From contig CANMFM010000002.1 in assembly GCA_947497175.1 (NCBI GenBank), forward strand, positions 293,620 through 357,619: a stretch of DNA of 64,000 bases, given 5' to 3'. The translations under genes and the position numbers were made by a program. The stretch is from an uncultured Aquimarina sp. Its GTDB lineage: Bacteria; Bacteroidota; Bacteroidia; Flavobacteriales; Flavobacteriaceae. How positions within the stretch are numbered: position 1 is the first letter of the stretch; each line of letters starts with the position of its first letter. The notes under the pieces were generated by a model, which searched no databases, was not told where the DNA came from, and saw only the letters and a list, made by a program, of their open reading frames with translations. Below, one piece after another: positions 1-64,000 of the stretch.

Positions 1-2217
1 CCGAGGATAAAAAAAACTATTGTCTTTAATCAATCCGAAGGTTTTTTGGGAAATGAATTTATTAATAATTCTTATCTAAGAGGACATAATAATAAACTTT
101 ATTTCGGGGGTGTAAAAGGAGTGTCATTTTTTGATCCAAATGATCTCAATAAAAGCAACTATACATCACGCGTCATTTTAACAGGGATCAAAATTACCGG
201 TAAAGAACTTGATAGAAGTATCTCTTTTGAAGATGAAAAAAACCTGGAACATGATGAGGCCTCATTTTTACTCAACTTTGCAGTGCCAAATTATATAAAT
301 ACATCCGAAAATCGATATGCTTATCGATTGTTAGGGCTAAATGATGAATGGAAATTTACGAACAATCATGAAGTGGGTTATACCATTCAAAAACCAGGAG
401 ATTATATTTTTCAAGTAAAAGAAGCCAATAATCAAGATACTTGGGATGATGAACCTACGACCCTAAAGATTACTGTAAAGGCAGCACTTTGGAAAACACC
501 TTTGGCATATGCAATTTATTTTGTGATTATAGTATTCGTACTTTATCAGATCTACAAAAACATGAGGACTAGATTTGAACTTGTACATAAACTAAAATCC
601 GAACGCTTAGAGAACATTAGACAAGAAGAGATCAATACTTCTAAACTAGAGTTTTTTACCAATGTATCGCATGATTTTAGGACACCTCTGACCTTGATTT
701 TGGCTCCTATTCAACAACTTATCGAAAATTACCAGGGCAATAAAGAAATGTATAAGAAATTGTTGGCGATAGAACGTAATGCAGACCAGCTCTTGAAGTT
801 AACCAATCAAGTGCTCGATTTTAGAGCTTACGAGAATAAGCATTCTAGACTGCAAGCGAAACAAGGAGATTTAATATCGTTTCTTAACGGGATATATACA
901 TCATTTCTGGAGTATGCTTCAATTGGCAATTATAATTATTCTTTTGAGTATGATGTATTGGAGTTACCAATTTTTTATGATCCTAATAAGTTAGAAAAAG
1001 TATTTTATAATATACTTTCTAACGCATTCAAATACACTCCAAAAGGAGGGGAAATTAAGATTAAACTCTATGTTGATCATCACGATGCAATTATAGAAAT
1101 TTCTGATAACGGGCCGGGAATCAGTATTGAGTTTATAAATAAAATTTTCGATAGATATTATGAAATTGCAAGTGATGTAGCGTATCAAAAACACTTTAAC
1201 CAAGGTAGTGGTATTGGACTTCATATTGCAAAAAAGGCAATAGAGCTGCATAAAGGTAGTATTGATGTTGAAAGTAAAGATGGTGTAGGAACGATATTTA
1301 AAATTACGCTAAAATCAGGATGCGCACATTTAGAAGATTTTGAAATGCTTGCTGAAAACTTTTCTACAACCGAAATTTATGGGGAGAATAAACATAAGCA
1401 TCTTATCGAAACGCTGAAAACAATCGAAGTAGAGCACCTTATTCAGGATGTTGATACTGATAAACCAAAAATTTTAGTCGTTGAAGATAATGATGAATTC
1501 AGAAGGTTTATAGTAGATATTTTAAAAGAATATTATATCGTAGAACAATCAGAAAATGGAGAAGAAGGTTTTAAAAAAGCATTAAGAGTTTTTCCTGATT
1601 TAATCATAAGCGACGTTATAATGACCAAAATGGAAGGAACAGAACTTTGCTCAAAAATTAAAAATGACAGACGCACAAGCCATGTTCCAGTAATTCTACT
1701 AACATCTCGTTCATCAATGACTTATAAGTTTGAAGGTTTAGAATCTGGGGCAGATGCCTATATAGACAAACCATTTGATATCAAAGAGCTGTTTTTAGTA
1801 ATTAAAAATTTACTTAATGCGGCAGAGAGAGTTAAACATAAGTTTACAGAAAATAATTATAGTAATGAATATGAAGCTATAGCTTCGGTTGATGAAAATC
1901 TACAAAGAAAAGCCATAAAAATTATAGAAGATAACATTGATAACCAATCTTTTGATATCCCATCCTTTAGTTCAGAATTAGGATTGAGTAGAACCATGTT
2001 ATTTGTGAAAATAAAAAGCTGGACTAATTTTACTCCAAAAGAATTTATTAATTCAATACGAATGAAAAAGGCAACAGAACTTTTAGAGTTAGGTGAGTTG
2101 AGTGTCTCTGAAGTCGCGTATAGAGTAGGTTTTAAAGACCCTAAGTATTTTTCTAAAGCGTTTAAAAAATATTACAAAAAAACCCCATCAGAATATTCAG
2201 AAAAATTCTATTCTTAG
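1..2217 (+). CDS. Hybrid two-component system regulator (HTCS), 5'-truncated by window edge
   Basis: The frame is open to base 1, and the track start (TTG at 46) is only the first possible start codon, so the true N-terminus lies outside the window. Numbered from that TTG, the visible order is: last propeller blade (KLYFGGVKGVSFFDP, ~17-31), Y_Y_Y domain (~85-145), one membrane helix (~150-170), HisKA with phospho-His 209 in SHDFRTPL, HATPase_c (NILSNAFKYTP, DNGPGI, GSGIGLHIA), a receiver with acceptor Asp ~523 (LIISDVIM) and DKPFD, then a C-terminal AraC helix-turn-helix. This is the periplasmic-sensor-to-DNA-binding fusion known in Bacteroidota, usually controlling polysaccharide or nutrient genes nearby. 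No SusCD pair is visible here, so the target is unknown. All catalytic boxes look intact. Confidence 0.95.
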   Translation, partial: PRIKKTIVFNQSEGFLGNEFINNSYLRGHNNKLYFGGVKGVSFFDPNDLNKSNYTSRVILTGIKITGKELDRSISFEDEKNLEHDEASFLLNFAVPNYINTSENRYAYRLLGLNDEWKFTNNHEVGYTIQKPGDYIFQVKEANNQDTWDDEPTTLKITVKAALWKTPLAYAIYFVIIVFVLYQIYKNMRTRFELVHKLKSERLENIRQEEINTSKLEFFTNVSHDFRTPLTLILAPIQQLIENYQGNKEMYKKLLAIERNADQLLKLTNQVLDFRAYENKHSRLQAKQGDLISFLNGIYTSFLEYASIGNYNYSFEYDVLELPIFYDPNKLEKVFYNILSNAFKYTPKGGEIKIKLYVDHHDAIIEISDNGPGISIEFINKIFDRYYEIASDVAYQKHFNQGSGIGLHIAKKAIELHKGSIDVESKDGVGTIFKITLKSGCAHLEDFEMLAENFSTTEIYGENKHKHLIETLKTIEVEHLIQDVDTDKPKILVVEDNDEFRRFIVDILKEYYIVEQSENGEEGFKKALRVFPDLIISDVIMTKMEGTELCSKIKNDRRTSHVPVILLTSRSSMTYKFEGLESGADAYIDKPFDIKELFLVIKNLLNAAERVKHKFTENNYSNEYEAIASVDENLQRKAIKIIEDNIDNQSFDIPSFSSELGLSRTMLFVKIKSWTNFTPKEFINSIRMKKATELLELGELSVSEVAYRVGFKDPKYFSKAFKKYYKKTPSEYSEKFYS

Positions 2218-2489
2218 CATAAAACCATAATTTTAGCGATTAGCTATCAAAGAAATTCTTAAACCCGGTCTGTTTACTTATGTATTGAGTTTTGGCAGGG
2301 TTTTTGTTTTATTCGAATTCAGTAAATAAAATAACATTCAACACCTTTTTGAAAGGTCAATTTGGTAAAAATATATCCATGAACAGAAGTTTTATTTACT
2401 ACTTTTATAAAAAGTAAATCTATCCTAGCTGAGTTTTGAAAACAGCTAAGGAAGTTATAATTTTAACCCCCATAAATTAACCTATACTT

Positions 2490-3107
2490 ATGTACACAGT
2501 AAATTTTAAAAATACGAAGAAACTCTTTTTTATACTTTTAGTTTTATGCTTTTCCTTAAATACTCAAGCACAAAATGATCAAATTTCTATCCAATCTATT
2601 AGCGATCAGGAGTTTGCTGTAAATAGTATTAATGGAATCCCATTTACAGTAGTCCTTGAAGAAAGTAATAATGATGGACAATATCATTTACCAAGTGGAG
2701 GTAGTGTTACTTTTAAAACTGCAGATATGATTGGTAAAAGAAGCACGTTACGTATTATTTTTGAAGAAGAAATGTATCACTCTCTAGAAGATAAACTCAT
2801 AGAGCAATATGATGCTGATGTTGAATGGATTACATCTTCTCTTGAAATTAAAGAAAGCGACTTAAAAATGTTTCCTACCCGACCGGTTTTTACAGATGCC
2901 GCTTTAGAAAAGTTAAAGCAAAGAGTATTTCAATATACCACAACTGATCGAAAAGAAGAGTATTTTAATGAGTGGATAGAAAAAATAAATTATTCTGTGG
3001 GGGCTGTAAATTTTTTCAGAGAGTTGTATGCAGCATCTAATGGAGAAAACAATGAGCAGCGTCATAATTTTCTACCAATCAATATTCATCAAGAACTTCA
3101 TAAATAA
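2490..3107 (+). CDS. Secreted protein of unknown function, 205 aa
   Basis: The ATG at 2490 begins a clear signal peptide (hydrophobic core then NTQAQ, cleavage near residue 28). The mature part is mixed alpha/beta and rich in charged residues; I recognise no domain or catalytic motif. It follows the HTCS gene on the same strand after 272 bp. That gap contains a short hairpin (TAGCTG 2426-2431 paired with CAGCTA 2443-2448), so separate transcription is likely. It is probably periplasmic or surface exposed. Being next to the HTCS hints at co-regulation, but nothing in the sequence proves it. The signal peptide and intact frame make the gene itself secure. Confidence 0.75.
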   Translation: MYTVNFKNTKKLFFILLVLCFSLNTQAQNDQISIQSISDQEFAVNSINGIPFTVVLEESNNDGQYHLPSGGSVTFKTADMIGKRSTLRIIFEEEMYHSLEDKLIEQYDADVEWITSSLEIKESDLKMFPTRPVFTDAALEKLKQRVFQYTTTDRKEEYFNEWIEKINYSVGAVNFFRELYAASNGENNEQRHNFLPINIHQELHK

Positions 3108-3215
3108 TTCGAGTTCGAGTGACTCGCCCTTAGTAAAAGTGTATCGAGCTCTTGGTAAAGTTTAGGATGACAAGGTATTTCTAATAAAACCTTTTCTCGA
3201 TACTCTTTTGTCTGA
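3108..3215. repeat. Dispersed TATCGAG-type intergenic repeat, copy 1 (inverted pair)
   Basis: It holds TTCGAGTGA followed by GTGTATCGAG, then an opposing copy TTCTCGATACTCTTTTGTC. The same boxes recur near 49508, 53141 and 53981. An AGGATGACAA word between the halves resembles the common flavobacterial GTCATCCT intergenic repeat. No reading frame is supported. Confidence 0.6.
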
Positions 3216-3302
3216 TTTCAAAAAAATCTCTTGTATTGCCCTGTTTGGATTATTTTTGTCCTCATGTCGTCCTCGTGGCAAATGAAAATGTGCACATAAA
3301 AA

Positions 3303-3328
3303 AAATAGAATAGTATTTTATTCTATTT
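3303..3328 (-). terminator. Possible minus-strand terminator hairpin
   Basis: AAATAGAATA and TATTCTATTT pair perfectly around a 6-nt loop. The plus-strand A-run just before it gives a U-run on the minus strand, so it could end transcription of the TonB receptor gene that stops at 3575. It is about 250 nt beyond that stop and very AT-rich, so the call is weak. Confidence 0.3.
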
Positions 3329-3574
3329 GTTTCTGTATAGCACAAGAAAAAGTTCTACTGATAATGCCATTGTGCAAAGGTATTTCATAATGAAGCTTCG
3401 GAAGGTTTCTCTTCTGGACTTGTCGTAGAAAAATTATAAAACGGACTGAAAGAATTCAGAATCTGAGATAGGAATACTATCTTTTGATGATGATGATTTT
3501 TTTGTTGTATATAGTTTAGAAACTTATGTAAAGATCAATTGAATAAAACTCTTTAAAACGTAAGATTTTCTAAT

Positions 3575-5938
3575 TTATCTTCTTCTCCCAGAATAGGTCA
3601 TTGCTTCGCCTTTACCAAAGCCGTAGCTCAAACCAAAGGTGAAAAAACGTCCTCGTAGGCCAAAATCATACGTCTCGAATGTAGGTTGTGTTACAAAACG
3701 TTCTCTAATTCTCGATGCAAATACATCGCGTACACCCAAATTAACTACTACTTTACCCTTTATAATTTTCTTACGCATTCCCAGGTCCATAAATGCAAAA
3801 CCACTTTGCTTACCTTGTATAGTTTCAAAACCAGAACGATAGTTTCCGTTAAGCTCTAAATCAATATCGGCGGGCAAGTCAATTTTTGAACCCAATCGGG
3901 TAGACCATTGGTTTCCTTGAAAATCGAAAACCTGATCTTCAAAATTTCCTTTTCGATCAAAATAACTATAATTAAAATCCCCGGTAAAAGTTATCCATTT
4001 GATAGGGCTGTACTTTGCATTGGTCTCTAAACCAACAGACGAATTTGTTCCGATATTTTCAGGTGTAGTAAACGTTACATTATCTATAAAAGTTGATACA
4101 CGTTCTACCACTTCAGTTGTATAGCGATGGTAAATACTAGAGCTTACACTGGCTTTTCCTATTTTATAGATACTTGTTAGTTCGTATGACTGTGTAAATT
4201 CGGGCTGCAGGTTTGGATTACCTGTTCGAATGTTAAAGTTGTTCCGGATGTTAAAAAAGGGATTCAAATCCCAAAGCCTTGGCCTGAAAATACGTTTCGA
4301 GTAGCCCGCTTGCAGTGAAACTTTTTCGTTAAATTTATAAGAAGCGTGCATACTTGGAAAAAAATTAGTAAAATTCTGTGAATTGGTATCGTTGGTATTT
4401 CTCAATACGGTTTGTAAGTCGGTATTTTCAACTCTTAACCCTGCTTTTATCCCCCAATTGTCGTTTTCATAAGCTCCTGTTGCATATATTCCCAATACTT
4501 TTTGATTCCATTCAAAATCATTAGTAAGGGCTTCGTTAACCTCAAATACGCCATTTACCAGGTCACGTACTTCAAAATCATTACCCACATCATTTATTAC
4601 ATACTGAACTCCTGTTTCTAAGGTGTATTCTTTGGTAATTGGGTTTATATAATCAGCTTTGAAGGTAAAATCTGCCTGTTGGAAATTAGTAGCGGTTCGT
4701 TGGTTATTATCTACGTTTTCACCTTCGAGTGTGGTATCGGTAAAAAGCGAAGACTGGTCTTTACCGAAGAAACTACCCAAAGCACTAAATTGAAAAGTAT
4801 GATCTTCATTATCTTTAAATTGCTTTTTCCAATTAAATTCATACTGCCATTTGGGATTGGTGGCATCGGTAATCTCATCACGTATCCATCGAGATAGTAA
4901 GGTATTATTGGCATCAAAAAAACGAAAATTTGTTTCAGAAGGTTGATCTTCAATTTCGTAAGCAAAATTTCCTGAGAGTGTGAAAACGTTATATTGATTT
5001 AAGTGATAATCTGTTCCCAGGGTGATGTTGAAAAAGGTCTCATTTCTGAAATTTTCTCCCTCACTAAATATGACTTCGTTGTTGATTAAGTTTCGATTAC
5101 TCGCTTCATTATCGCGAGGTAAAGAACGGTAACCAACACCCATTTGGGTAAACAAATTAAATTTCTCTTGTCTGCGGTTAAGGCTAACTCCTATACTATG
5201 ATTATCTGGCAAACCGGTGTTAACAGAAATAGAGCCATTCCAACCTTCTTTTTCTTCTTTTTTCAGGATGATATTTAAAATACCAGAAGTACCTGAAGCT
5301 TCATATTTTGCAGAAGGATTTGTGATCACCTCGATACTCTCAATCATATCTGCGGTGATTGTTCCCAGAGCATTATTGGATTCATCGGCTAACACAGAGG
5401 GCTTGCCATTAATTAGGATTTGTACTCCACTGCTTCCTCGTAAACTTATTTCTCCTTCTATATTTACATTAACCGAAGGTACATTGTTGAGCACCTCCAA
5501 CGCACTGGCCCCAGTGGTACTAAGGTCTTTTCCTACATTAAAAACACGTTTGTCTAGCTTAAACTCAGTTTTAGAAACTTCACCTCTTACAACTACTTCA
5601 TCCAAGGTTTGGTTATCTTGAAAAAGTTTAATAACCCCCAACTTAATTTGATCTTCTTTTAGTTCAAAATCCTTTAATTGAATTGTCTTAAATCCAATAA
5701 AACTGATCTCAATGTAAAAGTCTTTTTTTGAAGTTTTAATGTTGAATTTTCCAGTATCATCAGTAGTTGTTCCGGTAACTACAGAATCAGAATAAAGATC
5801 CTTCAACACTATTGTTGCATAGGGTATTTTTGTTCCTGCTTCAGCTTCAATTAGAGAACCTGAAATGCTTATTTCACTGTCTTGAGCCCAGGTGCAAACT
5901 GTAAATAGTGAAATAACTAAAAGGAATTTAATCTTCAT
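3575..5938 (-). CDS. TonB-dependent outer-membrane receptor (CarboxypepD_reg, plug, OMP_b-brl_3 barrel)
   Basis: This is a 787-residue protein with a signal peptide (cleavage after TWAQ, ~19). It has a carboxypeptidase-regulatory-like domain (~23-95), a plug domain (~115-235, including SLRGSSGVQILINGKP and SGILNIILKK) and a long beta-barrel of the 'outer membrane beta-barrel family' type, ending with GFGKGEAMTYSGRRR. The family makes outer-membrane proteins with TonB-receptor architecture; the substrate cannot be read from the sequence. There is no SusD partner next to it. It is transcribed divergently from the nitronate monooxygenase gene across 411 bp. The start is the ATG at 5938, directly at the signal peptide. 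Confidence 0.9.
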   Translation of the reverse strand: MKIKFLLVISLFTVCTWAQDSEISISGSLIEAEAGTKIPYATIVLKDLYSDSVVTGTTTDDTGKFNIKTSKKDFYIEISFIGFKTIQLKDFELKEDQIKLGVIKLFQDNQTLDEVVVRGEVSKTEFKLDKRVFNVGKDLSTTGASALEVLNNVPSVNVNIEGEISLRGSSGVQILINGKPSVLADESNNALGTITADMIESIEVITNPSAKYEASGTSGILNIILKKEEKEGWNGSISVNTGLPDNHSIGVSLNRRQEKFNLFTQMGVGYRSLPRDNEASNRNLINNEVIFSEGENFRNETFFNITLGTDYHLNQYNVFTLSGNFAYEIEDQPSETNFRFFDANNTLLSRWIRDEITDATNPKWQYEFNWKKQFKDNEDHTFQFSALGSFFGKDQSSLFTDTTLEGENVDNNQRTATNFQQADFTFKADYINPITKEYTLETGVQYVINDVGNDFEVRDLVNGVFEVNEALTNDFEWNQKVLGIYATGAYENDNWGIKAGLRVENTDLQTVLRNTNDTNSQNFTNFFPSMHASYKFNEKVSLQAGYSKRIFRPRLWDLNPFFNIRNNFNIRTGNPNLQPEFTQSYELTSIYKIGKASVSSSIYHRYTTEVVERVSTFIDNVTFTTPENIGTNSSVGLETNAKYSPIKWITFTGDFNYSYFDRKGNFEDQVFDFQGNQWSTRLGSKIDLPADIDLELNGNYRSGFETIQGKQSGFAFMDLGMRKKIIKGKVVVNLGVRDVFASRIRERFVTQPTFETYDFGLRGRFFTFGLSYGFGKGEAMTYSGRRR

Positions 5939-6349
5939 GGTACGACTTTATAACTTCAAAATCTAAAGAAAAGAAGTAAAATGGAGTTATTGAAATTTTC
6001 TTTGTTAAACAACTCTAAACACCTTAGAGTTTAATAGATTTTTGCAACAGTTTAGTCGTTAACGTATCTATTAAACAGTTGTTATTCTTTACTGTGTATA
6101 TGCTCTAATAATTTTAAAATATGAGTAGAATAGAATCTAGAAGATCTCAAATGACAAAAAGTACCAGAAAAATCGGACTTTGAAATATATTCTAGCCATA
6201 AGATGTTTTTGAAGCCGTTTTATTTTTTAATGCTCAAAACGTGTTAACATAAGGTTTTTGTGGTATACATATATAATACTATATTGCAGAAAAACCAGAA
6301 GTTTATGATGATTTCATTTGAAATCATCTCTTAACCTATAAATTATAGC
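5939..6349. other. Divergent intergenic region, 411 bp
   Basis: AT-rich, and presumably carries promoters for both flanking genes. The only strong structure is the 22-bp dyad at 6307-6328. I see no small ORF with a credible start. Confidence 0.5.
6307..6328. promoter_or_regulatory. Perfect 10-2-10 dyad upstream of nitronate monooxygenase
   Basis: GATGATTTCA, a TT spacer, then TGAAATCATC form a perfect inverted repeat ending 21 bp before the ATG at 6350. The length and symmetry fit a dimeric repressor operator or an mRNA 5' hairpin. It lacks a T-run, so it is not an ordinary terminator. Confidence 0.5.
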
Positions 6350-7327
6350 ATGAGTAAAGCATCCTTTATAAAAGAATTAACGTTGCCCGCAGTAGCAGCA
6401 CCGATGTTTTTAATATCAGGACCTCAATTAGTTATTGAGTGTTGTAAGAGTGGAATTGTAGGAACTTTTCCGGCATTAAATCAACGAACTTCTGAGGGGT
6501 TTGAAGAATGGCTTATCGAGATTAAAAAGGCACTTTCAGATTTTGAAAAAGAAACCGGTAAAAAAGCAGCACCATTTGGTGTTAACCTGATTGTTCATCA
6601 TTCAAATCCAAGATTAAAAGCCGATCTGGCCTTGTGTGTTAAACATAAAGTTCCATTAATTATTACCTCTTTGGGTGCTGTGTCAGAATTGGTAGATACG
6701 ATTCATAGCTACGGAGGATTGGTATTTCATGATGTTATCAAAAAACGTCATGCAGAAAAAGCAAGCGAAGCCGGAGTAGACGGATTAATTCTTGTTGCCG
6801 CTGGAGCAGGAGGGCATGCAGGTACCATAAATCCCATGCCATTGGTTTCAGAAATTAAAAAATTCTTTAAGAAAACCATCTTACTTTCAGGTTGTATCTC
6901 CTCAGGTAGAGATATAGCTTCAGCTATGCAAATGGGAGCCGATTTGGCATATATGGGAACTCGTTTCATTAATACACAAGAAAGTAAAGCGCCAAAAGCC
7001 TATAGAGATATGATCATAGATTGTGGCGCAAGTGATATTGTGTATACAGCAGCTGTCTCAGGGGTTCATGCAAATTTTTTAGGCCCAAGTCTAAAGGCTA
7101 TGGGTATCACAGAAGAAATGTTAGCAAGAAAGAAAAAGGTTGATTTTGGAGAAGAATTAACAGTCAATGAAAATGAAGCAAAGGCCTGGGCAACCATCTG
7201 GTCTGCGGGGCAGGGAGTTGCAACGATAAGTAATTCTCCTAGCGTACATGATTTGGTATCTGAGTTAAAAACTGAGTTTAAAACAGCGATTAAAGAGCAA
7301 TATGCATTATTGAACGTTTATAAGTAA
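6350..7327 (+). CDS. Nitronate monooxygenase (2-nitropropane dioxygenase family)
   Basis: This 325-residue FMN-dependent TIM-barrel enzyme would oxidise alkyl nitronates to carbonyl compounds and nitrite in the cytoplasm. The N-terminal PMFLISGPQLV segment, the GAGGHAG loop carrying the catalytic His (~160) and the FMN-phosphate segment (MGTRFINTQES) are all present, and the length is normal for the family. It starts at the ATG at 6350, just after a perfect 22-bp dyad that may control it. The gene stands alone; the downstream SRPBCC gene is convergent. Family assignment is firm, physiological substrate is not. Confidence 0.92.
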   Translation: MSKASFIKELTLPAVAAPMFLISGPQLVIECCKSGIVGTFPALNQRTSEGFEEWLIEIKKALSDFEKETGKKAAPFGVNLIVHHSNPRLKADLALCVKHKVPLIITSLGAVSELVDTIHSYGGLVFHDVIKKRHAEKASEAGVDGLILVAAGAGGHAGTINPMPLVSEIKKFFKKTILLSGCISSGRDIASAMQMGADLAYMGTRFINTQESKAPKAYRDMIIDCGASDIVYTAAVSGVHANFLGPSLKAMGITEEMLARKKKVDFGEELTVNENEAKAWATIWSAGQGVATISNSPSVHDLVSELKTEFKTAIKEQYALLNVYK

Positions 7328-7348
7328 TAAGATTCAAAATAGAAGGAT

Positions 7349-7453
7349 GTACTTAAAATTATTATAAATTGTGATGATAAAGGTGTTGTTTTAGCCCTAA
7401 AGACGTCTCAGTCGTTCGTTACACCTTCTTTGTAATTCATATTGTTTTAAGTA
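7349..7453. repeat. Long imperfect inverted repeat between convergent genes
   Basis: The outer arms GTACTTAAAA (7349-7358) and TTTTAAGTAC (7444-7453) pair perfectly, and so do the inner arms AAGGTGT (7380-7386) and ACACCTT (7421-7427). The sequence between them also aligns partly. It overlaps the last bases of the SRPBCC gene and may act as a bidirectional terminator. Confidence 0.5.
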
Positions 7454-7902
7454 CACTGTTTAATCGCTTCTATTTCTAGATCATTGGTGAATTTTTCGAA
7501 TGCTTCGTCAAATGGTGGAATCATTTTGGAAAATAAAGGAAACAAGGGACCTCCTATAGTTTCACTCATACTAAATATAACACCATTATTATAGGCTTGT
7601 ATTAAAAAAGTTCTCTTCCCCATCGTATCGCCCCACACTAATTTTTTATTAGGGATATACTCTTTAACTTTTAATTTAAATGTACGCTTGTCATCCAAAT
7701 AACTTTTTAATTTGATGATTTCTCCTTGTTTAATGGTACCTTTAAACATAGTTATCGTACTATTCCATTGTGGGTACTTTTCGCCACTAATAAGTAAGTT
7801 CCATATTGTTTCAGGTTTAACATCCATGTACTTTTTTATAGATGTTGTTCTGCTAAAGATTGTTTTGATTGTTTTAGCCTGAACATTAGTATTAATTTTC
7901 AT
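7447..7902 (-). CDS. SRPBCC/START-like domain protein
   Basis: This is a 151-residue cytoplasmic protein of the polyketide-cyclase/START fold. The pattern of a 'PETIWNLLIS..KYPQWNSTI' helix-strand start, central KLKVKEYIPNKKLVWGD strands and a long C-terminal helix (DEAFEKFTNDLEIEAI) is typical. Such proteins bind hydrophobic ligands in a central cavity, and the ligand cannot be deduced. The first ~20 residues look like an extension, so a slightly later start is possible, but no other ATG fits better. It is monocistronic, with a convergent neighbour downstream. Confidence 0.75.
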   Translation of the reverse strand: MKINTNVQAKTIKTIFSRTTSIKKYMDVKPETIWNLLISGEKYPQWNSTITMFKGTIKQGEIIKLKSYLDDKRTFKLKVKEYIPNKKLVWGDTMGKRTFLIQAYNNGVIFSMSETIGGPLFPLFSKMIPPFDEAFEKFTNDLEIEAIKQCT

Positions 7903-8198
7903 ATTTGGTTGAATAAATAGTATAGCTCAAATTTAATGCACTTAGTATTTTGAATACCACAATTATTAGTCTCGATATTTCTTTTGAAACCCTTTTACAG
8001 GGTTTTGAAATCACTTCATTTTAATGTAAGGGCAATTTTGAATATGACACCTCTTTATGATTAAGGTTAATTATTAGATATTATGTTATTGTTGTCTAGT
8101 CATTTAAAAGAACTAAACAATTTTAATAATTAAGAATATAACAAACAGTACATCACGATATCAAATAAAAGTTTTTGGTTACCGCAATATCCTTTGGG

Positions 8199-9374
8199 TT
8201 AAAACTTTGCAGCGGTAACTTCAGGGATGATAACTAATAAATCATAGCCCTTCAAAATTCGATTTAGAGTAGTGTCATCAACCTTAATTTTCTGTTTTTT
8301 AAGTTTGTGAATGATCTTTTGCAAATCGAATACCTTCCATTGGTTTTTTTGTGCAGTCAAAAAAGGTGTTAGATTTTTTAAAGGCCACGTTGTGATATCA
8401 ACAGGTTGTGCAGGAAATATCTTAAACGGCTGCCCCAACATGCCACTCTGGCCTACTATCATAATGTGCAAAGACTTTTGGTCATTAGCTTCAGAAATGT
8501 TAGAAACTAAGTTTCCTATGTCATAAACTTCAAGTAGACTTTCACCCTTTGTTAGATGGTTTGCACCATACTTGAATAGATTGCTCTTATGACTCCATTT
8601 CTCATAATCACGCATTAAATGACGTTTTAACAACTTTACACGTTTATGATGTCCTTTTGATCTACTTTTATAAATTTCTACCGAGGAACGCATAGCATTT
8701 ATGACCTCGTGTTCATGTTTAGATAGCTTTAATTCCTGTAAGGCTTTTATCTTCTCACCAAATTCTGGTGTCATTAAATACATGGGGTTTTGAGGATTTT
8801 CAAAGAATTTTTTCAAATATTCATTAGAATTATCTATTACCTCTTTATATAATTTCCTTGCTTGATTATTTTCAGTTTCAATATAAAGGTCATGAAAAAT
8901 GAGCCGGTCGGCATACATTAATACTTGATCCGAGCCTAAAAGATTAGTACCAGTTTTAACAATATCTTCGAGTAATTCATATTCTGGGCGCAACGCATAA
9001 AATGAAAATAAGTCCTTATATGTTTGATTAAAAACCTCTTTCTTTTTCTCTGTCAATTTTATAGAAGTCTCTATAATTTCTGTACTGTAAGGATCCAACT
9101 CGATATAAAAATTATCAAACTTTTTAAGGTTAAAAATATGTTTGGTAAATAGAGGGATTTCGTTAGTAAAATGTTCTTCTCCAATCAGTACATTGTCTAC
9201 TTGCTTTACTTTATCCGCGATTAAAGCCCAACCACCACCAGAAAACACGGAATCTGATATCTTGAAAGTTTTTTGATGATTAGCAATTATCGTTTCAAAT
9301 GTAATTTTTTGAGCTAAAAATGTATTAGATATCAATATGCATACAATCAACAATTGCCAAGATCTATGTTTCAT
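8199..9374 (-). CDS. Secreted EreA/ChaN-like (haem-uptake/erythromycin-esterase superfamily) protein
   Basis: A 391-residue protein with an N-terminal signal peptide (SNTFLAQ, cleavage ~21). The segment NVLIGEEHFTNEIPLF (~62-77) followed by FYIELDPYS resembles the 'GE.H' and acidic strand signatures shared by erythromycin-esterase-like and ChaN/TraB-type folds, and GSDQV (~147) fits the EreA-type second motif. The remainder is helical and charged. The assignment rests on these short motifs only, so the function could be a hydrolase or haem binding. It is monocistronic, with 296 bp downstream and a 513-bp upstream gap. Confidence 0.45.
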   Translation of the reverse strand: MKHRSWQLLIVCILISNTFLAQKITFETIIANHQKTFKISDSVFSGGGWALIADKVKQVDNVLIGEEHFTNEIPLFTKHIFNLKKFDNFYIELDPYSTEIIETSIKLTEKKKEVFNQTYKDLFSFYALRPEYELLEDIVKTGTNLLGSDQVLMYADRLIFHDLYIETENNQARKLYKEVIDNSNEYLKKFFENPQNPMYLMTPEFGEKIKALQELKLSKHEHEVINAMRSSVEIYKSRSKGHHKRVKLLKRHLMRDYEKWSHKSNLFKYGANHLTKGESLLEVYDIGNLVSNISEANDQKSLHIMIVGQSGMLGQPFKIFPAQPVDITTWPLKNLTPFLTAQKNQWKVFDLQKIIHKLKKQKIKVDDTTLNRILKGYDLLVIIPEVTAAKF

Positions 9375-9887
9375 AGTATAAATTTAATGCGTTATAATTT
9401 CTTAGATTTATTAGTAGTAGTTCGTGCTATTTCTAGTCATAAAATCAATCATATTCGTTATAAACGTATCCGAGTTGATTTGTTTTTTACTTGAAAAAAT
9501 TTAATTTTCATATTTGATTTATCAAAACAATCATTTGTTTGATTTTAAATTACAGTCTAAATGTAGGACTGAATAAAACATCTGTTTGTTACAGTAAAAA
9601 TTTTACCTAAACGTTATTGATGTGTCGGATCTTATAAAAAGAAAAACCAATAGAAACATCTAAACTCTATAAAATATAGGCGTTTAGCTATTCTGATCTT
9701 TCTAATCAAACTTAGTGTTATTTAAATTTTATAGGAGTTTTTTAAAGTCTCATTAGTATTTTTGAGACTAAATGAATATTTTTTTATATAACAAACTAGT
9801 AGATTTGGAGTAACAAAAACTAACCTTATTTGTCCTTTAAGATATAACTAATTCAAATGTCATCAATTTTTAAAAGCGCACTAGTAC
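9375..9887. other. Divergent intergenic region, 513 bp
   Basis: Very AT-rich. It presumably contains the promoters of the flanking genes (TTATTTG at ~9828 is a weak Bacteroidota -7-like match). I see no ORF, RNA gene or strong repeat. Confidence 0.4.
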
Positions 9888-10973
9888 ATGAATACTAACT
9901 TTCCGGATATGCTAATAAACGGTATTTTAATATGCCTGTATTCTCAATTAATAATTCTTGGTATTTTTAATATTTTAAATAGAAGATTACGAAATGTTGT
10001 ATTAGGGTCGTTATGTTGTTTGTTGGCAATATCTTTTATGTATACAATTTATTGGCCAAGTCTAAACACGAATTTGGTGGGAAATATAGTGTTGGGCGGT
10101 TATAAACATATGTTTCTACCGGCACTTATTTACTTGTACATAGTGTTAATCAAAGAGAAAAACCAAAAGCATTTAATTTTGGTAAACCTCATACCTCCTT
10201 TTATTGTTCATTGTTTTTATTTAATCATAAAGTTTGGATTCAGAGACTTTTATAATACAAATATTGTAAATCTTGTTGCGTTTATTAATTTTTTCATCTT
10301 TGCATCCTATCTATTCTACTTTATTAAAGGAATTTCTTTTTTAAAATCGTTAAAACTCATGCTATTACCTGGGGTTCATAAAAGGTATACCTTTTTTGTT
10401 GTTATAATGTCTTTGTATGGAATCATTTTGGTTTCAGAAGCAATTTTCCCTTTCCTATTCAGTGAAGAAAAACTTAATGCCACACATTATTTTTTGTCCT
10501 CGAGTTTCTATATTCATATAGCAATCATCACTAATTTAGGAATATTGGTATTTGCTTTTATCGAATCTCCTTCTTTGAAGCCTATTCTTTTAGGTGAAAA
10601 AATATATACAGGTTTTGATTCTATAAAAAATGATGACATGATAAGAGCTTATATCAATGATATATTTGGTAAGCAAAAGTTATTCTTGGATGCACATTTT
10701 GATTTGAAGTTTTCTTTGCTATCGTGTGGTATTGATGAAAAGGAATTTAGATTATTTTTAAAAAAAGAATTTAATAAATCATCAATTGAATTTGTAAATA
10801 AATATAGGGTAGAAGAGTTTAAAAGGTTATTGGCTTTAAGCGAAAACAATAAATATAATTTAATGGGAATTGCAAATAAAGCAGGCTTTAACTCTAAAGC
10901 TACTTTTTATAGAAATTTCAAGAATATTGAAGGTATTACCCCCAAAGAGTATTGGACTCAGAATAGAAAGTGA
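9888..10973 (+). CDS. Membrane-anchored AraC-family transcriptional regulator
   Basis: This 361-residue protein has about seven hydrophobic helices in its first ~230 residues (for example LINGILICLYSQLIILGIF, FFVVIMSLYGIILVSEAIF). A cytoplasmic AraC/XylS helix-turn-helix domain follows at ~270-358, with recognition-helix text NKAGFNSKATFYRNFKNIEG and the usual closing TPKEYW. In Bacteroidota, 7TM-AraC fusions sense a membrane or envelope signal and directly control transcription. It is preceded by a 513-bp gap and followed 260 bp later by a lipoprotein gene on the same strand, which could be a target. Confidence 0.88.
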   Translation: MNTNFPDMLINGILICLYSQLIILGIFNILNRRLRNVVLGSLCCLLAISFMYTIYWPSLNTNLVGNIVLGGYKHMFLPALIYLYIVLIKEKNQKHLILVNLIPPFIVHCFYLIIKFGFRDFYNTNIVNLVAFINFFIFASYLFYFIKGISFLKSLKLMLLPGVHKRYTFFVVIMSLYGIILVSEAIFPFLFSEEKLNATHYFLSSSFYIHIAIITNLGILVFAFIESPSLKPILLGEKIYTGFDSIKNDDMIRAYINDIFGKQKLFLDAHFDLKFSLLSCGIDEKEFRLFLKKEFNKSSIEFVNKYRVEEFKRLLALSENNKYNLMGIANKAGFNSKATFYRNFKNIEGITPKEYWTQNRK

Positions 10974-11233
10974 TCTTAGAAAACTGGAAATAATAAAGGT
11001 GTTTTCATAAACAATACTATTTATGTAAAGTCTTCAGTTAAACGATCAATCTACAAAATATCTTTTGCCACAGTTTTATAATGTGTTCAATACCTGTTTT
11101 TTTCATCCAAATACTTGAGTGTCTTTTTAAATAAATGGTGTCAAATATATTTATGAGACTTAATTACTGTGCTTGTCTGATTTTGATTAATAATTAAAAA
11201 ATAATTTTACTCAAATTTCATAAATCACATAGC

Positions 11234-11692
11234 ATGAAAAAGTATCATTTATTTATTCTAATCTTTTGTTTCTTACTCAACAGTTGCAAATCTGATGACA
11301 ATAGTTCAGCAACCGAATCAAATTTTTATTTCATTACAGCAAAAATTGATAATATGAATTGGGATGCGAACAACTTTAGTGCCACGTACTCCAATAAAAT
11401 TGTGTCTATAGAAGCTCAATCGTTAAATGGATCAAGAATTGAAATTTCTGCACAAGGTGTGAGCTCTATTGGAACTTATGATTTAGGAAATGTAAGCATA
11501 GGAACGTATCAAGACGGTAATCGCGACAATGAAACCTATACTACCGCAGGAACTTTGGGAACAGGTTCTATTACATTCAATACTCTTGATTCAACACGTA
11601 TTGAAGGTAGCTTTTCATTTACCGGAGAAAATGGCTTGGGTAATGCAAAGAATATAACCAGTGGCTCTTTTGAAATTAATTTAACTAACTAA
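11234..11692 (+). CDS. DUF6252-like lipoprotein
   Basis: The 152-residue product has a lipoprotein signal peptide with lipobox LLNSC (Cys ~18) followed by a KSDDNSS linker. The mature part is a beta-rich domain with the pattern 'FYFITAKIDNMNW', 'GTYDLG', 'GSITFNTLDSTRIEGSFSF' and a closing SGSFEINL, which I associate with DUF6252. Function is unknown; it should sit on the outer or inner membrane facing the periplasm. It ends 4 bp before the PDZ-hydrolase gene, so the two are very likely one operon. Confidence 0.75.
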   Translation: MKKYHLFILIFCFLLNSCKSDDNSSATESNFYFITAKIDNMNWDANNFSATYSNKIVSIEAQSLNGSRIEISAQGVSSIGTYDLGNVSIGTYQDGNRDNETYTTAGTLGTGSITFNTLDSTRIEGSFSFTGENGLGNAKNITSGSFEINLTN

Positions 11693-11696
11693 ACGT

Positions 11697-13013
11697 ATGA
11701 AACCTTCAAATTTAAATTTATTTTTTTCATTTTTTTTACTAATTAGTATTTCATTAAATGCTCAAGAGTTATTAAGACGAGCAACTTTTGAGGCTAAAAT
11801 TAGCTGGCCAAACAATGAAACTCCAGGAGCTAAGATTGTCGAAATCACATCTAAATCACCATTGGATAAAGCAGGTTTTAAAGCTAATGATATCATCATA
11901 AGTGTGAATGATAGAATGGTTTTGAGTCAAGAAGATTGGAGCGCCATCACCTATAGTATAAGAGCTAATGAAGAGACCAATTTTGGAATCAAACGAGGCC
12001 ATATATATGTGTCAAAAAATGTACAACTCAATGCGTTGCCAAAGGAAATTCATGATAATACGGAAACTTATTATGAAACGCTAACTAGTGATTTTGGAAT
12101 AAAACAAAGAGTAATAATAACTAAACCTAAAAAGACCAAAAAGTATCCGGCCATTATTTTAATTCAAGGGTTAAGCTGTTCCACTGTAGAACAATATTCT
12201 GGCCGAAGTAACAATTGGGTTAAACTGATTAAAGATTTAGTGGAAAAGTCGAATATGGTCGTACTACGAGTTGAAAAGCCGGGTGTTGGTGATAGTGAAG
12301 GTGATTGCGGAAAAACCGATTTTAAGACAGAATTGAACGGATATGAATCAGCTATTAAACTCTTAAAGTCGAAGCCCTATGTAGACACTTCAAAAATAAT
12401 TGTGTATGGCAATAGTATGGGGAGTGCATTAGCCCCTTACTTAGCTAATAAATACGACTTAGCTGGCATAATCTCTGATGGTACATTTTTTAAATCTTGG
12501 TATGAACATATGCTAGAAATAGAACGTAGAATACTAAATATAGAAGGAAAAGATGAAGCAGAAATTTATAATTTAATGAATGAAGTTTACATACCATTAT
12601 ACTATGAAATGTTAATTAAGAAAAGAAGCTTTGAAGAAATTTTAGAAGATAACCAAACTTACAGAAAACACCATCGACAGAGTCTCAACCACATGTATGG
12701 TAGATCTATGAAATATTATCATCAAGTGCAGAATTTCAATTTTGCAAAAAATTGGGAAGAAATTAAAGTTCCCGTAAGGATACGGTGGGGAACAAACGAT
12801 TGGATAATGACAGAAAATGATAATGATATGATCATCGAGGTTTTAGAATCCACTGGACATAAAGACCATAAGCTATACAAATATCAAAATCTAGATCATT
12901 GGAGCACAATTCATACTGACTACAGTAGTAGTTATAACTTCAAACCTGGAAAATGGGAGGACAAAATTAGCCAACAGATCATCGATTGGGCTTGGGAAAT
13001 TATATCAAAATAG
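11697..13013 (+). CDS. Secreted PDZ-domain alpha/beta hydrolase
   Basis: A 438-residue protein with a signal peptide (SLNAQ, ~22) and a PDZ domain (~40-105: GAKIVEITSKSPLDKAGFKANDIII). An alpha/beta-hydrolase domain follows, with nucleophile elbow GNSMGSA (~Ser 242), a probable acid in RWGTNDWIM and His in LDHWST. The hydrolase core resembles the serine aminopeptidase/dienelactone type, and the substrate is unknown. PDZ linked to a hydrolase suggests peptide or protein-tail recognition in the periplasm. It is the second gene of an operon with the DUF6252-like lipoprotein. A convergent mnmE lies downstream. Confidence 0.82.
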   Translation: MKPSNLNLFFSFFLLISISLNAQELLRRATFEAKISWPNNETPGAKIVEITSKSPLDKAGFKANDIIISVNDRMVLSQEDWSAITYSIRANEETNFGIKRGHIYVSKNVQLNALPKEIHDNTETYYETLTSDFGIKQRVIITKPKKTKKYPAIILIQGLSCSTVEQYSGRSNNWVKLIKDLVEKSNMVVLRVEKPGVGDSEGDCGKTDFKTELNGYESAIKLLKSKPYVDTSKIIVYGNSMGSALAPYLANKYDLAGIISDGTFFKSWYEHMLEIERRILNIEGKDEAEIYNLMNEVYIPLYYEMLIKKRSFEEILEDNQTYRKHHRQSLNHMYGRSMKYYHQVQNFNFAKNWEEIKVPVRIRWGTNDWIMTENDNDMIIEVLESTGHKDHKLYKYQNLDHWSTIHTDYSSSYNFKPGKWEDKISQQIIDWAWEIISK

Positions 13014-13149
13014 CGAAAATAGATCTTTGAATACGAAAAGTGTTATGCTAACGACCTCGATACATTGTATCTTTATTTCTATTGTAATAACTATAACGCA
13101 TCTCGTACCATGTTATGAAATGATTTAGGTATTGTATAGTTTGTATGGG

Positions 13150-14562
13150 TTACTTCCCGATACAAAAATTAGCAAAGATGTTTCCTAATAAATCATCACT
13201 GGATATTTCTCCTGTAATTTCTCCAAAATGGTACAGTGCCTGGCGGATATCTATGGCCATCAAATCACCAGAAATTCCAGAATCTAATCCATACTGTACT
13301 TTTTGGATTTCTTCCAAAGCTTTTAGTAATGCATCGTAATGTCGTGTATTGGTTACGATGGTTTCATTGTTACGTAAAGCACCTGTATTTACAAATTCGA
13401 GAAGCATATTTTGTAATTCTTCGACTCCGGTATGTAGTTTTGCCGAAAGTAAATGAATATTCTCAATCTCTGAGGTTAATTTTGTTATTTGATCTTTGTC
13501 AAGTTTGTCAACCTTATTAGCGACTATAACCAAGGGTTTTTGAGGATACTTGTTTCTAATTTGATTGATTTCGATAATAATTTCTCTCACTCTGGAAGAG
13601 ATGCTAAGGGCTGAAGAGGATATTAATTGTGAGCTATCAACTAGATAAATCACCACTTGCGCTTGTTCAATTTTTTCAAAAGTCTTTTGAATACCGATAC
13701 TTTCAACTACATCTTTAGTATCACGTATTCCGGCGGTATCAATAAATCGAAATCCAATACCACCAATATTAATTTCGTCTTCAATAGTATCACGAGTAGT
13801 ACCCGCTATATCAGATACAATAGCTCTCTCTTCATTTAGTAGCGCATTTAAAAGAGTAGATTTACCCACATTAGGTTCTCCTACGATAGCAACTGGGATT
13901 CCATTCTTAATGACATTTCCTACGGCAAAAGAATCGACAAGACGCTTTAAAACATTGGTAATCCGGGTAATCAAATCTTTGAATTGAGAACGATCTGCAA
14001 ACTCAACATCTTCTTCGGCAAAATCAAGTTCAAGTTCTATAAGTGAAGCAAAATTTAACAGTTCCTCCCTTAATTTTTTAATTTCATTCGAAAAACCACC
14101 GCGCATTTGTTGCATAGCAATCTGATGAGAAGCTTCAGAATCAGATGCAATGAGATCTGCAACCGCCTCTGCTTGCGATAGATCCAATTTACCATTAATA
14201 AAAGCTCGTAAAGTAAACTCTCCGGCATTTGCCATTCGGCATCCTTTGCGTAATAATAATTGAATGATTTCCTGTTGGATATACGTAGAACCATGACAAG
14301 AAATTTCAATTGTAGGTTCGCCGGTGTACGAATTGGTTCCTTTAAAAATGGATATCAATACTTCATCTAATACCCGTTCTTTATCAACAATATGTCCTAA
14401 ATGGATGGTATGACTTTTTTGTTTCTCTAACGTTTTACCACTCACAGACCTAAACAAAGGTGAACAAATTGAGATGGCATCTTTCCCGGAAACACGAATA
14501 ACAGCGATTGCTCCAGCACCTGATGGTGTTGCCAGCGCGACAATGGTATCTTGTGAAATCAT
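13150..14562 (-). CDS. mnmE: tRNA uridine-5-carboxymethylaminomethyl modification GTPase MnmE
   Basis: MnmE works with MnmG to modify the wobble uridine (U34) of several tRNAs. The protein has the formyl-THF-binding N-domain (ATPSGAGAIAVIRVSG), a helical domain, a G domain with P-loop GEPNVGKST, DTAG and NKVD, and the C-terminal catalytic CIGK. The track start at 14583 is a TTG that adds MRFSKKD; the ATG at 14562 gives the family-typical beginning MISQDTIVAL, so I use it (470 aa). It is a single gene, convergent with the hydrolase gene. Confidence 0.96.
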   Translation of the reverse strand: MISQDTIVALATPSGAGAIAVIRVSGKDAISICSPLFRSVSGKTLEKQKSHTIHLGHIVDKERVLDEVLISIFKGTNSYTGEPTIEISCHGSTYIQQEIIQLLLRKGCRMANAGEFTLRAFINGKLDLSQAEAVADLIASDSEASHQIAMQQMRGGFSNEIKKLREELLNFASLIELELDFAEEDVEFADRSQFKDLITRITNVLKRLVDSFAVGNVIKNGIPVAIVGEPNVGKSTLLNALLNEERAIVSDIAGTTRDTIEDEINIGGIGFRFIDTAGIRDTKDVVESIGIQKTFEKIEQAQVVIYLVDSSQLISSSALSISSRVREIIIEINQIRNKYPQKPLVIVANKVDKLDKDQITKLTSEIENIHLLSAKLHTGVEELQNMLLEFVNTGALRNNETIVTNTRHYDALLKALEEIQKVQYGLDSGISGDLMAIDIRQALYHFGEITGEISSDDLLGNIFANFCIGK

Positions 14563-14869
14563 ATCTTTCTTACTGAATCGCAAAAATAGAGATTAATCTA
14601 TTCACTTTAAGTACGCACTCTTAAACTTTTTTTGAGCAGTTGTTTTTCTTTTGTTATCTTGTGCATGGAATGAAGTAAAATACTTCTTTAGTATCTACAC
14701 TTTCCCCATTTTTGGGAAACAGAATTAAGAGAAAAATTAGGGTTCTGATAGTAAGCAAACTACGTAATATCAGATTCATTGGAAAACGATTTTGTTGTAA
14801 GATTCTTGCAGCAATTTTTTAGGTGCGTTCAATTTAATGTCTAACCAATACTAATTAATTCTTATTCTT
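14563..14869. other. Divergent intergenic region, 307 bp
   Basis: Holds a fair Bacteroidota-type promoter at 14631-14661. It implies a long (~200 nt) leader for the protease gene. No ORF or strong repeat is visible. Confidence 0.4.
14631..14661 (+). promoter_or_regulatory. Candidate Bacteroidota sigma-ABfr-type promoter for the protease
   Basis: TTTG at 14631-14634, a 20-nt spacer and TATCTTG at 14655-14661 approximate the TTTG/TAnnTTTG consensus of Bacteroidota. It points toward the protease gene. The -7 box lacks one T. Confidence 0.4.
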
Positions 14870-17317
14870 ATGAATTTTCACAACACAAACTCAATTCATT
14901 TTAAACAGCAGTATTCCTTGCAAAAGTTTGGAATACTCGCGTGTATAGCTTTCATGCTATTGCCAGGCATTAGTTTTGCGCAAATAGCACCATTAAAAAG
15001 TACGTATAAAGCTTTTAATCAGGAAATAAAATCAAATGACAATCTAGCTAAAAGTACTTCAGAAGTTATTACCGAAACGATTTCAGAAAAAGGCGCCACC
15101 TGGTTGCGTTTGTTTTTTGATAATGTTAATCTTGGTAAAAGTAGTAGCTTGACCATTACATCAGATTTAGATGGGGCTACACAAACGTTAACCGCCACTA
15201 CGATTAAGGACTGGAAAAATACAAGCGCATATTTTAATGGCGATAAAGTTACACTTACACTTATTGTGGCGCCAGGAGAACGCTCTATTGGATTCAATAT
15301 TAAAGAATTAGGAATAGGGGTGTTTGATCCAACGACCAAATCACAATGTGGCTCAAATGATGATAGGGTGGATTCTAATGATGCTGCTATAGGTAGAATT
15401 GTGCCTATAGGGTGTACCGGGTGGATTATAACAAACGGGCGATTGGTAACTGCCGGGCATTGTGTTGGTAGTCGTGCTCAAATAATCGAATTTAATGTAC
15501 CTAAATCCAATCCAGACAGATCTATAGTACACCCAGGGCCGGAAGATCAGTATCCAATAGGGAATTTTGTGTCTCCATATCCAAGTAGCTCTACCCAGGC
15601 TAATGACTGGGCAGTTTTTACAGCAAGTGCTAATTCGCAAACAGGGCAGACACCTATTCAGGCACAAGGAAAATCTTTTAATGTAGTGCGAAGCGACCCG
15701 GGAAGTAATATAACAATCACTGGCTTTGGTACGGATACCGGGATCGATAATCAAACACAACAAATACATACAGGGCCATTGAGTTCTGTTACAAATACCT
15801 TTGTTAGATATAGAACCGATACTACCGGAGGAAATTCTGGAAGCCCAATTATTGATGCAGCTACAGGCAATGCAGTAGGTGTTCATGCCTATGGCGGCTG
15901 CTCGGGTTCTGGAGGATCAAATTCTGGTGAACGAGCTACGATTCCTGCTTTTTGGGACGCTATGGGACTTGGTGATGGTGGACCTGATCCCGGTAACGAT
16001 GAGTGTACAGGAGATGTGTCTTCTTTTCCGTTTACAGAGAGTTTTGAAACTAACTTAGGTCAATGGAAAAATACGTCTATTGGTGATGATCTAACCTGGA
16101 CTCGAAATTCTGGAGGAACACCTTCAAACGGGACCGGACCAAGTAGTGCAGCCGATGGTAGTACTTATATTTATGTAGAGGCTTCTGGAAATGGTACAGG
16201 ATATCCTAATAAAAGAGCACTTTTAAATTCGCCATGTTTGAATTTTAGTAGTCTTACAGCTCCCAGGCTTGTATTTCAATATCATATGTTAGGTACTGCG
16301 ATTAATAGTTTAACTGTAGAGGCCAGAACCAACAACACTGGTAATTGGACAAGCGTGTTTAGCAAAACCGGAGAGCAAGGTAGTAACTGGAACGCCGCAG
16401 ATGTTGATCTTTCGGCTTATGCAGGTGACTCTAATGTGCAATTACGATTTAGTGCAGTTACAGGTTCTGGAGGTAGTGGTTGGCAAAGTGATATTGCTAT
16501 AGATGCGGTAACGATTCAAAATGGTACTGGAGGCCCAGGTCCCACATGTGAAGTATTAAACTTTAATGATTTTACAGTGGCTCCGTTTTCTAATCAAGAT
16601 AGAGGAGGGACAGCTTCGATCACAAATAATGGTACTGGATTATCTATGCAAAGTAATACCTGGAAAGAAATTGCTCTTAGTTATACTGTAACTGCCAGTA
16701 CCGTTATAGAATTTGACTTTAGTAGTACCTCCGAGGGCGAAATTCATGCTGTTGGCTTTGAAAATGATGATGCATTAACGCCTGATCTATATTTTAAAGT
16801 TCATGGTACTCAAAATTATGGAGTAACAAACTACGACAATTATACTAGCGGAACAACTACCTATATTATTCCGGTAGGTAATTTCTATACAGGAAATATG
16901 AACAGATTAGTTTTTATAAATGATAACGATGCTGGCTCAGGAAATACTTCTATATTTTCTAATGTTAAAATTTATGAAGGCTCTTGTGGTCAATCTGCAT
17001 TAGCAGAAAGTGGGGCAAGTCAAGAAGCTGTAACACCATTCCTTGGTACTGAAGATGAAATTGATGATTTATTTAGTGTTAGAATGACTCCTAACCCGAC
17101 AAAAGGTAATTTTTCTATCTATGTGAATTCAAGTAGAGAAGGAACCGTGAATGCCGTTTTCTATAGTATTTTAGGAAGAAAAGTTGGACAAAAACAACTA
17201 CAATCTGGAGTAAATACACTATCCTCTGAAAGCCTCTCAATGAGACCAGGTATTTATCTGGTGAAATTTGATGACAGTAGGGGAGGAACCACTACTCAGA
17301 AGTTAATCGTTCACTAA
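14870..17317 (+). CDS. Secreted trypsin-like serine protease with MAM-like domain and T9SS sorting domain
   Basis: An 815-residue secreted protease. A signal peptide (~38 residues, ending SFAQ) and a propeptide (~40-165) precede a chymotrypsin-fold domain. The triad residues are visible: His 197 in VTAGHC, Asp 246 in NDWAVF and Ser 323 in GGNSGSPI. A MAM-like adhesion domain follows (~390-555, starting PFTESFETNLGQW), then a second beta domain (~565-710). The last ~80 residues (MTPNPTKGNFSIYV to TTQKLIVH) form a type A T9SS C-terminal domain, so the protein should cross the outer membrane by type IX secretion. The family resembles glutamyl-endopeptidase-like S1/S46 proteases, and specificity is unknown. 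A terminator follows. Confidence 0.92.
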   Translation: MNFHNTNSIHFKQQYSLQKFGILACIAFMLLPGISFAQIAPLKSTYKAFNQEIKSNDNLAKSTSEVITETISEKGATWLRLFFDNVNLGKSSSLTITSDLDGATQTLTATTIKDWKNTSAYFNGDKVTLTLIVAPGERSIGFNIKELGIGVFDPTTKSQCGSNDDRVDSNDAAIGRIVPIGCTGWIITNGRLVTAGHCVGSRAQIIEFNVPKSNPDRSIVHPGPEDQYPIGNFVSPYPSSSTQANDWAVFTASANSQTGQTPIQAQGKSFNVVRSDPGSNITITGFGTDTGIDNQTQQIHTGPLSSVTNTFVRYRTDTTGGNSGSPIIDAATGNAVGVHAYGGCSGSGGSNSGERATIPAFWDAMGLGDGGPDPGNDECTGDVSSFPFTESFETNLGQWKNTSIGDDLTWTRNSGGTPSNGTGPSSAADGSTYIYVEASGNGTGYPNKRALLNSPCLNFSSLTAPRLVFQYHMLGTAINSLTVEARTNNTGNWTSVFSKTGEQGSNWNAADVDLSAYAGDSNVQLRFSAVTGSGGSGWQSDIAIDAVTIQNGTGGPGPTCEVLNFNDFTVAPFSNQDRGGTASITNNGTGLSMQSNTWKEIALSYTVTASTVIEFDFSSTSEGEIHAVGFENDDALTPDLYFKVHGTQNYGVTNYDNYTSGTTTYIIPVGNFYTGNMNRLVFINDNDAGSGNTSIFSNVKIYEGSCGQSALAESGASQEAVTPFLGTEDEIDDLFSVRMTPNPTKGNFSIYVNSSREGTVNAVFYSILGRKVGQKQLQSGVNTLSSESLSMRPGIYLVKFDDSRGGTTTQKLIVH

Positions 17318-17352
17318 AAAAAACAGTAAGTAAAGACATTAAATTAATAATG

Positions 17353-17384
17353 AAGCATCTCCAAAAAAATGGAGATGCTTTTTT
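17353..17384 (+). terminator. Rho-independent terminator after the protease
   Basis: AAGCATCTCC and GGAGATGCTT form a perfect 10-bp stem around an 8-nt loop, followed by a T-run. Confidence 0.9.
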
Positions 17385-17483
17385 AATCAATATATGTAAC
17401 AAAGTGCCTTTATATACGTCATATAAATACATTGCTAATATTTTTAGCATTTCATCAATCATCAAACTAAAAAAAGTAACATC

Positions 17484-17822
17484 ATGAAACAGGACAGATC
17501 AGTATTAGTTATTACACATTTATCACAGTTATTAGACCTTATCACTGGGTTTGGAGGATTTGTTGTACCCTTAATATTATGGTTAACTCAAAGAGAACGA
17601 GTAATGGCGATGGATGAGCATGGAAAATCAATTATGAATTTTCAAATCAGTATGTTTATTTATGCTATTATTTGTATTCCGTTAACTTTACTATTTGGTC
17701 TGGGAGCATTAGGATTAGCTGCGATCGCAATACTTTGTTTTGTATTTCCTATAATTAATGCAATCAAGGCAAATAATGGAGAAAGACCTTCATACCCATT
17801 ATCAATGCATTTCATTAAATAA
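17484..17822 (+). CDS. DUF4870 family membrane protein
   Basis: A 112-residue protein with three hydrophobic segments (LLDLITGFGGFVVPLILWL, FMFIYAIICIPLTLLFGLG and AIAILCFVFPIINAI) and the characteristic DEHGKSIMNFQ segment between the first two. This matches the Tic20-like DUF4870 family of small inner-membrane proteins with no established role. It has its own short upstream region after the protease terminator and is convergent with amt. Start at the ATG at 17484, with adequate spacing to an A-rich leader. Confidence 0.85.
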   Translation: MKQDRSVLVITHLSQLLDLITGFGGFVVPLILWLTQRERVMAMDEHGKSIMNFQISMFIYAIICIPLTLLFGLGALGLAAIAILCFVFPIINAIKANNGERPSYPLSMHFIK

Positions 17823-17823
17823 T

Positions 17824-17860
17824 AAAAAAAAGCGGATGAGTAATTAAAAAATCATCCGCT
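17824..17860 (-). terminator. Terminator of the glnB-amt transcript
   Basis: AGCGGATGA (17831-17839) pairs with TCATCCGCT (17852-17860). The plus-strand A-run at 17824-17830 reads as a U-run on the minus strand, just past the amt stop. It may also slow read-through from the DUF4870 gene. Confidence 0.85.
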
Positions 17861-17885
17861 GTTATGGTAAAACACTACTTAAGTT

Positions 17886-19142
17886 CTAGTGTTGGTTAAG
17901 TCTAAAATCAGGATATGCGTCCATACCATGTTCGTGACTATCAAGTCCGTCAATTTCTTCTTTTTCAGAAACTCTAATTCCGACAGTCTTTTTAAGAGCA
18001 AAAATAATTATAAAAGCGGTGATCATACAAAATCCTCCTACTGCCAATACACCAACTCCTTGCACAAGAAATTGATCAAAGCCAGCTTTTGCACCAAAAA
18101 TACCTACAGCCAAAGTACCCCATATACCACATATTAAATGTACGGCAATAGCACCTACTGGATCATCAAGTTTTAATTTATCGATTAATGCTACACCAAA
18201 TACTATAATTGCACCCGCAATAGCGCCAATCAAGACAGCATCTGTAGGAGACATTTGATCCGCTCCGGCCGTAATACCAACCAGACCTCCTAAAATACCA
18301 TTTAAGAACATGGTAAGATCGTAGTTCTTATATAGTAAGGTAGATACCAAAAATGCTATTACTCCACCAGCGGCGGCGGCTAAAGATGTCGTTACTAAGG
18401 TTAACGAAGTTCCTGCAGCATCAGCCGATAGAACAGATCCTCCATTAAATCCAAACCATCCTAACCAAAGAATAAGAACACCCGCTGCCGCAAGAGGGAT
18501 ATTATGCCCTGGAATAGCTTGAGGTTTGCCGTCGGTGCTAAATTTTCCGATTCTTGATCCTAATAAGTACACAGCAACTAAAGCTGCCCATCCCCCTACA
18601 GAGTGCACTAGCGTTGAACCTGCAAAGTCATAAAAGCCTTCTGCATCACCAATTTGAAAAGTAGATAAGAATCCACCTCCCCATTGCCATGAACCTACAA
18701 TAGGATATATAACTCCTACATAAATGATTGTAAAAATCATAAATGCTCCAATCTTAATGCGTTCTGCTACAGCTCCTGATACTATTGTAGCCGCAGTTGC
18801 AGCAAACATTCCTTGAAACAAGAAGTCTGTCCAATAGGTGTAGCCTTCATTATATGCGAGGTCTAAACCACCTTCTGCAGTAAGAGGAGAATCCAATCCA
18901 AAACCAGCAAATCCAAAAATTCCTACTGTACCTTCTTCAAAGCCTGGGTACATCAGGTTGAAACCTACTAGACAGTATAATAATAATCCTATGCAGATTA
19001 TAAAAACGTTTTTAAAAAGTATATTGATTGTATTTTTTTGACGAGTTAATCCTATTTCTAAAAAAGAAAACCCTAGGTGCATGAAAAATACAAGTGCGGT
19101 ACACACCATCATCCATACATTATTGATAGTTAACATTTCCAT
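17886..19142 (-). CDS. amt: Ammonium transporter Amt
   Basis: This 418-residue inner-membrane channel of the Amt/Mep/Rh family has about eleven transmembrane helices. The central conserved His residues of the pore are seen in GSTLVHSVGGWAA and AVHLICGIWGTLAVG. It conducts ammonium and is normally gated by the P-II protein encoded next to it. It lies 63 bp downstream of glnB on the minus strand, so glnB-amt is an operon. The C-terminal tail (DAYPDFRLNQH) matches the usual Amt cytoplasmic end. Confidence 0.96.
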   Translation of the reverse strand: MEMLTINNVWMMVCTALVFFMHLGFSFLEIGLTRQKNTINILFKNVFIICIGLLLYCLVGFNLMYPGFEEGTVGIFGFAGFGLDSPLTAEGGLDLAYNEGYTYWTDFLFQGMFAATAATIVSGAVAERIKIGAFMIFTIIYVGVIYPIVGSWQWGGGFLSTFQIGDAEGFYDFAGSTLVHSVGGWAALVAVYLLGSRIGKFSTDGKPQAIPGHNIPLAAAGVLILWLGWFGFNGGSVLSADAAGTSLTLVTTSLAAAAGGVIAFLVSTLLYKNYDLTMFLNGILGGLVGITAGADQMSPTDAVLIGAIAGAIIVFGVALIDKLKLDDPVGAIAVHLICGIWGTLAVGIFGAKAGFDQFLVQGVGVLAVGGFCMITAFIIIFALKKTVGIRVSEKEEIDGLDSHEHGMDAYPDFRLNQH

Positions 19143-19205
19143 TGTTTAAGTACTATTTAAGTTATTTTTTTGTTTTCGGTTGGTTAATTTAAGTGATAAA
19201 GGATA

Positions 19206-19544
19206 CTAATTCAATGTTCCTCCACCTTTTTCAGAAGTACGAATTCTGTAGGCTTCTTTGACATCAGAAATAAAGATTTTTCCGTCTCCTACTTCTCCGG
19301 TTTTTGCAGCTTCAAGTATCGTTGACACTGTAATTTCTTCAAATTCATCATTTACTACTATAGATAAATAACGTCTTTGAATATCTGTTGTACTATAGGA
19401 TACTCCACGATATACACTTCCTTTTTGTTCGTTTCCTACACCGGTAACATCCCAATAGGAGAAAAATGTAATTCCCTTTTCGTGCAAAGCTTCTTTTACG
19501 GCTCTATATTTGGATCTTCTAATAATTGCTTCTATTTTCTTCAT
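19206..19544 (-). CDS. glnB: P-II family nitrogen regulator
   Basis: A 112-residue trimeric signal protein that reports nitrogen and energy status and regulates Amt. The N-terminal MKKIEAIIRRSK, a T-loop with KGSVYRGVSYSTTDIQRR, and the C-terminal GDGKIFISDVKEAYRIRT are all typical. The Tyr in GVSY aligns with the uridylylated Tyr51 of enterobacterial GlnB, but the rest of the T-loop (STTDIQRR) differs from the proteobacterial version, so uridylylation is uncertain. It is first in the operon with amt, divergent from gltBD. Confidence 0.95.
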   Translation of the reverse strand: MKKIEAIIRRSKYRAVKEALHEKGITFFSYWDVTGVGNEQKGSVYRGVSYSTTDIQRRYLSIVVNDEFEEITVSTILEAAKTGEVGDGKIFISDVKEAYRIRTSEKGGGTLN

Positions 19545-19992
19545 AAAGAATAAAAGTTAAAATTAATGTTAAATTCGAATCAAAAATATGTCAAATTATA
19601 TTTTGCATCCAAATTTTATAGGGTAAAGACGTAATTTTTGTCATTTATTGATATTTACCCCTTAAAAAATTAGGGGTCTATATTTTTAAAGTAAAAAAAT
19701 GATGATTTTGCACTTGACAGAATAAATTTTTCTACGAAAACGTTTTCATCAGAATTTATTGATAATCAGATGGCTATTAAATTTTAAAATCCCCTGTTTT
19801 ATTTGATGTTTTTTGTGAAATTCACATTATCAAATTCGCAAATAGAGGTGCTTATTTTGTGATTATTTTATTCTAGTTACTGTTTTTTTAGAGAGCTCAG
19901 AAAAGTGATGCAGAATGATTCCGTTTTCTTTTTCATTCCTTAACGATTTGTTAATTTCATACACTTGAAATACTATTAGATCGGAAAATATT
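19545..19992. other. Divergent nitrogen-assimilation control region, 448 bp
   Basis: Lies between glnB-amt and gltBD. Apart from the dyad at 19721-19760 it is AT-rich and without an ORF. It must hold both promoters, but no clean consensus box stands out. Confidence 0.5.
19721..19760. promoter_or_regulatory. Nested dyad with LacI-like core GAAAACGTTTTC
   Basis: A perfect 12-bp palindrome GAAAACGTTTTC (19736-19747) is flanked by the inverted arms AATAAATT (19721-19728) and AATTTATT (19753-19760). The central CG with A/T flanks is the pattern of LacI-family operators. It lies where it could serve glnB-amt and gltBD together. Confidence 0.5.
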
Positions 19993-22900
19993 ATGAAGAA
20001 ACAAGGAATGTATCTACCAGAATTTGAGCACGACGCTTGTGGTGCCGGATTTATATGTAGCCTCGAAGGAAAAAAGTCAAACGACATTATTCACAAAGCA
20101 TTAGAAATTCTTGAAAAATTAGAACATCGTGGTGCCGTTAGTGCAGATGGTAAAACAGGAGATGGTGCTGGTATATTGATTGATATTCCTCATGATTTTT
20201 TTGTAGAACATTGCGATTTTGATCTTCCTGAGTTTGGTGAGTATGCTGTAAGTAATGTTTTCTTACCAAAAAAGGAAAATCAAAGACAGTTTTGTATTGA
20301 TACATTCCAAAAGAATATTATAGATCAGGGGCTTGTCTTATTAGGTTGGCGAGATGTGCCCGTTGATCATATTCATCTTGGAGAAATAGCGGCGACCACA
20401 GAGCCATTTATAAAACAAATATTTATTGGTAAAGAAGATAAGAATCAAAGCTATTTCGATTTTAATCTTAAACTGTTTACCGCAAGAAAAATTACAGAAC
20501 ATGCTATTTATGGTTCTAAACTTTCTGAAAATAAATTTTTCTATTTGCCAAGCTTATCAACAAAAACCCTAATATTCAAAGGTCTTCTAATGCCAGAAGA
20601 TATCAAATTGTATTATAAAGACCTATTGGATCCAAAGGTAGTAACTAGATTGGCACTTGTGCATCAGCGATTTTCTACCAATACATTTCCTACCTGGGAT
20701 TTGGCACAGCCTTTCCGATATATGTGTCATAATGGGGAGATTAATACATTGAGAGGAAATGTGACCAGAATGCGCTCTAGAGAAGAACTACTAAAGAGTG
20801 ACTGGTTTGGTGAGGATATCAAAAAAATACTTCCTGTAGTATTAAAGGGGAAATCTGACTCTGCTTCGATGGACATGGTTGTTGAACTATTACTGATGAC
20901 AGGAAGATCATTACCAGAGGTAATGATGATGATGGTGCCTGAGGCATGGGAGAAAAATCCTGAAATGTCTGAAGCCAAAAAAGCATTTTATGAGTATAAT
21001 TCTTGTGCTCTGGAGCCATGGGATGGTCCGGCTTCGATTCCATTTACAGATGGTAATTATATAGGAGCGGTATTGGATAGAAATGGATTACGCCCCTCGC
21101 GATATAGTGTTACCAAAGATGGATATGTGATCATGTCATCAGAAACAGGGGTGGTAGATATAGAACCTAGCAATATTGAGTTGCATGGTAGGTTAGAACC
21201 AGGCAAAATGTTTCTGGTCAACATGAATGAAGGAAGAATAATTAATGATGAAGAAATCAAAGAAGAAATTGCCTCAAAATATCCCTATAGAAAATGGTTG
21301 GATAACAATCTGGTACACCTAAAAAATATACCATATAACGATTGCCCATTATTTTTAGGAGAAGAAACTATGGCAAAGCGCAAAGAGGTATTTGGGTATA
21401 CTCAAGAAGATATAGATACCATTATCGCTCCTATGGGACAATTAGGTAAAGAACCAATTGGTTCTATGGGTTCAGATACTCCGATTGCAGTACTTTCTGA
21501 ACGTCCCCAATTAATTTATAATTATTTCAAACAATTATTCGCGCAGGTTACGAATCCACCACTGGATGGTATAAGAGAGGAACTGATTTGTGATATAAGT
21601 TTAACATTAGGAGCAGATTATAATATATTTGATATCAACGAAAAACATTGTAATAAGTTAAAGATCCAAAATCCTGTAATTTCTAAAGAAGATCTGGATA
21701 AAATAAAAACGTATGCAGACAAAGGGTTTAAATCTACTTCGGTATCCATGCTATATAACATTAATCGGGGATTAAATGGTCTTGAGGATGCTTTGGATAA
21801 ACTATTAAAAGAGACATCAGAGGCCATTGATAATGGAACCAATATTATAATTCTCTCTGATAGAAATGTTAGTAAGCATAGAGCTCCAATTCCTGCACTT
21901 TTAGGATGTTCTTATGTAAACAGTGGATTACAAAAACTAGGCAAACGATCAAAGGTTAGTATTATTATTGAATCTGCAGAGCCAAGAGAAGTGCATCATT
22001 TTGCATTATTATTTGGATACGGAGCAAGTGCTATTAATCCTTACATGGTAAATGAAATTATAGGAGAACAGATTAAAGAAAATAATATTACTGATCTTGC
22101 TTTTGAAGATGCAATCTATAATTATAACAAAGCAGTAGGTAAAGGAGTCTTAAAGGTGATGAATAAGATTGGTATTTCTACCCTTAATTCATACAGAAGC
22201 TCGCAGTTGTTCGAGTGTATCGGTATCAATACCAAGGTGGTAGATCAATATTTTCCTAATACAGCAACTCGTATAGAAGGTATCGGACTCTATGAAATAG
22301 AGAAAGAAATTGCAAAGCGCCACAAAAGAGCATACGTAGAGCAAGAGGTGGCTGCTGATCTGGATTTAGAGATTGGCGGACAATATCGATGGAGACGTAA
22401 TGGCGAAAAACACCAATTTAATCCATTATCGGTTGCAAAACTTCAAAAATCTGTTCGAGATAATGATCCTAAAACATATAAAGAATACGCAGCATTGATC
22501 AATGAGCAATCAAAAAGCTTAATGACCATTCGTGGATTATTAGAGTTTTCTAACTATGACCCTATTCCATTAGATGAAGTAGAGCCATGGACCGAAATTG
22601 TAAAACGTTTCAAAACAGGAGCTATGTCTTACGGCTCAATTAGTAAAGAAGCTCATGAAAATCTTGCCGTCGCTATGAATCGTATTGGAGGAAAGAGCAA
22701 CTCAGGAGAAGGGGGAGAAAATCCACTAAGATTTTATAAAGATGTTAATGGTGACTGGAAAAACAGTGCGATTAAACAAGTTGCTTCTGGTCGATTTGGG
22801 GTTTCTTCAAACTATCTTACCAGCGCTGCTGAGATTCAAATAAAAATGGCTCAAGGGGCAAAACCAGGAGAAGGAGGACAATTACCAGGGCCAAAAGTAA

Positions 22901-24492
22901 ATCCTGAAATAGCTAAAACTCGAAATTCTACGCCTTATGTAGGGTTGATTTCACCACCACCACATCACGATATTTATTCTATTGAAGATCTATCCCAACT
23001 TATTTACGATCTTAAGTCTGCAAATAGAAATGCAAGAATTAACGTAAAGCTGGTTTCGGAAGTGGGTGTCGGTACCGTAGCTGCCGGAGTTGCCAAGGCA
23101 AAAGCAGATGTAGTATTGATTTCAGGATTTGATGGAGGTACAGGAGCATCGCCTTTAACATCATTAAAACATGCAGGATTACCCTGGGAGCTTGGTATTG
23201 CTGAAGCTCAACAAACATTAGTAGGTAACAACTTAAGAAGTAGAGTAGTAGTAGAGTGCGACGGACAATTAAAAACGGGTCGTGATGTGGCTATCGCATG
23301 TTTGTTAGGAGCAGAAGAATTTGGATTTGCTACAGCACCATTAGTAGCCTCAGGATGTGTTATGATGCGTGTATGTCATTTGAATACATGTCCAGTTGGG
23401 ATTGCAACACAAAATCCTGAGTTACGTAAAAAATTTAAAGGAAAACCAGAACATGTTGTAAACTATATGTATTTCGTAGCACAAGAACTGCGTGAGATAA
23501 TGGCGCAACTAGGTTTCCGTACAGTAAATGAAATGGTAGGGCAAGTAAGTAAGTTAGACCATAATAAAGCAGTAGCACATTATAAAGCTGCTGGCGTAGA
23601 TTTAACACCTATTCTGCATCAAGTCGAAGCATCTGAAGGAGTCGATATCTACAATACAGAAACTCAAGATCATGGTCTAGGCAAGTCTATAGATTTTGAA
23701 ATTATCGAACAAGCGCATCCCGCATTGTTCCGTAAGGAAAAAACTACATTAGACTTTGATATTTGTAATACTGATAGGGCAGTAGGAGCTATATTAAGTA
23801 ATGAAATCTCTAAGATATATGGAGCCCAGGGATTACCTGATAATACGCTAAAACTAAACTTTACCGGATCTGCCGGACAAAGTTTTGGAGCATTTGCAAC
23901 CAAAGGATTGACTATGGTTGTTAATGGAAACACCAACGATTATTTAGGAAAAGGACTCTCTGGAGCAAAACTAATTATTAAAGTACCAGAGGAGGCTACC
24001 CTTATACCTGAAGAAAATATCATTACAGGAAATGTAACCTTGTATGGCGCAACAGCCGGTGAAGTATATATCAATGGTAAAGCTGGCGAAAGATTTTGTG
24101 TGCGTAACTCTGGAGCCAAAGCGGTAGTTGAAGGAATAGGAGATCATGGATGTGAATATATGACCGGAGGTGTCGCCGTAATTCTTGGAGGGGTTGGTAG
24201 AAACTTTGGAGCAGGTATGTCTGGCGGTATTGCTTATATCTATGATAATAAAAAGACTTTTGAAGCACATTGCAATAAGGAAGCGTTAAATCTTGATCCT
24301 GTTGTAGAACAAGCAGATATCAACGAATTAAAAGAACTTATAGAGAATCATTATAATGCAACATTAAGTCCTTTGGCACAACGAATCCTTGAAAACTGGG
24401 AACAGGAATTACCAAAATTCATAAAAATATTCCCCGAGGAGTATAAACAAGCCTTAAAACGATTAGAAGAAGAAAAATTAGCACAAGCATAA
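19993..24492 (+). CDS. gltB: Glutamate synthase large subunit
   Basis: A 1499-residue enzyme that with GltD makes two glutamates from glutamine and 2-oxoglutarate. The N-terminal class II amidotransferase domain has the nucleophile Cys16 (DACGAGF) behind a 15-residue propeptide that is normally cut off. The central domain, FMN-binding synthase domain ([25 protein letters not shown]), 3Fe-4S cysteines ([13 protein letters not shown], spacing C-x5-C-x4-C) and C-terminal GXGXG beta-helix domain follow in order. Full length. The gltD start is 13 bp downstream, so the two form an operon. Confidence 0.98.
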
Positions 24493-24505
24493 AACGATAA
24501 TAAAC

Positions 24506-25969
24506 ATGGGAAAGATAACTGGATTTTTAGAATTTGAAAGAGAAACCGAACAGTACCAACCTGTTAAAGATCGTATAAAAGATTATAAAGAGTTTACGGT
24601 AGAAATGCCTGAAAAAAAACTCAAAGATCAAGGTGCACGTTGCATGGATTGCGGTATTCCATTTTGCCATAGCGGATGTCCACTGGGCAATTTGATCCCT
24701 GATTTTAATGATGCTGTGTATCGCGGTAAATGGCAAAAAGCAGCAAATATTCTACATTCGACCAATAATTTCCCAGAGTTTACAGGAAGACTATGTCCGG
24801 CGCCCTGTGAAGAAGCTTGTGTGTTGGGAATTAATGAAGACCCCGTTACGATTGAAAATATAGAAAAAAACATCGTTGAACAAGCGTTTAAAAACGGTTG
24901 GATACAAGCAAACCCACCAAAAGAAAGAACAGGTAAAACAGTGGCTGTAATAGGATCTGGACCGGCTGGATTAGCAACTGCACAACAATTAAACCGTGCA
25001 GGCCATTTGGTAACCGTTTTTGAAAGAGATGAAAAAGTAGGCGGATTATTGCGCTATGGCATTCCAGATTTTAAAATGGAGAAACATGTAATCGATCGCC
25101 GTATTGCGGTTTTAGAAGAAGAAGGAATTATTTTTAAAACAAATACCTACATCGGTAAAGATATTAAAGCAGATGAGTTGAAGAACGAATTTGATGCTAT
25201 AGCATTATGCACAGGAGCAACAGTTCGTCGCAATTTGCCTGTTAAGGGAGCTGATCTTAAAGGTGTAGTGCAGGCCATGGATTTTTTACCACAAAACAAT
25301 AGAAGAGTTGATGGGATAAAAGATTTGGGAGAGGAAATATTAGCCACTGAAAAAAATGTTATTGTTATAGGTGGAGGAGATACAGGATCAGACTGTATAG
25401 GTACTTCTGTGCGTCACGGTGCAGCATCAGTAACTAATTTTGAGATTATGGGTAAAGGGACTATAGAACGCCCTGCAAATCAACCCTGGCCATTTTGGCC
25501 TATGCGATTACGTACCAGTTCTTCACATCAAGAAGGAGTAGAGCGTAATTGGAGTATTTCTACCAAAGAGTTTTTAGGAGATGAACATGGAAATTTAAGA
25601 GGGCTAATTACATCTGAAGTAGAATGGGTAAAAGAAAATGGTCGTTTCACTTTAAAAGAAATCCCAAATACAGAGAAAGAATGGAAATGTGAACTAGCCT
25701 TATTAGCTTTAGGGTTTACAGGGGCAGAACCTACAATCGCAGAACAATTAGGAATTGATATGGATGCCAGAACCAATATTAAAGCTACCGAAGATAATTA
25801 TGCAACCAATGTTAGAGGCGTTTTTGCAGCGGGTGATACTCGAAGAGGACAATCTTTAATCGTATGGGCAATTGCCGAAGGTCGACAAGCAGCATATCAT
25901 ATTGATACCTTTCTGATGGGATCATCTAATCTTCCGCTTAAAGGCGAAGGAGATTTACCAAGAATTTAA
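24506..25969 (+). CDS. gltD: Glutamate synthase small subunit
   Basis: A 487-residue NADPH-oxidising subunit that feeds electrons to GltB. N-terminal cysteines for two 4Fe-4S clusters are intact (CMDCGIPFCHSGCP and CPAPCEEACVLG). The FAD-binding GSGPAGLATAQQL (~150) and NADPH-binding VIGGGDTGSDCIG (~290) follow, with a second FAD segment (GVFAAGDTRRG) near the C-terminus. Length and order match bacterial GltD. It is the second and last gene of the gltBD operon; the downstream region holds a long stem-forming repeat element. Confidence 0.98.
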   Translation: MGKITGFLEFERETEQYQPVKDRIKDYKEFTVEMPEKKLKDQGARCMDCGIPFCHSGCPLGNLIPDFNDAVYRGKWQKAANILHSTNNFPEFTGRLCPAPCEEACVLGINEDPVTIENIEKNIVEQAFKNGWIQANPPKERTGKTVAVIGSGPAGLATAQQLNRAGHLVTVFERDEKVGGLLRYGIPDFKMEKHVIDRRIAVLEEEGIIFKTNTYIGKDIKADELKNEFDAIALCTGATVRRNLPVKGADLKGVVQAMDFLPQNNRRVDGIKDLGEEILATEKNVIVIGGGDTGSDCIGTSVRHGAASVTNFEIMGKGTIERPANQPWPFWPMRLRTSSSHQEGVERNWSISTKEFLGDEHGNLRGLITSEVEWVKENGRFTLKEIPNTEKEWKCELALLALGFTGAEPTIAEQLGIDMDARTNIKATEDNYATNVRGVFAAGDTRRGQSLIVWAIAEGRQAAYHIDTFLMGSSNLPLKGEGDLPRI

Positions 25970-26047
25970 TTCAGGGGATTATTTGATTGATAAATTATAG
26001 ATGAATTGTAGTTAGTTGATCTTTTAACGCATTACTGATTTGTCGTC

Positions 26048-26190
26048 AAAAAAGGCGGTCCGAAAAGAATAGAATAATGTCATCACGAAAAAATTTAATT
26101 TTGAAGTCATCTATTTATTAGTAACTCAAATGTAACAAATTCATTGGCTTTTCTAAAGAATGACAACTTCTCGGACAGCCTCTTTTATCA
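26048..26190. repeat. Stem-terminated repeat element A (between gltD and a convergent gene)
   Basis: The arms AGGCGGTCCGAAAAG (26053-26067) and CTTCTCGGACAGCCT (26067-81 of the 26,1xx block, i.e. 26167-26181) pair at 13 of 15 positions. The interior shares TTTAATTTTGAAG and CTAAAGAATGACAAC with element B at 50275-50415, although the arms are different in sequence. It may work as a bidirectional terminator. Confidence 0.65.
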
Positions 26191-26234
26191 GATCACTTTG
26201 ATTTGCTCTATCAAGAAACCATAAGTAGAACTGT

Positions 26235-26744
26235 TTAAGATTCGCCTCTGGCGGGATATTCATTTTTTAATATATAATCGATGGCATTTAATATGTCATC
26301 AAACTCAGGCCGTGCAAATGGCATGGTTTGTACCGAAGAAAAATACAATGTTTGGTCTGGTCGTATCAGAAAAATTCCAGGTTCTGAGAAATGCTCAGGT
26401 TCCTTGTCGTCCTTTGCAGCGGATATATATAATCCCCATTCTCTTGCCTTTTCTATGGTCATCTCATAACCAATAGGTAGTGAAGGTACGTTCCATTTGT
26501 CTCCTGTAGTTTTGGCCTTTTCTTTTGTGTCACAGCTTATTGCGGCTACATTTACTCCTCGGTCTACAAACTTATCCAATTTTGAAGAGAGTTCTTCTAA
26601 TTGTTTTTTACATATTGGACAATGTATTCCTCTGTAAAAAACAATCATCGTAAAATTTTCCGGGTTTTGATCCTCTATTTTCCAGTGCGTATCGTTGATC
26701 AGACTTACCTGAAGACTCGGCACTTTGTTTCTTGGTTTTAGCAT
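26235..26744 (-). CDS. Peroxiredoxin-like (AhpC/TSA, redoxin) protein
   Basis: A 169-residue thioredoxin-fold protein with the segment FYRGIHCPICKKQLEEL, a CxxC that replaces the usual single peroxidatic-Cys context (PxxxTxxC) of classical peroxiredoxins. It belongs to the 'peroxiredoxin-like' subgroup found in Bacteroidota and Cyanobacteria and probably reduces peroxides or acts as a thiol oxidoreductase in the cytoplasm. No signal peptide is visible. The start is at the ATG at 26744, after an AT-rich leader. It is monocistronic and convergent with gltBD. Confidence 0.85.
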   Translation of the reverse strand: MLKPRNKVPSLQVSLINDTHWKIEDQNPENFTMIVFYRGIHCPICKKQLEELSSKLDKFVDRGVNVAAISCDTKEKAKTTGDKWNVPSLPIGYEMTIEKAREWGLYISAAKDDKEPEHFSEPGIFLIRPDQTLYFSSVQTMPFARPEFDDILNAIDYILKNEYPARGES

Positions 26745-27012
26745 AATTATTTTTTTACCGAAAATATTATTTCCACAATAATCTGATGAACTTTATTACA
26801 AATTTTGATAACCCTAATCAAATTTAGTGTTGCAAACTTTTACATGATGAAGGTTCTGGGTTTTATCGTTAGAGTAAAAGAAAATATGATTTGCGATACT
26901 ATTATTTTTCAGTTTTCAGTTTCTTAGCCTCTTAATAAAGTATTGCAGAGGCGAGATACTTTATAAAATAACTAATAGAATTTTTTATCTATCAAAAACT
27001 AAATAACTCACT

Positions 27013-30000
27013 ATGAATTTTCGTATTTCGATAATTTTTTTCTTTGTATGTATACTTATACATTCTTGTGCTACCTATCAACCCCAAATACAAGATTCGG
27101 TTATGGTTGATAATGTTGCAGATAAAGAGGTTTCTCATACCTTTTATGTGGTGGGTGGATTTGGAAATCAGGAGAAAGATAATTTTACAGCAGCATTAGA
27201 TGAAAAATTGTCTGCAGAACTTAAAAATGCTGATAAAAACAGCTCTCTCCTTTTTATGGGAGATAATATTTCTGAGAAAACAGGACAGAAAGAAAGAGAT
27301 TTTAAATTATTAGATAAGCAACTCTCTTTTGCAAAGGATTATAAAGGTGAAACGCTATTCATTCATGGCGTTAACGAATGGAAAGATGCCAATATTGATC
27401 AAATGGAGGAGTATGAGGATTATGTAGAAGAAAAGAAGTCATTAGATTCAGAATTTCCTGAAAAAAACGGTTGCCCAATAGAGCATATTGTTGTTAATGA
27501 TGAACTGGATATTATTGTGGTCAATTCGTATTGGTTTATTTCTAATTGGGACCGGATCGAAGAGATAAACAAAAAATGTACAAACGTAAATACAAGAAGG
27601 CGTTTTGCTGAAGAATTAGAAGGATATATTAATGATGCGCAAGGTAAGAATGTTCTTATCGTAATGCACCATCCAATTTTTAGCAATGGTACTTATGCAG
27701 GTCATGAGACATTGAAAAGTCATTTACTGCCATTACCAATTTTGGGGACTCTTACCGGAGAGGTTAAGGATTTAGCGAATTTAAATAGAGATCAATTAGA
27801 CTTTCCGAGATATAGATATTTAAGAATATTAGTAAGTTCTGTGGCTCAAAAATCAGATCGTGTTACCATCGTTTCGGGTCATGAAGAAAGTTTGCAATAT
27901 CTAGAAGGAAAAGGTATCCATCAAATAGTAAGTGGTTCGTATGGAGGGGCAGAGGCTACAAATCGCTCTAAAGGATTTATACATGCACCCGGTGGAAGTT
28001 TGTCTTACGAAGGGAAATATACGCACGGAGTACCCGGTTTTGCAAAAATTATATATTATAAAGACGGATCGTCTTCGGTAGATTTTATTACCGAAAATGA
28101 CAATAAAAAGAAATCCTTTAGCGTAATGTCACCTTTTGAAACCGCTAAGGATTATACGTATAAAGAAGAATCTCATCCCAGACAGAAAAAAGCAGTGATT
28201 ATTAAAGATGAAGTACTCTTAGATAAATCTGGATTCTACACATTTTTATGGGGTGATCGCTACCGTTCTTATTTCAATAAAGAAATTACTGTTCCTGTAG
28301 CCTTGTTAGACACATTATACGGTGGTTTGAAGGTGATCAAAAAAGGAGGAGGTCATCAATCTAATTCTCTCAGATTGGTGGATAGCCAAAATCGTGAGTA
28401 TGCCATGCGATCTCTTAAGAAAGAAGCCTTAAAGTTTTTAACACATAAAGTAAGAGGAATTTCCTATGATACTCAAGATTATGAAAACACGCTAACAGAG
28501 GATCTCGTTTCTGATTTTTTTACCACGGCTCACCCTTTTATGCAAATGGTAATCAATGATATGGCCAAGGCCTTAGATATTAATCACGCCGAAACAGAAT
28601 TGTTTTATATACCAAAGCAAGAGCGTTTAGGAGAGTATAATGCTACATTTGGTGATGAACTTTATTATGTAGAACGAAGACCTTCAGACGAACAGAAAAA
28701 ATACAAGGGATATAGAAGAGCACTACCTGATGTTGAGGGTGAAATAACGGATTTTGAAAGTACCACAGACGCTTTAGAAAAATTAAAAGAAGATGAATCT
28801 TATATTATGGATCAGGAAGCGTATATACGGGCAAGAATCTTTGATATGCTTATCGGTGATTGGGATCGTCATCAAGACCAATGGAGATGGATCGAATATG
28901 AAAAAGATGAAGGGGACGACAAGATTTTTATTCCGGTAGCAAGAGATAGGGATAATACATTTTCTAAGTTTGATGGTATTGCAATACCGATGATTAAAGT
29001 CTTTTCTCCCGCTACTCGACTTTGGCAAACGTATGGACCAGAAATTAAAAGTTTGAAATGGTTTAATGCCGAAGCCAATAATCTTGATCAAACTTTAATT
29101 ACAAAACATGGTGTTGATACCTGGATTAAAGAGGCAAAATATATACAGGAAAATCTAACAGATGCCGATATAGAGAAAGCGTTTACTAATTTACCGGCAG
29201 AAGTGCAGGATGAGACTACTGCTAAAATAAAAAATAGCCTTAAAGCAAGATTAAAAGTTGTTGACCAATATGCAAGCGAGTATGCGAGGTATCTCAATAA
29301 AACTGCAGTAGTACCGGGAACTCATAAAGACGACTTATTCGAAATTACAAGAATGCCAAATGGTAAAACAAAAATAGTCGGAAAAAGAAAATTGAGTGAC
29401 GAAAAAAATAAAGTCTTTTATGAACGTATTTTTGATAGTAAAGAGACTAAAAGAATCCTCGTTTATGGATTAAATGATGATGATACCTTTATAGTAAACG
29501 GAGACGGAGACGGATATAGTAAGGTAAAGATCATTGGTGGCTATGGTAAAGATGTTTACCAAATCGAGAATAAAAGGAAATTAAAAGTATACGACTGGAA
29601 ATTTGAAGAATCTAAATTTGAAGATAAAAAACCTAGCCGACAGCTTACTAACCTATATGAGACAAATACCCTGCATTGGAGATATTTTAAGGAAGATTTT
29701 AATATTGTTATGCCAACCATTGGATTGCGTAATGATGATGGTTTTTTCGTAGGATTATCCGATACATATACAATCTATGGCATTCATGGTGATGGTAAAG
29801 ATTTTAAGCAGAAACATACATTTGGAGGAAATTATTATTTCACATTTCAAGGTTTCGATCTTAATTACCAAGGAATCTTCGCTAATATTTTTCCGAATTG
29901 GAATTTAACAATCAATGGGTATTTCACCAATGAAGCCTATGCAAACAACTTTTTTGGTTTTGGAAATGATACCGAAAACTTCGATGATGATCTAAACCAG

Positions 30001-30726
30001 GATTTTAATAGAACTCAAATGCAACAAATAAAGATTGATGCGGGGATAAGCTACAGATCGTTATACGTAAAAGGACTTTTTGAATCTTTTAATGTTGGTC
30101 AAGATGAAGATAGATTTATATCAACTGGAGTTGTAAATCCTTTAGTTTTTGATTCTCAGAACTATGTAGGTGTAGAAACAGGTATTTCTTTTGATAGTCA
30201 AAATGCATTTGATTTTCCTACAAAAGCGCTGCTCTTTAATCTTTCTGGAGGGTATAAGCGCAATCTTGATATTACAAATAATGAGTTTGGTTATATCACT
30301 TTTGCTTTGGGCGGAAGTCATCAGCTTATTTCTTCAGGGCATTTGGTACTAGGAACTAAAGCTGAAGTAAAAGCCAATATTGGGAACAACTTTTTTTATT
30401 ATCACGCACCATCTATAGGAGGAGATAATGGACTAAGAGGGTTTAGAAATGAACGATTTACAGGAGAAAGTTACTTCTATCAGACTACTGATCTAAAAGC
30501 AAGAATCAAACGATTTACTACCTCTGTATTTCCGGTGACTTTTGGTACTTATGGAGGTTTTGATTACGGAAGGGTCTGGATAGATAATGACGATTCTAAT
30601 CAATGGCATACGTCATATGGTGGTGGATTGTGGATCAGCGGTGCAGATACTTTTTCCTTTAGATTAGGAATGTTTACATCAGATGAAGGCGTACAGGTAC
30701 AAGGAGGATTTGGATTCGAATTTTAG
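27013..30726 (+). CDS. Lipoprotein fusing a degenerate metallophosphoesterase, a kinase-like segment and an outer-membrane barrel
   Basis: A 1237-residue protein with lipobox-like LIHSC (Cys 19). Residues ~45-340 look like a calcineurin-type phosphoesterase (FMGDNISE, VMHHPIF, VSGHEESLQY). However, the first Asp box reads VVGGFGNQ, the GNHD box reads HGVNEWK and the GHxH box reads GHEES, so several metal ligands appear lost. The middle (~460-760) carries GDWDRHQDQ (615-623) and PVARDRDNTF (641-650), resembling the catalytic and metal motifs of Fam20/HipA/PI4K-like kinases. Residues ~880-1237 are a BamA/surface-antigen-type barrel ending GGFGFEF. Probably an outer-membrane protein with a periplasmic enzyme head; activity is unproven. 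Its end overlaps the convergent dehydratase gene by 4 bp. Confidence 0.8.
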   Translation: MNFRISIIFFFVCILIHSCATYQPQIQDSVMVDNVADKEVSHTFYVVGGFGNQEKDNFTAALDEKLSAELKNADKNSSLLFMGDNISEKTGQKERDFKLLDKQLSFAKDYKGETLFIHGVNEWKDANIDQMEEYEDYVEEKKSLDSEFPEKNGCPIEHIVVNDELDIIVVNSYWFISNWDRIEEINKKCTNVNTRRRFAEELEGYINDAQGKNVLIVMHHPIFSNGTYAGHETLKSHLLPLPILGTLTGEVKDLANLNRDQLDFPRYRYLRILVSSVAQKSDRVTIVSGHEESLQYLEGKGIHQIVSGSYGGAEATNRSKGFIHAPGGSLSYEGKYTHGVPGFAKIIYYKDGSSSVDFITENDNKKKSFSVMSPFETAKDYTYKEESHPRQKKAVIIKDEVLLDKSGFYTFLWGDRYRSYFNKEITVPVALLDTLYGGLKVIKKGGGHQSNSLRLVDSQNREYAMRSLKKEALKFLTHKVRGISYDTQDYENTLTEDLVSDFFTTAHPFMQMVINDMAKALDINHAETELFYIPKQERLGEYNATFGDELYYVERRPSDEQKKYKGYRRALPDVEGEITDFESTTDALEKLKEDESYIMDQEAYIRARIFDMLIGDWDRHQDQWRWIEYEKDEGDDKIFIPVARDRDNTFSKFDGIAIPMIKVFSPATRLWQTYGPEIKSLKWFNAEANNLDQTLITKHGVDTWIKEAKYIQENLTDADIEKAFTNLPAEVQDETTAKIKNSLKARLKVVDQYASEYARYLNKTAVVPGTHKDDLFEITRMPNGKTKIVGKRKLSDEKNKVFYERIFDSKETKRILVYGLNDDDTFIVNGDGDGYSKVKIIGGYGKDVYQIENKRKLKVYDWKFEESKFEDKKPSRQLTNLYETNTLHWRYFKEDFNIVMPTIGLRNDDGFFVGLSDTYTIYGIHGDGKDFKQKHTFGGNYYFTFQGFDLNYQGIFANIFPNWNLTINGYFTNEAYANNFFGFGNDTENFDDDLNQDFNRTQMQQIKIDAGISYRSLYVKGLFESFNVGQDEDRFISTGVVNPLVFDSQNYVGVETGISFDSQNAFDFPTKALLFNLSGGYKRNLDITNNEFGYITFALGGSHQLISSGHLVLGTKAEVKANIGNNFFYYHAPSIGGDNGLRGFRNERFTGESYFYQTTDLKARIKRFTTSVFPVTFGTYGGFDYGRVWIDNDDSNQWHTSYGGGLWISGADTFSFRLGMFTSDEGVQVQGGFGFEF

Positions 30727-31658
30727 AAGGGAAGATTATTCAAATCTACATTTCCACCGGAAAGAATAATACCTATTTTTTTTCGTTTAAAACGTTCTTT
30801 TTCCCTAAGTAATGCCGCTAATGGTACAGCGCATGAAGGTTCTATTATAATCTTCATGCGTTCCCATATCAATCGCATCGCCGAGATGATTTCATCTTCT
30901 TCAACTCGAATAATATCAGACACATATTTTTGAATAATAGGAAAATTAACATCTCCCAATTCGGTCTTTAAGCCATCTGCAATAGTATCGATAGTTGTGT
31001 TATGTTCAATTTTTCCACTTTGTAATGAGCGATATGCATCGTCGACTTCAAAAGGTTCTCCGCCAATAACCTTACAATCATGGCCATAGAAATTTGCTGC
31101 CAAGGCAGTACCTGCAATCAAACCACCACCACCTACTGGCGTAAAGATATACTCTACATCAGGATGATCTTCAAGAAGTTCTATGGCGGCCGTACCTTGA
31201 CCTAAAATTACATTCAAATCATTTGAAGGATGCAGGAAAGTAGCGCCTTTTTCTTCCTGAATTTTATTGGCAACACGTTCGCGTTCTTCTAAGGTTGGGG
31301 AACACTCCACAATTTCTCCGCCATATCCTATTACCGCATCTTTTTTTACTTGTGGCGCAGTAGTTGGCATAACAATATATGATTTAATTCCAAGACTTTG
31401 AGCTGCTAATGATAATGCTTGAGCAAAGTTGCCAGAAGAATGTGTAACCACACCTTTTGATTTTTGATTTTCAGATAATCTGGAGATAGCAGAAACAGCT
31501 CCTCTCATTTTAAAGGCCCCCATCCGTTGGAAATTTTCGCATTTAAAGAAAATTGTAGCTCCAGAGATTTCATTCAGTAAGGTTGAGGTTAATACAGGTG
31601 TTCTATGAATATGGGGTTTGATACGTTCGTGGCAATCTTTTAACTCGTTTTTGGTCAT
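30723..31658 (-). CDS. Threonine/serine dehydratase family PLP enzyme (fold type II)
   Basis: A 311-residue cytoplasmic enzyme with the PLP-lysine segment GAFKMRGA (Lys ~51), asparagine loop SSGNFAQA and glycine-rich phosphate cradle PVGGGGLIAG. Length and the absence of an ACT regulatory domain match catabolic threonine dehydratase or serine racemase rather than biosynthetic IlvA. Serine racemases and dehydratases of this group cannot be told apart by motif alone. The gene overlaps the 3' end of the convergent fusion gene by 4 bp and is 39 bp downstream of the methyltransferase-like gene, so it is likely part of the minus-strand run. Confidence 0.88.
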   Translation of the reverse strand: MTKNELKDCHERIKPHIHRTPVLTSTLLNEISGATIFFKCENFQRMGAFKMRGAVSAISRLSENQKSKGVVTHSSGNFAQALSLAAQSLGIKSYIVMPTTAPQVKKDAVIGYGGEIVECSPTLEERERVANKIQEEKGATFLHPSNDLNVILGQGTAAIELLEDHPDVEYIFTPVGGGGLIAGTALAANFYGHDCKVIGGEPFEVDDAYRSLQSGKIEHNTTIDTIADGLKTELGDVNFPIIQKYVSDIIRVEEDEIISAMRLIWERMKIIIEPSCAVPLAALLREKERFKRKKIGIILSGGNVDLNNLPF

Positions 31659-31697
31659 TTTAATTATGGTATTGAAGAGGGTTAAAATTAAGATTTT

Positions 31698-32345
31698 TTA
31701 GGGATTACTTTTTGTTCCGATTAATACGGTATTTACACCTTCTACGTTATTGTATTGTGTCCAGTATATATCATTAGCAAATGTTGATTTTAGGAGTTCG
31801 ATTTTTGTAGTGTCCTTCAGCAGAATTCCAGCATTGAAGAGTACATTTGCGTTAGGATTTAGTAATTGGATTAGCTGTTGCCAAAAATGTTTTTCATAAA
31901 AAGGTTCAGGTACTTTTTGATCAATAAAAATATCGACGATCACTAAATCGTAGCATGTTTTACTATGTTTTACATACTTTAAAGCATCTGTATTTATGAT
32001 ATGTAAATGTTTATTTTCTTTGATGTCAAACTCATTTTTTGCAATCTGAATCACCGTATCGTCAATCTCTACTGCGGTAATCCTGCCTTTATAATTAAAT
32101 CTGTTGTATAGTGATTTAATAACGCTACCACCACCTAATCCAAGTAACAATATTTCAGCAGTATTTTGAATATCAATTTGGGAGAGTCCATAATTCAGAA
32201 CTTTTTCTAAAGCACCATATGAGTAATTCGCATTTTGACTATCGAGAACTTTTTTCCCATTAATCCATGTGACCTCTAATGTTCCATTTATTTGTGATGA
32301 TATACGTTTTGTTAATGGCCAAACGTGACTTATTATCTTTTTCAT
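31698..32345 (-). CDS. Spermidine-synthase-like SAM-dependent transferase
   Basis: A 215-residue cytoplasmic Rossmann-fold protein with motif I EILLLGLGGGSVIKSL, the acidic ribose-binding strand ITAVEIDDTVI and DLVIVDIFID, the layout of polyamine synthase-like proteins. It is shorter than true spermidine synthases (~280), lacks the N-terminal beta domain, and I do not see the full catalytic Asp pair, so it may be a methyltransferase instead. Downstream, 39 bp away, is the dehydratase gene; upstream, across a terminator, is the GlcG-like gene. Confidence 0.75.
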   Translation of the reverse strand: MKKIISHVWPLTKRISSQINGTLEVTWINGKKVLDSQNANYSYGALEKVLNYGLSQIDIQNTAEILLLGLGGGSVIKSLYNRFNYKGRITAVEIDDTVIQIAKNEFDIKENKHLHIINTDALKYVKHSKTCYDLVIVDIFIDQKVPEPFYEKHFWQQLIQLLNPNANVLFNAGILLKDTTKIELLKSTFANDIYWTQYNNVEGVNTVLIGTKSNP

Positions 32346-32357
32346 CTACTTCTACTT

Positions 32358-32399
32358 AAAAAAAATCCCGGTAGTCATTTGTTATGAACAACACCGGGA
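32358..32399 (-). terminator. Terminator after the GlcG-like gene
   Basis: TCCCGGT (32366-32372) pairs with ACCGGGA (32393-32399); the preceding plus-strand A-run gives a minus-strand U-run. Confidence 0.8.
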
Positions 32400-32421
32400 C
32401 ACTAATCTTTACAAAATAGGG

Positions 32422-32820
32422 TTACAATGCTGCGGCACCGGCTTGTGCTACCGCATGATCATTTTCTACACTACTTCCACTCACGCCAATAGCACCAATA
32501 ATTTCACCTTTATTATTTTTAAGGGGTACACCGCCTGGAAAAGAGATCAATCCACCATTAGAGTGTTCGATATTATATAAAGAACCACCCGGTTGAGAAA
32601 GTTCTCCAATTGATCCTGTATCCATGTCAAAAAATCGGGCCGTCTTAGCTTTTTTAAGAGAAATATCAGCAGATCCTAACCATGCTCCATCCATACGTAC
32701 AAATGCCAGGAGATTAGCTCCTGCATCCACTACAGATATATTCATTTTTGTATCCAACGAAATTGATTTTTCTTTTGCTACAGCAATAATTTTTTCGGCT
32801 TGTTCCAGAGTAATATTCAT
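32422..32820 (-). CDS. GlcG/HbpS-family haem-binding-type protein (DUF336)
   Basis: A 132-residue compact protein with the family pattern [62 protein letters not shown] and a C-terminal [12 protein letters not shown]. Members include HbpS, which binds haem, and GlcG of glycolate loci; in most genomes the role is unknown. No signal peptide is visible, so it is cytoplasmic. It is followed by a good terminator and preceded 47 bp upstream by the aldo/keto reductase gene, suggesting co-transcription. Confidence 0.88.
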
Positions 32821-32867
32821 GTTTTTTTGTGTTTAAATAAGTTGAAATCAAAAGTAGTATTTAATGT

Positions 32868-33818
32868 TCAATTCCAAGACAATTTTTTACGTTCTATCCA
32901 ATAATGTGCTACATCAGATTTCAAACCTTGTAATGTCTTAATTTCTTCTGTATGTAGTTGAAAAGTATTTGCTTTAAGATTATCATCAAGATGTTTTTGA
33001 TTAGCTGCACCGCTAAGTACGATAGTAGGACGAAGGCTATCTAAACAAAATCGCAATGCGATTGCATCCAAACCAACTTTGTAAGTATTGGCTAACTGTT
33101 GTATGGTCGAATATAGTTTGTTATAATGAGGATAGTCTTGATTTGGAAGTAGCCTTCCGTTGGCTATAGCTTCTTTTATAATAATTTTTTTCTGTTGTGC
33201 TTTTAGCGTATTAATAATATCTGCGATACTTTGATCCAGAATGTTATACGTAACTTGAAAAGCGTCGAATAACATCTTAGACTCTACTTCAATATCTAGC
33301 GCTTTTTTTATAACATCCACTTGGTTACTGCCACTTGTCGTGATTCCGATCTTAATGTTGTTCTCTTCTTTTAATTCTGATAACCTATGAAGCACAGCTT
33401 GATTTTTCAGAACTCCGGATTCGAAAGTTGCCGAATGGATTTGATATATTTTAAGATAGGGGAGTAACCGTTGGGATTTTTTCCATTGCTCATTTAATTT
33501 GGATAAACTATGCTCTTTTACCTCATGTATCATAGCCTTTGGATCAAAATTTGCTGTATAGGTATATCCCCATTTTGTAGCGACCTCAATGGTTGGATCT
33601 TGTTTAAATATTAGCCAGTCAATGAGCAATTCTTCTGCCAATCCATATCCGGGTGCAGTATCAAAGTATCGCACCCCTTGTTTGTAGGCATATTCCAGTG
33701 TTTGCCAACCCTTTTTACGAAAATCTTCTAAAGAGATAGATTCACTTTCTTCTTTTCGAATATTAATATATAGAGGTCTTCCAATCGCAGCAGTGCCGAG
33801 TCCTATCATAAGAGACAA
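32868..33818 (-). CDS. Aldo/keto reductase
   Basis: A 316-residue NAD(P)H-dependent TIM-barrel oxidoreductase. The catalytic tetrad is visible: Asp and Tyr in RYFDTAPGYGLAEELL (~51-66), Lys in ATKWGY and His in YQIHSAT. The C-terminal strand LRPTIVLSGA binds the cofactor phosphate. It most resembles the L-fucose/galactose-dehydrogenase-like group of aldo/keto reductases, but substrate is not deducible. It lies 34 bp downstream of the alpha/beta-hydrolase gene and 47 bp upstream of the GlcG-like gene, so the three probably form an operon. Confidence 0.9.
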   Translation of the reverse strand: MSLMIGLGTAAIGRPLYINIRKEESESISLEDFRKKGWQTLEYAYKQGVRYFDTAPGYGLAEELLIDWLIFKQDPTIEVATKWGYTYTANFDPKAMIHEVKEHSLSKLNEQWKKSQRLLPYLKIYQIHSATFESGVLKNQAVLHRLSELKEENNIKIGITTSGSNQVDVIKKALDIEVESKMLFDAFQVTYNILDQSIADIINTLKAQQKKIIIKEAIANGRLLPNQDYPHYNKLYSTIQQLANTYKVGLDAIALRFCLDSLRPTIVLSGAANQKHLDDNLKANTFQLHTEEIKTLQGLKSDVAHYWIERKKLSWN

Positions 33819-33852
33819 ATTTCTAAGTGGTATTATTTGTTATAAAACTATA

Positions 33853-34701
33853 CTAAATAGTATCAAACCAATCTAACGTTTTTACCCAGAGGGGATTCTT
33901 ACACTTTCGACTAAAAAACCCAAAATGGCCAATTTTAGTTGTGGGAACTGAAGATAGTCTAATAATTTCAAGTGATTTATCTGACTTTTCGAATAAGTTA
34001 TGTATCCTGTTGATGGCTTTTTCTGTTCCGATAGGATCATCTTCGATACCCAGAGTTAATAGTTTGGCTTTACAATCATTATAGAAAAAATGCATACCAT
34101 TGGCTTCCATTTGCGTTTTCATATTTGTTTGATTTCTCCGGTTATGCCATTGGTCAATAACTCCTTTTGGGATATCTTCAAGCATCCTGAGGCTTTTTCC
34201 GGGGAAATAACCATACAGTTTAGTAATCAAGGGAAAAACTATATGCCATAAAAAGTAAATTTTAGTTTTCTGGTCTTTTGACCAATCCTTGTAATACGCG
34301 GTTTGTGCTCCAATATTAATGATACCACAAATTTCCTTATTTCTTTCAGTCATACCAATAATAGTACCTCCGATACTATGGCCAAGAGTAACAATTTTAT
34401 GATCCGGGAACTCTTTTTTAGCAAAGTCAATCACTCCAGAAAAATCCTTTTGCCCCCAATCTGTAAATGAAGCTTCAAACCCTCTCAACTTTTTTGGTCT
34501 GGAACTGGCAATACCTCTATAATCATAGGTGATAACCTGATAACCATTCTGGGCCATAAAGATGGCATAATGATGATATAGTTTTTTATCTACAGCCGTA
34601 GCTGAATTGATTATCAAAACCTTCTTTTTATTTTTCGGGTCATTATCTGTATATAATACACTTGATAATTTATAACCGTCAGCAGCAGGTATTTGTATCA
34701 T
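33853..34701 (-). CDS. Alpha/beta hydrolase (serine aminopeptidase S33-like)
   Basis: A 282-residue cytoplasmic hydrolase with nucleophile elbow GHSIGGTIIG (~Ser 109) in the correct position after a VITYDYRGIASSRP strand-loop. A candidate acid is in LGIEDDPIG and a candidate catalytic His is in KIGHFGFF near the C-terminus, so the triad looks complete. It resembles the COG4757-type predicted hydrolases. Substrate unknown. It is first of a likely three-gene minus-strand run with the aldo/keto reductase and GlcG-like genes; 139 bp separate it from the upstream SRPBCC gene. Confidence 0.85.
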   Translation of the reverse strand: MIQIPAADGYKLSSVLYTDNDPKNKKKVLIINSATAVDKKLYHHYAIFMAQNGYQVITYDYRGIASSRPKKLRGFEASFTDWGQKDFSGVIDFAKKEFPDHKIVTLGHSIGGTIIGMTERNKEICGIINIGAQTAYYKDWSKDQKTKIYFLWHIVFPLITKLYGYFPGKSLRMLEDIPKGVIDQWHNRRNQTNMKTQMEANGMHFFYNDCKAKLLTLGIEDDPIGTEKAINRIHNLFEKSDKSLEIIRLSSVPTTKIGHFGFFSRKCKNPLWVKTLDWFDTI

Positions 34702-34840
34702 ATATCTGTGATATAATTATTTTGTATGTTACTAATTTGATTTCGATTTTATAGGTTTCATTAATGTCCAGCTTATGGTGTAACAAATTACATAGCATCC
34801 GATCTGGATGCTATGAAATATAGTAATAAAGATATTTATT

Positions 34841-35467
34841 TTACGCCTGTTCTTGCTCCTGTGCCAGTTCTTGTTGCTGTTGTACTTCTAGGGCCTTTTG
34901 CTTTTCTTCTTCCAGCTGCTTTTTATAGCTCTCCTCAGATAAGCTTTTAAGTTTTGATAAGCCGTTACTCCAGGTGTCGCCCATAGATGCTTCCATATCA
35001 CTAAACGCCATCATTAAATTGAATGGATAAGGCATTTCGCTATGAAACCCCCATGTAATTTTTGTTGTTGCTTTTCCTTCTTCTGCAAGTTTTATATATC
35101 CTTTGGCCTCGCTTTCGTAAGGAGTATAAAATTTTAAATCGGTCTCAAAAAGGTTAGGGGCTTCCATTTTAGCAATCGTTTGACTTCCTTTGCCTACATC
35201 TTCAACTTTGCTATCCCAACTAGCGGTAGCTCCTATTTCTCCATCAGTTCCTGTCATTTCTTTTTTCATATTAGGATCAATGTCATTCCATGGGCTCCAC
35301 TTGTCTAAATCATCTAAACTGTTTACATGTTCCCAGGTTGTTTCGATAGGAGCATTAACGGTGATAGATTTTTCGTAGACTAATTCTTTAGATACGAAGG
35401 CTGCTGCAATTAATGCGACTGCAATAACTACAACAAGTGCAAGTACTATTTTTTTTAAAACGTTCAT
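34841..35467 (-). CDS. Membrane-anchored SRPBCC (polyketide-cyclase-like) protein with Gln/Glu-rich tail
   Basis: A 208-residue protein with an uncleaved N-terminal helix (IVLALVVVIAVALIAAAFV, ~7-25). The SRPBCC domain (~30-175: TVNAPIETTWEHVNSLDDL, KWSPWNDIDPNM, KITWGFHSEMPYPFNL) follows, then a low-complexity coiled-coil tail full of Gln and Glu. The domain binds hydrophobic ligands in other family members. The anchor suggests it faces the periplasm. The tail is unusual for the family. It is monocistronic, with the dnaN terminator hairpin 150 bp upstream of its start. Confidence 0.85.
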   Translation of the reverse strand: MNVLKKIVLALVVVIAVALIAAAFVSKELVYEKSITVNAPIETTWEHVNSLDDLDKWSPWNDIDPNMKKEMTGTDGEIGATASWDSKVEDVGKGSQTIAKMEAPNLFETDLKFYTPYESEAKGYIKLAEEGKATTKITWGFHSEMPYPFNLMMAFSDMEASMGDTWSNGLSKLKSLSEESYKKQLEEEKQKALEVQQQQELAQEQEQA

Positions 35468-35612
35468 AAGGTTGTTATTTATTTGGTTGTTTATTGATTT
35501 GTTAACCAGTTGTTTACATCTGGTTTGTAGTAAATTTATTGATTTTTCTTACATTTTTCAAGTTTCTGTACGGAGAAGCATTTTGTTTTATGTTAAATCA
35601 GAGGTAATTCAA

Positions 35613-35649
35613 CAAAAAAATCCAACCTTAAGAAGGGTTGGATTTTTTA
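35613..35649 (-). terminator. Bidirectional terminator after dnaN
   Basis: TCCAACC (35621-35627) pairs with GGTTGGA (35636-35642), with an A-run on one side and a T-run on the other. It sits 22 bp past the dnaN stop and can work in both directions. Confidence 0.85.
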
Positions 35650-35670
35650 TTTACTGGTTATATTTAGTAT

Positions 35671-36789
35671 TTAATTATTCAACATCACAGGCATTACAAG
35701 CATAGTGACATGTTCACCTTCATCTAATCCATCTACCGGGGTAAGAATACCAGCTCTGTTTGGTAATGACATTTCTAATTGCACATCATCGGCATTGAGG
35801 TTATTCAACATTTCGCTTAAAAAACGTGAATTAAATCCAATCTGCATATCATCACCATGATAGTCACAGGTTAATCGTTCTTCTGCTTTATTAGAATAAT
35901 CAATATCTTCTGCTGATATATTGAGTTCTGCTCCTGCAATTTTTAGACGTATCTGATGTGTTGTTTTATTTGAGAAGATAGATACCCTGCGTACAGAGTT
36001 TAAAAACTGTGTGCGTGCAATGGTTAGTTTATTAGGATTCTCTTTTGGAATTACGGCTTCATAATTAGGGTATTTACCATCAATTAATCTACAGATGAGT
36101 TGTGTCTCGTCAAAAGTAAATTTAGCATTTGATTCATTATACTCAATCAATACTTCACTATCGCTTCCTGCCAAAATACCTTTTAACAAATTTAGAGGTT
36201 TTTTTGGCATGATAAATTCTGCTGATTGCGAAGCTTTTACATCTTCACGACTATATTTTACTAATTTATGCGCATCTGTGGCTACAAATGTTAGTCCTTC
36301 TGTAGAGAATTGAAAAAAGACACCACTCATTACTGGCCTTAAATCATCATTACCCGTTGCAAAAATGGTTTTACTAACAGCCGTTGCTAAAATATCACCT
36401 AATAATGTGGTGGCACTTGGATCTTCTAGTTCTACTGCTTTTGGAAACTCTTCACCATCGGCATAGGCTAATGCATACTTACCATGATTAGAGCTGATTT
36501 CTACCGTATTGTTATCTCCTGAAACAAAAGTGAGGGGTTGTTCTGGAAAAGTTTTTAGTGTTTCAAGAAGTAATTTAGCGGGTACTGCAATGGTTCCATT
36601 GTCAGAAGATTCTACTTCTAATTTTGCAGACATTGTAGTTTCCAGATCTGATGCAGAAACGGTTAGTGAGTTATGATCTAATTCGAACAAAAAGTTATCT
36701 AAAATAGGTAAGGTATTGCTATTGTTAATGACTCCCCCTAATACTTGTAATTGCTTTAATAAGTATGAACTGGATACTATAAATTTCAT
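35671..36789 (-). CDS. dnaN: DNA polymerase III beta subunit (sliding clamp)
   Basis: The 372-residue ring-forming clamp that tethers DNA polymerase to the template. All three DNA-clamp domains are recognisable (MKFIVSSSYLLKQLQVLGG at the start; ATDAHKLVKYSRED in domain 2; closing EGEHVTMLVMPVMLNN). Length is normal. In many bacteria dnaN sits beside dnaA and the origin; here no dnaA, recF or gyrB is nearby, which is common in Bacteroidota. It is monocistronic with its own terminator. Confidence 0.97.
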   Translation of the reverse strand: MKFIVSSSYLLKQLQVLGGVINNSNTLPILDNFLFELDHNSLTVSASDLETTMSAKLEVESSDNGTIAVPAKLLLETLKTFPEQPLTFVSGDNNTVEISSNHGKYALAYADGEEFPKAVELEDPSATTLLGDILATAVSKTIFATGNDDLRPVMSGVFFQFSTEGLTFVATDAHKLVKYSREDVKASQSAEFIMPKKPLNLLKGILAGSDSEVLIEYNESNAKFTFDETQLICRLIDGKYPNYEAVIPKENPNKLTIARTQFLNSVRRVSIFSNKTTHQIRLKIAGAELNISAEDIDYSNKAEERLTCDYHGDDMQIGFNSRFLSEMLNNLNADDVQLEMSLPNRAGILTPVDGLDEGEHVTMLVMPVMLNN

Positions 36790-37029
36790 CTGTTATTCTT
36801 TATTGTTTATTAGTTGTCAGATGAAATTCGCCTCTATTTACTGGAGTTAGATGTTACCAGAACCATATCGGCTCATTTCATAAGTGTGTAACTAGTTTTG
36901 TACAGTTTTACGCAAATATAATTGTAATCTATAAGGAATAGTGTATTCAAAAAACCATAGTTATTAACAAACCTAAAGGAGTTATTGACTATCCCTAGTA
37001 TTTACGAATTATGAATTATGAATTACAAG

Positions 37030-37608
37030 TTAGGATTTGGGGTTGTCATCCATAAGTTTGTCAGTATAATGGGCTTTATGTTTTGGTATCGAAAAACGTT
37101 CTTGATTATAAGAGGCCGATTTACCTTTTGGAATTGATAAACTTTGCCATTCTTCGCTTTTTATCATTTTTCCGATAAAGACCATTTGTCCTATGTGATA
37201 CGCGTAGTGTGCTAATTGTCTATAAATAGCTTCTGTAATTGAATGTTCTACATTTCGAATATAGACAGGTTGATCAAAATTAGTAGCATTGATACTTTTC
37301 AGGGCTTCAAATAAACATTGCCAACCTTCTTCCCATTTCAACATGAGTTCTTCTTTTGTTTTGATATCACTTTCAAATTCAGCATCGCGTTCTCTCCACT
37401 CTTTTTCACCATCAGAGGTTAAAAAATCTGTCCAACGAGATTTCATGTTTCCCCACAGGTGTTTTACAATAATGCCTATACTATTACTTTGGTCGTTGTA
37501 TTGCCAGAAGAGTTTTTGATCTGGTAGCTGCTTTATGGTTTTATCACCCAGGGATTTGTAGTAGTTGAATTGTTTTTGTATTCCTTCAAGATAAGCTTCT
37601 GTAGTCAT
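37030..37608 (-). CDS. DinB-superfamily protein (DUF1572 type)
   Basis: A 192-residue helical-bundle protein. The conserved His residues that usually bind a divalent metal in DinB-like folds are present in IVKHLWGNMKSRW (~48) and YAYHIGQM (~139), and the opening LEGIQKQFNYYKSLGDK is typical for DUF1572. The family includes bacillithiol-dependent transferases, but most members have no defined role. It is cytoplasmic and monocistronic, and transcription starts inside the 380-bp gap that also contains the 42-bp tandem repeat. Confidence 0.85.
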   Translation of the reverse strand: MTTEAYLEGIQKQFNYYKSLGDKTIKQLPDQKLFWQYNDQSNSIGIIVKHLWGNMKSRWTDFLTSDGEKEWRERDAEFESDIKTKEELMLKWEEGWQCLFEALKSINATNFDQPVYIRNVEHSITEAIYRQLAHYAYHIGQMVFIGKMIKSEEWQSLSIPKGKSASYNQERFSIPKHKAHYTDKLMDDNPKS

Positions 37609-37988
37609 TAGGTTTCGCTTTTATTCTAAAGATACTTATTTTTAGGTGTTCTCTATATATTATGAGTATTGTATTTTGGTAATGACGAAACCTTCCGCAA
37701 CCAATGTAATGCTCATTGTTGGGTGTTAGAAACCTTCCACAACCAATGTAACGCCCATTGTTGGGTGTTAGAAACCTTCCGCAACCAATGTAATGCCCAT
37801 TGTAGGGTTTTAGAAACCTTCCGCAACCAATGTAATGCTCATTGTAGGGTTTTAGAAACCTTCCGCAACCAATGTAATGCCCATTGTAGGGTGTTAGAAA
37901 CCTTCCGCAACCAATGTAATGCTTATTGTAAGATATTAGATATCTTCTGCAACCATTGCACAGCTTATACTACGAGATAAAAAAGAAT
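37609..37988. other. Gap between the DinB-like gene and btuC, dominated by tandem repeats
   Basis: About 295 of 380 bp belong to the 42-bp repeat array. The remaining 78 bp next to the DinB-like gene should carry its promoter. There is no ATPase gene for the adjacent importer. Confidence 0.7.
37687..37980. repeat. 42-bp tandem repeat array, six good units plus one degenerate
   Basis: Units start at 37687, 37729, 37771, 37813, 37855, 37897 and 37939. Each begins GAAACCTTCCGCAACCAATG and differs by a few bases; the seventh is diverged but keeps the 42-bp length. There are no spacers, so it is not CRISPR. Each unit holds CCAATG and CATTG arms that could form a small hairpin. One plus-strand frame stays open across it because 42 is a multiple of three. 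Confidence 0.95.
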
Positions 37989-39059
37989 TTAGAATAACAT
38001 TTTACGTTTACGTACCAATAACCATATCACTACTGGTGCACCAATTAGCGATGTTATTGCATTGATGGGTAGTGTATATTCGCTAGATGGTAATTGAGCA
38101 ATACTATCGCATATCAGCATAATAATGCTACCAATTAAGATCACAGCAGGAATTAAGGTTTTATGATTAGAGGTATGAAACAATTGACGGGTAAGGTGTG
38201 GTACTGCCAAACCTATAAAAGCAATAGGACCTGCAAATGCAGTACTACTACCTGCCAATAAGCCCGTTGCAATAATGATGGTAAAGCGGCTGGTTTTGAT
38301 ATTTAGTCCCAGACTACGTGCGTAGTTTTCTCCTAAAAGCAACGTATTTAAAGGCTTAATAGAAGCTACAGAAAGTAGCATACCCAAAATTGAGATCCCA
38401 AAAAATATAAGTACATCAATCCAGGATAGATTGCCAAGACTCCCAAATCCCCAAAAAACATATTGCTGCAATTGATCTGCAGGAGCAAAGTAGGAGAGTA
38501 CACTTACAATCGCAGAAGTAATACTTCCAAACATAAGGCCTATAATGAGTATGGCCATGGTATCTCTTACCTTAATCGACATTAGCATCACAGCAAATAG
38601 AACCAAAACACTTCCTAGACTGGCGGCGATGACTAATCCCCATTTAGAGATTAAAAAGGTAGAAAGTGCTGCACCGGTAAATGTGCTACCTAATATTAGC
38701 AAAGCTACTCCGAGGGTTGACCCAGAACTAATACCCAGAACAAAAGGACCAGCCAGGGGGTTTCTAAACAACGTTTGCATTAGCAATCCTGAAACACCTA
38801 AACCGCTTCCTACAATAACAGCGGTGAGTGCTTTTGGCAATCGGTAATCTACAATAATATGTCTCCAGGATTCTTTCTCAACGGGCCCGCCAACCAAGCT
38901 GCTCAGAGTGTCTATCCATGGAATAAAAACAGAGCCTAAACTTATATTAGCAATAAAACATATGAACATGAATACAGTGATGCCTGCAAAAACCTTTTTA
39001 TATGATTTGTTTGGGGTCAAATTATTTAAGTTTTTCGAAAAAATACGGTTCGTAATCAA
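37989..39059 (-). CDS. btuC: Cobalamin/iron-siderophore-type ABC transporter permease (FecCD/BtuC family)
   Basis: A ~350-residue inner-membrane permease with about ten helices, sharing FecCD hallmarks such as WRHIIVDYRLPKALTAVIVGSGL, RNPLAGPFVLGISSG and GPIAFIGLAVPHLTR. The location between a BtuF-like gene and cob genes makes cobalamin or cobinamide the likely substrate; iron-chelate transport remains possible. The track start at 39059 is TTG and overlaps btuF by 38 bp; another TTG at 39020 sits just after the btuF stop, so the true start is unsettled. No ATP-binding subunit gene lies nearby. Confidence 0.85.
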   Translation of the reverse strand: MITNRIFSKNLNNLTPNKSYKKVFAGITVFMFICFIANISLGSVFIPWIDTLSSLVGGPVEKESWRHIIVDYRLPKALTAVIVGSGLGVSGLLMQTLFRNPLAGPFVLGISSGSTLGVALLILGSTFTGAALSTFLISKWGLVIAASLGSVLVLFAVMLMSIKVRDTMAILIIGLMFGSITSAIVSVLSYFAPADQLQQYVFWGFGSLGNLSWIDVLIFFGISILGMLLSVASIKPLNTLLLGENYARSLGLNIKTSRFTIIIATGLLAGSSTAFAGPIAFIGLAVPHLTRQLFHTSNHKTLIPAVILIGSIIMLICDSIAQLPSSEYTLPINAITSLIGAPVVIWLLVRKRKMLF

Positions 39060-40161
39060 CTAATACCTCTGGATGTGCAATATGGATAATGTCTTTAAGA
39101 ATAAGATCAGGCCGCATAGGACCTAGCTCATAATAAATCAAACCACCTTTGGCACCCATCTTTAATGTCGAAGAATATACGGCTTTATTTTTAAACGCAT
39201 CAAATGCTTCATATTTATGGTTTGTATCTCTAAGCTCTGACAAAGATTTTGAATTTCCTGATCCAATCCATAAATCAGCCTTTTGAGCCTTTTCTAATAC
39301 ACTTTCAAAACTTAAGGCCTGGCTTCCTGTTTTTTTAGTGTCTGCCCATAAATATGAAGTGTTAGCATCTTTTAGAAATTGTGCAATAAAGCTATGTCCA
39401 CCGGGTACATGCCATACATCTTTAAACATATTTCCAGACATCACCGTAGGAGGGTTTGTGGTATTTTTGGCCAAGGTTACTGCTGTATTATATTCTTTTT
39501 TAATGTTTTGAAAAACTTCTTCGGCAATAGCCTCTTTTCCAAAGAAAGCGGCTACAAACTTTATCCACTCTGCTCTGCCTATGGGGTGCTCTTCCATCCA
39601 GGAGCCATTCATAACGACAGGGATTCCTGTTTTTTGAATAAGATCATAGGCTTTTGTGTCTCCAGATGCAGAAAAACCAATAATAAGATCAGGAGAAAGT
39701 TCTAATACCACTTCGGTATTTAGATTGTATTCTTTGCCAAGTTCTTTAATTGCACCAGAATCAACTAATGCTCTTGTCTTTTCTGAAGAAATGTAATCTG
39801 TATGCGGAAACCCTACTAGCTTCTGCTCCATATTTAAATACTCCAGCATGGGTACGTCTGTGGTTGAAGTGACTACTACTCTTTCGACAGGAACCTCTAT
39901 AAATACTGCCTGATTTGAATCAAAAGGTCTTTGAGTTCCCTTGGGATGTAAAATATAGGTTAGCTCTTGCTTTGCATCGGGCCATGGCGTAGTTACTTTA
40001 ATTTCTTTATAAGTTCCATGGTTTTGTATGGTAAATCCTTTGGCATACTCAATATTTTGAGGTGCCAGGTACATAACCGTAAGCTGATCAGTTGTATTCG
40101 ATTTTTTTTTGCAAGAACCACAAACTAATACTAATGATATAATGATAAGGATGTTACGCAT
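39022..40161 (-). CDS. btuF: ABC transporter substrate-binding lipoprotein (BtuF-like)
   Basis: A 379-residue lipoprotein with lipobox near VCGSC (Cys 17) followed by a Lys-rich start. The periplasmic-binding fold of the helical-backbone type is shown by VERVVVTSTTDVPMLEYLN, LVGFPHTDYI, LSPDLIIGFSAS and GIPVVMNGSWMEEHPIGRAEW. It would capture cobalamin or cobinamide and pass it to BtuC. It is longer than enterobacterial BtuF (266), as is usual in Bacteroidota. It is translationally coupled or nearly so to btuC. Divergent from the Dph6-like gene, with inverted copies of ATTCGCGAT between them. Confidence 0.82.
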   Translation of the reverse strand: MRNILIIISLVLVCGSCKKKSNTTDQLTVMYLAPQNIEYAKGFTIQNHGTYKEIKVTTPWPDAKQELTYILHPKGTQRPFDSNQAVFIEVPVERVVVTSTTDVPMLEYLNMEQKLVGFPHTDYISSEKTRALVDSGAIKELGKEYNLNTEVVLELSPDLIIGFSASGDTKAYDLIQKTGIPVVMNGSWMEEHPIGRAEWIKFVAAFFGKEAIAEEVFQNIKKEYNTAVTLAKNTTNPPTVMSGNMFKDVWHVPGGHSFIAQFLKDANTSYLWADTKKTGSQALSFESVLEKAQKADLWIGSGNSKSLSELRDTNHKYEAFDAFKNKAVYSSTLKMGAKGGLIYYELGPMRPDLILKDIIHIAHPEVLVDYEPYFFEKLK

Positions 40162-40194
40162 GTCATATCGTTTTATGAAAATAATATGGTATTG

Positions 40195-40272
40195 ATTCGC
40201 GATTAAACTTAGATATTTTTTTGGGAATCCCGATAAAATTTGACGTTAATTTGTGTTTCACAAATCGCGAAT
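40195..40272. promoter_or_regulatory. Inverted ATTCGCGAT boxes between btuF and the Dph6-like gene
   Basis: ATTCGCGAT at 40195-40203 and ATCGCGAAT at 40264-40272 are exact reverse complements, 60 bp apart, in a divergent promoter region. They could be paired operator sites. The window shows only this pair. Confidence 0.35.
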
Positions 40273-40307
40273 TATACATACATGTCATTTTTACATCGCT
40301 TAATCAA

Positions 40308-40964
40308 ATGAAAGATATACCTTTTTTATGTTCCTGGAGTGGGGGAAAGGATAGCTGTTATGCATTCCATATAGCAGTACAACAAGGTTTGAACCCTACG
40401 GTTTTACTTAATGTATTAAATGAATATGGAGATCGTTCGAGATCACATGGTATCCCAAAAGAAATCTTAGAAGCTCAGGCCGAAGCTTTAGAATTGCCTA
40501 TCCATTTTTTTGAAAGTACCTGGAGCGATTATGAACGCTTATATATTGAAAATCTCATTTCGTTAACACGTGCTTATGGTCTTAAGGCATCTGTATTTGG
40601 AGATATCGATATTACATCTCATAGAGCTTGGGAAGAAAAAGTCTCTAATGCGGCTAACCTGAATGCCGTTTTACCGATATGGAAACAACCTAGAAAACAA
40701 GTAGTACTTGATATGATCGCATATGGAGTCGAATCTATAATCGTTTCTTGTAATCATACGTTGGGGTCAGATTATTTAGGACGTACAGTAGACAAAACAT
40801 TGATTACCGATTTAGAAGCATTAGGGGTAGATCCTTGTGGCGAAAATGGCGAGTATCATACATTAGTTACCAACGCTCCTCTTTTTAAAAAGAGCGTAAA
40901 AGTGATGATCACCTCTAAAGAAGAATCATCAAATTATAATTTTGCTGGATTAAAACTAGTGTAG
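40308..40964 (+). CDS. Dph6-like PP-loop ATPase (diphthine--ammonia ligase family)
   Basis: The track ORF begins at 40221, but its first 29 residues are not family-like. The ATG at 40308 gives MKDIPFLCSWSGGKDSCYAF, with the PP-loop SGGKDS right at the N-terminus, and a 218-residue protein. It also has the family text ETWSDYERLY-like region, VFGDIDITSHRAWEEK and CGENGEYHTLV. Bacteria lack diphthamide, so the true substrate is unknown. Its place inside a B12 locus, 1 bp from the convergent cobC end, suggests a part in cobamide or amide metabolism; that is inference. Confidence 0.88.
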   Translation: MKDIPFLCSWSGGKDSCYAFHIAVQQGLNPTVLLNVLNEYGDRSRSHGIPKEILEAQAEALELPIHFFESTWSDYERLYIENLISLTRAYGLKASVFGDIDITSHRAWEEKVSNAANLNAVLPIWKQPRKQVVLDMIAYGVESIIVSCNHTLGSDYLGRTVDKTLITDLEALGVDPCGENGEYHTLVTNAPLFKKSVKVMITSKEESSNYNFAGLKLV

Positions 40965-40965
40965 G

Positions 40966-41484
40966 TCAAATAGTAATCACTTCACCATAGGCGACCTGAA
41001 TGGTAAATGAATCTTTGAGGTGAATTTTCCTGATATTAGAAAGTAAAGCTCTAATGGGGCCTGCATGAGTAACGATTACAATTTTTTCTCCTGCGATGTG
41101 ATCTAACGTAGTATAAAAATTCAATATTCGCTGCTGGAGCATTGCATAGGATTCTCCATTGGGAACTTGAATATCAACAAAATCATTCATCCATGGATCT
41201 AGTTCTTTGCTATGAATGGCATCCCATGGTTTTAACTCCCAATCTCCAAAATTGAGTTCTTTTAATCGATCATCATAAATAACCTCCTTGTTAAAGGTTT
41301 TCGCTAAAAGCTTACATCGCTGCAACGGACTACTGTAGACTCTTGAAATCTCGTCAACCGGAATCTGATCGTGAATTTTTTTTACCTCTGAAGGAAAAGA
41401 ATCTGTAATACCCAGATCACTTTGTCCATAACAAATACCTTTTTCGATATTAGGCGTAGTATGCCTTACCAGATATATTTCCAT
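40966..41484 (-). CDS. cobC: Alpha-ribazole phosphatase-type histidine phosphatase
   Basis: A 172-residue phosphoglycerate-mutase-fold phosphatase. The phospho-accepting His8 lies in LVRHTTP, and the second His in IVTHAGPIRAL; the Arg of the YSSPLQRC segment also fits. In cobalamin salvage it removes the phosphate from alpha-ribazole-5'-phosphate or cobalamin-5'-phosphate. Alone, histidine phosphatases are hard to assign, but the 19-bp overlap with cobS and presence of cobT and cobU make CobC very likely. It is the last gene of the cobUTSC operon. Confidence 0.9.
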   Translation of the reverse strand: MEIYLVRHTTPNIEKGICYGQSDLGITDSFPSEVKKIHDQIPVDEISRVYSSPLQRCKLLAKTFNKEVIYDDRLKELNFGDWELKPWDAIHSKELDPWMNDFVDIQVPNGESYAMLQQRILNFYTTLDHIAGEKIVIVTHAGPIRALLSNIRKIHLKDSFTIQVAYGEVITI

Positions 41485-42230
41485 AGGGTTATAAAGGTAA
41501 GATAAAATACGACTTCGCTAAGTTGTTGAACAGCCCCTGCGCAATCGCCTGTCTGACCACCTATCCATTTTCTGAATTTTCTACCCAGAAACATTTTTGA
41601 AAGGTACATCGGTACAATTGAAAGAAATATCCAGGGGTTTTTAAAAAAAAATAAAGGGGCCATTCCAAAAACGCCACTAATGATGATCATCTTTACGGTC
41701 ATACTTTTTGCAGCCGGCTTGGCTTTACTATCTTCGGTATCGCGTACATAAGGATGTGTAAAGATTAAGGTAGTAGCAATAAATCGACTTAGACTATGTC
41801 CAGAGATTAAAACTAGGGGTATGTAGTGTGTTTCAATCTCTCGTAATGCAGCAAATTTGATAGATATGATTAGAAGTAACCCAATGGTGCCATACGTTCC
41901 TAATCGAGAATCTTTCATGATCAATAAGATTTTATCCTTGGTCCACCCTCCGCCAAACCCATCGCATACATCGGCAAACCCATCCTCATGAAAAGCTCCG
42001 GTAGTATATATAGTGGCAAGTATAGAAAGTAAAACTGAGATTTCTACCGAGAAAACATATGATGAACCATAAAAAACTAATGCTCCGATGCCACCGACAA
42101 TACTTCCTACCAGAGGAAAATATTTTGAGCTTAATCGCAAATATTGAGGATCGTGATTTACCCATTTAGGACAAGGGATACGAGTAAAAAACATCAAGGC
42201 GGTGAAGAAAATATGTAGTTCTTTTTTCAT
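41466..42230 (-). CDS. cobS: Adenosylcobinamide-GDP ribazoletransferase
   Basis: A 254-residue inner-membrane enzyme that joins adenosylcobinamide-GDP to alpha-ribazole(-phosphate). The early metal-binding FHEDGFADVCDGFGGGW motif, the KDSRLGTYG segment and several hydrophobic helices are typical of CobS/CobV. Its end overlaps cobC by 19 bp, and its start is 33 bp after cobT, so these genes are one operon. It is full length, with no sign of decay. Confidence 0.95.
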   Translation of the reverse strand: MKKELHIFFTALMFFTRIPCPKWVNHDPQYLRLSSKYFPLVGSIVGGIGALVFYGSSYVFSVEISVLLSILATIYTTGAFHEDGFADVCDGFGGGWTKDKILLIMKDSRLGTYGTIGLLLIISIKFAALREIETHYIPLVLISGHSLSRFIATTLIFTHPYVRDTEDSKAKPAAKSMTVKMIIISGVFGMAPLFFFKNPWIFLSIVPMYLSKMFLGRKFRKWIGGQTGDCAGAVQQLSEVVFYLTFITLWKYIW

Positions 42231-42263
42231 TAGTAACTTCCTGTTTAATTAAGATTTTGTTGA

Positions 42264-43301
42264 TTACTCAGTACCGGAAACTCCCGCGCTTTCAAAACTA
42301 GCCATAGTATTTAAAAAACGAATCGAAGATACTATAATTGGATATGCTACTGCAGCTCCGGTACCTTCTCCTAAACGCATACCTAAATTAATTAAAGGTT
42401 CTTTTTCCAGGAAATCTAACATCTTGTGATGCCCTTGTTCTCCTGAAGTATGTGCAAATATGCAATAGCCCAGAATTTCGGGATATAAAGAATGTGCAAC
42501 TAATAATGCTGCAGTAACGATAAAGCCATCAATAATAATTGTCATTTTTAGGGCAGCAGCTCTTAACATGGCTCCGACCATCATAGCAATTTCAAAACCA
42601 CCAAAGTACATTAACATATCTATTGGTTTAGAAGGCGTAAATGTACTGTAGGCTTCAGCAAGAATTTTTTGCTTTACCTGGATAGCTTCAGCATCAAGTC
42701 CGGTACCAGAACCAACACAGTGTGTAATAGGTATTTTTGTGAAAAATGACATCAATAATGATGCAGATGAAGTATTGCCTATTCCCATTTCACCAAAGCC
42801 TATGATATTACTACCATCGTGATATGTTTCTGTAACAATTTCTGACCCTTTTTTGATTGCAGTATTGCATTGTTCGGCAGTCATGGCCGATGTTTCCTGG
42901 TAATTTTTAGTACCAAAATCAATTTTTGCATCAATCAAACCAATACTATGATCAAAATCATGATCTACTCCAGCATCTACAATCTTAAGATTAATGTTAT
43001 TTTGTTTACATATAACGTTAATGGCGGCTCCACCACTCAAGAAATTGTAAACCATTTGTGCGGTAACTTCTTGCGGATAGGGGTTGACTTCTCCTTTTTT
43101 AGCAATACCGTGATCTCCGGCAAAAACAATTATCGTAGGCTTAGAAAGCTTAGGATGATCTGTATTTTGGATCATTCCTATTTGTAATGCTATTTTTTCT
43201 AAAGTTCCAAGGGCACCAATTGGTTTTGTCTTATTATCGATTTTAGCTTGAATTTTTTTTTCCAGGGCGGGGTTTGAAATGCTTTCAATATGAAAATCCA
43301 T
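42264..43301 (-). CDS. cobT: Nicotinate-nucleotide--dimethylbenzimidazole phosphoribosyltransferase
   Basis: A 345-residue cytoplasmic enzyme that activates the lower-ligand base (dimethylbenzimidazole) to alpha-ribazole phosphate. It shows KTKPIGALGTLEKIA near the start, VFAGDHGIAKKGVNPYPQ-type text, GEMGIGNTSSAS and the C-terminal RLGEGTGAAVA holding the catalytic Glu. Full length. The gap to cobU is 14 bp and to cobS 33 bp, all on the minus strand. No bluB or other base-synthesis gene is in the window, so the base may be taken up or made elsewhere. Confidence 0.96.
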   Translation of the reverse strand: MDFHIESISNPALEKKIQAKIDNKTKPIGALGTLEKIALQIGMIQNTDHPKLSKPTIIVFAGDHGIAKKGEVNPYPQEVTAQMVYNFLSGGAAINVICKQNNINLKIVDAGVDHDFDHSIGLIDAKIDFGTKNYQETSAMTAEQCNTAIKKGSEIVTETYHDGSNIIGFGEMGIGNTSSASLLMSFFTKIPITHCVGSGTGLDAEAIQVKQKILAEAYSTFTPSKPIDMLMYFGGFEIAMMVGAMLRAAALKMTIIIDGFIVTAALLVAHSLYPEILGYCIFAHTSGEQGHHKMLDFLEKEPLINLGMRLGEGTGAAVAYPIIVSSIRFLNTMASFESAGVSGTE

Positions 43302-43315
43302 ATGTTTTTTGTGAC

Positions 43316-43828
43316 TTATTTAGAGTTTTTAATTTCGACAGGTATTCCAGATACCATAAGTATGGCTTTATCTGCATGTTTAGCTATATGCTGATTCATC
43401 CATCCTTGCAGCTCTGTAAATTTTCTTCCAACTTCGGTAGCGGCATGTACTCCCATCCCAATTTCGTTAGAAATAATAATCAAGGTGGCCTCTTTTTTTA
43501 AAAGCTTATCAAATTCGTTTTTAGCTAGGGATAATGATAATTCAATATCATTCTTAGTATCAACAAAAAAATTTGTAAGCCATAACGTAACGCAATCAAT
43601 AACCACCACACTATTATCCTGAATTACTTTTGAAAGTTGTTTTTCTTCTTCAATAGAAGTCCATCGCTGATCTCGATCTGCGATATGTCTATCAATACGT
43701 TTACGATGATTCTCATCCCAAATTCGTGAAGTAGCGAGGTAATAGGGGGTGTTAGAAAGTTGTAATGCAAGATTTTGGGCATAACTGCTTTTTCCTGATC
43801 GTTCACCTCCGGTTATGTAGTACAACAT
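43316..43828 (-). CDS. cobU: Adenosylcobinamide kinase / adenosylcobinamide-phosphate guanylyltransferase
   Basis: A 170-residue bifunctional P-loop enzyme that phosphorylates adenosylcobinamide and adds GMP. P-loop GGERSGKSS (~7-15), the guanylylated-His region RIDRHIADRDQRW, VVVIDCVTLWLTN and ISNEIGMGVH are the family blocks. It is the first gene of the cobUTSC operon, which runs away from the riboswitch-btuB unit. The shared 479-bp region must hold its promoter; I see no second riboswitch on this side. Confidence 0.95.
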   Translation of the reverse strand: MLYYITGGERSGKSSYAQNLALQLSNTPYYLATSRIWDENHRKRIDRHIADRDQRWTSIEEEKQLSKVIQDNSVVVIDCVTLWLTNFFVDTKNDIELSLSLAKNEFDKLLKKEATLIIISNEIGMGVHAATEVGRKFTELQGWMNQHIAKHADKAILMVSGIPVEIKNSK

Positions 43829-43934
43829 GATGATTTGTTTTTTTAGAAGAGTACAAAGTTAATCGAATACATTATTTATTAGTTATTGTTGCATTGAATT
43901 CGTCAAAATATAATACATTCGCGCAGAATTTTGG

Positions 43935-44222
43935 TTTTGATACACTACTCATAGTGTTGAAAATTAAAAGGGAATCAGGTGAAATGAACTACGAAGGCAG
44001 AAATACGATTTATATTTTTTTAATTGTAAATCTAAAGTCAAATCTCGTGGATTATTATTCCTGAGCTGTTCCCGCAACTGTATGCTAAGCCGAATCGGCA
44101 CTGATATTTAGCAATATCAGTACGTAGTAGGTGCTTGTTGTTACTTCTTATAAAACCACTGCCTGTATAGGTGGGAAGGTATACAACAAGACGCGAGCCA
44201 GGAGACCTGCCTAAATTCAATT
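43935..44222 (+). ncRNA. Cobalamin riboswitch in the btuB leader
   Basis: All main conserved blocks of the AdoCbl-type riboswitch are present in order on the plus strand: GGGAATCAGGTGAAA (~43970), CCCGCAACTGT (44071-44081), CCACTG (44156-44161), GGGAAGG (44173-44179) and the B12 box AGCCAGGAGACCTGCC (44196-44211). It ends ~90 nt before the btuB start and should shut off receptor synthesis when cobalamin is plentiful. Exact ends are approximate. Confidence 0.95.
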
Positions 44223-44307
44223 AATATCAAACTTTCGGGATAAAGGTTTGGGTATGGGTAAACTACATACTTTTTTCCGGTAATTGTAAAATTAAGTACG
44301 TAAAATA

Positions 44308-46254
44308 ATGAACAAAACGAAGTTTTTTGGGGCAGCATTTTTTATGCTGGGATCTTCATTGGTATTTGGACAAGAAGAAAACCAAGTCAACGAAAGCGTT
44401 AATGAATTAGAAGAAGTTGTGATTTCAGATTCTAAATTTAATTTAAAACGTGAACAAAGTGGTAAGGTAATTACCAAAATTACATCAGAAGAACTGGAAC
44501 AAAGCCAGGGGCAATCTGTAGCTACTGTGTTAACCAGAACTGCGGGGGTGTTTATCAACGGAAGTGGAAGTGCCGCAGGACAAAATCTTGGGGTATATGT
44601 TCGAGGTGGACGAAACCGACAGGTAGTCATAAGAGTAGATGGCGTTACAGTTAGTGATCCTTCAACTTCGGCAGGAGATTTTGATTTACGATTATTATCA
44701 GTTAATCAAATCGAAGAAATCGAAATCCTTAAAGGAGCTTCGAGTACGTTATATGGTTCTGGAGCTGCTACTGCTGTGATTAATATTACTACCAAATCAG
44801 CTAGTAAAGAAAAGATTGCAGCCACTTTTCAATCGAGTATCGGAACAAATCAATCTCAGGATGATCAGGACTATGACATTAATGAATTTGTGAATTTAGC
44901 TTCTGTTAACGGAACTTTAGGAAAAGTAAACTATTTGGCAAGTTTTGGAAACCAATTTACAGATGGGTTATCTGCAGCAGAAGCACCAGATGCCGAAAGT
45001 GATCCTTTTTCAAAATATAATGTATATGCTAAACTGGGCTATACATGGAATTCTAATTTCAGGTTTCATTTTTTTGGAAATTTGGACGAATATAAAAGTA
45101 GTTTTGATACTGGAGCGGGAGTAGATGGTGATAATGAGATTATCAGTCAACAACTAAGAGCCGGGTCATTTATAGAAGCAAAATACCCAAACGGAAGTTT
45201 TACAATCACCAATAGCTACGCTACTTTAGAAAGAGATCTTACGGGTTCTAGTTTTCCTGCAAAGTATAGAGGAGATGTATTTACCTTTGATGCATATAAT
45301 AAATACACATTTAATAACACTTTCTATACCGTTATCGGAGCTAACGGTTCATATAGCGATTTTAATTTATTGACCATCCCATTTGGAAGTACAGATTTAG
45401 AAGAAACAATTGATGACGAAAATGCAGAGTTTGATATTATTGATCCCTATGTTAATGTAGTGTATACTTCAGAGTTTGGTTTAAATATCAATGCCGGAGC
45501 TCGATTTAATATTCATAGCGTTTATGATAATCAATTAGTATATAATATTAACCCCTCGTATACCTATACCTTTGATACTAGTTATGTGAAAGGACTGGCG
45601 TCATATAGTACGGCGTATATTACTCCTTCTTTATTTCAATTATTTGACACGGCGTTTCTCACCGGAAATCCAAATCTAGAGCCAGAAGAAAGTACAACGA
45701 TAGAAGGAGGATTAGAGTTTTCTTATGAGAAGAATTCTATATTTAGTGTAGTGTATTTTAACAGGACTTCTGAAAATTTTATCACCTTTGATCCCGTTAC
45801 CTTTGTAAATATAAATTCACAGAACGATATCGAAGTTGACGGAATAGAAGTAGAAGCTTCTACGTTACTTTTGGATAGCAAATTGTCAATAAGAGGAAAC
45901 TATACCTATACCAATATTGATAAATTAGATGACAATATCAGAATACCGGAGCATATGGTCAATGCCAGTGTTGGATATCAATTTGGAGACAAAACGTTTG
46001 CTTCGTTAAGTTATCAATTTAATACAGAGCGTGCTGATAATGATTTTGCCAATGCTGATCCTGTTACTTTCGAGCCCACGCGCGTTACTTTAGATGATTA
46101 CGGCGTATTAGACTTTTATATTAGTCATAAGGTAATGGACAATTTTAGTATTTATGCTGCTATGAATAATATTACTAATGAAGATTATCAAGAGATTCTT
46201 GGATTTAGTACCAGAGGAAGAAATGCAAGAATTGGATTTAGTTTAGATTTCTAG
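44308..46254 (+). CDS. btuB: TonB-dependent cobalamin receptor (BtuB-like)
   Basis: A 648-residue outer-membrane receptor with a signal peptide (SLVFGQ, ~22), TonB-box-like LEEVVISD, plug domain (~45-165: VATVLTRTAGVFINGSG, LGVYVRGGRNRQVVIRVDG, LKGASSTLYGSGAATAVIN) and a 22-strand-type barrel ending IGFSLDF. The length is close to BtuB (~600), without the extra N-terminal domain common in SusC-type receptors. The cobalamin riboswitch directly upstream gives the substrate. A strong terminator follows at 46276. It likely delivers B12 and cobinamide to BtuF. Confidence 0.93.
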   Translation: MNKTKFFGAAFFMLGSSLVFGQEENQVNESVNELEEVVISDSKFNLKREQSGKVITKITSEELEQSQGQSVATVLTRTAGVFINGSGSAAGQNLGVYVRGGRNRQVVIRVDGVTVSDPSTSAGDFDLRLLSVNQIEEIEILKGASSTLYGSGAATAVINITTKSASKEKIAATFQSSIGTNQSQDDQDYDINEFVNLASVNGTLGKVNYLASFGNQFTDGLSAAEAPDAESDPFSKYNVYAKLGYTWNSNFRFHFFGNLDEYKSSFDTGAGVDGDNEIISQQLRAGSFIEAKYPNGSFTITNSYATLERDLTGSSFPAKYRGDVFTFDAYNKYTFNNTFYTVIGANGSYSDFNLLTIPFGSTDLEETIDDENAEFDIIDPYVNVVYTSEFGLNINAGARFNIHSVYDNQLVYNINPSYTYTFDTSYVKGLASYSTAYITPSLFQLFDTAFLTGNPNLEPEESTTIEGGLEFSYEKNSIFSVVYFNRTSENFITFDPVTFVNINSQNDIEVDGIEVEASTLLLDSKLSIRGNYTYTNIDKLDDNIRIPEHMVNASVGYQFGDKTFASLSYQFNTERADNDFANADPVTFEPTRVTLDDYGVLDFYISHKVMDNFSIYAAMNNITNEDYQEILGFSTRGRNARIGFSLDF

Positions 46255-46275
46255 TAACCTCATTCTTAAATAAGA

Positions 46276-46309
46276 AAACTCCTGAAATACACATCTCAGG
46301 AGTTTTTTT
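46276..46309 (+). terminator. Terminator after btuB
   Basis: AAACTCCTGA (46276-46285) pairs with TCAGGAGTTT (46296-46305), followed by a T-run. The A-run before it could also serve the convergent S41 gene. Confidence 0.9.
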
Positions 46310-46329
46310 ATTGTATTACATTTTGATCA

Positions 46330-47772
46330 TCAAAAATCTGGAACAAAAAGATCGTGGGTCGTATTTTGATGATACATCATTTCATAATTAGCCTCCTGCA
46401 TATTGCTATTTCCTACCTCTTCAAAATAACGAGTACTATTCTTTTGTCTGCTGCTAACTCCTAAAATATCGTCTACAGCTGCTTTTAGTAAAGGTTCATT
46501 AACATCTCCTAATACACCAAGGTTAGAAAAATCCTCTTCCAAAGCGATTTCCGGAGCAAAACCATCAAAATAATCTGTAAAACCAACAGAATTTATAGAT
46601 TTAAGAACCAAAGGTTGCATAGCATATGTATGTCCTGTATTGGCTCCTTGTCTACGAAAGTTTTCAGAATCATATACTGTGATTGATGCCTGAAACTTAC
46701 CTCTGGTAGTATCACCAACTTGTATTACATCGATATAAGGATCAAGGCCATTAATTATAAGTTCACTTGCAGAGGCAGAGCTTCGGGTTGTTAAAACATA
46801 TACTCTGGATAAATTTAGACTATTGATCGCAGTTCCTGTGCTAATTTGATTATCAAAATTATTGATTAACCTACCTGGATCATTTTCTTGAAAACTTTGT
46901 TGAAATTCATCATTCCATTGTTCTGTAGTAAATAGTTTTTCATTAAACTGACCTGTAACCATACTTGATAAGTCTATGGCTGTTTCTACAGCGCCCCCAC
47001 CATTATATCGAAGATCTAGTATCAAATCGGTAACGTTATCTAACTTAAACTTTGCAAAAGCAGCATTGAGCTGTTCATCAAAATCTAGCGTAAAAGCATT
47101 ATACATAAGATACCCAACAGGATTGCCACCTACATCAATAGTTTTAGTCATAAAAACCGGGTTTTCTGTATATTGAACTTTATTTAGAGCAATAGATTCT
47201 CCTGTTGGAGTAATGGTATTTCCACTCAGGTTAGCAAGGCCAATAGTATAGCTATCAGGAGCGATAAGCTGTCTGAAATTATCAACCGTAATCTGAGTGC
47301 CGTCTATAGTGTTGAAAATATCTCCGCGCGCTACTCCCTTGGCTTCGGCATCAGTACCAGGAAGTACATATCTTACAAATCCAAAAACATTGTTAGAATT
47401 ATCTGGATAACGCACCAGGCCAAATTCCATACCATTATTTCTTGTAATACCATCAAAAGATTGTTCTAAGGCAACAAAATCGCTTACTAAAAAACTGAAC
47501 TCGTCAATATTTGACTTCAACGATTCAAAAATTACTTCCGGAGAAGAAAATCCTCTTAAATATTCTGTGTATTGCTGATCCGAAGAGAAACGATTATCCT
47601 GAAGATCCGGAACATCACTTTTGTACAAGTACCAGGTTTTCATTCCTCGATAAATAAAATCATTGATTTCGATTGTGCCAGAAGGCTGTATTACATCATC
47701 ATTATCATCAAAACATCCAGTGAGTATAGTTCCCATTAGAAGCAATAGCATAAAATGCTTCAAGTATTTCAT
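46330..47772 (-). CDS. S41-family (C-terminal processing) peptidase lipoprotein
   Basis: A 480-residue lipoprotein (lipobox ILTGC, Cys 20) followed by an acidic stretch. A PDZ-like segment (~145-200: VLPGTDAEAKGVARGDIFN) precedes the S41 core: NPVGYLMYNAFTLDF, LILDLRYNGGGAVETA, and the Ser-Lys dyad regions TTRSSASASELIING and DTTRGKFQAS. It should cleave periplasmic or surface peptides from the envelope. It is monocistronic, convergent with btuB and divergent from the sigma-factor cassette. Confidence 0.92.
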   Translation of the reverse strand: MKYLKHFMLLLLMGTILTGCFDDNDDVIQPSGTIEINDFIYRGMKTWYLYKSDVPDLQDNRFSSDQQYTEYLRGFSSPEVIFESLKSNIDEFSFLVSDFVALEQSFDGITRNNGMEFGLVRYPDNSNNVFGFVRYVLPGTDAEAKGVARGDIFNTIDGTQITVDNFRQLIAPDSYTIGLANLSGNTITPTGESIALNKVQYTENPVFMTKTIDVGGNPVGYLMYNAFTLDFDEQLNAAFAKFKLDNVTDLILDLRYNGGGAVETAIDLSSMVTGQFNEKLFTTEQWNDEFQQSFQENDPGRLINNFDNQISTGTAINSLNLSRVYVLTTRSSASASELIINGLDPYIDVIQVGDTTRGKFQASITVYDSENFRRQGANTGHTYAMQPLVLKSINSVGFTDYFDGFAPEIALEEDFSNLGVLGDVNEPLLKAAVDDILGVSSRQKNSTRYFEEVGNSNMQEANYEMMYHQNTTHDLFVPDF

Positions 47773-47904
47773 AGTTCCTTTTTTTGTTATAGGTGTTAAA
47801 TGTAACTACTTTATTATAATTTTAAAAAAGATTGTAACAAATTACATAGGTAGTCGTCTCCCTAATATAAAGCTGACATAGTTTTATCATCAACCAATCA
47901 AAAA

Positions 47905-48414
47905 ATGAAAGAAAGAGCATTTATAACGCTTACTAATGGATTTAAGGATAAACTCTTTAGGTTGGCCAAACGTTTATTAGTGAGTAATGAAGAGGCAGAA
48001 GATGCTACACAAGAAGTGTTACTCAAGCTATGGAAGAGCAAAGGTAAAATATCAGAGTATAAAAATGTAGAGGCTTTTGCAATGACCATGACAAAGAATT
48101 ACTGTTTTGATAAATTAAAAGCTAAAGAAACAGCAAATCTTAAAATTGTTCATAGTAATTACAAGGATGAACGCCCTTCATTGCAAAGAGAGGTTGAAGC
48201 TAAAGATAGTCTGGACTGGGTAGGTAAAATACTGAATGATCTGCCAGAACAACAGCGAATGATTATCCAGCTTAGAGATATAGAACAATATGATAATGCA
48301 GAGATTGCTGATATGCTAAAGATTAACGAAACAGCAGTTAGAGTGGCATTATCCAGAGGAAGAAAAAGAATTAGAGAAGAATTATTAAAAAAGCATAATT
48401 ATGGAATTGTCTAA
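47905..48414 (+). CDS. RNA polymerase ECF-type sigma factor
   Basis: A 169-residue sigma-70 family protein with region 2 (FRLAKRLLVSNEEAEDATQEVLLKLWKSKG with the DATQEV block) and region 4 (LPEQQRMIIQLRDIEQYDNAEIADMLKINETAVRVALSRGRK). It is short, as for ECF factors, lacking regions 1 and 3. The next gene overlaps it by 14 bp and encodes a membrane protein fit to be its anti-sigma factor. Targets are not visible in the sequence, but the two DUF4252 genes downstream are likely members of its regulon. Confidence 0.93.
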   Translation: MKERAFITLTNGFKDKLFRLAKRLLVSNEEAEDATQEVLLKLWKSKGKISEYKNVEAFAMTMTKNYCFDKLKAKETANLKIVHSNYKDERPSLQREVEAKDSLDWVGKILNDLPEQQRMIIQLRDIEQYDNAEIADMLKINETAVRVALSRGRKRIREELLKKHNYGIV

Positions 48415-48835
48415 CATAGAAAAATTACTAGAAAAGTATTTTGAAGGCGAAACGACCATTTCTGAAGAAAAAGAATTAAAGGTTTATTTTACCAGAGAAA
48501 CTGTGCCGTCGCACCTCGAGAGATACAGAGATTTATTTCAGTATTTTTCTGAAGAGAGTACCGTAACAGCTACCAAGGAGCTAACATTAAATATCGATAG
48601 AAAAAGGTTTGTATACACCTGGATTGGTATTGCGGCATCAGTAGCGTTGATCGCAGGAGTTTTTTTAACAAGATCCACGCCATCTACAACTGCTGATACT
48701 TTTGAAGATCCGGAAATAGCATTGCAAGAAACCAAAAAAATCCTCAATATGGTTTCTCAATATATGAATGAGGGTAAGCAGGAATTAGTGTACCTGAAAG
48801 AATTTGAAAACACTAAAAATAAATTTATAAAATAA
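48401..48835 (+). CDS. Putative anti-sigma factor, single-pass membrane protein
   Basis: A 144-residue protein with a cytoplasmic N-terminus (NIEKLLEKYFEGETTISEEKELKVYF), which resembles the short helical anti-sigma or zinc-free ASD-type regions of flavobacterial cassettes, one membrane helix (~67-87: FVYTWIGIAASVALIAGVFLT), and a small charged periplasmic tail. It overlaps the sigma gene by 14 bp (translational coupling). I do not see a zinc-binding H-x3-C-x2-C motif, so the assignment rests mainly on position and topology. Confidence 0.65.
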   Translation: MELSNIEKLLEKYFEGETTISEEKELKVYFTRETVPSHLERYRDLFQYFSEESTVTATKELTLNIDRKRFVYTWIGIAASVALIAGVFLTRSTPSTTADTFEDPEIALQETKKILNMVSQYMNEGKQELVYLKEFENTKNKFIK

Positions 48836-48881
48836 AAATTGATTAGTGCTGATTATAGTGCGACTTAAAAATTATTTAATC

Positions 48882-49418
48882 ATGAAAAAAGTAGTAATTG
48901 TTTTAATATTAGCTGTTTTACCATACGTATCAAATGCACAAAGTTATTTTGATAAATATGAGAATATGAAAGACGTTACCTCTATGGTAATGACCAGTAA
49001 GATGTTTAAGCTTTTAAGCAAAATTGATCTTGAAAGCCAGGACGAAGAAACACAACAGTACCTTAATTTGGTAGAGAATATTAATAATATCAAAGTCTTT
49101 GTTACCGAAAACAAAGAGGTGAGCAAAAAAATGCGAGGCGATGTTACGAATTACCTAAAAAGCTCTTCTTTAGATGAGTTAATGCGAATAAAGAGCGATA
49201 GTGGTGAGAATATCAAATTTTATATCAAACCTGGCAATGATGAAGATCACGTAAGAGAATTATTCATGTATCTGGAAGGAAATGACACTAAAGAAGGTCC
49301 GGAAACAGTAATATTAACTATCACCGGTAATATTGATCTTAAACAAGTGTCCAAATTAGCTAATGATCTTAATATCCCTGGCGGGAAGGAATTAAAGAAC
49401 GTAAAAAAAGGAAATTAA
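48882..49418 (+). CDS. Secreted DUF4252 protein
   Basis: The track start adds 12 residues before MKKVVIVLILAVLPYVSNAQ. The ATG at 48882 starts a normal signal peptide and gives 178 residues, so I use it. The mature protein has the DUF4252 pattern (DKYENMKDVTSMVMTSKMFKLLSKI; LEGNDTKEGPETVILTITGNIDLKQVSKLA). Function is unknown. It is the third gene of the sigma cassette, 46 bp after the anti-sigma-like gene, followed by a strong terminator. Confidence 0.85.
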   Translation: MKKVVIVLILAVLPYVSNAQSYFDKYENMKDVTSMVMTSKMFKLLSKIDLESQDEETQQYLNLVENINNIKVFVTENKEVSKKMRGDVTNYLKSSSLDELMRIKSDSGENIKFYIKPGNDEDHVRELFMYLEGNDTKEGPETVILTITGNIDLKQVSKLANDLNIPGGKELKNVKKGN

Positions 49419-49420
49419 AA

Positions 49421-49464
49421 AATCGGGCTTCTTGAGATTCATAATTCTCAAGAAGCCTGATTTA
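49421..49464 (+). terminator. Long-stem terminator after the first DUF4252 gene
   Basis: AATCGGGCTTCTTGAGA (49421-49437) pairs with TCTCAAGAAGCCTGATT (49446-49462), with one G-T pair, followed by a short T-run. It separates the two DUF4252 genes. Confidence 0.85.
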
Positions 49465-49507
49465 ATAAATACCGTGAGTGTAATACGAAAACGTAAATAA
49501 TCAAAAA

Positions 49508-49646
49508 CCGTCAATTCGAGAGCTGTTTTGAAACAAAGTGGAAAAAGGGAGTATCGAACATAGCTTTTTTATACAAAAATCCATGTTATCCTGAGCTTGT
49601 CTAAAAGTCGATATACCTTTTCTAAGCTTGAAACACTCGAGAACAG
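49508..49646. repeat. Dispersed TATCGAG-type repeat, copy 2, with an adjoining GTTATCCTGAGC element
   Basis: GTCAATTCGAGAGC followed by AAAGGGAGTATCGAACATAG matches the shared pattern of copies 1, 3 and 4. A GTTATCCTGAGCTTGTCTAA element, of the common flavobacterial GTCATCCTGAGC type, continues directly behind it (~49585-49605). Confidence 0.6.
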
Positions 49647-49699
49647 TTTTAATTGTCTTTTAGTACACGTTAAAATATCAATCAAAAAACAATCAGAAA

Positions 49700-50248
49700 A
49701 TGAAAAATGTATTCAAAATTTTAAGTCTTATCGCAGTCTTACTAGTCACAAGTTGTAATGATAGTGCCTCGCTTCAGCGCTATTTTGTAGACCATCAAGA
49801 CGATAATGATTTTATTGCTGTAGATGTACCCTCTAGCCTTTTGGATAAAGAGCGTATACATCTTAATGAAGAAGAATTAGAGGCGTTAGAGAGTATAAAG
49901 AAGGTAAATTTCTTAGCCTTGCCTCTTAGTGACAAAACAGAAGCTAAATTTAACAAAGAAAGTATAGCGATAGCCAAAATTCTTAACTCAGATAAATATG
50001 AAACACTGATGCGATTTGGTACCAATGGAACCAAAGCTGTATTAAAATATCAGGGAGAAGATGATGATATTGATGAAGTTATTGTTTTTGCTACAGATCA
50101 GGAAAAAGGGTTAGCATTAGTGCGTGTATTAGGAGATAATATGAACCCTAAAAAGATGGCAAAACTAATGCAGTCTGTAGAAAAAGGAAAGGTTGACCTT
50201 GATGCCTTTAAAAAACTAGGAGAAACTATAAACATTCATGTCGATTAG
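49700..50248 (+). CDS. DUF4252 lipoprotein
   Basis: A 182-residue lipoprotein (lipobox LLVTSC, Cys 19). The mature part carries the same DUF4252 layout as the preceding gene (EALESIKKVNFLAL, KYETLMRFGTNGTKAVLKYQG, EVIVFATDQEKGLALVRVLG, MNPKKMAKLMQSVEKG). Paired DUF4252 genes after a sigma factor are a recurring flavobacterial arrangement, as far as I know. Because a terminator and a repeat copy lie between them, this second gene probably has its own promoter. Function unknown; likely envelope-stress linked by inference. Confidence 0.85.
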   Translation: MKNVFKILSLIAVLLVTSCNDSASLQRYFVDHQDDNDFIAVDVPSSLLDKERIHLNEEELEALESIKKVNFLALPLSDKTEAKFNKESIAIAKILNSDKYETLMRFGTNGTKAVLKYQGEDDDIDEVIVFATDQEKGLALVRVLGDNMNPKKMAKLMQSVEKGKVDLDAFKKLGETINIHVD

Positions 50249-50274
50249 TTACGTTGGGACTATGAATAATTGAA

Positions 50275-50415
50275 AAAGAGATGGTATAAAAAGAATTAGA
50301 TAACCTCGTTACTAAAACTTTTAATTTTGAAGGCACTTGTTTGTAATACCTTAAATTTTAACAGATTCCTTCGCTTCTCTAAGAATGACAACTTTTTTAT
50401 ACCATCTCTTTTTTT
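50275..50415. repeat. Stem-terminated repeat element B (between DUF4252 and purB)
   Basis: AAAGAGATGGTATAAAAAG (50275-50293) pairs over 19 bp with the right arm ending TATACCATCTCTTT (50392-50411), with one extra T. The interior shares TTTAATTTTGAAG (50320-50332) and CTAAGAATGACAAC with element A. It also lies between convergent genes. Confidence 0.7.
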
Positions 50416-50429
50416 TATGTAAAAGATAG

Positions 50430-51773
50430 CTATATCCCGGTATAGTTAGAAGGAGTAATTTGTTTTAACTCAGATTTTATAGCATCAGAAACCTCTAAAG
50501 TCTCTATAAAACTGGCAATAGATCCTTGGTTGATCGTTTCATTGGTTCGAGTTAACCCTTTTAAAGCTTCATAAGGATTAGGGTATCCTTCTCTTCTCAG
50601 AATCGTCTGGATCGCCTCGGCAACTACCGCCCAGTTATTGTCTAGATCATTAGCAAATTTATCTTCATTTAACAAAAGCTTATTTAATCCCTTCAGCGTT
50701 GCCTGAAATGCTATTATAGTATGCCCAAAAGGGACCCCCACATTTCTAAGTACGGTACTGTCTGTAAGATCTCGTTGCAAACGACTCACGGGTAGTTTTG
50801 CCGAAAGATGTTCAAATATAGCATTGGCAATCCCTAGATTTCCTTCGCTGTTTTCAAAATCTATAGGATTCACTTTATGTGGCATGGCCGAAGAACCAAC
50901 TTCACCTTTCTTTATTTTTTGTTTAAAGTAGTCCATCGATACATACGTCCAGATATCTCGATCAAGATCCAAAATAATGGTATTGATTCTTTTAAGCCCA
51001 TCAAACAATGCCGCCATATGATCGTAATGTTCTATTTGAGTAGTAGGAAAAGAGTGATGTAATCCTAATTTTCCTTGTACAAAATCGGTACCAAACGCTT
51101 TCCAGTCAATATCTGGATAGGCTACTTTATGTGCATTGTAATTTCCTGTAGCTCCTCCAAATTTTGCTGCACTCGGGATATCATTTAGCAAATCAAATTG
51201 TGCTTCTAATCGGGTAACATAAACCTGGATTTCTTTACCTAATCGTGTGGGTGAAGCGGGTTGCCCATGGGTACGTGCCAGCATAGGTATTGCAGACCAC
51301 TCGCTAACCAAAGATTTCAGTTTATCTTTTAATTCTAAATATACAGGAATATATACAGCACCGATAGCTTCTTTAATACTTAACGGAATCGCAGTGTTAT
51401 TAATATCCTGAGATGTCAATCCAAAGTGGATGAATTCTTTGTACTCTTCTAGTCCAAGCTGATCAAATTTTTCTTTGATAAAATATTCTACGGCTTTAAC
51501 ATCATGATTAGTAACTTTTTCTATTTCCTTAATCGCCAAGGCATCATCAGTCGAAAAAGTGGTATAAATTTCTCTGAGTTTTGCGAATAAAGCAGTATCA
51601 ACTTTTTGTAATTGTGGCAGAGGCTGTTCACATAAAGCGATAAAATATTCAATTTCTACCAATACACGATATTTGATTAGAGCTTCTTCACTAAAAAATG
51701 CACTAAGAGCTTGGGTTTTTGATGCATAACGGCCATCAATAGGAGAGATGGCTTGCAAAGGAAATATAGACAT
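50430..51773 (-). CDS. purB: Adenylosuccinate lyase
   Basis: A 447-residue cytoplasmic enzyme of purine synthesis that cleaves SAICAR and adenylosuccinate to release fumarate. The fumarase/aspartase signature GSSAMPHKVNPIDFE is intact, as are SPIDGRYASKTQAL at the start and ARTHGQPASPTRLGKE with a catalytic His. Length matches the PurB type with ~450 residues. The upstream HEAT-like gene is 92 bp away on the same strand. The gene is convergent with the DUF4252 lipoprotein gene across repeat element B. Confidence 0.97.
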   Translation of the reverse strand: MSIFPLQAISPIDGRYASKTQALSAFFSEEALIKYRVLVEIEYFIALCEQPLPQLQKVDTALFAKLREIYTTFSTDDALAIKEIEKVTNHDVKAVEYFIKEKFDQLGLEEYKEFIHFGLTSQDINNTAIPLSIKEAIGAVYIPVYLELKDKLKSLVSEWSAIPMLARTHGQPASPTRLGKEIQVYVTRLEAQFDLLNDIPSAAKFGGATGNYNAHKVAYPDIDWKAFGTDFVQGKLGLHHSFPTTQIEHYDHMAALFDGLKRINTIILDLDRDIWTYVSMDYFKQKIKKGEVGSSAMPHKVNPIDFENSEGNLGIANAIFEHLSAKLPVSRLQRDLTDSTVLRNVGVPFGHTIIAFQATLKGLNKLLLNEDKFANDLDNNWAVVAEAIQTILRREGYPNPYEALKGLTRTNETINQGSIASFIETLEVSDAIKSELKQITPSNYTGI

Positions 51774-51865
51774 AATGTTGTGTGTTTTTTGAAAGCTGCA
51801 AAGATAGGATATAAGTTTTGATTTATAATTTATGATCTACGATTTTTAGAGTGCCTAATTTGGGG

Positions 51866-52420
51866 TTACAATAATTTTTTCAGGATCATTCTCGATCTGG
51901 CTTTATATGCTGCGCTCCCAGAAGAATAGTTGTTTTCAAGTATGATCTTAAGTTCTGGATGCACCCAATCGAATTCTGTGCCCAAAAGGTACAAGGATGT
52001 CATAGAATATGCCTGTGGCGCTACTTTTTGATCTGTAATTAGCCAGTCAAAACACGTTTCAATCATTTTTTGTCGGTGTACTCTGGATAATAACTTTCTT
52101 ACTGCTCGGGATTTTTTTTGGTAATAGGCTACAATTAGGTATTCAAAAATTTTTGCAATGGGTCGTACCGCAGGATGTTGATATACTTTTGGCGCCAAAG
52201 CTGTAAGATCGTCCAGGTATGGTAAAATAATATCTAAATTGTTTTTGCATAAAAATTCTAGTCCCCAGGAGGCTCTGCAAGAAATTTCATCATCAATTTT
52301 AGCACAAACGTGCAGCAAATCCGGAAGCAAAGCAGGATTACTTAATAGCAAACTGGCAAAATTACCTCGCTTTTCGCGAGAGTGATCCATTGTTTGTAAT
52401 AGCGCTTCTAAACCAATCAT
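51866..52420 (-). CDS. HEAT-like alpha-helical protein of unknown function
   Basis: A 184-residue all-helical cytoplasmic protein. Repeated helix pairs such as NPALLPDLLHVCAKIDDEIS, RASWGLEFLCKNNLDIILPYLDDL and RPIAKIFEYLIVAYYQ suggest ARM/HEAT-type repeats. Proteins like this sit next to purB in Flavobacteriia and are sometimes labelled adenylosuccinate lyase by transfer, but it has no lyase signature. A role as a protein-binding scaffold is inference. It starts at the ATG at 52420 and is upstream of purB on the minus strand. Confidence 0.7.
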   Translation of the reverse strand: MIGLEALLQTMDHSREKRGNFASLLLSNPALLPDLLHVCAKIDDEISCRASWGLEFLCKNNLDIILPYLDDLTALAPKVYQHPAVRPIAKIFEYLIVAYYQKKSRAVRKLLSRVHRQKMIETCFDWLITDQKVAPQAYSMTSLYLLGTEFDWVHPELKIILENNYSSGSAAYKARSRMILKKLL

Positions 52421-52460
52421 CAGGGGTTGCTTTATCAGGTCTCAAAAATAAACATAATAA

Positions 52461-52533
52461 TAATTATGCTTTAAAATCGTTATCTGTTCTGTAACAGACA
52501 ATTATCTCATGTGATAATTATGCTATAAAATCA
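52461..52533. repeat. Direct repeat flanking a CTGTT...AACAG dyad
   Basis: ATAATTATGCTTTAAAATC (52461-52479) recurs with one change at 52515-52533. Between them lies TCTGTT-CTGT-AACAGA (52484-52499). It is located in the divergent promoter region of two genes and could be an operator pair or a small duplication. Confidence 0.4.
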
Positions 52534-52541
52534 ACCACACC

Positions 52542-53072
52542 ATGCTTACCAGAATTAAACACTTTTTCTTTCTAGTATTTCTCGCTTTATTGATTTCACA
52601 ATTTATACGACCGGATAAAAATCAAGGTAGTTACGATAGTATTACCAATTTTGAAGAAGCTACATTAGTCTCTGCTGATGTAAAAACGATATTTGAGAAC
52701 AACTGCTATGATTGCCATACAAACAGCACAAGATATCCATTATATATGGAGATAAGCCCGATAACTCATTGGATGTCTTATCAAATTAAAGAAGGTAAGG
52801 AGCACTTTAATATCTCCGAATGGGACTCGTATACCGATAAAGAAAAAGATCACAAACTTGAAGAACTTACCGAAGAGGTAGAACTAAAAAAGATGCCACT
52901 AAAACCATATACCTGGATTCATGGAGAGTTATCAGGCCAGGATAGAGAAAAACTAATCCAATGGGCAAAAGATACTAGAGTAAAAATTAAAGAAAAGCCT
53001 TTAGATTCTTTACCCATACATGAGTCTGATACCACAATAGTAGATAGTGTACAGGCAGATACTGTTATCTAG
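52542..53072 (+). CDS. Haem-binding domain protein (CxxCH)
   Basis: A 176-residue protein with one N-terminal helix (FFFLVFLALLISQF, ~6-20). A haem-binding domain follows, with CYDCH (~56-60) in the context ENNCYDCHTNSTRYPLYMEISPITHW typical of the flavobacterial 'heme-binding domain' family, and later EGKEHFNISEW and KMPLKPYTWIH. A c-type haem would be attached in the periplasm, held by the N-terminal anchor. The acidic Ser/Asp-rich tail is extra. Its partner is unknown. It is monocistronic. Confidence 0.88.
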   Translation: MLTRIKHFFFLVFLALLISQFIRPDKNQGSYDSITNFEEATLVSADVKTIFENNCYDCHTNSTRYPLYMEISPITHWMSYQIKEGKEHFNISEWDSYTDKEKDHKLEELTEEVELKKMPLKPYTWIHGELSGQDREKLIQWAKDTRVKIKEKPLDSLPIHESDTTIVDSVQADTVI

Positions 53073-53140
53073 GCTACTTACTATCTTACACCGACTTTAT
53101 AGTTTCATATACTTGCTTTAGGTGGCAAATAGGAAAAAAG

Positions 53141-53228
53141 CATCGATTCGAGTGATTTTTTATAGTGAAACGAAGAAAAATGGTATCGAGAATAGCTTTT
53201 TAGCGGTAAAATTCAATTCTTGAAAGCC
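53141..53228. repeat. Dispersed TATCGAG-type repeat, copy 3
   Basis: GATTCGAGTGATTTTTTATAG, then GAAGAAAAATGGTATCGAGAATAG. It is the best-preserved copy and lies between convergent genes. Confidence 0.65.
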
Positions 53229-53253
53229 TTTTCAGGTTGTGTAGTATATCGAT

Positions 53254-53934
53254 TTATAAATTAGTAAGTGTTTCTACTACTTGTGGAACTCCAATAGTCG
53301 CTCTTTCTGCTATAATAGTGAGATTTTCTTTAGGAGAAATAGCAGGATTAGGATCGATAAAATACACTTGGGTTTGATGCGGAGCATATTGTAATAATCC
53401 AGCAGCAGGGTATACCTGCATCGACGTACCTATGATGATGAGTATATCGGCTTTTTCGGTAATATTGATAGCTATGTCCATCATGGGGACCTCTTCTCCA
53501 AACCAAACAATATGTGGGCGTAATTGAGAATTGTGTTCGCAGAAATCCCCTATATGCAGATCGTTTTTCCAATCCAGAATGATATTGTGGTCAAATTGAC
53601 TTCTAACCTTTAAGAGTTCTCCATGCAGGTGAATAACCGCACTACTTCCGGCTCTTTCATGTAAATCATCAACATTTTGTGTGATAATGGTCACTTGGTG
53701 CTCTTTTTCTAATTCAACCAGGGCAAGGTGTCCGGCATTTGGTACTACCGTATGCAATTGGCTACGTCTTTTATTATAAAAATCCAGTACTAACTCGGGA
53801 TTAGCATCCCAACCGATGGGGGAGGCTACTTCCATAATATCATGACCTTCCCAAAGGCCATTAGCATCTCTAAACGTATTGATTCCGCTTTCTGCGCTAA
53901 TTCCGGCACCGGTGAGTACAACAATGTTCTTCAT
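53254..53934 (-). CDS. cobB: SIR2-family NAD-dependent protein deacylase (sirtuin class III)
   Basis: A 226-residue sirtuin with GAGISAESGINTFR (9-22), TQNVDDLHERAG and the catalytic His in HLHGELL. Tyr53 and Arg56 (FYNKRR) match the Y-x-x-R pair that class III enzymes use to bind succinyl or malonyl lysine, so desuccinylation is likely. The four-Cys zinc site is mostly absent: only one Cys (GDFCEH) is in that region, as seen in other flavobacterial homologues from memory. Single gene, convergent with the haem-binding gene. The name cobB here denotes the sirtuin, not cobyrinate synthase. Confidence 0.92.
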   Translation of the reverse strand: MKNIVVLTGAGISAESGINTFRDANGLWEGHDIMEVASPIGWDANPELVLDFYNKRRSQLHTVVPNAGHLALVELEKEHQVTIITQNVDDLHERAGSSAVIHLHGELLKVRSQFDHNIILDWKNDLHIGDFCEHNSQLRPHIVWFGEEVPMMDIAINITEKADILIIIGTSMQVYPAAGLLQYAPHQTQVYFIDPNPAISPKENLTIIAERATIGVPQVVETLTNL

Positions 53935-53980
53935 AAATTTTAAAATTAGACCTACGGTACTTTTTAATACTTCAGGTTAA

Positions 53981-54060
53981 AATTCGTCAATTCGAATGCT
54001 TCGGCCAAAGGAAGAAGTATATCGAGAATAGAATTTTATTTGAAATTCTCAAAATGCACT
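53981..54060. repeat. Dispersed TATCGAG-type repeat, copy 4
   Basis: GTCAATTCGAATGCTTCGG, then GAAGAAGTATATCGAGAATAG and GAATTTTATTTGAAATTCTC, matching copies 2 and 3. Confidence 0.65.
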
Positions 54061-54292
54061 ACTGATGGTATATAAATGTATAAGTAAAACTATTCAAAAT
54101 AGTTGAGTTGTACTACTGATTTTGAGAGTTGCTTGTATATTTTATCGTGTTTTTAGTAAAAAACGAGATTTTTTTTAGCAAATCATATACTGATTATGAT
54201 ATTTATACGTTTTAGGGTTCGGATTTTTATCGATAAAACACTAAAATATCGGACAAATGAATAAGAGGTAACCTATTGATTTAGAGTAATGT

Positions 54293-54319
54293 CCGTATTT
54301 ATTTTACGGTTATACCGTA
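54293..54319. promoter_or_regulatory. CCGTA/TACGGT-TAT-ACCGTA dyad upstream of the LytTR gene
   Basis: TACGGT (54305-54310), TAT, ACCGTA (54314-54319) is a perfect 15-bp palindrome, and CCGTA at 54293-54297 adds a third half-site. It lies 86 bp before the LytTR start and may be its autoregulatory site. Confidence 0.45.
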
Positions 54320-54404
54320 CCTATAAAAATAATAAATACCCTATCTTGTAAGTAGAATAATACAAGATTTACTAACCAGCATTAATTTTTTAATCGCCAA
54401 CCCT

Positions 54405-55142
54405 ATGAAATATCCTTACGTAATAATTGACAATGATCAGAAGATTGCAGATTCTATACAAATTGCTTTAGAAGAACAAACCGATTATATCTGTACCGGA
54501 ATTGCAAAAGATGAGCAGGATGCATTGGATTTGATTTTAGATAGAAAGCCCCGATTAGTATTTTTAGAACCAGAAGTTCCTGGTACCAACAGTGATAAAA
54601 CACAGTATGCTTTAATGACAGAATTGAACAAGTACATGTCGCAGTTGCCAGAGTTTATTGTAGTGACCAAGACATCAGATTATGCTATCGAAGGAATACG
54701 TAATCGCGTGATGGATTATATACTAAAACCGTTTAATAAAAGACAGATTACCAGAACATTAATGAGGTTTGAGAAAGATTTTGATCTGGTTGAAGACGCG
54801 ACTTTATGCTTTAAATCTTATGGAGATTATCGTTTTGTAGATGTAGACGAAGTGTTGTATCTAAAAGCTGATAATAATACGACAGATTTTATAATGAGTA
54901 ACGGTAATAAAGTAGAAGCGTTTAAGACGTTAAAACATTTTCAAAATTTATTGCCAGATCATTTTGTGCGTATTCATAACAGTTATATTATCAATACTCA
55001 TTATGTATCTCGAATCCATTTTGGCAAAGCAAAATGTGCTATAAAAAATACCAATGATATGATTCCTTTTTCTAAATCCTACAAGACTAATGTCGAGGGG
55101 ATTAAAGATAATTTATCTAAGAAAAGTTTGATCAATATCTGA
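54405..55142 (+). CDS. LytTR-type regulator with Asp-to-Glu receiver
   Basis: A 245-residue cytoplasmic regulator. A CheY-like receiver (~1-120) has the acidic pocket IIDNDQ, Thr in VVTKTSDY and Lys in YILKPF. The position of the phosphoacceptor Asp, normally in FLDxxMPG, reads LVFLEPEVPG, so Glu replaces Asp. A LytTR DNA-binding domain follows (~135-240: RFVDVDEVLYLKADNNTTDF, VRIHNSYIINTHYV). Glu often mimics the phosphorylated state, so this protein may be constantly active or phosphate-independent. It is monocistronic with its own terminator, upstream of a kinase and response-regulator pair. Confidence 0.92.
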   Translation: MKYPYVIIDNDQKIADSIQIALEEQTDYICTGIAKDEQDALDLILDRKPRLVFLEPEVPGTNSDKTQYALMTELNKYMSQLPEFIVVTKTSDYAIEGIRNRVMDYILKPFNKRQITRTLMRFEKDFDLVEDATLCFKSYGDYRFVDVDEVLYLKADNNTTDFIMSNGNKVEAFKTLKHFQNLLPDHFVRIHNSYIINTHYVSRIHFGKAKCAIKNTNDMIPFSKSYKTNVEGIKDNLSKKSLINI

Positions 55143-55167
55143 TTTAAGAAAACTTTATTTAAATATT

Positions 55168-55201
55168 AACCGATAACTAACAATAGTTATCGGTTTTTTT
55201 G
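55168..55201 (+). terminator. Terminator after the LytTR gene
   Basis: AACCGATAACT (55168-55178) pairs perfectly with AGTTATCGGTT (55185-55195), followed by a T-run. Confidence 0.92.
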
Positions 55202-55535
55202 TTATAACCCGTATATGATCCTTCAAAAATTTTTGTAGGTTTTTTCTTTCTACTTCGTTTATTCTCAAAATTAGTACATCTACTCGTATACCAGGTGCAT
55301 TGACCTCTATTTGGGGGTCATCTACTAAAGGGTCTTTAATATAGTGGGCGCGCGCGCGGTTTTAGTATACATTTGTAGTGTACAATGAGAGATGCAAAGC
55401 ACAATTGCTGATCATATCTCCAAAAAAAACATCGCTTGCGCAGCGATAACCCCAAACTAAAAGTTAAATAAAAAATTAATTTACCCCATTAAAGATGTAA
55501 ACATCTTTAAAAATTAAACTAAAAAATTGACAAAT
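55202..55535. other. Leader region before the micro-lipoprotein pair
   Basis: Includes TGACC...GGTCA arms (~55300), a pure alternating GCGCGCGCGCG tract at 55348-55358 in AT-rich DNA, an ATCGCT/AGCGAT hairpin (~55430-55446) and the 22-bp dyad at 55489-55510. No ORF is apparent. The density of structure suggests a regulated leader or a small RNA. Confidence 0.45.
55489..55510. promoter_or_regulatory. Perfect 10-2-10 dyad upstream of the first micro-lipoprotein
   Basis: TTAAAGATGT, AA, ACATCTTTAA is a perfect 22-bp inverted repeat ending 25 bp before the ATG at 55536. The geometry equals the dyad ahead of nitronate monooxygenase, although the sequence differs. Confidence 0.5.
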
Positions 55536-55694
55536 ATGAAAACTGTTAAAACATTATTCGCAATATTATTTTTAAGTACTTTTTTTATCGCTTGTGAGGC
55601 TGATTCAGTAAATGAAGAGGTAGGGATAGAAGTGCAAGATGAAATTAATAAATTCAGTGAAGATGGTCATGAAGAAGTGAATCCAGGGCTATAA
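55536..55694 (+). CDS. Micro-lipoprotein 1, 52 aa
   Basis: It is absent from the track because of its length. It starts MKTVKTLFAILFLSTFFIAC with a lipobox (Cys 20), followed by 32 acidic residues ending EDGHEEVNPGL. It is paralogous to the next gene: the signal peptide (AILFLS..F.AC) and EAD, EVGIE, EDGHE-V-PG blocks are shared. It should be an acylated envelope peptide of ~33 residues. Function is unknown to me. It lies between a LytTR regulator and a sensor kinase, possibly as signal, accessory or decoy; that is inference. Confidence 0.8.
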   Translation: MKTVKTLFAILFLSTFFIACEADSVNEEVGIEVQDEINKFSEDGHEEVNPGL

Positions 55695-55732
55695 AAACAA
55701 TATTCAAAAGTTAGAAATTAAAGTATATCATT

Positions 55733-55882
55733 ATGAAAAAAATAATAAAAACATTTTGCGCAATTCTATTTTTAAGTGCTTCTTTTATGGCCTGTGAAGC
55801 AGACCCTGTAAGTGATGAAGTTGGTATCGAAGACCAAGAAATATTGGGAGAAGATGGACATGAAGATGTATTGCCAGGTTAA
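55733..55882 (+). CDS. Micro-lipoprotein 2, 49 aa
   Basis: Start MKKIIKTFCAILFLSASFMAC (Cys 21 as lipobox Cys), then EADPVSDEVGIEDQ and the ending EDGHEDVLPG. The gene follows its paralogue after 38 bp and is closed by a terminator, so the two form a small operon. Conservation of both the lipobox and the acidic C-terminal block, despite changed DNA in between, supports real coding. No homologous domain is known to me. Expected location is the envelope, lipid-anchored. Confidence 0.8.
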   Translation: MKKIIKTFCAILFLSASFMACEADPVSDEVGIEDQEILGEDGHEDVLPG

Positions 55883-55900
55883 AGTTACATTAAAGTATAA

Positions 55901-55940
55901 AAAAAGGAGATTTTTGACTGTTTAAAAATCTCCTTTTTTT
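55901..55940 (+). terminator. Terminator after the micro-lipoprotein pair
   Basis: AAAAAGGAGATTTTT (55901-55915) pairs with AAAAATCTCCTTTTT (55924-55938), with a T-run. It separates the pair from the sensor kinase gene. Confidence 0.9.
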
Positions 55941-55978
55941 ATATTTAGAAAGTAATTTATAATGTTTCATTAAAGTTT

Positions 55979-58042
55979 ATGAAATTTTTATTTAGAAAAA
56001 TATTTATTTTCAGCTTTTTTTATTTGGTCTCATGCAGTACCAAGAACTCAGATAATAGTAGTTATGAAGTAAATGAGCTTAAATTTAATTTAATCAATGA
56101 AGATTTAAGTAAATTTAATGATAGATCTCGATCAATTAACGATAGAAAGGATGACCTAAAAAAAGCTTATGGGGTTATTAGTACTTTACCAAATAGTAAA
56201 TTGAAAATAGAAAAACTTCATGAAACGTCAATTGGATATTATTCATTAAAGGATTACGAGAGTTATAAACAATTGAGTAGAAAAGCTCTTGAATTGTCAA
56301 AGGTTCTATTTGATTCAATTGAGATGGCAAAATCTTATGGTTTTTTAGGTATATACTATAGGAATAATGAATTGGATAGTGCATATACAAATTTTAATGA
56401 AGCCGATAAAATATATCTTTCTTTGGATAAAAGTAAGTCGTATAATTCCTCTGAATATGCATATAACCACGGTAAAGTTTTAATTGATTTAGCTAAGTTA
56501 TCGCGAAAAGTAAAAGATTACACAAAAAGTGAGGATCTTACAATAAGAGCTATTAAAAAATTTGAATTGGCTGATAACAAAGAAGAGTCGTATATACCCT
56601 TATCATATTCTAATTTAGGTACGGTTGCCAAGTTATTAGGAAGGTATGATGATGCAGTGTATTATCATTTAAAGTCTATTGAATATGCTAAAAACACAAA
56701 AAAAGAGACTTTATATGCTGTTTTAGGAAATAATAATATAGGTACTGTATATAAATCTCAGGAAAAATATAAAGAAGCGAAAGAATATTATAATAAAGCT
56801 TTACAATATAAAGATTTCTTGGTAAAAAGACCTAAGAGACATGCATTATTGTTAGATAACTTAGCTTATGCGAATTTTTTATCTGGAGATAAAAGAAAAA
56901 GTGTAGAAGAATTATTTTATAAAGCTTTAAGGAAAAGAGATAGTATAAATGATCAAGTTGGTATAGTGACAAATTCTTTACATTTGGCAGAATACTATAA
57001 ATCGATAGAGAACGATAGTTTAGCCAATTTGTTTGCAGAAAAGGCTAAAAATACTGCTTTACAGGTAAAGACTAATGAAGAATTACTTAGATCTTATCAA
57101 CTGCTTTCTGAAATTTCCGATAGTAAGACCGGTTTAAATTATGCTAAAAGTTATATAAAACTGAATGATAGTATTGTGAAAGAAGAGAGGAAATTTAGAA
57201 ATAAGTTCGCTCGTATAAAGTTTGAGACAGATGAAATCGCCCAGCAAAACCTCCAAATCAGTCGAGAAAATGAAATCCTTGTGATTGCGATACTGGGATT
57301 AACCGCCTTGTTTTTGTTAGGGTATATTATCTTTAGGCAGCAACAAAGCAATAAAGAACTGGTGTTTGCACAGACCCAGCAAGAGGCCAATCAAGAGATT
57401 TATCGTTTACTGCTTAACCAGCAAATCAAACTGGAAGAAGGCCGGCAACTAGAGCAAAAACGTATGTCCGAAGAGCTGCACGATGGGGTGTTAGGTAGAT
57501 TATTTGGGGTGCGATTAAGCCTGGATGGCATCAACCAACGGGCCAACGACGGGTTTACCGAAGCCAGAAACAAATATATCGATGAGCTTAAATCAATAGA
57601 AAAAGAAATACGATTAATCTCTCACGATCTGGGCACAGAGGCCTTACCTTCTGATGTGGCCTATATAGATGCTGTAGAAAGTTTGATTAGTGATCTGTGC
57701 GACGTTAATGATATTAATTTCGAATTTAATAATGACGAAAACATTGATTGGGAACATATCGATGATCAAAAAAAGGTAAACTTGTTTCGGATTTTACAAG
57801 AATCATTGCAAAATATTTTTAAACATGCCAATGCAAAAAGTATAAAAATTAATTTCGATTATATTGAAGATAAAATAAATCTTACTATCTTGGATGATGG
57901 AATAGGATTCAAAAGCGAAAAGGTTAAAAAAGGAATTGGCTTAAAGAATATTACCTCCAGGGTTAGTCAGATGAGTGGAGTAGTTCAATTTTTAAGTAAT
58001 AAAGATTCGGGAACTATAGTTTCGGTTAGTGTTCCGACTTAA
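55979..58042 (+). CDS. TPR-domain sensor histidine kinase (HisKA_3 type)
   Basis: A 687-residue kinase with a lipobox-like signal (LVSCSTK, Cys ~19). TPR repeats span ~60-410 (e.g. SNLGTVAKLLGRYDDAVYYHLKSIE); one membrane helix follows at ~440-457 (LVIAILGLTALFLLGYIIF). Then come a coiled coil, the HisKA_3 phospho-His 501 in EELHDGV, and an HATPase (LFRILQESLQNIFKHA, DDGIGFK, GIGLKNI). Bases ~57236-57660 are clearly GC-richer than both sides, suggesting a recombined segment. The adjacent LuxR-type regulator, 105 bp downstream, is the expected partner. TPRs suggest protein or peptide sensing. Confidence 0.93.
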   Translation: MKFLFRKIFIFSFFYLVSCSTKNSDNSSYEVNELKFNLINEDLSKFNDRSRSINDRKDDLKKAYGVISTLPNSKLKIEKLHETSIGYYSLKDYESYKQLSRKALELSKVLFDSIEMAKSYGFLGIYYRNNELDSAYTNFNEADKIYLSLDKSKSYNSSEYAYNHGKVLIDLAKLSRKVKDYTKSEDLTIRAIKKFELADNKEESYIPLSYSNLGTVAKLLGRYDDAVYYHLKSIEYAKNTKKETLYAVLGNNNIGTVYKSQEKYKEAKEYYNKALQYKDFLVKRPKRHALLLDNLAYANFLSGDKRKSVEELFYKALRKRDSINDQVGIVTNSLHLAEYYKSIENDSLANLFAEKAKNTALQVKTNEELLRSYQLLSEISDSKTGLNYAKSYIKLNDSIVKEERKFRNKFARIKFETDEIAQQNLQISRENEILVIAILGLTALFLLGYIIFRQQQSNKELVFAQTQQEANQEIYRLLLNQQIKLEEGRQLEQKRMSEELHDGVLGRLFGVRLSLDGINQRANDGFTEARNKYIDELKSIEKEIRLISHDLGTEALPSDVAYIDAVESLISDLCDVNDINFEFNNDENIDWEHIDDQKKVNLFRILQESLQNIFKHANAKSIKINFDYIEDKINLTILDDGIGFKSEKVKKGIGLKNITSRVSQMSGVVQFLSNKDSGTIVSVSVPT

Positions 58043-58147
58043 AAAATTAAACGTATCATTCTAAAAAGTGATCATACTATTTTACTAAGAACAAAGTTTA
58101 TAAAGTATGACATTATATTTTAGAGCTAAAAACAACAAATTTTTGAA

Positions 58148-58819
58148 ATGAAGAAAAAGCTAAAAGTTCTTATGATTGATGATCACCCAATGATCATCGA
58201 AGGATATAAGAATACCTTATTAGGTGAAAATCAAAAAGAATATCAAATCAAGATCGATATTGCATCCAATTGTGATGATGCATATGATAGAATCTTGAAA
58301 TCTTCTCAGTCTACTCCTTATGATATGCTTTTTGTAGATATAAAATTGCCTCCATCATCCGACGGTACCATTACCTCTGGCGAGGATTTGGCAAAACATG
58401 CCAAAGAACTACTTCCAAAAGCAAAGATCATTATCTTAACGATGCACAGAGAAGACCATAGAATCCATAATATTCTTAAAAATATAAATCCAACTGGCTT
58501 TTTGATCAAAAGTGACCTTACCTCAAGCGAGTTATTACTGGCGTTTAATAATATTGTTAAAGGTAAAGCATATTATAGCGCTACGGTCAACGATCATTTC
58601 AGAAAAATGATGACTAACAAGTTTTCTTTAGATGAGAAGAATTTAAAGATTTTATATCATCTATCCAGAGGAGTTAAAACAAAAAACCTTCCAAATTATG
58701 TAAGTCTTTCTCTAAGTGCCATCGAAAAGAGAAAGAATCAAATAAAAGAGATGTTCTCTATTGCTAAGGCAGATGACCAAAAGCTTTTAGAAGAAGCTCG
58801 AAAAAGAGGGTTTATATAG
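58148..58819 (+). CDS. LuxR/NarL-type response regulator
   Basis: A 223-residue regulator. Receiver ~1-130 with MIDDHPMI, phosphoacceptor Asp 64 in LFVDIKLPP, Thr in IILTMHRED and Lys in GFLIKSD. C-terminal LuxR-like helix-turn-helix (~160-215: LKILYHLSRGVKTKNLPNYVSLSLSAIEKRKNQIKEMF); the usual 'Lt.rE..Vl.lia.G' motif is divergent, so recognition may differ from standard NarL. It forms a two-component pair with the TPR kinase and ends in a good terminator. A target could be the giant adhesin gene downstream. Confidence 0.9.
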   Translation: MKKKLKVLMIDDHPMIIEGYKNTLLGENQKEYQIKIDIASNCDDAYDRILKSSQSTPYDMLFVDIKLPPSSDGTITSGEDLAKHAKELLPKAKIIILTMHREDHRIHNILKNINPTGFLIKSDLTSSELLLAFNNIVKGKAYYSATVNDHFRKMMTNKFSLDEKNLKILYHLSRGVKTKNLPNYVSLSLSAIEKRKNQIKEMFSIAKADDQKLLEEARKRGFI

Positions 58820-58851
58820 GCTCACCTTGTATGATAAATAAATATAATAAC

Positions 58852-58879
58852 AGGCTGTTCTTTACGAGCGGCCTTTTTT
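58852..58879 (+). terminator. Terminator after the response regulator
   Basis: AGGCTGTTC (58852-58860) pairs with GAGCGGCCT (58866-58874), using two G-U pairs, followed by a T-run. Confidence 0.8.
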
Positions 58880-59161
58880 AGTTATTAAACATATCAAAAA
58901 ATACTTATTTTTTTTAAGTTTATTTAGAATGTGTCATATCGATATAATTTTTAATCAGTATAGTATTTACGATTTTTTTTTTATTACTTTGTGGTATTGA
59001 ATGCTTAACGTATAATTAACAAATACCCTAGTCTATAAAAAACATTACTTTTATTTTTTACATCGTCAAAGTATCCCCCTTTTTTGGCTATACACTGGTC
59101 TAGTGTTTCTTGTCATATATACGTATTTTATGAATAGTTCTCTTGATGTAGAACAGAAGCG

Positions 59162-59190
59162 GCTAACATAATCATATTTTTTATGTTAGC
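59162..59190. promoter_or_regulatory. 10-bp stem hairpin upstream of the adhesin
   Basis: GCTAACATAA (59162-59171) and TTATGTTAGC (59181-59190) are perfect inverted arms with a 9-nt loop and no T-run behind, so it is not an ordinary terminator. Confidence 0.4.
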
Positions 59191-59276
59191 TTCCATATCT
59201 ACTATGAATATACATATCGTAGCAGTGTCTTTTAATGTTGCTTTTTATGATTGATTCATGGTGTTATTATACAATG

Positions 59277-59300
59277 TGGTATACAATATATCGTATACCA
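59277..59300. promoter_or_regulatory. TGGTATAC-8-GTATACCA dyad upstream of the adhesin
   Basis: Perfect 8-bp arms around 8 nt, about 240 bp before the adhesin start. This fits an operator for a dimeric regulator. Confidence 0.4.
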
Positions 59301-59540
59301 TAGTACAGCTGAAGTTTCACAAGTGACAAAGTAGATAGTATTTGATTAAAATAGAAAATAAAAGAGTTTTTGTGTTTTGATTTATCTAAAGAAAAAAGCT
59401 TTTAGTCGATATAAAATGACGTTTCGTCGATGATTATAATAAATTTGAATCAAAAAAAGTGTTATTTTATGAAAGGTATATGAATTTAGTGCTTTCAAAA
59501 AAACAAATACTCCTTAAATATGATATTTAACTAACCGCCT

Positions 59541-62500
59541 ATGAAAATAATTACTTATACTCGATTTTTTAAACTCTTCTTTTTATTTCTGGTATTGATT
59601 TCTAGTAAAATTGAAGCTCAGGTTTGTGGCGTAGTAACCACATTATATCAAACAGAAGGGCAGTCAGGTACCCCCAGAGTTTTAAGATACAATCCTTTTA
59701 TACAAGAATATGTACAGGTTGGGGTATTGCAGGGTGCAGCCGCGGGAACATCTTCTAACTCTGCGTACAATGCTTTTACAGAGTTAGTATATTCTAGTGA
59801 GGGAGGTCAGGTAATTAGATCATATGACCCGGCAAATAATTATCAGTTTGAAGGTGATCTTACTATTACCAACTTAACAGCTACCGCTGGGGGTTTTAAT
59901 AATACACTTTTTGCACAAAATGAATTCATTGGTCGAGTGGATGGCAATGATATTTTATTAATTGATATTGATGGATTGCCTCTGCCTGCTACAATAGATG
60001 TTACTAACACAAGAGTACAAGTAATAGCAAAGGTCAATAACAATCCCGGGGCAACGCCTTCCATACCAACCCCTGCCGACTATTCTTTTATCAATGGATT
60101 TATCTACGGTGTTAATGGCTCTACCTTAGTAGTAATAGATACAAGTAACGGAAATGCCGTTACAAGAAGTCTTAATTTCACAGGTACTGTAGGAGCAGCC
60201 CCTATTGGAGGTTTTGGTGCTGCCTGGCAGGATAGAGACGGTAATTTTTACACATTCAACAATGGCAACGGTAATATTTATCGGATTGCCAATATCGAGA
60301 CTATATTTTTGGCTACCAGTGCACCTTCAGATGTGATTACTGCCGAGCAAGTATTAGTAGCTAATCCGTCAGGACTTAATGATGGATATGCTTGTGAAAT
60401 TCAACCCAACCCACTAGACTGGGATGGAGATAATATTAATGATGATGTAGATATAGATGATGATAATGATGGGATTTTAGACACTGTAGAAAATGGTGGA
60501 AATGATCCTAATGCAGACGTTGATGGAGATGGTGTTCGTGCCTTAATTGATGACGATGATAATAATGGAAGCGTTGGTAATGATAATGGACGTGTCGAAA
60601 CTATTTTCGATTTTGATGGAGATGGCGTTCCAAATTCTTTCGATTTAGATTCTGATAATGATGGTATTATAGACAATATTGAAGGGCAGACTACTACGGG
60701 ATATGTTGCCCCTAGTAACAATGATGCTGACATGGATGGTTTAGATGATAATTATGAAGGAGGGGGAGATGCAGGTGTCACACCAGTTAACACAGATGGA
60801 TCTTTGGCAATATCAGATACAATTCCGGATTATTTAGACCCGGATAGTGATAACGATGGTATTTTGGATACCATTGAAGCCTATGACATCAATGGTGATA
60901 ATACTTCTGAAACGGTACCTACAGGGAATGATACAGATTTTGATGGGATAGATGATGCATTTGATTTGGTCATTGGTGGAGCTTCTGATCCAGCTGCTTC
61001 CGACAATAATGGTCAATTCCCGACTGATTTTCCAGATGATGATAGTCCGGGGAATGATAGAGATTGGAGGGATCCTTCAGATAGAGACTCTGATGGATCT
61101 ATCAACGAAGTTGATCTAGATGATGATAACGATGGGATTTTAGATGAATCCGAATATGACGCAGCTTTAGATCCTTTTGGAGATGAAGACGGTGATGGGG
61201 TTCCTAATTTTTCTGATGTTGATCAATTAGATTTGCCAGGTGACGGATCAAATACAGATTATACAGATAGTGATAACAATGGAGTTCCAGATGTTTATGA
61301 TCTTGATAATGATGGTATTCCAAATCACCTGGACTTAGATAGTGATAATGATGGTATTACAGATAATGTAGAAGCACAACCAACTATCGGTTATATTGCT
61401 CCTAGTGGTATAGGTCCAGGGATAACAGATGGAAATAATAATGGAGTAGACGATAATTATGAAACCGCTCAGGGCGGAACTGATTTAGGAGCAGGTGTCA
61501 ATTCTGATACAGATTTACTTCCGGATTTTTTAGATACGAATTCTGATGATGAAGGTGATAATGACACCATAGAAGCAGGTTTTACTCCGGCAGTTACTAC
61601 AAATGATAGTGATGGAGATGGTATTCTAGACGATTATGACGATATCAATGGTCCGATAGTTCAGGATGACCAAACTTTTGGAGCCATTGGACTACCAAAT
61701 AATCAAAACCCACCTACCACCGAGGTGGATTTTAGAGAAGATATTATAGGTATTGATACCGATGGAGATAATTCTTTTGATACGGTAGATTTAGATGATG
61801 ATAATGACGGTATTTTAGATACCGCTGAAAATACATTGGGCGTTGATCCATCAGCTGATGCCGATGGCGATGGTATTCCAAACTATCAGGATTTTGATGA
61901 CAATGGAAGTGCGACCGCTCCTGTATGTCTTGATGCGGATTTAAATGGTATCTGTGATACCTTAGATCCAGCTTTTGACAATGACCAGGATGGAGTACCA
62001 AATCACTATGATATTGATAGTGATAATGATGGTATTTACGATGTGATAGAAACCGGCGGTACGGATGCAAATAATGATGGTCGAGCCGATGATGACGATA
62101 ACAACACAGACAATACAGCTACAAATGGTATCCCTACCTCAGCAGGAGCGGGAGTTTCTACTCCAACCGAGACCACAGTAGGCACTCCAGATTATTTAAA
62201 TTTAGATAGTGACGGTGATGGTTGTAGTGATGCGAACGAGGCCTATGCCAGTGGTACTGCCGATGGTGGTGATACAGGAGTCTATGGTCCGGATCCTGCT
62301 ACGGTTAATCCTGCCACAGGAGTGGTGACTTCAGGTACCCCTGCACCAAGTTATGCTGCCCCGGCAGACGTTGATAGTAATGGTACTGATGATTACCAGC
62401 AAGTTGGCGGTCCTGATGGTGATGGTGATGGGATCTCAGATGCTTGTGATCCTGTATTTGACGATAATGATAATGATGGTGTAGGGGATGCTTTAGATTT

Positions 62501-64000
62501 AGATGATGATAATGACGGTATTTTAGATACCGCTGAAAACACACTGGGCGTTGATCCATCAGCTGATGCCGATGGCGATGGTATTCCAAACTATCAGGAT
62601 TTTGATGACAATGGAAGTGCAACCGCTCCAGTATGTCTTGATGCGGATTTAAATGGTATCTGTGATACCTTAGATCCAGCTTTTGATAATGATCAGGATG
62701 GTGTTCCTAATCATTTCGATTTAGATGCCGATAATGATGGGATTCCTGATAATATAGAAGTACAGACAACAGGAGGGTATATTGCACCAGTGGCGACAAC
62801 ACCTGCAGAATATATTGCAAATAATGGAATGAATAATGCTTATCTAACAACTAATGGAGGTGGGCCAGGATTTAATCCTGTAAATACTGATGGTACTGCT
62901 GATACAATACCAGATTATCTTGATACCGATAGTGATGAAGATTCCATTTTAGATATTCAGGAGAATGGAGATACTGATAATGCAATAGTAGTTTTTGCAG
63001 ATGCTGATGGAGATGGAATAGATGATCTTTTCGATACGGTAGATAATACGGTAACATGGGATGTGAACGACGCAGTAACCACTGGAGATGTTTCCAATTT
63101 ACAAACTATATACGGAGATTTTGATAGTGATGCTGATCCTATACCAGTGCCATTAGATAGTGATCTTTCTTTTAGAGATAATTGCCAAATAATTGCAGGA
63201 GTAATTGCAGCCGATGAGACGATTTGTGAAGGCGATGATCCAATTGCATTTACTGAAACTACCGCAACAAGTATAGATGCGGGTAGTATTACCTATCAAT
63301 GGCAAAGCAGTACAACAAGTGCAGTAGCTGGTTTTGCAGATTTAGTAGGTGAGACGAATACAACATATGATAGCCCGGTATTAACGCAAGATACATGGTT
63401 CAAACGTATAGACACAAATACTCTAAATGGAAACTCTTGCAGTGTTGAGACTAATGTAGTTGCCGTAACCGTAAATAACATTACTGCGGGTGTCATTGCA
63501 GCCGATGAGACGATTTGTGAGGGCGGCGATCCAGTTGCTTTTACAGAAATTACCGCTACAGTTGCCGATGGTACAGTAACCTATCAATGGCAGAGTAGCA
63601 CGACAGGAGCGACAGGGCCATTTACAGATATTACCGGAGCGACTAGTGCGACTTTTGATAGTGCGGTGTTAACTCAAGATACGTGGTTCCAACGAGTAGA
63701 TACTTCAACATTAAATACAGTTGCCTGTACGGCAACAACCAATGTCGTTGCTGTAACTGTAAATAACATCATTGCCGGAGTCATTGCAGCCGATGAGACG
63801 ATTTGTGAAGGTGGTGATCCAGTTGCTTTTACAGAAACTGCGGCTACAGTTGCCGATGGTACAGTAACCTATCAATGGCAGAGTAGTACCACTGGAGCTG
63901 CAGGGCCATTTGCAGATATTACCGGAGAAATATTGTCAACATATAATAGTCCAGTGTTAACCCAGGATACGTGGTTCCGACGAGTAGATACTTCAACATT
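59541..64000 (+). CDS. Giant secreted calcium-binding-repeat (TSP3) adhesin, 3'-truncated by the window
   Basis: Not in the track because no stop is reached; it is open from the ATG at 59541 to base 64000 (about 1486 residues). A signal peptide (SSKIEAQ, ~27) precedes a beta-propeller-like N-domain (~28-290). Next come ~25 DxDxDG-type thrombospondin-3/calcium-binding repeats (e.g. DLDDDNDGILDT; ~295-1215), then Ig-like repeats of 96-97 residues starting AGVIAADETICEGGDP at about residues 1220, 1317 and 1413. T9SS export is likely, but the C-terminus is outside. Two ~190-bp stretches (61791- and 62499-) are nearly identical, a recent internal duplication. It is probably a cell-surface adhesion or gliding protein. 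Confidence 0.93.
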   Translation, partial: MKIITYTRFFKLFFLFLVLISSKIEAQVCGVVTTLYQTEGQSGTPRVLRYNPFIQEYVQVGVLQGAAAGTSSNSAYNAFTELVYSSEGGQVIRSYDPANNYQFEGDLTITNLTATAGGFNNTLFAQNEFIGRVDGNDILLIDIDGLPLPATIDVTNTRVQVIAKVNNNPGATPSIPTPADYSFINGFIYGVNGSTLVVIDTSNGNAVTRSLNFTGTVGAAPIGGFGAAWQDRDGNFYTFNNGNGNIYRIANIETIFLATSAPSDVITAEQVLVANPSGLNDGYACEIQPNPLDWDGDNINDDVDIDDDNDGILDTVENGGNDPNADVDGDGVRALIDDDDNNGSVGNDNGRVETIFDFDGDGVPNSFDLDSDNDGIIDNIEGQTTTGYVAPSNNDADMDGLDDNYEGGGDAGVTPVNTDGSLAISDTIPDYLDPDSDNDGILDTIEAYDINGDNTSETVPTGNDTDFDGIDDAFDLVIGGASDPAASDNNGQFPTDFPDDDSPGNDRDWRDPSDRDSDGSINEVDLDDDNDGILDESEYDAALDPFGDEDGDGVPNFSDVDQLDLPGDGSNTDYTDSDNNGVPDVYDLDNDGIPNHLDLDSDNDGITDNVEAQPTIGYIAPSGIGPGITDGNNNGVDDNYETAQGGTDLGAGVNSDTDLLPDFLDTNSDDEGDNDTIEAGFTPAVTTNDSDGDGILDDYDDINGPIVQDDQTFGAIGLPNNQNPPTTEVDFREDIIGIDTDGDNSFDTVDLDDDNDGILDTAENTLGVDPSADADGDGIPNYQDFDDNGSATAPVCLDADLNGICDTLDPAFDNDQDGVPNHYDIDSDNDGIYDVIETGGTDANNDGRADDDDNNTDNTATNGIPTSAGAGVSTPTETTVGTPDYLNLDSDGDGCSDANEAYASGTADGGDTGVYGPDPATVNPATGVVTSGTPAPSYAAPADVDSNGTDDYQQVGGPDGDGDGISDACDPVFDDNDNDGVGDALDLDDDNDGILDTAENTLGVDPSADADGDGIPNYQDFDDNGSATAPVCLDADLNGICDTLDPAFDNDQDGVPNHFDLDADNDGIPDNIEVQTTGGYIAPVATTPAEYIANNGMNNAYLTTNGGGPGFNPVNTDGTADTIPDYLDTDSDEDSILDIQENGDTDNAIVVFADADGDGIDDLFDTVDNTVTWDVNDAVTTGDVSNLQTIYGDFDSDADPIPVPLDSDLSFRDNCQIIAGVIAADETICEGDDPIAFTETTATSIDAGSITYQWQSSTTSAVAGFADLVGETNTTYDSPVLTQDTWFKRIDTNTLNGNSCSVETNVVAVTVNNITAGVIAADETICEGGDPVAFTEITATVADGTVTYQWQSSTTGATGPFTDITGATSATFDSAVLTQDTWFQRVDTSTLNTVACTATTNVVAVTVNNIIAGVIAADETICEGGDPVAFTETAATVADGTVTYQWQSSTTGAAGPFADITGEILSTYNSPVLTQDTWFRRVDTST
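61791..62687. repeat. Internal duplication in the adhesin gene, 708-bp offset
   Basis: Bases 61791-61979 recur at 62499-62687 with about four differences seen by eye (e.g. AATACATTG versus AACACACTG). The offset is a multiple of three, so the frame is kept. Confidence 0.85.
63200..64000. repeat. Ig-like tandem repeats, 288-291 bp period
   Basis: GCCGATGAGACGATTTGTGA occurs at 63210, 63501 and 63789, spacing 291 and 288 bp. The units are similar at the DNA level over most of their length, and the third runs off the window. Confidence 0.92.

Follow-up and report, generated by a model that had tools for sequence, protein, structure and literature searches.

Here, we show that the dispersed repeats A and B, found in a 64,000-nucleotide stretch of an uncultured Aquimarina genome (the window), belong, as judged from their ends, to a family of MITEs (short non-autonomous derivatives) of the IS1182 insertion sequences. 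We consider it probable that A and B are old elements which replaced hairpins on insertion and whose end-stem then became a bidirectional terminator. This account combines known kinds of element with a known mode of insertion. We found no published description of the present MITE family in the open-access literature searched, and no relevant literature on the repeat sequences themselves.

The interior blocks shared by A and B, which an earlier note on the window had seen in what it called a dispersed element, lie at 26094-26106 / 50320-50332 and 26153-26167 / 50379-50392; an exact search for the two-block pattern misses B, which carries a one-base indel within it. When the interior of B alone was used as a blastn query, it recovered A (E=1.7e-12, 76% identity) and eight further strong copies in its own genome (G000, 4.59 Mb). 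The covariance-model scan that the earlier note had proposed, with a model built on ten copies and run on this and congeneric genomes, detected 14 full copies in the genome (E<=1e-7), in both orientations, and additional ones in the congeners G015, G017 and G021. Given this wider set, A and B are members of a real dispersed family and not a chance pair. Family copies are rare in other genera of the taxonomic family (3/100 sampled). Full copies are non-coding, about 130-140 bp long, with 16-nt inverted ends; the consensus in one orientation is AAAGAGGCTGTCYRAAAAG - interior - CTTTTYRGACAGCCTCTTT, and a terminal inverted repeat of 16 nt, GAGGCTGTCYRAAAAG, is found in most copies. Between the ends, the loosely palindromic interior spans about 95-100 nt and has the nested pairs GTCATT..AATGAC and GAAG-AATCTGTT..AACAGATT-CTTC. 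Ends of the MITE type also enclose unrelated interiors (L067, L069, L080, L082).

The arms of A and B had been described as pairing with themselves while differing entirely in sequence. The pairing is borne out: 17/20 positions pair between 26048-26067 and 26167-26186 in A, and B forms 20 consecutive pairs with one bulged T between 50273-50293 and 50392-50413. The difference was overstated, since the arms of A are the ordinary terminal repeat of the family with 2-3 positions unpaired, and B, which carries GAGATGGTATAAAAAG on both sides, agrees with the consensus at 11/16 positions in the same register. Compared with shuffled sequences, B folds far better (z -4.3) and A only marginally so (z -1.75).

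Table 1. Coordinates, in the window, of the two MITE copies, their parts and the genes that flank them.
Feature	Position	Strand	Remarks and support
Copy A of the MITE	26048..26186	+	Includes flanking A-run and T-run extending the stem; blastn with B interior 1.7e-12; covariance model match 143.6 bits
Copy A, left terminal inverted repeat AAGGCGGTCCGAAAAG	26052..26067	+	Consensus GAGGCTGTCYRAAAAG
Copy A, interior	26068..26166	+	About 99 nt; nested inner stems GTCATY..AATGAC and GAAG..CTTC, without covariation
Copy A, right terminal inverted repeat	26167..26182	-	GAGGCTGTCCGAGAAG on the minus strand, then TTTT
Copy B of the MITE	50273..50413	+	Covariance model match 131 bits
Copy B, left arm AAAAAGAGATGGTATAAAAAG	50273..50293	+	Rewritten terminal repeat
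Copy B, interior	50294..50391	+	
Copy B, right arm	50392..50413	-	Full complement of the left arm plus one extra T; then T-run
gltD, glutamate synthase small subunit	24506..25969	+	Ends 79 nt before A; TIGR01317 706 bits
AhpC/TSA-family (peroxiredoxin-like) gene	26235..26744	-	Convergent with gltD across A; PF00578 61 bits
DUF4252 / GFO_1091-family lipoprotein gene	49700..50248	+	Ends about 25 nt before B; NF058619 217 bits
purB, adenylosuccinate lyase	50430..51773	-	Convergent across B; ends about 17 nt from B; NF006764 657 bits

The origin of the ends is revealed by other genomes. An exact search for GAGGCTGTCTGAAAAG found it in 11/121 genomes of the taxonomic family (0 matches for the reversed control), and in several of the 11 it is followed by long repeated elements. 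In congeners and related genera it heads intact elements of 1709-1730 bp with an IS1182 transposase, for which the profile NF033551 gave 464 bits (L262) and 417 bits (L259) against a cut-off of 270; this transposase places the parent elements in the family, a test that applies to them and not to A or B. Since the MITE ends are identical to those of the intact elements, the repeats are best classed as MITEs of IS1182, and we infer that an IS1182 transposase mobilised them in the past. Four IS1182 elements of Aquimarina and relatives (L262, L297, L299, L301, of which the first three are intact copies of about 1.7 kb) share the terminal repeat GAGGCTGTCTGAAAAG and have inverted-repeat flanks as well, and two of the four lie between convergent genes. 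Unlike the MITE, they are 1.5-1.7 kb long, their interior is unrelated to that of the MITE, and a second end, GAGGTCGTCTAAAAAG, is present in three of the four complete copies. The flanks of the complete copies examined are inverted repeats, e.g. AAAGCAA[IS]TTGCTTT, with no direct repeats. In the genome of A and B the only trace of the IS1182 transposase is one remnant with two stop codons, and a search by paired ends found no autonomous element with the same ends there. Each end of these IS1182 elements contains a hairpin followed by a T-run (L262 1277-1310, GAGGCTGTCTGAAAAGGCAGTCTTTTTTTT; L297 481-530, GAGGTCGTCTAAAAAGTAATTTTTAGACGAC), which may possibly shield the transposase gene from read-through.

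As had been noted, A and B both lie between convergent genes (gltD and the AhpC/TSA-like gene; the DUF4252 lipoprotein gene and purB). This is the rule in their genome, where 10/14 copies are between convergent genes, 4 between codirectional and 0 between divergent ones; among background gaps of 100-600 nt, 20/222 are convergent (p=2e-7). Genes were called from open reading frames only in these counts. Short elements with the same ends and other interiors behave similarly (9/17 convergent, 0 divergent). The distance from element to stop codon is often just 3-45 nt, which leaves little space for another terminator. A short-loop terminator-like hairpin is present in 28/45 convergent gaps without an element and in 1/12 with one (p=9e-4). 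At the purB-DUF4252 gap, Aquimarina 637-3Z (L097) reads CATAAAAAAA-GCGTTGACATGATATCAACGC-TTTTTTT, where GCGTTGACATGATATCAACGC is a short hairpin, and the B locus, in the same reading direction, CATAAAAAAA-element-TTTTT; this comparison involves one relative with 91% purB identity, which is not a true empty-site strain, at a kind of site where terminators turn over fast. Orthologous sites were also compared at gltD: in most congeners the gene is followed, after 10-70 nt, by an ordinary hairpin with a T-run, and A has none. Thus the elements appear to have replaced ordinary terminator hairpins that relatives keep, and they probably now act as terminators themselves. Most copies in the genome are flanked by A-rich sequence on the left and T-rich sequence on the right, and B has a T-run on both strands, with A5 before its 20-pair stem and a T-run after it. 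The loop of about 100 nt, a length unusual for an intrinsic terminator and outside the 3-10 nt of short-loop terminators, is partly folded and shortened by the nested inner stems; because of it, a standard terminator scan finds none at B.

There is published precedent for such exchanges. IS1272, of the IS1182 family, is reported to insert into inverted-repeat hairpins and to replace them without target duplication (PMC5678879). TnSha1, which is moved by IS1272, is reported always to enter hairpins, which are partly deleted, and five of its targets are terminators confirmed by RNA-seq (PMC4923244). In a large survey, IS1182 was among the families over-represented between convergent genes (PMC9208149). 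This behaviour accounts for where the elements lie, for the loss of terminators and for the A- and T-runs that survive, and it gives a counterpart to one idea of the earlier note, that arms were exchanged on insertion: in IS1272 insertion the target hairpin is swapped for the element's own. We envisage that a non-coding element of about 135-140 bp with IS1182 ends was formerly moved by an IS1182 transposase that is now dead in this genome. It would target hairpins, above all intrinsic terminators, cutting within the stem or at its foot; to judge from location, terminator loss and the one orthologous comparison, the target hairpin would be deleted with no target duplication. The end-repeats of the element could then form a new stem between the surviving A-run and T-run of the terminator, and the element would take over as bidirectional terminator or 3'-end hairpin of the convergent genes. 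Thereafter the outer stem could change in sequence but would be held in the paired state, and the unconstrained interior would drift freely. We propose the step in which the element's own stem serves as terminator because covariation is restricted to the outer stem and no other terminator is seen at the sites.

Target choice alone could produce the convergent enrichment, and the elements could be plain IS1182 MITEs with no host function, whose sites reflect transposase preference and whose matching arms were inherited as variant ends or arose when template-switch repair copied one arm of a palindrome onto the other. Such a preference would suffice for both the convergent location and the missing terminators (PMC4923244). 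Left arms scored 301 against their own right arms and 222±11 against the arms of other copies, with 0/20,000 permutations reaching the self value; for the copies of the own genome alone the values were 200 and, for swapped arms, 149±9. When whole arms were swapped among the 19 copies of an alignment, 13.1±3.2 double changes were expected in the outer stem; 27 are observed (0/2,000). The two inner stems of this alignment, with 3 against 3.3±1.6 expected, show no covariation. The pairing kept despite changed sequence that the earlier note had perceived is thus statistically sound for the outer arms, and mainly in B, L084, L063, L048 and L076, copies with arms rewritten en bloc; once these five are left out, a weak signal remains (cells paired, p=0.007; double changes, p=0.09). 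The covariation of the arms is real, limited to the outer stem and uneven among copies. Its concentration in a few copies speaks for a MITE without host function, as does the decay of arms in some copies between convergent genes. The earlier note had counted copies with unpaired arms as evidence against its reading, and such copies exist: the arms of L044, L045, L047, L050, L062 and L090 pair poorly. L044, L045 and L047 lie between convergent genes nonetheless, so pairing of the stem can be dispensed with. These decayed arms and the loop of about 100 nt speak against a strict requirement for the stem. However, repair from arm to arm should also affect the inner stems, which do not covary, and as a paired arm the B sequence is private to its locus among 23 congeneric genomes; the variant occurs elsewhere in these genomes only as unpaired chance matches at control level. 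The B arm was thus not inherited from any visible source. We therefore regard a MITE without host function as unlikely, and infer that selection caused the covariation of the outer stem. L063 and L085, two copies in the congener G015, lack a few bases of the terminal repeat, identical ones in either arm, which looks as though correction had brought one arm into line with the other.

Covariation of an outer stem together with conserved interior blocks would also fit a structured RNA with a conserved fold, either a cis-regulator or a small RNA. With covariation in the outer arms only, and mainly in five copies, the elements do not behave as a conserved structured RNA. In addition, the copies occur in both orientations, at gene 3' ends and never between divergent genes, and their ends are those of an insertion sequence. 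We rejected the whole fold as a conserved RNA on account of its inner stems and regard such an RNA as extremely improbable; the selection on RNA or DNA structure suggested in the earlier note survives as putative selection on a terminator hairpin. An Rfam scan of the 64-kb window gave no match except a cobalamin riboswitch elsewhere.

The arms could instead belong to the host. If only the interior were mobile and had been put into the loop of existing terminators, the arms would be host stems and would differ from site to site for that reason. The arms of B with their A-run and T-run do resemble an ordinary terminator stem, and outside the inner AAAAG only 6/11 positions of the B arm match the consensus repeat. 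Yet a single arm consensus is common to most copies, and intact, transposase-bearing IS1182 elements end in it. The orthologous terminator at the B locus has a different stem, and AAAAAGAGATGGTAT..ATACCATCTCTTTTT is the arm pair that a mobile interior would lead us to expect there, with a short loop, in relatives. We also considered the arms as generic terminator stems of this genome and rejected this, because in 864 kb such arms were found only with elements. A mobile interior within host stems is accordingly very unlikely, and we retain the hairpin-replacing MITE with its own end-stem. Ends of the IS1182 type also occur back to back around a loop of a few bases (L066, L068, L070-L073, L292-L296). 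In congeners such loci are near-perfect bidirectional terminator hairpins, and 6/10 examined lie between convergent genes; they are either remnants of solo ends or terminators that gave rise to the ends.

The elements may, more tentatively, represent a class of terminator-replacing MITEs, a proposal to which we give rather less than even chances: they would spread through the structure-directed exchange of hairpins at terminators, their own end-stem would restore termination, and the outer stem would then evolve under compensatory selection. Such insertions would be nearly harmless, with the terminator itself as the mobile part, and this suggests, in a form open to test, how such a selfish element can persist: it brings a terminator where it deletes one. 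The proposal joins two known facts, the insertion of IS1182-family elements into terminator hairpins and the existence of MITEs with foldable ends. IS1272 and TnSha1 of Staphylococcus have IS1182-family ends of about 16 bp, like the present elements, and enter hairpins, mostly terminators, which are deleted without target duplication (PMC5678879, PMC4923244), a mode that we suppose for the present elements. They are full-length with a transposase, whereas the present elements are 135-140 bp long, gene-free and found in Flavobacteriaceae, and what stands in the place of the terminator is one long hairpin that runs from end to end. The BrickBuilt MITE of Porphyromonas gingivalis likewise has IS-derived ends, no transposase, intergenic sites and the capacity to form long stem-loops, but its ends are of the IS5 family, it makes target duplications, and according to its authors the native terminator lies undisturbed beside one copy (PMC4596501). 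CGTC-tagged REPs are also short palindromes at gene 3' ends (PMC3733652), and the inner module of the present elements has CGTCATT-like ends. The resemblance stops at that module: these REPs are 20-40 bp long, with a stem of 8-9 bp, a loop of 4-5 nt and a CGTC tag, usually occur as head-to-head dimers, and neither a transposase nor IS1182-type ends are known for them. The family also serves as a warning that transposon ends can mimic RNA covariation among dispersed repeats where there is no regulatory RNA. Finally, its loci, with and without an element and with paired and unpaired arms, form a natural set for the study of termination by long-loop hairpins in Bacteroidota.

Other features of the window lie apart from the MITEs. 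The cobalamin riboswitch (RF00174, 71.7 bits) occupies 43915-44228 (+), and an open reading frame of 648 aa (44308-46254) follows directly downstream. At 37645-37980, a tandem 42-nt unit is present in six register-shifted copies, 71-100% identical, inside or beside short open reading frames. At the end of the window, 60400-64000, numerous coding repeats of 48-72 nt that are rich in aspartate (DxDxDG-like) precede repeats of about 290 nt, a pattern resembling that of a repetitive surface protein of very large size.
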